Source: a virus. From it: a stretch of DNA of 22,452 nt. Under the pieces are notes generated by a model. It had not been told where the DNA came from. It saw only the letters and a program-made list of their open reading frames with translations, and did no database searches. Of this stretch, positions 1 through 22,452 are shown piece after piece. The stretch is taken from the IMG/VR virus record IMGVR_UViG_3300048999_000035, positions 1-22,452 of that record; one strand, 5' to 3'. Position numbers and translations under genes: made by a program. Positions within the stretch are counted from its first letter, which is position 1. Every line of letters starts with the position of its first letter.

Positions 1-75
1 CCCACCGCAACGTTGGCCACTTGTACCCGTAAAGTGGTGACGTTGAGCGGTCAACCTCGCGGCGGGGGTGAACCT

Positions 76-267
76 GTGACAGTCGAGATCCACGCCACCA
101 CCAGCAACCTCACCGTCACCGTCACCGCCGTTGGGGAAACCGCCCTCGACGACGCATACCGGGCTGCCGGCGCCGCCATCGCCACAGCCCCGGACACAAC
201 TCCACAGGAGGCCCCGGCTTGTCCCTCTTCGACGACCTCGACGACGCCACCCCCACCCTCGCGGTGA
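76..267 (+). CDS. small hypothetical phage protein (63 aa)
   Basis: Not recognised as a known family. A GTG at 76 follows a purine-rich GGCGGGGG stretch at 61-68. The frame has mostly G/C third positions up to about codon 48. The last 15 or so codons overlap the next gene and read as low-complexity Ser/Thr/Pro, as expected when a sequence is constrained in another frame. The N-terminal part alternates Thr and Val (TVEIHATTSNLTVTVTAV), suggesting a small beta-strand segment, then an Ala-rich helix. The frame is also open upstream to a TTG at 13, but the GTG has the better ribosome site. It appears to be the first visible member of a chain of small overlapping plus-strand genes. Confidence 0.5.
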   Translation: MTVEIHATTSNLTVTVTAVGETALDDAYRAAGAAIATAPDTTPQEAPACPSSTTSTTPPPPSR

Positions 268-398
268 CCCCACCCAACCCGGAACTGCTGCGGCGCATGG
301 CCCTGCAGTGCGCGTGGGCGGGTCGGGACGTCGCCGAGCGGGCCATGTTCCTCGACATGCTCGGCCTGCTGCCATCCGTGGGTGAGGTGGCTGCGTGA
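219..398 (+). CDS. small hypothetical phage protein (59 aa), TTG start
   Basis: Function unknown. The start is a TTG at 219 placed 8 bases after a clear CAGGAG ribosome site (205-210). The stop TGA (396-398) overlaps the GTG of the next gene (395-397), a GTGA coupling. The protein starts with an acidic segment (LSLFDDLDDATPTLAV), followed by a predicted helix (NPELLRRMALQCAWAGRDVA) and a hydrophobic Leu/Met-rich end. It overlaps the upstream gene by 49 bases. The ribosome site, coupling and protein-like composition support a real gene despite the weak start codon; non-ATG-only gene finders could miss it. Confidence 0.6.
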   Translation: MSLFDDLDDATPTLAVTPPNPELLRRMALQCAWAGRDVAERAMFLDMLGLLPSVGEVAA

Positions 399-583
399 CC
401 TGCGGCCAGTGCGGGCGAACCCTCCCCGCTAACGGGGCGTCCCCCGACTTCTGCGACGAGGTGTGCCAACGCCAGTGGCACACCACCCAATCCGGCACGG
501 TCCCGATCGGCCCGCCCCGCTGGGAGAACTGGCAGCCGATCAACCTGGCCGCCCGAACGTGGGGATGGAGGCGAGCAGCATGA
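395..583 (+). CDS. small zinc-finger protein (62 aa)
   Basis: A treble-clef-like zinc finger is visible near the N terminus: Cys3 and Cys6 (CGQC), then Cys20 and Cys24 in FCDEVCQRQWH, the FCxxxCxxxWH signature common in small phage and actinobacterial proteins. The rest is short and rich in Trp/Pro with no clear domain. The GTG start overlaps the TGA of the previous gene and its own TGA (581-583) overlaps the ATG of the next gene, so it sits in a translationally coupled chain. Such proteins may bind nucleic acid, but the target cannot be read from sequence. The family assignment is from the Cys pattern; the role is unknown. Confidence 0.75.
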   Translation: MTCGQCGRTLPANGASPDFCDEVCQRQWHTTQSGTVPIGPPRWENWQPINLAARTWGWRRAA

Positions 584-1455
584 CCTACACCGACTGCGCC
601 ACCGACTGCGGCAGACCCGCCCACAACGCCCGACTGTGCGGCTCCTGCCAAGCCGAACTACGCTCCCTCCTCCTGCAAGTCGCCGAACCCCTGCTGGACC
701 AGCGCGGCCAACCCCTCCCTCTGCTCGAGCGGGAGTTGGACAAGACGATCGCCCGCATGGACCAGCTCGGCTCCCCGTACTCGGGAAGCAAGTCCCGGTC
801 GGCGGAGAAACCGCTCCTGTTCAAGGAACACGCCTCCGAAGCCCGCGTCACCCTGCTCGGCACCCTGGGCGCGTGGGCACACGAGATCGCCGGGCACCGC
901 GGAGTCACCATCGTCGACCCACCAACCCCCGCCGGCTACGCCCAGTTCCTGCTGCGCTGGCACGGCTACCTGTCCGACTACGAATACGCCGCCCAAGCCT
1001 TAGATGAGATCCGGTACGCGGTGCACCAGGCGGTGCGGGCCATCGACCGCCCCGTCGACCGCAGGGTTTTCCTCGGCCGCTGCGGCGACATCCTCGGCGA
1101 CACAGGCTGCAAGGGGCACGTGTACTGCCGCCCCTACGCCGATGAGGGCGAGTGTGACCTGTGCGGCGACCTCCACAACGTGGCCCGACGTCAGGCGGTC
1201 ATGTTGGACGCTGTTCGGGGCAGGGCGATGACCGCGGTGGAGATGTCGACGTTCCTCGCCAGGATGGGTATCGAGTTGGCGTCTGAGCAGATCCGGCGGG
1301 CTGCCCGACCGCCCCGCCCGGGTGCGGATCCGGTGTTGAGGGCGGTCGATCACGACAACCACGGCCGCGGGATCTACCTTGTTGGGGATGTGCTGCGGGT
1401 GTTCCCGCAGACCGATCCGGTGGCGGCGTTCCTACCAACCCAGGCGGCGGCGTGA
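580..1455 (+). CDS. zinc-cluster and winged-helix DNA-binding protein (291 aa)
   Basis: Probable DNA-binding regulator or early phage protein. The N terminus carries a zinc-ribbon-like Cys6, Cys10, Cys20, Cys23 set. A second cluster occurs at Cys168, Cys177, Cys183, Cys192 and Cys195 (ending CDLCGD). It is followed by a helix-turn-helix at about 217-241 (MTAVEMSTFLARMGIELASE then QIRRAA) and a wing-like stretch HGRGIYLVGDVLRV. The middle, about 80-165, is probably helical. ATG at 580 is chosen because it forms an ATGA overlap with the upstream stop and lies 9 bases after GGAG; an in-frame ATG at 565 is the alternative. Proteins of this layout are common in actinophage early regions, usually without known function. 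It is the last plus-strand gene before a 374-base non-coding region. Confidence 0.75.
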   Translation: MTYTDCATDCGRPAHNARLCGSCQAELRSLLLQVAEPLLDQRGQPLPLLERELDKTIARMDQLGSPYSGSKSRSAEKPLLFKEHASEARVTLLGTLGAWAHEIAGHRGVTIVDPPTPAGYAQFLLRWHGYLSDYEYAAQALDEIRYAVHQAVRAIDRPVDRRVFLGRCGDILGDTGCKGHVYCRPYADEGECDLCGDLHNVARRQAVMLDAVRGRAMTAVEMSTFLARMGIELASEQIRRAARPPRPGADPVLRAVDHDNHGRGIYLVGDVLRVFPQTDPVAAFLPTQAAA

Positions 1456-1488
1456 ACGTGTCGCTGGTTACAGGTTGGTCGCGGAGAG

Positions 1489-1518
1489 TTGCGAGGTCAG
1501 CCCGATTCAGGTTAGTGT
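1489..1518 (+). promoter_or_regulatory. possible sigma-70-like promoter
   Basis: TTGCGA (1489-1494) and TAGTGT (1513-1518) are separated by 18 bases. Transcription would start near 1525, about 10 bases before the hairpin at 1535-1573, and no plausible plus-strand coding sequence follows. It could make a very short RNA or be a chance match. Confidence 0.25.
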
Positions 1519-1534
1519 CTGCCTAGTTTGAGAT

Positions 1535-1573
1535 CGGTGCCCCCGTTGAGTCTTTACGGCTCCGGGGGCACCG
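1535..1573 (+). terminator. strong hairpin, probable terminator of the left operon
   Basis: CGGTGCCCCCG (1535-1545) pairs perfectly with CGGGGGCACCG (1563-1573): 11 bp with a 17-base loop. The bases after it (GTGTGTTTCGG) are only moderately T-rich. It lies 80 bases after the stop of the last plus-strand early gene, the right place to end that transcript. An attenuator or structured small RNA is also possible. Confidence 0.5.
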
Positions 1574-1659
1574 GTGTGTTTCGGCTCGGTTCGGCGCGCT
1601 GATCTGCGTCGAGGTAACCACACCCGTGAGGGTTGAGGCCGAGAGCCGACAGGAGACAC

Positions 1660-1677
1660 GGCAACCCCAGGGTTGCC
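1660..1677. repeat. 18-bp dyad, operator-like
   Basis: GGCAACCC and GGGTTGCC flank a CA, giving a nearly continuous palindrome too tight for a good RNA hairpin but suited to a dimeric DNA-binding protein. The half-site GGCAACC recurs at 1777-1783. The binding protein, if any, is unknown; the small HTH protein encoded 150 bases away is one candidate. Confidence 0.35.
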
Positions 1678-1783
1678 TCACGCGGGTCTCCGTGGCTGGC
1701 ACACACAGTCTTGCCAGGCACCGCCCCACGCGAGCCCTAGCGCAAGCGCGCTGGCCGTGGCGACCCCGAGCAGCCTGGCAACC

Positions 1784-1817
1784 GCCCGCCGCGGACCTTG
1801 CCCGTCCAGCGGCGGGC
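1784..1817. terminator. GC-rich hairpin between converging transcripts
   Basis: GCCCGCCGC+GGAC (1784-1796) pairs with GTCC+GCGGCGGGC (1804-1817) with one bulged A at 1808 and a 7-base loop: 13 bp in all. It lies 13 bases beyond the stop of the minus-strand HTH gene. There is no T tract on either side, so it would be a weak or Rho-assisted terminator, or a barrier between the converging operons. Confidence 0.4.
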
Positions 1818-1829
1818 CACAAACTCTCC

Positions 1830-2009
1830 TTACCGACTGGTCTGGTCGAGGTCGGTGCGCGCCCCCTGACGCTTCTTGACGGCGCGGATCTGGTCGGCGT
1901 CGTAGCCGGATACCCGTTGGATGCCTCTGTCGGCGAGGATGGCGCGGGCCCGGGAAAGGCTGACACCCCAGTGCTCGGCCGCCTGCTCAACGGTCCACAG
2001 TTCGGCCAT
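1830..2009 (-). CDS. small HTH protein, MerR/excisionase-like (59 aa)
   Basis: The protein starts MAELWTVEQAAEHWGVSLSR and continues with ARAILADRGIQRVSGYDADQ. This is a compact helix-turn-helix at about residues 5-28 followed by a wing-like turn and a basic tail (IRAVKKRQGAR), the layout of excisionase/MerR-type small DNA-binding proteins. The ATG at 2009 has an excellent AGGAGGT ribosome site, which lies inside the end of the upstream gene, and overlaps that gene's TGA by one base (TGATG), so the two are translationally coupled. In this position it may be the autoregulator of the two-gene unit, or a recombination directionality factor; no integrase is in view to support the latter. DNA binding is likely from the motif; the target is unknown. 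Confidence 0.75.
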   Translation of the reverse strand: MAELWTVEQAAEHWGVSLSRARAILADRGIQRVSGYDADQIRAVKKRQGARTDLDQTSR

Positions 2010-2452
2010 CACAGACCTCCTGCGTCGATCAGCCACAGTCGGCCACCGTTGGCCACCACGTTGCCAGCGTCGTTGAAGTCGCAAGCCTCCGGGAACGCGG
2101 GCCGACCTTCGTAGGGCACGCTTTCGTCTTCGGGCAGGTAGGGCATGGCGACGACAGTGGTCTCTTCGGGTTCGTCACCGGACGGCGGCTGGTAGGTGAG
2201 GGTCCAGAGGGTGGCCTCGGGCGCGTAGTCCTTGCCGGCGTCGCGAGCGGCCTGGAGTTGCTTGACCTCGAAGCGGTTGACGCTGTTGTGGCCGATCTTG
2301 TAGACGACGTCGCCGTCGGGGCAGAGGTAGACGGTGCGGTGGGAGCCCTGGCCGATCTGCTGCCACTCGTCGATGTAGGGGACCTCGTCCCACTCGCCGT
2401 AGTGGAGATGGAGGGCGGCGAGTGCGTCTTCGTGGTTGCCGATGGTGGCCAT
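2009..2452 (-). CDS. minimal protein-kinase-fold-like protein (147 aa)
   Basis: Elements of the kinase/aminoglycoside-phosphotransferase fold appear in order: Gly-rich loop IGQGSHRTVY (33-42), a Lys in VVYKIG (Lys52), a candidate helix-C Glu62, a hinge-like VVAMPYLPED (100-109), then DFNDAGNVV (125-133), recalling the catalytic D-x-x-x-x-N, and LWLIDAGG (139-146), recalling the DFG/IDFG metal-binding motif. The protein ends one residue later, so the whole activation segment and lower C-lobe are absent, and only about 15 residues separate hinge and catalytic loop. A full kinase domain is about 250 aa. The ATG at 2452 follows GGGAGG at a good distance and lies about 23 bases after a predicted start site from the promoter at 2482-2510. 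Fold assignment is my reading of motifs; activity, substrate and role are unknown. It may be a pseudokinase or a compact phosphotransferase. Confidence 0.6.
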   Translation of the reverse strand: MATIGNHEDALAALHLHYGEWDEVPYIDEWQQIGQGSHRTVYLCPDGDVVYKIGHNSVNRFEVKQLQAARDAGKDYAPEATLWTLTYQPPSGDEPEETTVVAMPYLPEDESVPYEGRPAFPEACDFNDAGNVVANGGRLWLIDAGGL

Positions 2453-2481
2453 TTCGTCCTCCCGGTTTTGCCCTGCTACAG

Positions 2482-2510
2482 AACATACGGGCGCAACGCT
2501 CGGAAGTCAA
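2482..2510 (-). promoter_or_regulatory. strong sigma-70-like promoter for the reverse-strand unit
   Basis: On the minus strand, TTGACT (2510-2505) and TATGTT (2487-2482) are separated by exactly 17 bases, close to the consensus. The start site would be near 2475, about 23 bases before the kinase-like gene, whose ribosome site follows. This is the best promoter match I found in the window, and it gives the reverse unit transcription independent of the phage late operon. Confidence 0.7.
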
Positions 2511-2526
2511 TGACCCTGGAGGACCC

Positions 2527-3495
2527 GTGACCGACGTGCGCGTCGCAGGCAAGCTCGGCAAGAAGGCGCCCGACCACACCAGGCCCCGGCTGCGCCTCAC
2601 CCCGCACCTCACCGCGGTCCCGCAGCCCCCAGCGAAGGTCGACTGGCTGTCTCGCGTGCAGAACTGGCCCATGTACCTCAACGACCAGCTCGGCTGCTGC
2701 ACCTGCGCCATGGCAGGCCACGCCCTGGAAGCCTGGTCGACCTACGGGCAAGGCCACACCGTCACAGTCACCGACCAAGACGTCCTCACCGCCTACGAAG
2801 CCGTCTCCGGCTACCGCCCCGGCCACCCCGAAACCGACCAGGGTGCCGTGATGCAGGACGTCATGGACTACCTGCGCAAGACCGGCATCGCAGGCCACAA
2901 GGTCCTCGCCTTCGCCCAGGTCAACCACAAAGACCCGGCCGAAGTGAAGGCCGCCCTCAACGTGTTCGGCACCCTCCTCGTCGGCATCGAGTTCCCCGCC
3001 TCGGCGATGGACCAGTTCAACGCCGGGCAACCGTGGGACGCTGTGCGCAACGACGGAGGCATCGAAGGCGGCCACGCCATCCACGTCGGCCACGACGAAA
3101 CCGGCAACGTCGCCTACAAGTGCACCACCTGGGGCGCCGTGCAAGGCATGACCCAAGCCTTCTGGGACCGCTACGTCGACGAGTGCTGGGTCGCCATCGC
3201 CCCCGAGTGGCTGTCCGCCGCCGGCGCCAGCCCGGGAGGCGTCGACCTGTACGGGCTCGGTGAGGACCTGCACGACCTGACCGGCGCGCAGAACCCCTTT
3301 CCCGCGCCCCAGCCAACCCCCCAGCCTCCTACGCCGGCTCCTGGCCCTACTCCTACGCCTGTTCCGGTCCGCCCGGACGGCGCGGACGAAGCGTTCGCCC
3401 AAGTAGCCGCCCCCTGGTCCGCCGAGCGTCACGTGGGTGAGAACCGCCGTGTGGCTGTGGCGTTCGAGAAGTGGCGGAAGGCCCGCGGCCTGTAA
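2527..3495 (+). CDS. papain-like cysteine peptidase (322 aa)
   Basis: The active-site region matches papain (C1) geometry: Gln54 and Cys60 in NDQLGCCTCAMAGH have the six-residue spacing of papain Gln19 and Cys25; His183 in GGHAIHVGHD matches the DHAV motif; CTTWG (199-203) replaces the usual NSWG, so the Asn position holds Thr. The folded domain is about 35-230, followed by a Pro-rich linker (about 256-282) and a 40-residue C-terminal piece with basic residues. No signal peptide or cell-wall-binding domain is visible. The GTG at 2527 follows GGAGG (2519-2523). The gene stands just before the terminase genes. It may process virion proteins, act on the host, or be a virion-carried hydrolase; a C39-type or endolysin-like role is the main alternative. 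Confidence 0.7.
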   Translation: MTDVRVAGKLGKKAPDHTRPRLRLTPHLTAVPQPPAKVDWLSRVQNWPMYLNDQLGCCTCAMAGHALEAWSTYGQGHTVTVTDQDVLTAYEAVSGYRPGHPETDQGAVMQDVMDYLRKTGIAGHKVLAFAQVNHKDPAEVKAALNVFGTLLVGIEFPASAMDQFNAGQPWDAVRNDGGIEGGHAIHVGHDETGNVAYKCTTWGAVQGMTQAFWDRYVDECWVAIAPEWLSAAGASPGGVDLYGLGEDLHDLTGAQNPFPAPQPTPQPPTPAPGPTPTPVPVRPDGADEAFAQVAAPWSAERHVGENRRVAVAFEKWRKARGL

Positions 3496-3528
3496 CCCCG
3501 GGAGGCACCCGAGGGAAGGGGGTGGACC

Positions 3529-4122
3529 ATGGCAAACCATGACCGAGGCAAAAACGGGGCGTTCGTGGCCAACCCCGACACTGCCGAGCGGGACGCCGAA
3601 GCCTGCCGGCTGCGATCCCGAGGTGCGGGGTACCAGGAGATCTGCGACGCACTTGGGTTCACCAACACCGGTAACGCTCACCGTGCTGTGCAGCGCGCGC
3701 TGAAGGCCACAATGCAGGAGCCTGCCGAGGACCTTCGCCGGCTGGAACTGGACCGCCTCGATCGGATGTGGCGGGCGGCTGAGGCGTCCCTTGAACGCCA
3801 GCATGTGGCCATCTCGCAGGGCCGGATCGTGAAGCGGAAGATGCCGATCCTCGACTCGGCTGGGCAGCAGGTGATGGACCCGCACACGGGTGAGCCGATG
3901 TACCAGCTTGAAGAGGTGCTGGACGACGGCCCGATGTTGGCGGCGTTGGATCGGCTGTTGAAGATCCAGGAACGCCGGGCGCGGCTCCTGGGGTTGGACG
4001 CCCCGTCGAAGTCCCGGGTGGAGGTTGTCACCACGGACCAGATCACCGCCGAGATCGAACGGTTGGAGCGGGAGATCGCCGAGCAGCAGCGGGAGTTGGC
4101 CGATGGGCGAGGTGCGGTTTGA
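3529..4122 (+). CDS. terminase small subunit (197 aa)
   Basis: Expected to recognise phage DNA and bring it to the large terminase. The N-terminal half has a helix-turn-helix-like segment (about 28-60: RSRGAGYQEICDALGF, then NAHRAVQRAL). The middle is a long helical region, and the C terminus is a coiled coil (TTDQITAEIERLEREIAEQQ), suitable for ring assembly. The ATG at 3529 follows a GGGAAGGGGG ribosome site. The 3' end overlaps the large terminase gene by 20 bases. The assignment rests on the HTH plus coiled-coil layout and on position directly before a clear large terminase; small terminases share little sequence. Confidence 0.8.
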   Translation: MANHDRGKNGAFVANPDTAERDAEACRLRSRGAGYQEICDALGFTNTGNAHRAVQRALKATMQEPAEDLRRLELDRLDRMWRAAEASLERQHVAISQGRIVKRKMPILDSAGQQVMDPHTGEPMYQLEEVLDDGPMLAALDRLLKIQERRARLLGLDAPSKSRVEVVTTDQITAEIERLEREIAEQQRELADGRGAV

Positions 4123-5620
4123 CGCCCCGCCGGAGCTGCTGCAGCGGTGGAAGGATCTGAGGGCCCGCAAGGCCGAGTTGGACCGCGCTAAGCAGGAGCG
4201 GTGGAAGCGTGACCCGGTCGCGTGGGCGCGCGAGCGTCTCGGTGAGCACATGTGGTCCCGGCAGGCCGACGTGCTGCGTTCGGTGGCGGAGAACCCGTTG
4301 ACGGCGGTGCAGTCGTGCCATGGGATCGGCAAGTCGCATCTAGCGTCACGTGCGGTCGCGTGGATGGTTGATGTCCACGAACCGGGCGAGGTTTTCGTCG
4401 TGACAACCGCACCGACGGCCGCGCAGGTGCGGGCCATCATGTGGCGGTACATCCGGCAGGTCCACGCTAAGGGGCTGCCGGGTGAGGTAATGCAGACTGC
4501 GGAGTGGAAGATCGGCGGCGAGCTGGTCGGTATGGGCCGCAAGCCCAGCGACTATGACGATGCGGCGTTCCAGGGGATCCACGCCCCGGTGGGTGTGCTT
4601 GTGGTCATCGACGAAGCCTCTGGTGTTGATCAGGGTTTGTGGGTTGCGGCGGACGCCTTGGCCACGACCCCGCAGTCGAGGGTTCTCGCGATCGGCAACC
4701 CGGATGTGACTGGCTCGCAGTTCCATCGGGTGTGCACCACGGAGCCGGGCTGGAAACGGTTCAAGATCAGTGCGTTTGATTCGCCGAACTTGACCGGGGA
4801 GCAGGTGCCCCCGCACGTCGCCAACGCGCTCGTGTCGAAGGCGTGGGTGGAGGACAAGCGTCTCCGCTGGGGTGAGGGCAACCCGCTGTACAAGGCGAAG
4901 GTGTTGGCCGAGTTCGCGGACTCCGACGACAGCATGATCCCCCTGTCGTGGGTGACAGCGGCCAACCGCAGGTGGGTGGAGTGGGACGAGGCTGGCCGCC
5001 CCCCGCAACCCGGCCGGTTGGTGCTCGGGGTGGATGTGGCCCGGTTCGGGGACGACAAGACGTGCCTCGCCTGGCGGTGGGGCGACGTGGTGGAGAAGTT
5101 GGAGCGGCACGCGAAGCTGGACACCACCCAAACCACGAGCTTGGTGCAGGCCGCCCTGCACAACCAGGTGCAGCCTGTGGCGGTCGTGGACGTGATCGGG
5201 ATCGGTGCTGGGGTGGTTGACCAGCTCAGGTCGCTTCGGCTGCCTGTGCGCGCCTTCAACGCCTCCCAGGCCACGCGGCAGCGGGACATCACCGGCAGTT
5301 GGCGCTTCCCAAACGTACGCAGCGCGGCGTACTGGAATCTGCGGGAGCTGCTGGACCCGGCGCACGGGTCGACTCTCGCACTGCCACCGGACGACGAGCT
5401 CACGGCGGAGTTGACAGCGCCGAAGTGGGACATCCGCGCCGGCGGAGTGATCGTGGTTGAATCGAAAGACGAGCTGCGGAAACGCCTCGGCAGGTCCACG
5501 GACTCATCCGACGCAATCGCGATGTGTATGTGGCAGGAGAAGACGTGGCAGACGGACGAGCAGGGGCGTGTGGAGCGCCCGAAGGTCCGTCGGTATGCGG
5601 ACGCCGTTAGCTGGTCGTGA
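4103..5620 (+). CDS. terL: terminase large subunit, ATPase and nuclease (505 aa)
   Basis: The DNA-packaging motor. The ATPase domain shows a Walker A variant SCHGIGKS (71-78), the VTTAPT segment near 100-104, and Walker B VLVVIDEA (165-172). The nuclease domain shows the RNase H-like acidic set: Asp311 in LVLGVDVARFGDD, Asp363 in VAVVDVIGIG, and Asp470 in TDSSDAIAM. The length is usual for the family. ATG 4103 is chosen: it follows GGGAG by 7 bases, and sequence upstream in this frame overlaps the small terminase and is not protein-like. The stop overlaps a downstream GTG (GTGA). The protein would act at the portal vertex of the procapsid. Confidence 0.95.
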   Translation: MGEVRFDAPPELLQRWKDLRARKAELDRAKQERWKRDPVAWARERLGEHMWSRQADVLRSVAENPLTAVQSCHGIGKSHLASRAVAWMVDVHEPGEVFVVTTAPTAAQVRAIMWRYIRQVHAKGLPGEVMQTAEWKIGGELVGMGRKPSDYDDAAFQGIHAPVGVLVVIDEASGVDQGLWVAADALATTPQSRVLAIGNPDVTGSQFHRVCTTEPGWKRFKISAFDSPNLTGEQVPPHVANALVSKAWVEDKRLRWGEGNPLYKAKVLAEFADSDDSMIPLSWVTAANRRWVEWDEAGRPPQPGRLVLGVDVARFGDDKTCLAWRWGDVVEKLERHAKLDTTQTTSLVQAALHNQVQPVAVVDVIGIGAGVVDQLRSLRLPVRAFNASQATRQRDITGSWRFPNVRSAAYWNLRELLDPAHGSTLALPPDDELTAELTAPKWDIRAGGVIVVESKDELRKRLGRSTDSSDAIAMCMWQEKTWQTDEQGRVERPKVRRYADAVSWS

Positions 5621-5745
5621 GCACGAAGCGTGACCGGCGACGGTCGAAGGTCTCGCGCCGCACGGGGGTTAGACCGACCCCACGCCTGATCCGGATACGG
5701 ACCGTGAACACGGGCAGGATCTACCCACGTTCGGGGAGGCGATGA
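5617..5745 (+). CDS. possible very short basic protein (42 aa)
   Basis: The frame fills the gap between large terminase and the next gene. Its GTG (5617) overlaps the terminase TGA and its TGA (5743-5745) overlaps the ATG of the next gene (TGATG). The product is very basic: VSTKRDRRRSKVSRRTG, then many Arg and Pro. There is no good ribosome site, so translation would rely on coupling, and it uses rare AGA and ATA codons. The double junction argues for a real gene or for a device that passes ribosomes on to the next one; chance remains possible. Confidence 0.4.
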   Translation: MSTKRDRRRSKVSRRTGVRPTPRLIRIRTVNTGRIYPRSGRR

Positions 5746-5894
5746 TGCGGATCTCCCTGTGGCTGTTCGGCCGCGAACTCCTCACCGTCGAGTGGGCCCC
5801 CATCGTGGTCGTGGACGAGCCCGCGTGGCCCGACACCACCGCCGCCCTCCCCGACGGGTTCCTACCCACCCAACGCGACGACGAAGGGTGGTGA
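5745..5894 (+). CDS. small hypothetical phage protein (49 aa)
   Basis: The sequence MRISLWLFGRELLTVEWAP followed by an acidic, Pro-rich tail resembles short proteins found beside portal genes in many actinophages. Function is unknown. The ATG at 5745 lies 5 bases after GGGGAGG (5733-5739); an in-frame ATG at 5742 would be too close to it. The N-terminal half is amphipathic to hydrophobic and too short for certain membrane insertion. It ends 2 bases before the portal start. Confidence 0.7.
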   Translation: MRISLWLFGRELLTVEWAPIVVVDEPAWPDTTAALPDGFLPTQRDDEGW

Positions 5895-5896
5895 GC

Positions 5897-7351
5897 ATGG
5901 CCGCCACAACCAACGGCAACGGCAGGCTCACCGACGCCGACAAGCGTCGCCTCGCCGGCCCACCCCTGTCGAACGCCTTCGACCAGTGGGACCGCCTGTT
6001 CCCGAGCTGGGACGACGGCGCAGTCTTCGCCTACAACTGGGACGTCCGCGACCTGAAGGAGATGCTGGCCCGCTCCGGCAAGGCCCGCTCCGTCGAACAG
6101 GTCCTCACGCTTCCACTCCGCTCGGCGAAGTGGGAGATCCAAGGCACCGGCGAGGTCGCCGACTTCGTGCGTGACCAACTCAAAGACAAGCTCGGTCTCG
6201 TCCTGGACCAGATGACCGCGGCGTGCACGTTCCGCAAGGCGTTCTTCGAAACTACGTGGAAGCTCGACGGCGGCCGGGTGGTGTTCGACGAGATCGCGTG
6301 GCGCCCCCCAGCGTCGTGTGAGGCCGCGTTCAACGAGAAGACCGCACGCGAGGACGGGTTCCGGCAGCGCGTCGCCCACCCCGCCGGTGCGACCTTGACG
6401 GCGGAGGGCAAGGGCACCCTGCCCGGCTACGTTCGCATCCCGGCGAACCGGGCGTTCATCTACACCCACGGCCGACACAGGGACCCCCTGTACGGCATCT
6501 CCGACATGGACGTGGCCTATTGGGCGTATGAGACGGCGCAGAAGGTCCAGTTCCTGTGGTTCCAGTATCTGGAGAAGCAGTCGTTGCCGAACGCCATCGT
6601 GTACGGCAACGACCCCACTGAGGCGGATGAGAACGCGCAGACGGTGGCGGACATGAAGGCCGGCGGGGTGATCGGCCTACCGCGGCCGGGGGACCCGCAG
6701 GCGAAGGCGTTCGAGCTGTTGGAGTCCTCGGGGAGGGGCGCCGATCAGTTCCTGGCGGCGATCAAGTACCTCGAAACGAACATGGTGGCGAGCGTCCTGG
6801 CCGGGTTCACCGAACTTGCCGACAACTCCACCGCCAGCCGTGTCGGGTCGTACGCGTTGTCCGCCGACCAGTCCGAGTTCTTCCTCGCCTCCCGGCAGGC
6901 GGTGGCCGATGAGATGGCCGACGCGGTCAACGAGGGGCTGATCCGGCCGCTGGTGGTCTACAACTTCGGCGAGCAGAAGGACCTGCCGAAGCTGTCGATC
7001 GGCCCGTTGGCGAACAAGGACACCGACCGGGCGTTGGACATGTTGAAGACCATCGTGAACGCCCCCACCTTGAACGTGCCCGGCGAGTTCGTGGACGCGC
7101 TGGTGAAGACCACGGCCTCCTACCTGGGGTTGGATGAGCAGCACGTTGTGGAGGCCATCGACCGGTTCGCGCAGCAACGCGCGAAGGACGAGCAGATCAA
7201 GCAGGACCAGGCCCGGAACCTCGCGGACGCGCAGAAGCAGGGTGTGATGCAAGCCCGGCAAGCCCCACCTGGCACACCGGAGGGTGCGGCCCGGTTGGGG
7301 AACGCGGTGCAGGGCGCGGCGAAGCTGGTCGCTGACCGGAAGGCGGCGTGA
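5897..7351 (+). CDS. portal protein, DUF935/Mu gp29-like (484 aa)
   Basis: Forms the dodecameric ring through which DNA enters the head and where the terminase docks. Features fitting the DUF935 portal group are FPSWDDGAVFAYNWDVRDLK near the N terminus, VEQVLTLPLRSAKWEI, YTHGRHRDPLYGISDMDVAY at about 190, the conserved SVLAGFTELADN-type segment, and a C-terminal helical barrel-like part (AIDRFAQQRAKDEQ). Length fits the family. ATG 5897 lies 8 bases after GAAGGG; a GTG at 5891 is too close to that site. The stop overlaps the next ATG (TGATG). Placement after terminase and before MuF-like and protease genes supports the call. Confidence 0.88.
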   Translation: MAATTNGNGRLTDADKRRLAGPPLSNAFDQWDRLFPSWDDGAVFAYNWDVRDLKEMLARSGKARSVEQVLTLPLRSAKWEIQGTGEVADFVRDQLKDKLGLVLDQMTAACTFRKAFFETTWKLDGGRVVFDEIAWRPPASCEAAFNEKTAREDGFRQRVAHPAGATLTAEGKGTLPGYVRIPANRAFIYTHGRHRDPLYGISDMDVAYWAYETAQKVQFLWFQYLEKQSLPNAIVYGNDPTEADENAQTVADMKAGGVIGLPRPGDPQAKAFELLESSGRGADQFLAAIKYLETNMVASVLAGFTELADNSTASRVGSYALSADQSEFFLASRQAVADEMADAVNEGLIRPLVVYNFGEQKDLPKLSIGPLANKDTDRALDMLKTIVNAPTLNVPGEFVDALVKTTASYLGLDEQHVVEAIDRFAQQRAKDEQIKQDQARNLADAQKQGVMQARQAPPGTPEGAARLGNAVQGAAKLVADRKAA

Positions 7352-7692
7352 TGGCCGACGCCACCACCTACCTTTACAAGGTCACTATCGGCCAGGTTGT
7401 CGACGGCGACACCGTGTGGCTCACCGTCGACCTAGGGTTCTACACCGCCCACACGGTCAAGGTCCGCATGGCCGGCATCAACGCACCAGAGCTGTCCACC
7501 GCTGAGGGCTCGGTGTCGAAGCAGGCACTGGCCGACTTCATCACCGCCCACCCCGGGCAGTGGACCGCGCAGACCTACAAGAGCGGCGTCGACAAGTACG
7601 GCCGGTGGCTGGCCACACTGCACGCCCCGGATGGCACGAACGTCAACCAGTGGATGTTGGTGAACGGGTTCGCCGTGTCGGACGTCGGCTGA
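7351..7692 (+). CDS. staphylococcal nuclease-like nuclease (113 aa)
   Basis: An SNase-fold phosphodiesterase. Motifs in order: VVDGDTVWL (Asp18, Asp20, Thr21), VRMAGINAPE (Arg39, Glu47), and KYGRWLA (Arg85). The spacing Arg39 to Glu47 equals Arg35 to Glu43 of the staphylococcal enzyme. The Ca ligand position Asp40 is Asn44 here, a variation also seen in other family members. There is no signal peptide, unlike secreted SNases, so it acts in the cell or in the virion. The ATG is coupled to the portal stop. Its position between portal and MuF suggests a packaging or head role, or destruction of host DNA. Confidence 0.88.
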   Translation: MADATTYLYKVTIGQVVDGDTVWLTVDLGFYTAHTVKVRMAGINAPELSTAEGSVSKQALADFITAHPGQWTAQTYKSGVDKYGRWLATLHAPDGTNVNQWMLVNGFAVSDVG

Positions 7693-7711
7693 GATGGCGG
7701 GAGGTGCCGGC

Positions 7712-8413
7712 GTGACCGCACCCGCACCCGCCCAGCAACCCCAGTCGCCGCAGCAGCAGGCGTTGGAGGACGCCGCGATCGTCGCCGGCCTGGCTGTCCT
7801 CCTGGCCGCGGTCACCCCGTCGGTGTCGAACATCGTCGCCCTGTTGACCCGGCCACCGGCGCGTAGAGGCGAGATCCGGGTGACCCCGAAAGCTGCCCGT
7901 GCTGCTGCGGGGATCGTGCTCCACTGGGGGCAGCCCGTCACGGCTCCGCACGGTGAAGCGGGCCGGTTGATGCAACGCCTCAACGTGCAACGCCGGGCGC
8001 AGTACCTGTTGGCGGCTGGCCGCAGGATCACCCGCGACGTGTTGGCTGACGCGTCCCGTGATGGGCTGGTGGCCGCGATCGGGCGGGAACGCCGCTACTG
8101 GCAGCAGCACCTCGACGCGAGCACGCGGCGGGAGCAGGCCGGGGCTGCGGTGGATACGGCGGCGGACCAGCACGGCGAACTGCGGGTCACCGGCCACGGC
8201 AAGGTCGGCACCGTCCTCGGGTGGCTGTCTCGTCGCGACGACCGCGTGGACCCTGCCTGCCGGGAAGCCGACGGGAAGAACTTCATCCTCGAACGTCCCC
8301 CGCGTATCGGCCTCCCAGGCACGGTGCACCCAGCCTGCCGGTGTGTCGCGGTGCCGCCGTATCGGACCCGGCAACTCGTCGGCGGAGGACTGCTGCCCAA
8401 CAAGCCACGCTGA
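7712..8413 (+). CDS. MuF-like minor head protein (233 aa)
   Basis: The C-terminal domain has the Mu gpF/SPP1 gp7 signature: RRDDRVDPACREADG, then PPRIGLPGTVHPACRCVAVPP, with the paired Cys and HPxCRC motif. The N terminus is Gln/Pro/Ala-rich and then helical. Such proteins bind the portal and are carried inside the head, sometimes being ejected with DNA. GTG 7712 is chosen because GGGAGGTG lies 6-7 bases upstream; an in-frame ATG at 7694 lies before that site and would add six residues. It sits in the usual place between portal and scaffold/protease. Confidence 0.82.
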   Translation: MTAPAPAQQPQSPQQQALEDAAIVAGLAVLLAAVTPSVSNIVALLTRPPARRGEIRVTPKAARAAAGIVLHWGQPVTAPHGEAGRLMQRLNVQRRAQYLLAAGRRITRDVLADASRDGLVAAIGRERRYWQQHLDASTRREQAGAAVDTAADQHGELRVTGHGKVGTVLGWLSRRDDRVDPACREADGKNFILERPPRIGLPGTVHPACRCVAVPPYRTRQLVGGGLLPNKPR

Positions 8414-8427
8414 CGAGGAGGGACACG

Positions 8428-9528
8428 GTGTCCAAGAAGACTGCGGCGTTGGAGTCGACGCCCGCCCCACTCGGCAAGCCAGGCGGGCCAGGTCTGTTCA
8501 AGGAGCGTGGGAATCGCCTGCCGAACTACATCGAACAGGTGGCACGTGGGCTGCTAGAGCGCGGCCGTGTCAAGGACAAGTCCCGCGCTATCCAGCTCGC
8601 GATCGGCGCGATGCAGCGGTGGGCGAGGGGCGGCGACAACGTTTCTCCGGAGGTGCGGGCTGCTGCGGCGAAGGCTCTGGCGCAGTGGGAAGCCCTGAAG
8701 GCGAAGGCGCGGGCGAAGCCGAACAAGTCGGACCACTCCAACACCTACCACGAGGGCGGAAGGCTCAAGCCTGGCCAACTCGTGCCCAACGGCACGGGCA
8801 AGCCTGAGCGTGTCCTTCCGGTTGACCTGTCGCAGCCTCGCCGTCCTCGTGGCAACCAGGGCGCCGGGCAGTGGTATTCGGAACCGGACTTCTCTACCGG
8901 GCCCCGCACGGTGGAGGTGCCGAAGGTGTCGGCCGGCAACATCGACGACCTGCGGAAGCAGTTGGCCGCGCTGGGCGTCGACGTGGAGGTCCCGGAGCAG
9001 GACAGGTTGAGCCTCGCCCGTGACTTGGCTTTGGCGGCTCAACGCCTCGCTGCCGGCCGTGTCGACCTCTCCCGCGCCAGCACCGCGGCCAAGCCCGCTA
9101 AGGCGGTGAGGAAGCCGTTGGAGGACCGGCTACACGAGAAGCTGGTCGCCCGGGGCATGTCGTCGGCGAAGGCCCGCCGGTTCGCGAAGCGTGCCGCTGC
9201 CCGCATGAAGCGGGAGAGGATCACCGGCCCACCCACACCGGCAGCAGCGGCTATGTCCAACGCTGGTGGCAACGTCGTCGAGTTGGCGAAGGTCGCCCCG
9301 GAACTGCGGGCGAAGGCACGGCAGAAGGCCGCCAACGCCGGCTCCGCACTACCGGACGGGAGCTTCCCGGTCCGCGGCAAGGGTGAACTCGGTAAGGCGG
9401 TGCAGGCGTGGGGACGGGCCAACCCCGCCAAACGGGCCCGACTCAAACGGCACCTACTCAAACGGGCGCGGGCGCTGGGCGCAGGCCAACAGGTGTTGGA
9501 CCGCATCAAACGACTGAAGGCGGCGTGA
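8428..9528 (+). CDS. basic phage protein with two small helical domains (366 aa)
   Basis: Two recognisable phage-associated modules are joined here. The N-terminal one (about 30-105) reads NRLPNYIEQVARGLLERGRV, then SRAIQLAIGAMQRWARGG and AAAKALAQWEALKAKA. The C-terminal one (about 312-366) reads SALPDGSFPVRGKGELGKAV followed by RHLLKRARALGA. Both are types I know from actinophage head genes; the second resembles DUF6582. The middle is rich in Lys, Arg and Ala. The very basic composition suggests contact with DNA or with the acidic scaffold encoded next. GTG 8428 follows GAGGAGGG. The stop overlaps the next ATG (TGATG). Exact role is unknown. Confidence 0.65.
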   Translation: MSKKTAALESTPAPLGKPGGPGLFKERGNRLPNYIEQVARGLLERGRVKDKSRAIQLAIGAMQRWARGGDNVSPEVRAAAAKALAQWEALKAKARAKPNKSDHSNTYHEGGRLKPGQLVPNGTGKPERVLPVDLSQPRRPRGNQGAGQWYSEPDFSTGPRTVEVPKVSAGNIDDLRKQLAALGVDVEVPEQDRLSLARDLALAAQRLAAGRVDLSRASTAAKPAKAVRKPLEDRLHEKLVARGMSSAKARRFAKRAAARMKRERITGPPTPAAAAMSNAGGNVVELAKVAPELRAKARQKAANAGSALPDGSFPVRGKGELGKAVQAWGRANPAKRARLKRHLLKRARALGAGQQVLDRIKRLKAA

Positions 9529-10757
9529 TGACCACACAGATCCTGTCGCCCATCGAGTTGGGCGAGACATCCAAGGTCGGTGGCCGGCTGTTCCGGAAGC
9601 AGATCCTCCCGGTCGGGTCCATCAACTACAAGGGCCGCCGCATCGACTTCACCCGCGACAAGCTCGCCGAGATGGAGCAGGCGTTCCGGTCTCGGGCGTT
9701 CGACACAGTCCCGCTGGTGTTCGCCGACAAGGACAACACGCACACCATGGACCCGAGGGCCACCACCGGGGAGATGGTCGACGTCGAGTTGACCGCCGAC
9801 GGTTTGGACGGCATCTTCCGCGCCTCCGACGAGGCCGCGAAGCTGCTGGAGTCCTACCCCAAGGTCGGTGTCAGTGCCCGAATCTTGGAGAACTACGAGC
9901 GCGCTGACGGCCGGTCCTTCCCGGCTGCGATCCAGCACGCGCTGATCACCTCAGACCCCCGGATCACGGGGATGCGGCCGTGGGAAGCGGTCAACCTGTC
10001 AGTCGAGGTTGAGTCGACGCTTGACCTCACAGCCGAAACGTTCGCCCCCGTGGGCGGGCAGGAGGAGGTTGAGATGGCCGAGAGGTCGCTCACCGAGGAC
10101 GAGATCGGGCGTGTGGTTCGCGCCGTGATCGCCCAGATGCAGGAGGGCCCGGAGGCTACCGCGGCGGATCCGGGTGCCGTGGAGGACGAGCAGGACGAGA
10201 CTCCCGAGGGTGTCGAGGACGGCACCTCGGGGTCCGAGCAGGACGACGACGTGTCCGACGAGGAGTTGGACCGGCTGATCGCTGGCATCCTCGCCGCCGA
10301 GGACGGCGCCGAGCAGGAACAGCCCGCCGACCAGCAGCAGGAGGAGGTTGCGGAGCCGGAGCCGGTCGCCGCATCCAACGACACCCCGGCGACCGAACTC
10401 GCCAACGCCCGCGCCCAGGAACTCGAGGTGCAGCTCGCGAACATGCAGCGCAAGCTGGACGAGCGGGACTTCGTCGCCGAGCGCACCCAACTGGCCGAGA
10501 AGTACGGCATCCCCCCGGCCGTCACCGACCTTGCCCGGCCGCTGCTGGAAGGCCGCCAGGTGATCGAGCTGTCCAACGGCAACTCTGTGGACGCCGGCCG
10601 GGTCGTGCGGGATGTGTTCGCCGCGCTCGGGGAGAAGATCCGCCTCCTCGATCTGTCCTCCGCTGTCGGGTCGGCGTTCGAAACCGACAAGGACAAGGAC
10701 GAGACCGAGGACCGCAACAACTGGATCTCGAAGACCCGCGCCGACCTCGGCCTGTAA
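9528..10757 (+). CDS. Mu GpI-like capsid protease fused to scaffold (409 aa)
   Basis: Residues 1-185 look like a Mu I-type prohead protease: FRKQILPVGSINYKGRRIDF, a His in NTHTMDPRATTGEMVDVEL, and a Ser in YPKVGVSARILEN as candidate catalytic Ser; the catalytic assignment is tentative. Residues about 200-300 are very acidic and Glu/Gln-rich. Residues about 303-335 form a coiled coil (ANARAQELEVQLANMQRKLD), as in scaffolding proteins. An internal ATG at 10074 (MAERSLTEDE) with an upstream GGAGGAGG could start a scaffold-only product, as in other phages with nested scaffold. It lies directly before the decoration and capsid genes. Confidence 0.8.
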   Translation: MTTQILSPIELGETSKVGGRLFRKQILPVGSINYKGRRIDFTRDKLAEMEQAFRSRAFDTVPLVFADKDNTHTMDPRATTGEMVDVELTADGLDGIFRASDEAAKLLESYPKVGVSARILENYERADGRSFPAAIQHALITSDPRITGMRPWEAVNLSVEVESTLDLTAETFAPVGGQEEVEMAERSLTEDEIGRVVRAVIAQMQEGPEATAADPGAVEDEQDETPEGVEDGTSGSEQDDDVSDEELDRLIAGILAAEDGAEQEQPADQQQEEVAEPEPVAASNDTPATELANARAQELEVQLANMQRKLDERDFVAERTQLAEKYGIPPAVTDLARPLLEGRQVIELSNGNSVDAGRVVRDVFAALGEKIRLLDLSSAVGSAFETDKDKDETEDRNNWISKTRADLGL

Positions 10758-10774
10758 CCCACCCCACCGTCCTG

Positions 10775-10798
10775 AACCCCGCCGCTGTGCGGGGTTTT
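10775..10798 (+). terminator. intrinsic terminator-like hairpin before decoration gene
   Basis: AACCCCGC (10775-10782) pairs with GCGGGGTT (10789-10796) around a 6-base loop, followed by TT. It is a classical intrinsic terminator shape, yet the decoration and capsid genes follow in the same direction 20 bases later. It may be a partial terminator or an RNA-processing signal. Confidence 0.7.
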
Positions 10799-10817
10799 CG
10801 CATGTCAGGAGACATTC

Positions 10818-11240
10818 ATGTCTGGAGTGAGCGTCCGTCAGTGCGACGGTCCCGACACGTACGAGGTTTCGGCCGCTGTCACGGGCGGCCAGTTGGTGGC
10901 CCCCACCACGGGCGGCAAGGTCGGCCCCGCGGGTGCGGCGGTGGCGAACGTGCTGGGTGTGGCGTTGCAGGACGCGCAGCCCGCCGGCTCGGCCCCCACC
11001 AGCCCCATCAACACCGGGTGGCCGTCCAGCAAGGTCGCGGTGGCGCGGGGTGTGGACGTGCGTGGCGTCACCTACGCCGCCGCCGCCAACTTCGGTGACC
11101 TGCTCATCTCCGCCGCGAACGGCCAGGTCACCCCGATCAGCGGCACCGCTGCCGCCACGGATGCCCGCCAGGTGGTGGGACGTTGCACCGAACCCCTCGG
11201 CGTCACCTCCGGCGGCGTCGGCCGCATCCACATCTTCTGA
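10818..11240 (+). CDS. head decoration/stabilisation protein (140 aa)
   Basis: A Gly/Ala/Val-rich beta protein with short repeating motifs (GGQLVAPTTGGKV, ANVLGVALQDAQPAG, KVAVARGVDV, DARQVVGRCTEPLGV), like the DUF2190-type capsid stabilising proteins found just before major capsid genes. These trim the outside of the head. ATG 10818 lies 5 bases after AGGAGA. It follows a terminator-like hairpin and is separated by 35 bases from the major capsid gene, with which it is probably co-expressed at a high level. Confidence 0.75.
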   Translation: MSGVSVRQCDGPDTYEVSAAVTGGQLVAPTTGGKVGPAGAAVANVLGVALQDAQPAGSAPTSPINTGWPSSKVAVARGVDVRGVTYAAAANFGDLLISAANGQVTPISGTAAATDARQVVGRCTEPLGVTSGGVGRIHIF

Positions 11241-11275
11241 CCCGGGCCCCTCTCGAAAGAAACTGGAGCTAACCC

Positions 11276-12175
11276 ATGACTACGAAGGTTGTGTCGAGCT
11301 TCGACGGGCCTCGGATCACAGTCAACGATTTCATCAAGGACCCGCTTCGTATCCCGGCTTTGGTGCTGGACATGGCCAAGCAGGGGTTCCTTGCTGACGC
11401 TGTGCTGCGTAACGGCGGCATGAACCAGTCGGGCAGCGTGCGGTACAACGAGTCGACGCCGCTGTACGCCGATGACGCGGCTGAGATCCGCTCCGAGTTC
11501 GCCGAGGTCTCGGTCGGTTCGACCTCGACCGGTGACCCGCGGGTGGCGTTCGTTGAGGAGCGGGCGCTGGCCATCATGGTGTCCGACGAGATGCGCCGCC
11601 GGCAGGTCACCGACCCGGTGACGAGGCAGCTCATGCAGGTGAAGAACACGCTGGTCAAGGCGTGGGACGACGCTTTCGTTAACGCGGTCCTCACCAACCC
11701 GGGCATCAACACGCAGGCCGCGTCCGCCGCGTGGAACGTCGGCAGCACTGACATCCGCATGGACATCAACAAGGCTCGGCAGAAGGTCGACAACGCGCAG
11801 ACCGCGTCCGGCTCCGAGTTCGCCTACGAGGCGGACACGCTGATCGTGAACAAGACGACCAAGTTCGACTTGCTCAACAGCAGCCAGTTCCAGGGCCCGT
11901 ACGTCGGCAACATCGCGTCGGAGAACCTGAAGTACACCGGCCTGCTGCCGAACCAGATCCTCACCCTGGACGTGCTGGTGTCCAACCGTGTCCCGGCCGG
12001 TAAGGCCATCGTGTGCCAGCGCAACATCCTCGGGTTCATCTCCGACGAATTGGCGCTTCAGGCGACCCCACTGTATCGGGACGAGCCGCGCAAGACGTGG
12101 CGGTCGGACGTGCAGCGCGCCTCGGCGATCGGCATCGACCAGCCGCTCGCGATCTGTGTCCTCACGGGGGTGTGA
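11276..12175 (+). CDS. major capsid protein (299 aa)
   Basis: Expected HK97-fold shell subunit. Its length, position after protease/scaffold and decoration genes, and sequence pattern fit: ITVNDFIKDPLRIPALVLDM, a long acidic helix segment (AEIRSEFAEVSV), EERALAIMVSDEMRRRQVTD, KNTLVKAWDDAFVNAVL, and a C-terminal ERG/P-domain-like part with TLDVLVSNRVPAGKAIV. No large N-terminal delta domain is present, in agreement with a separate scaffold. The ATG at 11276 follows GGAG by 7 bases. It is the likely most abundant product of the window. Confidence 0.88.
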   Translation: MTTKVVSSFDGPRITVNDFIKDPLRIPALVLDMAKQGFLADAVLRNGGMNQSGSVRYNESTPLYADDAAEIRSEFAEVSVGSTSTGDPRVAFVEERALAIMVSDEMRRRQVTDPVTRQLMQVKNTLVKAWDDAFVNAVLTNPGINTQAASAAWNVGSTDIRMDINKARQKVDNAQTASGSEFAYEADTLIVNKTTKFDLLNSSQFQGPYVGNIASENLKYTGLLPNQILTLDVLVSNRVPAGKAIVCQRNILGFISDELALQATPLYRDEPRKTWRSDVQRASAIGIDQPLAICVLTGV

Positions 12176-12178
12176 CCT

Positions 12179-12376
12179 ATGGCTACCGCGAAGTACGAAC
12201 TGCTGCTCGGCGGCATGTACCACGACGGCCACGATTACGTGCAGGGCGACGTGGTGGAGTTGGAGAAGGAGCGCGGCGACCATCTTGTCGACCTAGGCGC
12301 GCTCAAGCCTGCGGCTGAGAAGACCGCGCGTGGTCGGGGTAAGGCTGAGGAGCCCGCGCCCACTGTCGAGGGCTGA
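12179..12376 (+). CDS. small capsid-adjacent protein (65 aa)
   Basis: A short protein with a compact beta segment (KYELLLGGMYHDGHDYVQGD, then VVELEKERGDHLVDLGALKP) and a Lys/Ala/Glu tail. Proteins with the pattern G-D-x-V-E-L ... L-V-x-L-G-A are frequent between major capsid and connector genes in actinophages, with no settled function; head-tail joining or a capsid accessory role is possible. The ATG lies 3 bases after the capsid stop, so it is likely translated by coupling. Confidence 0.7.
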   Translation: MATAKYELLLGGMYHDGHDYVQGDVVELEKERGDHLVDLGALKPAAEKTARGRGKAEEPAPTVEG

Positions 12377-12379
12377 CCG

Positions 12380-12844
12380 GTGTATGCCACGGCGTCGGAT
12401 GTGCGCGCCGTCCTGGCCCGGGACACCTCGACACCGGAGGCGATGCAGGGCACTGCGGCGTCGCTGCCGGACACGGACGTAACGGCGGCGATCGTGTCGG
12501 CTCAGGCGCAGGTCGACGGACGGCTCAGCGCCCGGTACGCCACACCGTTTCCGGACCCGGCGCCGCAACTGGTCGCCGACATCACCCGGGACATCGCCGC
12601 CTACCTGTGCGACCTGACGTACAGGCAGGGGTTGGACTACGAGTCCGACCGGGACCCGGTGATCCTGCGATACCAGCAGGCGTTGGGGCAGTTGGAGATG
12701 ATCGCTAACGGTGACATCGACTTGCCGGTGGATCCGGGCACGACGGAGTCGGGTGGCGTGATGCGGGGCGTGAACAGGTACGACGGCGACATGTTCACGC
12801 TGCGGGACTTCGGCCTGGGGGTGAGCCGTGGCCGGGTTTGGTGA
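12380..12844 (+). CDS. head-tail connector, Mu gp36/DUF1320-like (154 aa)
   Basis: The helical layout matches gp36/gp6-like adaptor proteins that dock on the portal: MYATASDVRAVLARD at the N terminus, VTAAIVSAQAQVDGRLSARY (typical of DUF1320: an Ala-rich helix followed by RY), DITRDIAAYLCDLTYRQG, and a C-terminal LRYQQALGQLEMIANGDIDL. The GTG at 12380 begins 3 bases after the preceding stop. The gene overlaps the next by 17 bases. Confidence 0.82.
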   Translation: MYATASDVRAVLARDTSTPEAMQGTAASLPDTDVTAAIVSAQAQVDGRLSARYATPFPDPAPQLVADITRDIAAYLCDLTYRQGLDYESDRDPVILRYQQALGQLEMIANGDIDLPVDPGTTESGGVMRGVNRYDGDMFTLRDFGLGVSRGRVW

Positions 12845-13286
12845 GCGTCTGGACGAGCTGTCCGAGCTGGTCGGCCACGGCACCCTCGAAGGCTCGGTCG
12901 TCGTGGACCAAGCGTATGCCGCTGCCCAGCACGAGCACCTGGAATACAGGCATGTGCGTGGCGGGCAAGCGAAGTACCTCGAGCAGCCCTTGCACACCGA
13001 ACACGGGGGCTACCTGCGGGCCATCGCCGAGCAACTCCTCGAGGAAGGCCCCGTGCCGGGCATGGTCGACGCCATGGAGAACCTGTCCGACAAGGTTGAG
13101 GAGTTGGCGCCGCGGGAGTTCGAGAACCTGCGGGAGTCCGGCCATCCCACGGTGACCAGTGATGGCGCGGTGGTGTACGACCGGGCGCCCAAGCAGCGTC
13201 GCCTCACCCAACAAGAACTGGACGAGCAGCGCCGCCACGGGCAGCGTCACCGGCACCTGCACCCCGAGCAGTACGAGCCACGCTGA
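12828..13286 (+). CDS. head-tail connector/neck protein (152 aa)
   Basis: Likely head-closure or neck component. It contains AYAAAQHEHLEYRHVRGGQA and KYLEQPLHTEHGGYLRAIAE, a pattern repeatedly found after DUF1320-type genes in actinophages, then a helix (VDAMENLSDKVEELAPREF) and a basic, His/Arg-rich C terminus. The GTG start lies within the end of the upstream gene, and the TGA overlaps the next ATG (TGATG). Similarity to HK97 gp10-type proteins is an inference from position and layout. Confidence 0.72.
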   Translation: MAGFGERLDELSELVGHGTLEGSVVVDQAYAAAQHEHLEYRHVRGGQAKYLEQPLHTEHGGYLRAIAEQLLEEGPVPGMVDAMENLSDKVEELAPREFENLRESGHPTVTSDGAVVYDRAPKQRRLTQQELDEQRRHGQRHRHLHPEQYEPR

Positions 13287-13681
13287 TGTGGGCCACGAAG
13301 GACCTCATCGCCTGGCTACAGGGCTTGGGTGTGGCGGTGCCGCTGTTCCCGGGCACGCAGCGGATCCCGCAGATGCCCGATCGGCTCGCCGTCGTCACCC
13401 CCACGTCCGGGCCGGGCCTGACGTTGGAAGGTGCCGCAGACACTGTCGGGTTCCAACTCCGCTGCCGTGGCGCGCAGAACAACCCCGACGACTGCGAGTC
13501 CATCGCCTACGACGCGGACACCCGGATCCTCGGCGCCGCGTACCCGGCCACGATCGGCCCGGTTCGGCTGATCTCGGTGACCCGCTCCGGCGGTCGCCCG
13601 ACGCTGCTGTCCGCGCTGCCGGACTCCGGGAACCGCACCGAGATGGTGTGCACCTACCTGACCACGATCATGGAGGCATAA
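13286..13681 (+). CDS. tail terminator/minor capsid-type protein (131 aa)
   Basis: Length, position before the tail tube gene, and alternating beta/helix pattern fit the gpU/gp17-like tail terminator fold: an N-terminal helix (TKDLIAWLQGLGVAVPLFPG), strands in DRLAVVTPTSGPG and VGFQLRCRGAQNN, a helix (DDCESIAYDADTRILGAA), and a last strand RTEMVCTYLTTIMEA. The protein caps the tail tube and joins it to the connector. Its ATG is coupled to the upstream stop. Confidence 0.78.
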   Translation: MWATKDLIAWLQGLGVAVPLFPGTQRIPQMPDRLAVVTPTSGPGLTLEGAADTVGFQLRCRGAQNNPDDCESIAYDADTRILGAAYPATIGPVRLISVTRSGGRPTLLSALPDSGNRTEMVCTYLTTIMEA

Positions 13682-13684
13682 ACC

Positions 13685-13939
13685 ATGGCTGACAGCCCCG
13701 AGCGGAAGCTGACCGCCGAGGAGAAGGCCGCGCAGGACGCCGGGGCGGCACCGAAAGCCGAAACCCCTGCCCGCGCGTCGAAGCCGGGCACGGTGCGTCT
13801 GGCGCCGCCGCCGTTCGTCGACTCGTTCCAGGTTGGCGACACCGTGTTGACCGCTGAGGGCGTGGACCTCGACGAGGCGACCGCCGGCAAGGTGCGCGCC
13901 GCAGCCGAACAGTCCGGTCTCACCCTTCGCGAGGTCTGA
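13685..13939 (+). CDS. small hypothetical structural-region protein (84 aa)
   Basis: Unknown function. The first 40 residues are Ala/Lys/Glu/Pro-rich and probably disordered. The second half (APPPFVDSFQVGDTVLTAEG, then AGKVRAAAEQSGLTLREV) is a compact alpha/beta piece. Its G-D-x-V pattern recalls the small protein encoded at 12179-12376, so the two may share a fold. It is 3 bases from the tail terminator stop and is followed by a terminator-like hairpin. Confidence 0.7.
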   Translation: MADSPERKLTAEEKAAQDAGAAPKAETPARASKPGTVRLAPPPFVDSFQVGDTVLTAEGVDLDEATAGKVRAAAEQSGLTLREV

Positions 13940-13963
13940 CCCGCGCACCACCGTTTCGTCTTC

Positions 13964-13992
13964 ACCCCCGCAGCCCGTCGGCGCGGGGGTTT
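13964..13992 (+). terminator. intrinsic terminator-like hairpin before tail tube gene
   Basis: ACCCCCGC (13964-13971) pairs with GCGGGGGT (13983-13990) around an 11-base loop, followed by TTCGTCTT. A 10-bp direct repeat GTTTCGTCTT brackets it (13953-13962 and 13989-13998). The tail tube gene starts 25 bases later, so read-through, processing or partial termination must apply. Confidence 0.6.
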
Positions 13993-14016
13993 CGTCTTGA
14001 AAGAAGGGTCTCCGCG

Positions 14017-14610
14017 ATGCCCACCTTCGTTCCCCAGTACAACCCCAGCAAGGTCCTCACGGGCCTGGCGGCGGTGTACCTGCAGCCTTACGTCCCGGGC
14101 ACGCCTCCTGCGTTGCCGGCCGACACGGTGGCCCTGGGCGCCGCGTGGACCACCCCGTGGGTTCCGGTTGGTGCTTCAGCGAATGGCGCCAGCCTGGACT
14201 TTCAGCGTGCGACGGACACCATCGAGGTCGAGGAGCAGATGACCCCGGTGGACTACCGCACCAAGAGCCTGACGATGACCGTCAACATCGAGTTGGCCGA
14301 GGACGACCTGCAGACGATGCAGTGGGCTTTCGGTGGCGGCACGATCACCACCACGGCCGCGTCCACCGGGGTTGCTGGCACGTCCACGCTGGTGATCGCC
14401 GACGAGATGTCCACGTTCGGTCTGGGTATGGAGGCGCAGAACTCGAACGGGTTCTGGCGGCGTGTGCTGATCCCGCAGGTGAAGTCGGTGGCGCAGATCA
14501 AGACGGCGTACCGGCGCAGCAACGCTCCGCGTACTTACTCGGTGAGCTTCGAGTCGATTGTTCAGCCGTCCCAGATCACGATCAAGACGATGGACGCGGC
14601 CGCGCTGTGA
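14017..14610 (+). CDS. major tail tube protein (197 aa)
   Basis: A beta-rich protein with the tail tube pattern: VGASANGASLDFQRATDTIE, VEEQMTPVDYRTKSLTMTVN and IELAEDDLQTMQWAFGGGTI, the QxxPVDxxxTxxxxxVxxxLaE type signature typical of actinophage tail tubes, then a C-terminal RTYSVSFESIVQP strand. ATG 14017 follows GAAGGG. Its position between terminator and chaperone genes, and a leading hairpin, fit a highly expressed structural gene. Hexamers of this protein stack around the tape measure. Confidence 0.85.
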   Translation: MPTFVPQYNPSKVLTGLAAVYLQPYVPGTPPALPADTVALGAAWTTPWVPVGASANGASLDFQRATDTIEVEEQMTPVDYRTKSLTMTVNIELAEDDLQTMQWAFGGGTITTTAASTGVAGTSTLVIADEMSTFGLGMEAQNSNGFWRRVLIPQVKSVAQIKTAYRRSNAPRTYSVSFESIVQPSQITIKTMDAAAL

Positions 14611-14636
14611 TCTTGGACCGCTGAAGGGATACGCAC

Positions 14637-15020
14637 ATGGCCGGATTCGACCTCTCCAAGCATGTCCAGTCCCTCGACTGGGACTTCGGTGGCGGCGTCA
14701 AGGGCACCACCCCGGAGCCGTCCACGAAGGCCGTCAACCGCTTCAACCAGCGGTTGCGGGACAACCTCGCCCACATCGGCAAGCCGGTGGAGGACCGTTC
14801 TGACACCGACGAGTTGATGCGGGTAATGGGGTCCCTCACGGAGGACGAGCACAACGCGATCCATGAGGAGGCGTTCGACGCTGTCCTCGAACTGTGCGAC
14901 GGGTCGCCGAGCCGTGAGCAGCTCGCCGGGTTGGGTCACCGCGGGTTCCAGGCGTTCCTGGGGTGGATCAGCTCCGAGGTGAACAACCCGGAAGGCTTGA
15001 GGCCCGCTACGAGCAGTTAG
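14637..15020 (+). CDS. tail assembly chaperone, short form (127 aa)
   Basis: The gpG-like product. It is a small acidic helical protein (DELMRVMGSLTEDEHNAIHE, EEAFDAVLELCDGSPS) in the conserved place between tube and tape measure. These proteins bind the tape measure before tube polymerisation and are absent from virions. The ATG follows GAAGGG. A second reading frame, offset by -1, is open from 14918 across this gene's end, allowing a longer fused product of about 197 aa. Confidence 0.8.
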   Translation: MAGFDLSKHVQSLDWDFGGGVKGTTPEPSTKAVNRFNQRLRDNLAHIGKPVEDRSDTDELMRVMGSLTEDEHNAIHEEAFDAVLELCDGSPSREQLAGLGHRGFQAFLGWISSEVNNPEGLRPATSS

Positions 15021-15229
15021 CGGGCACTGAGGCGCAGCGGCGCACCTACTACATGGTGCGCCGGCATTTGGGGTTCTCGGTCGGCGAGTGGGACGCGTTG
15101 CCGTGGTGGCAGCAGCGCCTTTATGTGGAGGAGTTGGACCGCGAGTTGGCTGGGGATGACGCGCCGCAGGCTGACAACGGGCTCGCGTCGAACGACGACC
15201 TGTCCGCCTTGGGTTTCAACGTGCAGTGA
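14963..15229 (+). CDS. tail assembly chaperone, frameshift extension
   Basis: The gpT-like part, read in the -1 frame relative to the short chaperone, so that the fused product runs from 14637 to 15229. It contains RLEARYEQLAGTEAQRRTYY, MVRRHLGFSVGEWDALPWW and QQRLYVEELDREL, a pattern I associate with the second chaperone frame of actinophages. The GTG at 14963 has no ribosome site, so independent initiation is unlikely. If the shift occurs at GAA (14991-14993), the fusion has 119 residues from the first frame and 78 from this one. The fused form should be the minor product and recruit tube subunits to the tape measure. Confidence 0.75.
   Translation: MDQLRGEQPGRLEARYEQLAGTEAQRRTYYMVRRHLGFSVGEWDALPWWQQRLYVEELDRELAGDDAPQADNGLASNDDLSALGFNVQ
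14987..14993 (+). other. candidate -1 frameshift site CCCGGAA
   Basis: Within the stretch open in both frames (14918-15020), no ideal X-XXY-YYZ heptamer is present. CCCGGAA, read C-CCG-GAA in the starting frame, is the nearest: the P-site tRNA could re-pair on CCC, the A-site pairing is poor. GGGGTGG (14960-14966) is the other option. GC-rich sequence downstream may fold but no obvious pseudoknot was worked out. Confidence 0.35.
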
Positions 15230-15245
15230 GGGGCGGTGAGGTCGG

Positions 15246-18200
15246 GTGAGCTTCGACGCGGGCTCGATTGAGTCGACCCTCACGTTGGACAGGACTCCTT
15301 TCCAGCGCGGCTTGGACCAGGCTCGAGCGGATGCCGACCGGTTCTCCCGGGACCCGATCTCGGCTCGCATCGACGTGGCCACCGGCGAAGCCAACTCGAA
15401 GCTAGCCCAGTGGCGGTCCGCCCAGAACTCCGGCGTGATCACGACCCGCGTGGGTGTGACCACCACTGACGCGGACGCCCGGCTGGTGGGGTGGCGACGC
15501 GAGCAGGAAGCCAACGCCGCGACTGTCCAGGTCAAGGCTGACCCGGACCTAGCGTCCGCGGCCCGCGCTGGGGAGGAGGTTGGGCGCACCTCGTCCGCAG
15601 CGGCGAACGAAGCCACACGGCGGGGCATGTCCGGGCACGGGCCGCTGATCGCAGCCGCGATCGTGTCCGCTGCCCCGTTCGTCGGTGCCGCCGTTGAAGC
15701 CACCGTCGGGGCAGGGTTCATCGCCGCCGCTGCGGTGGCGGAGCGCGGCAACGAGCAGGTGCGGGCCAGCTTCGTGAACTTGGGCCACGACGTGGCCAAC
15801 ACGATGCGCAACGCCTCCGACCAGGTGGTGCCCTATCTCGCGCAGGCGGGCCGCGCCCTGGATGCGGAGTTTCAGGCGTTGGGGCCGTCGATCTCGGCGG
15901 CAATGTCCACCGCCGGGCCCGCGGTTGCGGTGTTGACGGCTGGGATCACGCAGATGGCGTCGAACGCCATGCCCGGACTGTTGGCGTCGATGCAGAACAT
16001 CATGCCGGTGATGACCGGCGCGGCGAACGCCATGTCCACGTTGGGTGCGGCTGGCGGGCAGTCCCTGACGACGCTGTCGCAACACTCAACCGCGTTCGGG
16101 ACTGATCTGCAGTCACTGGGGTCGATCGCCGGCTCCGTGCTCGGCGCGGTCACCTCCCTCACAGCGAACCTCGGCGAGGTGTGGGCTTCGTCCGCTGGCA
16201 CCGCCGACCAAGCCATCGCCGGACTCGCCTCCGTCGTGGGGCAACTCGCGGCTGGGGCGCTCCCCGTGCTGACCGCGGGTCTCCACGTGGCCGCAGACGT
16301 GCTCAACGGACTCACCACGATCATCGGGCCGTTCGCGCCGCTACTCGGCGCCGTGGCCACGGCAGCCGCCGCGATGTGGGCCGCGATGAAGGTCGGCACC
16401 GCCGTCACCGCCGGTGTGCAGGCCCTCGCGACCGGGATCAACCTGCTCGGCGCGAACATGGTCACCGGGTCCGCCCGCGCAGCCGGGATGATCGCCACCC
16501 TCCAGGGTGTGACCGTGGAGTCTTCGGCCGCTGCTGTGGCCGTGGAGGCGGCTGGGATCTCGGCGGGGTCTGCGGCGGTCGGGTTCGGCGCGCTGGTCGC
16601 CGCCAGTGGCCCCATCCTCGCCCTGCTCGGTCTCGCCGCCGCGGCGGTCGGCTTGTTCGCCACCCACACCGACGACGCGTCGAAGTCGACCGACCAGTTG
16701 ACGCAGGACGCGGCGCTCCTAGCGGCGAACGTGGGCACGGTCGGGGCGAACATGCTGCAGTCCGCCCAGTATCAGCAGTCGGCCGCTGACACGGCGCAGA
16801 TGCTCGGCTTGTCGCTGGCGGACGTGACTCAGGGCTACCAGGACATCATCAACTCTGGGTCGGTGGCGTCGATTTCGGTGCAGGCTGTGGCTGAGGCGAT
16901 GGCTAAGGCGTCTTTGGCGGTGCACCAGGCGCAGCAGGCGATCACGGATCACTTCACTCAGGTCGACCAGTCGGTGGCGCAGGCGCAGCGGTCGGTGGTG
17001 GACGCGCAGCACTCGTACGAGCAGGCGGTGCGCGGTATCGCCGACGCCCAGCACAGTGAGGCGCAGGCCGCCCAGCAGGTCATTCAGGCCGAGCAGGGTG
17101 TGGCGCAGGCCCAGCATGGGGTGGCGCAGGTGCAGCAGCAGTTGCAGGACGCCTACCAGGGCGTCACGAGCGCCGAGTTGGCGTACGCCAGGTCTCAGCG
17201 GCAGGAGTACGACGCGCAGGTTGCGTTGAACACGGCCCGGGAACAGGCGATCCGGGACTTGCGGGACCTCCATTTGCAGTTGGAGGACCAGGCCACCAGC
17301 GAGTATTCGTCCCACGTGCAACTGTTCGACGCCCAGCAGCAGGCCGCCGCGCTGGGTGTGGACTCGGGTAACGCTCGCGCGATTGCCTCGCAAACCGTGA
17401 CGGCAGCCAACGAGAATCAGGTCAAGGCCGCTATCGCGTTGTTGCAGGCCGAGAACTCTCTGAACGACACGATGGCTCGCGGCGCTGACCTGCGTGAGCA
17501 GGTAGCGACTGCGGACCGCGCCGGGGTTGAGGGCTCCACGGTGGTGTTGAACGCCCAGCGCGCTTTGCAGTCTGCGCAGGACCAGGTCACCTCGTCGGCG
17601 CAGGCTCTGGAGAGGGCGCACCGGCAGGTCACGGACGCCGAATACGCCCTGCAGAACGCGCAGCAGAACCTGGTGCGGGCCCAGCAGGCGGTGGAGCAGG
17701 CGTCGTATGCGGAGCAGCGCGCCCACCAAGCTGTGACGGACGCCCAGTATCAGCAGCAGCACGCCGCGCTGGGCCTGCAGAACGCGAACCAGCAGTTGAC
17801 TATGGCGACTGATGCGGCGTCCCGGTCGATGGACATCAACACGCGGGCCGGCCAACAGAACCTGAGCCAGTTCTACGCGTTGATGGACGCCATCAACAAG
17901 GACGGGATGCCCACGCAGGTCCAGTGGCGGGAGAAGATCGACGACGTTGCCGCCGCGTTCGGCTGGTCGCGGGACCAGGCGGCCGAGTTCCTGAAGAAGA
18001 CCGGGGAGATCCCGAAGAACTTCGACTACACCGTGACGGCCGTGGCGCAAGTCAACCTTCAGTCGTACGAGGCGTTGGTGAACTCCCTGCCGTGGCGCGG
18101 TGGAACCCCGGTCAACATCACCAGCCTTGGCCAACTGATGGGTCTGGGGCACGCTGAGGGCGGCTACATCTCCGGTCCTGGCGGGCCGACGTCGGACATG

Positions 18201-19088
18201 GTCCCGGCGATGCTGTCCAACGGCGAGTACGTGGTGAAGGCGTCCGCGGTGGCTCAGCACCGCCCGGTCCTGGAGGCCATCAACGAGGGCCGCTACGCGG
18301 AGGGCGGCCCGGCTATCCCCGTGAAGCGGTTCGCGGGCGGTGGGGACGTGGTCGCGGCGCAGACTGCGCTCGGGTTGGCTGGCGCGACGTACCAGGCGAA
18401 TGCGTACGCGTTGGACATCATGTCCCCGTACGGGTTCAAAGCCCCGCCGTTGCTGCCGAAGTACGTTCCGCCGCCGGAAGGGTTCTTCGGGTTTGGTGGT
18501 GGCGGTGGCCCGGCCCCGCCGGGACAGATTTCGGATTGGATCGCGCAAGCGCTGTCGATCCTCGGGTTCCCGCAGTATTTCGCGGCCGGCATCTTCCACC
18601 AGATCATGACCGAGTCGGGCGGTAACCCCGGGATTATCCAGCAGATCCACGACATCAACAGCGGCGGCAACGAAGCCCGGGGCATCATGCAGGTGATCCC
18701 GCCGACGTTCGCCGCGTACGCCCTCCCCGGCCACGAGAACATCTTCAACGCCGTCGACAACATCATCGCCGGCAGCCGGTACGCGATGAACCGCTACGGG
18801 CCTGGTTGGTTCAACGACGGGCCGTGGCACAACCACGGCTACGACAACGGCGGACCGCTCATGCCGGGCTACACGGTGGCCTACAACGGCACCGGGAAAC
18901 CGGAGAACATCCGCACCGGCGAGCAGGAAGACGCGCTCGTGGCCCGCCTGGACCGCATCGAACAACGCCTCGCCGCCGGTTCCGGGGTGACTGTTCAGCA
19001 GTCCTTCGTGGGCCACCAGTGGTCCGCTGAGGAAGCCATGGCCGCGTCGTCCCGGCACATGACAGCGGCGTTGAGGGAGTTGGCATGA
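15246..19088 (+). CDS. tape measure protein with lytic transglycosylase-like domain (1280 aa)
   Basis: Sets tail length and is ejected with DNA. N terminus: SIESTLTLDRTPFQRGLDQA, the usual tape-measure opening. Hydrophobic, Ala-rich segments at about 128-165, 361-394 and 442-471 may insert in the host membrane. About 551-852 is a long coiled coil built from repeated A-Q-x-x-V units (AQRSVVDAQHSYEQAVRGIA and many more). About 970-1018 carries the common GGYISGPGGPTSD and LSNGEYVVKA motifs. About 1093-1185 is an SLT/lysozyme-like domain: candidate catalytic Glu1123 in QIMTESGGN, then ARGIMQVIPPTFAAY and NIIAGSRYAMNRYG. GTG 15246 follows GAGG. The length suggests a tail of roughly 190 nm by the usual 0.15 nm per residue rule. 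Confidence 0.93.
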   Translation: MSFDAGSIESTLTLDRTPFQRGLDQARADADRFSRDPISARIDVATGEANSKLAQWRSAQNSGVITTRVGVTTTDADARLVGWRREQEANAATVQVKADPDLASAARAGEEVGRTSSAAANEATRRGMSGHGPLIAAAIVSAAPFVGAAVEATVGAGFIAAAAVAERGNEQVRASFVNLGHDVANTMRNASDQVVPYLAQAGRALDAEFQALGPSISAAMSTAGPAVAVLTAGITQMASNAMPGLLASMQNIMPVMTGAANAMSTLGAAGGQSLTTLSQHSTAFGTDLQSLGSIAGSVLGAVTSLTANLGEVWASSAGTADQAIAGLASVVGQLAAGALPVLTAGLHVAADVLNGLTTIIGPFAPLLGAVATAAAAMWAAMKVGTAVTAGVQALATGINLLGANMVTGSARAAGMIATLQGVTVESSAAAVAVEAAGISAGSAAVGFGALVAASGPILALLGLAAAAVGLFATHTDDASKSTDQLTQDAALLAANVGTVGANMLQSAQYQQSAADTAQMLGLSLADVTQGYQDIINSGSVASISVQAVAEAMAKASLAVHQAQQAITDHFTQVDQSVAQAQRSVVDAQHSYEQAVRGIADAQHSEAQAAQQVIQAEQGVAQAQHGVAQVQQQLQDAYQGVTSAELAYARSQRQEYDAQVALNTAREQAIRDLRDLHLQLEDQATSEYSSHVQLFDAQQQAAALGVDSGNARAIASQTVTAANENQVKAAIALLQAENSLNDTMARGADLREQVATADRAGVEGSTVVLNAQRALQSAQDQVTSSAQALERAHRQVTDAEYALQNAQQNLVRAQQAVEQASYAEQRAHQAVTDAQYQQQHAALGLQNANQQLTMATDAASRSMDINTRAGQQNLSQFYALMDAINKDGMPTQVQWREKIDDVAAAFGWSRDQAAEFLKKTGEIPKNFDYTVTAVAQVNLQSYEALVNSLPWRGGTPVNITSLGQLMGLGHAEGGYISGPGGPTSDMVPAMLSNGEYVVKASAVAQHRPVLEAINEGRYAEGGPAIPVKRFAGGGDVVAAQTALGLAGATYQANAYALDIMSPYGFKAPPLLPKYVPPPEGFFGFGGGGGPAPPGQISDWIAQALSILGFPQYFAAGIFHQIMTESGGNPGIIQQIHDINSGGNEARGIMQVIPPTFAAYALPGHENIFNAVDNIIAGSRYAMNRYGPGWFNDGPWHNHGYDNGGPLMPGYTVAYNGTGKPENIRTGEQEDALVARLDRIEQRLAAGSGVTVQQSFVGHQWSAEEAMAASSRHMTAALRELA

Positions 19089-19975
19089 CCACGACGGTGA
19101 CCCTCGCGAACTCGTTCACGCTCGGGCAGCCGTTCGTGGACGACGCGGGGGTCGCTTGGTGGCATCGCGGTGTGACCGGGTGGCGTGACGGTGTCCCGAT
19201 GAAGGCCAACTGGACCGACCGCCCCGCCGGGCCGGGTGTGTACGACACACCGGTGTTCCCGGGTGCCCGGGTGGTGGTGTTGACCGGGACCGCGATGTGC
19301 CCGGACCACCAGACCAGGTTGCGGGCGATGCGCCGGTTGCAGGCGGTCGGCGCGAACGGGTCGCTGCTGTCGCTGAGGGTCGCCGACGAGCTGGGCGAGT
19401 TGGAGGCGATGGCTCGGCGCACGGACAAACCAACGATGACTATGGCTGGGGCTGCGTCTTTCGACTACACGATGCAGTTCACCGCGCCGTCTCCGCGCTT
19501 GTTGGACGTGACGACACAGATGGTGTCGACGCAGATGGCGCAGAGTGGCGCGGGCGGGGTGCAGTGGAACGGCCCGGCCGGTGCGACGGGTGCGCAGTGG
19601 AACGGACCGTCCCCGGGCAGCACTGGTTTGCAGTGGGGCCAGCCGACCGCGAATGGCATCGTCACTCTCGACAACACGGAGGGCACGGACGACGCCGACG
19701 TCATCTTGACGTTCACGGGCCCGGCTCAGACCCCATCTGTCGCCGCGGGCGGGGGTTGGATCGTCTACAACGGTGCGCTCGCCGCCAGTGACGTCTTGGT
19801 CATCAACACGGGTTCCGGCTCTGTACTGCTGAACGGGGTGAACCGTCGGCCGCTGCTCACTAGGGCTGATTGGTTCACGATCCCGCCCGGGGGGACTCTC
19901 GACGTCCGTTTTGTCTGCGACGTCCAGAACTCGACCGCATCCATGACCGCCTCTTGGCGCGTCTCGTACCTGTGA
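19085..19975 (+). CDS. distal tail protein, Dit-like (296 aa)
   Basis: The first gene after the tape measure, coupled to it by ATGA. The N-terminal half fits the Dit ring domain (WHRGVTGWRDGVPM, GARVVVLTGTAMCPDHQTRL, RAMRRLQAVGANGSLLSLRV). About 158-188 holds a linker with three QW repeats (VQWNGP, AQWNGP, LQWGQP). The C-terminal half (190-296) is a beta sandwich-like domain ending MTASWRVSYL. Dit forms the hub joining the tube to the tip proteins. The call comes from position and layout; sequence identity in this family is low. Confidence 0.75.
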   Translation: MTTTVTLANSFTLGQPFVDDAGVAWWHRGVTGWRDGVPMKANWTDRPAGPGVYDTPVFPGARVVVLTGTAMCPDHQTRLRAMRRLQAVGANGSLLSLRVADELGELEAMARRTDKPTMTMAGAASFDYTMQFTAPSPRLLDVTTQMVSTQMAQSGAGGVQWNGPAGATGAQWNGPSPGSTGLQWGQPTANGIVTLDNTEGTDDADVILTFTGPAQTPSVAAGGGWIVYNGALAASDVLVINTGSGSVLLNGVNRRPLLTRADWFTIPPGGTLDVRFVCDVQNSTASMTASWRVSYL

Positions 19976-19982
19976 GGGGCAC

Positions 19983-21095
19983 ATGGCTGTCGCGTTGACC
20001 GACGCTCTACCGCTGACATCGGCGGATGGCTCCACGGGCCGCAACAACGGCCGGGACTTCCGCAAGGGGATGTTGGCGAGTCTCTTGCTGCCGGACGTGA
20101 AGTCCGCGAACCCGGCCGCTGTCCGCAACGGCGTGCTGCCGCACAACTGGGACTCCGCGGGCTGCACGTCGATGCGGGTCACCACGTCGGCCACCGCGGG
20201 CGCGGTGGATGTGCTGGCCGGGCCGTACGTGTGCGAAAGGTCAGGTCAGGGCCCGTACATCGGGTGGGGCGAAACCACAGTGACTGTGGCGTTGCCGACG
20301 TCGAACACCACGAACCCGCGCTACGACACCGTGTACGCGTGGGTGGGGGACCAGGCGTCGGTGCCGGCGGATTCGCAGCACGGCCCGGTGGTGGACTACG
20401 TGTCGGGCTCTGCGTCCGCGACCCCAACGGCGGTCGCTGACACGTCGATGCCGGATGGTGCGGTGCGCCTGGCGGATGTGCTCAGGCCGGCGAACTCCAC
20501 GACGGTCACCGCGGGGAACATCACCGACAAGCGCAAAAGCACAGCGCTCACCGGCGCTGTCCGGTACATGCTGCCTGGTGACGCCTTGTCGGACCCTGGA
20601 CGCATCGACGGCGAACTGCGGGTGCGGAAGGCGACCGCCCCGTTCCCGCAGTTGGTGGACTGGTGGGACGCGTCGCAGTCGGTGTGGCGGGGCACGCAGG
20701 GCGCCACATTCACTCAGACCTACCCGGGCACCCCGGACAGCAACAGCAACGTGTCAGCGACGATCAGCGGTGCCGGCAACACGCTAATCACGTTGAGCAT
20801 CCCGGACCCGGGCTTCCCGTTCAGGCTGCTCGCCAGCACCCTGTTCAAGGTCACGTCTATCGTTTCCCCAACGACGATCAACTATTACGTGAACGTCAAC
20901 AACAACCAGTTCGCCGGTGCGATCGGAACAACCGGCTCGGGTGGCGACAACAAATGCTTCATCGTCCCCATCGGCAGCACCGTTTTCACCGGCGCAGCCA
21001 CAGTGCGGCTGAAGGTCGACGTCCTCGGCGGCGGAAACATCACCTGGGCGGCTGACGTGCGTAACCCGCTCACCGTCCAACTCGTCCCGGCGTGA
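19983..21095 (+). CDS. minor tail protein, possible receptor-binding or tip protein (370 aa)
   Basis: Two parts. Residues 1-195 resemble actinophage baseplate-like minor tail proteins (TNPRYDTVYAWVGDQ, PDGAVRLADVLRPANSTTVT, ITDKR). Residues about 225-370 are Thr/Ser/Asn/Gly-rich beta sequence (YPGTPDSNSNVSATISGAGN, NYYVNVNNNQFAGAIGTTGS, ITWAADVRNPLTVQLVPA), like a jelly-roll or carbohydrate-binding head. The second part may bind the host surface; this is inference. ATG 19983 follows GAGGGG; the stop overlaps the next ATG (TGATG). Confidence 0.7.
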   Translation: MAVALTDALPLTSADGSTGRNNGRDFRKGMLASLLLPDVKSANPAAVRNGVLPHNWDSAGCTSMRVTTSATAGAVDVLAGPYVCERSGQGPYIGWGETTVTVALPTSNTTNPRYDTVYAWVGDQASVPADSQHGPVVDYVSGSASATPTAVADTSMPDGAVRLADVLRPANSTTVTAGNITDKRKSTALTGAVRYMLPGDALSDPGRIDGELRVRKATAPFPQLVDWWDASQSVWRGTQGATFTQTYPGTPDSNSNVSATISGAGNTLITLSIPDPGFPFRLLASTLFKVTSIVSPTTINYYVNVNNNQFAGAIGTTGSGGDNKCFIVPIGSTVFTGAATVRLKVDVLGGGNITWAADVRNPLTVQLVPA

Positions 21096-22300
21096 TGGAC
21101 AGGAACGGATGGCGACTGCTCGTCGCGCACACCATCACCGGGCAGGTAGTGGACGAACTGCCGTTGGTGAACGTCCCCACGTGGGCCAGGGAGTTGAACA
21201 CCGCCGGACAGTTGGACTCGGTGAAGATCAGCCTGTATCCGCAACTGGCGGACGACACCCGGCAACGGCTCAACGAGCCGTACCGTTGGACGTTGGCGCT
21301 CGTCCGGGACGGGTGGATTGCGCAGGCCGGGCCGTACTACATGGCAGCCCCGGACGAAGAGTCCCGGACGGCGTCCCTGTCGGCCATGCCGATGTGGGAG
21401 TTCCTCTCCAGGAAACGCCTCGCCGAGTACGCCGGCAAGGAGATCACCGCCGCGGACGCGGACATCGTGTTCAAGCCCGACTCTGCGGACCCGGCGAACC
21501 AGAACCTCACGTTGCACTCGGTGGCCCGCCGCATGGTGGAGATCTCCACTACCGGCTCCGACCAGCTCGCTCTGCCGATCGCGCTGCCCGACCCGGTCGC
21601 TGGCACGGCGGAGTACACGGTGGCGGCAGCCGACCTCAAGTACATCGGGGACGTGCTGACGGAGCTGACAGGACTCGACGGCGGACCTGAGATCGAGTTC
21701 AGCCCCGAGTTCGGCGACTCAACCCAGTCCTACATCCGGTGGCGGATGCGGATAGGGAACACCAGGCTGTACCAGGCTGGGGATCCGCACGCGTGGGACT
21801 ACGGCAAGGCCGCGCAGTCGTTCACGGTGAGCGTCGACGGGACGGACCAGACGTTCTACGTGTTCGCCAAGGGTCAAGACGCCAGGGGTGGGAGCGGATC
21901 GGGCGCCCTGACGTGGGCGTTCACGAACATCACCAGTCACTTCGGGTCTGACTATGCCCTCATGGGCTGGCCATTCCTCTGGACCGCAGACACCACCCAC
22001 CTGTCCGTCACGGACACGGCGGCGATGCAAGCCGTCGCCAACCAAGACGTCATCACCCACCAGTACCCGGTGCAGACAGCCTCGGTGGTTGTCCGCCTGG
22101 ACGGCTTGGACCAGCAGGACCGGCCCACCGGGTCGCCCCGCGTCGAGGACGTGTCAGTCGGGGACCTGGGCATGGTGCAGGTCCGTGACCATTCGTGGCT
22201 GCCGGACGGCCAGTACGGGGTTCGCGTGCTCAGGATGGAGAACGGCCCGGATCCGTTCTCGGCGCGGCTCACCTTGCAAGTGCTGGGGGTGACGTCGTGA
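21095..22300 (+). CDS. minor tail protein, Gp37-like (401 aa)
   Basis: Matches the pattern of ReqiPepy6 Gp37-like, tail-hub (gp27/gp44-like) proteins of actinophages: a start with WRLLVAHTITGQVVDELPLV, the PTWARELNTAGQLDSVKISL segment, a middle WEFLSRKRLAEYAGKE, DVLTELTGLDGGPEIEFSPE near 190-210, YGKAAQSFTVSVDG, and a C-terminal VSVGDLGMVQVRDH beta domain. It would form part of the tail tip below Dit. ATG 21095 is coupled to the upstream stop; a GTG at 21092 is possible. Its TGA overlaps the next GTG (GTGA). Confidence 0.8.
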   Translation: MDRNGWRLLVAHTITGQVVDELPLVNVPTWARELNTAGQLDSVKISLYPQLADDTRQRLNEPYRWTLALVRDGWIAQAGPYYMAAPDEESRTASLSAMPMWEFLSRKRLAEYAGKEITAADADIVFKPDSADPANQNLTLHSVARRMVEISTTGSDQLALPIALPDPVAGTAEYTVAAADLKYIGDVLTELTGLDGGPEIEFSPEFGDSTQSYIRWRMRIGNTRLYQAGDPHAWDYGKAAQSFTVSVDGTDQTFYVFAKGQDARGGSGSGALTWAFTNITSHFGSDYALMGWPFLWTADTTHLSVTDTAAMQAVANQDVITHQYPVQTASVVVRLDGLDQQDRPTGSPRVEDVSVGDLGMVQVRDHSWLPDGQYGVRVLRMENGPDPFSARLTLQVLGVTS

Positions 22301-22452
22301 CCATGCCCGCCATCCCGGACGGTGCTGCTCCGCGGCTTCCGACCACGAAGAACTCTGCGGACAGGGTGCGCCGGCGGCTCTCGCAGCCCACTCAACCGGG
22401 GGTGCTGGCATCCACGGACCCGGTGTGCAGGTTGGTACTCGGCTCCGACGCG
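22297..22452 (+). CDS. minor tail protein, N-terminal part (window edge)
   Basis: An open frame from a GTG at 22297, overlapping the upstream TGA, to the end of the window (52 codons, no stop). An in-frame ATG at 22303 is an alternative start. The visible part (MPAIPDGAAPRLPTTKNSAD, then RVRRRLSQP) is Pro/Arg-rich and gives no domain. Its position after the Gp37-like gene suggests another tail-tip protein; the function cannot be judged from this piece. Confidence 0.6.
   Translation, partial: MTMPAIPDGAAPRLPTTKNSADRVRRRLSQPTQPGVLASTDPVCRLVLGSDA

What the first reader, a model, noticed from the sequence alone, without database searches (positions are those of the whole stretch)
1830..2510. Reverse-strand two-gene unit with its own promoter inside a plus-strand phage genome
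A kinase-like gene and a small HTH gene overlap by one base (TGATG), run against all neighbours, have strong ribosome sites, a near-consensus promoter (TTGACT, 17 bases, TATGTT) and a hairpin just beyond the second stop. That is the form of a moron expressed from a prophage independently of late genes. A kinase-fold protein next to a small DNA-binding protein recalls HipBA-like pairs, in reversed gene order, so an anti-phage, exclusion or growth-control role deserves a test. The structure is seen; the function is inference.
Basis: partly seen in the sequence, partly recalled or inferred. Interest (0 to 1): 0.68.

Follow-up and report, generated by a model that had tools for sequence, protein, structure and literature searches.

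The report
Miniature phage kinase with regulator gene
An actinobacterial virus carries, on the opposite strand and with its own switch, a very small kinase that stops where an ordinary protein kinase is only about half finished, plus a small DNA-binding protein; its close relatives often sit beside a lone CRISPR gene, which suggests (but does not prove) a tool for disarming the host's defences.

Summary
Two minus-strand genes (kinase-like 2452-2009, HTH 2009-1830) overlap by one base (TGATG), have good ribosome sites, a promoter that shuffled sequence does not give, and a hairpin downstream (without a U-run). The 147-aa protein is a real kinase-fold protein. It belongs to a family of phage and plasmid proteins (PHROG 28435, unnamed; some Streptomyces-phage members are labelled "kinase") that keep the Lys, Glu, Asp and DxG motifs but end 3-14 residues after the DFG aspartate. 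The activation segment and the rest of the C-lobe are missing. The nearest characterised kinases are the T7 gp0.7 kinase domain (remote homology) and the minimal kinases HopBF1/OspG (fold). Seven close relatives (46-51% identity) sit in plasmid and virus contigs. In four the gene lies just upstream of a Cas7 gene, and in five the promoter carries a long inverted repeat. The HTH is not a HipB: it is 62-68% identical to the N-terminal domain of plasmid DUF6036 nucleotidyltransferases and is beside the kinase nowhere else I found. The HipBA reading is not supported. Best reading: an accessory, probably counter-defence, mini-kinase with its own promoter and a possible Aca-like autoregulator. Activity and targets are inferred.

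The parts
2482..2510 (-). sigma-70-like promoter TTGACT-17-TATGTT of the two-gene unit
   Evidence: 9/12 match, 0.0 expected in shuffles; GTATGTTCTG shared with the promoter of the M. zamorensis homologue, reached by 17 of 5000 shuffled pairs
2009..2452 (-). 147-aa mini-kinase: G-loop G34/G36, K52, E62, catalytic D125 (loop D-F-N-D-A-G-N), D143 of the IDAGG motif, stop four residues later
   Evidence: AlphaFold2 model pLDDT 83.6, pTM 0.81; best VIA matches HopBF1, OspG, NleH2 and full-length kinases
2453..2463 (-). ribosome-binding site GGGAGGACGAA of the kinase gene
   Evidence: sequence
1830..2009 (-). 59-aa HTH protein with C-terminal QGARTDL motif; start overlaps the kinase stop by one base
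   Evidence: 62-68% identity to the N-terminal domain of plasmid proteins
1784..1817 (-). stable hairpin beyond the HTH stop, possible transcript end, no U-run

Best explanation
The unit is an accessory operon of an actinobacterial phage, transcribed against its neighbours from its own promoter. Its first gene makes a minimal protein kinase of the phage family PHROG 28435, remotely related to the T7 gp0.7 kinase domain. Shown: the operon layout, the kinase fold, conservation of the ATP- and metal-binding residues, and the family-wide end of the protein just after the DFG-like motif. Inferred: the protein binds ATP and phosphorylates host proteins, with the missing substrate-binding C-lobe supplied by a partner (the target itself, a host protein or a second copy), much as OspG needs E2-ubiquitin. 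Inferred: the targets are host defence or regulatory proteins, as for the gp0.7 homologue JSS1_004. Inferred: the HTH protein binds its own promoter and turns the unit down after an early burst, as Aca proteins do in acr-aca operons.
For: Homology to proteins labelled kinase in Streptomyces phages. Invariant G, K, E, D and D in 17-22 diverse members. In all 22 aligned members 3-14 residues follow the last Asp, and the M. zamorensis homologue ends the same way. Models: window protein pLDDT 83.6; family member L014 pLDDT 92.7, Foldseek best hit OspG E 1e-5, alignments ending at the DFG of PknB-type kinases. T7 gp0.7: profile score 37.7 against a maximum of 22.2 in 100 shuffles; 8 of 22 members hit PHROG 15752, annotated as the gp0.7-type kinase, best E 1.1e-5. 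JSS1_004, a gp0.7 homologue, phosphorylates and disables DndFGH and other defence proteins (PMC12345140). Four of seven close relatives lie directly, or one or two genes, upstream of a Cas7/Csd2 gene, with no Cas5d in the three of those records that were searched. Inverted repeats of 11-20 bp overlap the promoter region in five relatives. Accessory distribution.
Against: No activity data. The window's subfamily also lacks most of the helical segment before the catalytic loop (no C-lobe helix in the model, pLDDT about 60 at residues 110-130), and in most members its catalytic loop is one residue longer (D-x-N-x-x-G-N), so it could be a pseudokinase. T7 gp0.7 kinship is remote and JSS1_004 needs its C-terminal domain too. 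Cas7 is not found in the 22 kb of the window or beside three of the seven close relatives. The window promoter has no inverted repeat, and its HTH is not next to the kinase anywhere else.
Confidence: 0.5

Rival explanations
1. Pseudokinase: the protein binds nucleotide or a host partner through the N-lobe and acts by binding alone, for example as a decoy or inhibitor of a host kinase or defence protein, without phosphate transfer.
For: C-lobe missing after DFG and little between hinge and catalytic loop; catalytic loop insertion; low-confidence catalytic region.
Against: K52, E62, D125 and D143 are invariant across the close members and nearly all of the wider family, which a pure binder would not need; gp0.7-type kinases, whose homology to this family ends at the same place, are active (PMC12345140).
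Confidence: 0.25
2. HipBA-like or other toxin-antitoxin pair: the kinase is a growth inhibitor and the HTH its antitoxin.
For: Kinase fold beside a small HTH gene with coupled translation.
Against: No HipA domain and no PADLOC hit; HTH of another type (HTH_23/HTH_17-like, weak); order reversed; the HTH is not beside the kinase in any relative and the kinase occurs without it.
Confidence: 0.08
3. Superinfection exclusion or prophage-encoded defence: the unit is expressed in lysogeny and blocks other phages.
For: Own promoter, opposite strand, moron-like placement.
Against: Most isolated relatives are in large Streptomyces phages, in gene arrays on the same strand as their neighbours, often several copies per genome; no integrase or repressor seen in the window; no match to the defence model library.
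Confidence: 0.12

Closest known systems
PHROG 28435 and the 'kinase' / 'serine/threonine kinase' proteins of Streptomyces phages (Stanwilliamsviridae, e.g. Beuffert 251, Kenrey 258)
   Same: Same kinase motifs, same end just after the DFG-like motif, remote but significant homology
   Different: 147 rather than about 155-180 aa; no Cys-rich or helical insert before the catalytic loop; about 30% identity
T7 gp0.7 / JSS1_004 phage protein kinases (Autographiviridae)
   Same: Phage-borne accessory kinase; profile-level similarity from the G-loop to the DFG-like position
   Different: No C-terminal basic shutoff domain; less than half the length; operon from a self-standing promoter
Minimal effector kinases OspG, NleH, HopBF1 (also SteC, described as having a depleted C-lobe in PMC13395416)
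   Same: Kinase fold with a much reduced C-lobe; best or near-best structural matches
   Different: Secreted into eukaryotes, no sequence-level homology found; they keep some residues after the DFG motif (own knowledge)
WP_328384463.1 on the Micromonospora zamorensis plasmid NZ_CP107937.1 and contigs L124-L129
   Same: 46-51% identity over almost the whole length, identical or near-identical LWLIDAGG end, own promoter in most, first gene of a small operon
   Different: Second gene is a membrane-like protein, an unknown small protein or Cas7, not this HTH
acr-aca operons (e.g. PMC9410906)
   Same: Strong promoter, small accessory gene, then a small HTH gene
   Different: No inverted-repeat operator in the window; no anti-CRISPR activity shown

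Membership tests
PHROG 28435 mini-kinases | Match to the family profile with kinase motifs G-x-G, Lys, Glu, catalytic Asp, DxG | tested here: met
   Window protein hits phrog_28435 at 2.8e-4; A1 profile matches it at 1.8e-37, but A1 contains it; motifs aligned
PHROG 28435 mini-kinases | Protein ends within about 15 residues of the DFG aspartate | tested here: met
   Four residues in the window protein; 3-14 in all 22 aligned members
T7 gp0.7 kinase | Homology of the kinase core | tested here: met
   Met for the family profile: hhalign 37.7 vs shuffle maximum 22.2, PHROG 15752 best 1.1e-5; not shown for the window protein alone
T7 gp0.7 kinase | C-terminal basic transcription-shutoff domain | tested here: not met
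   Protein ends at residue 147
HipBA | HipA-type kinase domains | tested here: not met
   No HipA model among Pfam hits at E<=1, none in NCBIfam or PADLOC; length 147 aa
HipBA | hipB (XRE/Cro-C1 HTH) upstream of hipA | tested here: not met
   HTH lies downstream; weak hits are HTH_23/HTH_17 types, no XRE model
Minimal effector kinases (OspG/HopBF1) | Kinase fold with depleted C-lobe | tested here: met
   Z 8.1 HopBF1, 7.2 OspG for the window model; OspG top Foldseek hit for L014
Minimal effector kinases (OspG/HopBF1) | Kinase activity dependent on a partner or substrate | not testable with these tools
   needs biochemistry
acr-aca operon | Small accessory gene followed by a small HTH gene under one promoter | tested here: met
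acr-aca operon | Inverted-repeat operator at the promoter bound by the HTH protein | tested here: not met
   No inverted repeat of 8+ in 2453-2530, though present in five relatives
acr-aca operon | Inhibition of CRISPR-Cas | not testable with these tools
   needs plaque assays

The most novel reading that the evidence does not exclude
A family of counter-defence kinases in actinobacterial phages and plasmids that stop at the DFG motif and depend on their target to complete the fold. They are deployed from repressor-controlled promoters together with lone Cas7 proteins that act as CRISPR decoys.
Probability: 0.25. Interest if true: 0.82.

Novelty: new variant of a known kind. Interest (0 to 1): 0.6.

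Why it matters
Phage kinases that disarm many defence systems at once were described as almost confined to T7-like phages (PMC12345140). A family of half-length relatives in actinobacterial phages and plasmids, several copies per phage, recurrently next to a Cas7 gene, would widen that class. It also raises a clear biochemical question: how little of a kinase is enough. The questions are testable with proteins of 140-185 residues.

Tried and rejected
Single-protein scans of viral contigs and genome contigs with P0001 found nothing, nor did genome contigs with the family profile A2: the family was not found in 85,000 species genomes by pattern search, which is not proof of absence. P0002 alone in viral contigs: none. 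Thermobifida phage P1312 gene 040, 147 aa and annotated 'sensory protein kinase', is a membrane-like protein, not this kinase. HipBA, toxin-antitoxin and aminoglycoside phosphotransferase readings were rejected as homology claims; APHs appear among fold matches but the substrate-binding part is missing here. Decay of a longer HTH-nucleotidyltransferase gene: no trace of the DUF6036 part in the window. The close relative L003/L017 could not be used to test insertion at this site because its contig ends just upstream of the peptidase gene. The genome search by taxonomy was not possible for a virus record. Inverted-repeat operator in the window: none. Rfam and tRNA scans: none.

Full report
Observation. 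The two genes, their one-base overlap, ribosome sites, promoter and hairpin are all present at the stated coordinates. Codon-position GC fits coding in the minus frames and not in the rival plus-strand ORFs. The hairpin lacks a U-run, so a terminator is possible but not shown.

What the kinase is. Pfam, NCBIfam and PADLOC do not recognise the 147-aa protein; PHROGs gives family 28435, of unknown function, at 2.8e-4. A tblastn lead to Streptomyces phage Blueeyedbeauty (32% over 70% of the protein) opened a family in 38 Streptomyces phage records, some annotated kinase or serine/threonine kinase, with up to three matching places per genome. Profile scans then gave soil virus contigs L014-L016 and L103-L113, several with two copies in tandem. 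The best of these show D-x-H-x-x-N followed by V/I-P-V/I-D-F-G and then the stop codon. Across 17-22 members the glycine loop, VAIK-type lysine, helix-C glutamate, catalytic aspartate and DFG aspartate are invariant or nearly so. In all 22 aligned members 3-14 residues follow the DFG aspartate. One further contig member, L113, departs from the pattern at its C-terminus. An ordinary protein kinase would still have its activation segment and the helices F to I.

Closest relatives of the window protein. One is on a Micromonospora zamorensis plasmid (47%) and six are in IMG/VR contigs L124-L129 (46-51%). All end LWLIDAGGL, or VWLIDAGGY in L125; the seven aligned keep K52, E62, D125, N127, N131 and D143, and they are shorter before the catalytic loop than the rest of the family. 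In most the catalytic loop is D-x-N-x-x-G-N, one residue longer than usual; L125 has the usual spacing.

Structure. The window protein models at pLDDT 83.6 as a complete N-lobe plus hinge, catalytic loop and beta hairpin, without C-lobe helices, and with about 60 at residues 110-130. VIA-align ranks HopBF1 first (Z 8.1, rmsd 3.3 over 110 residues), with OspG, NleH2 and full-length kinases at Z 6-7; these scores are middling and the order among them means little. The family member L014 models at pLDDT 92.7; Foldseek puts OspG first (E 1e-5), and VIA alignments to PknB, BRAF and others (Z 8.5-10) end at their DFG motif.

Link to T7 gp0.7. Eight of 22 family members hit PHROG 15752, annotated as the protein kinase that inhibits host transcription, best E 1.1e-5. 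The family profile aligns to T7 gp0.7 residues 63-213, from the G-loop through FDMHSGNIMF to ITD, with score 37.7; 100 shuffled versions reached at most 22.2 and the reversed sequence 11.0. The kinship is remote. It matters because the gp0.7 homologue JSS1_004 phosphorylates DndFGH, CasD, HerA and QatABCD and disables them (PMC12345140).

Neighbourhoods. In four of the seven close relatives (M. zamorensis plasmid, L126, L127, L129) the kinase is followed directly, or after one or two small genes, by a type I-C Cas7/Csd2 gene on the same strand. Between the three loci compared, Cas7 identities are 63-79% and kinase identities 66-72%, so they are related but diverged modules. No Cas5d was found in three of the four records (L129 was not searched), so the Cas7 looks solitary; other cas genes were not searched for. 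Viral cas homologues that act as anti-CRISPRs are known (Katz et al. 2024, cited in PMC13131331). The window has no Cas7 match in its 22 kb. Five relatives carry inverted repeats with 11-20 base arms over the kinase promoter (L129 20/20), and in four the best -10 hexamer ends 6-7 bases before the start codon, which suggests leaderless messages (the promoter match is weak in some of them, strong in L127). The window promoter shares GTATGTTCTG with the M. zamorensis one (17 of 5000 shuffled pairs reach that length) but has no inverted repeat.

The HTH. P0002 is 62-68% identical to the N-terminal domain of long proteins on mycobacterial and rhodococcal plasmids, several annotated DUF6036 nucleotidyltransferase. 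Stand-alone, more distant forms occur in a Streptomyces linear plasmid and Thermobifida phage P1312. The motif QGARTDL closes the domain in nearly all. It is not beside the kinase in any relative examined. The kinase thus starts small operons whose second gene varies: this HTH, a membrane-like protein, an unknown small protein or Cas7. That is against an obligate toxin-antitoxin pair.

Distribution. None of 79 contigs found through the major capsid protein holds the kinase or HTH in the DNA held, and the kinase profile is absent from 27 of those records searched whole. Many of these are fragments and most are not close relatives, so this shows variable presence, not an insertion event at this site.

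Judgement. Kinase fold and family: about 0.95. Accessory unit with its own promoter: about 0.9. Active protein kinase: about 0.6. Aimed at host defence or regulation: about 0.5. HipBA-like: below 0.1. What is new is the family-wide end at DFG outside T7-like phages and the recurrent Cas7 neighbour; the kind, phage protein kinase, is known.

Noticed in passing
L115:7405-8259, L126:5792-6640, L127:5429-6295, L129 about 2505-3356: Apparently solitary type I-C Cas7/Csd2 genes downstream of the mini-kinase in a Micromonospora plasmid and three virus contigs; no Cas5d in the three records searched.
   Followed up: partly
L129:1623-1665, L126:4951-4990, L127:4941-4978, L128:4941-4980, L115:5960-5982: Long near-perfect inverted repeats over the kinase promoter of relatives, operator-like, absent in the window.
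   Followed up: partly
L003:1808-4456: Terminase of the nearest relative (77% identity) carries an intein-like insert (CLTGEDRV...LHKN) that the window's terminase lacks; the terminase sequence just around the insert is nearly identical.
   Followed up: no
L116:4001-5092 and similar plasmid loci: P0002-type HTH fused to a DUF6036/AbiEii-like nucleotidyltransferase on mycobacterial plasmids; possible toxin or regulator.
   Followed up: partly
window 2527-3495 and L003:89-910: Peptidase-like genes (papain-like motifs by eye) upstream of the terminase genes, different in the two related phages.
   Followed up: no
window 1456-1829: Convergent non-coding stretch with several inverted repeats, e.g. 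1535-1545/1563-1573 (11/11), possible terminator of the plus-strand gene ending at 1455.
   Followed up: partly
L014:5884-7010, L016:5393-6504, L103:3252-4483: Two mini-kinase genes in tandem in soil phage contigs; Streptomyces phages hold up to three matching places.
   Followed up: partly
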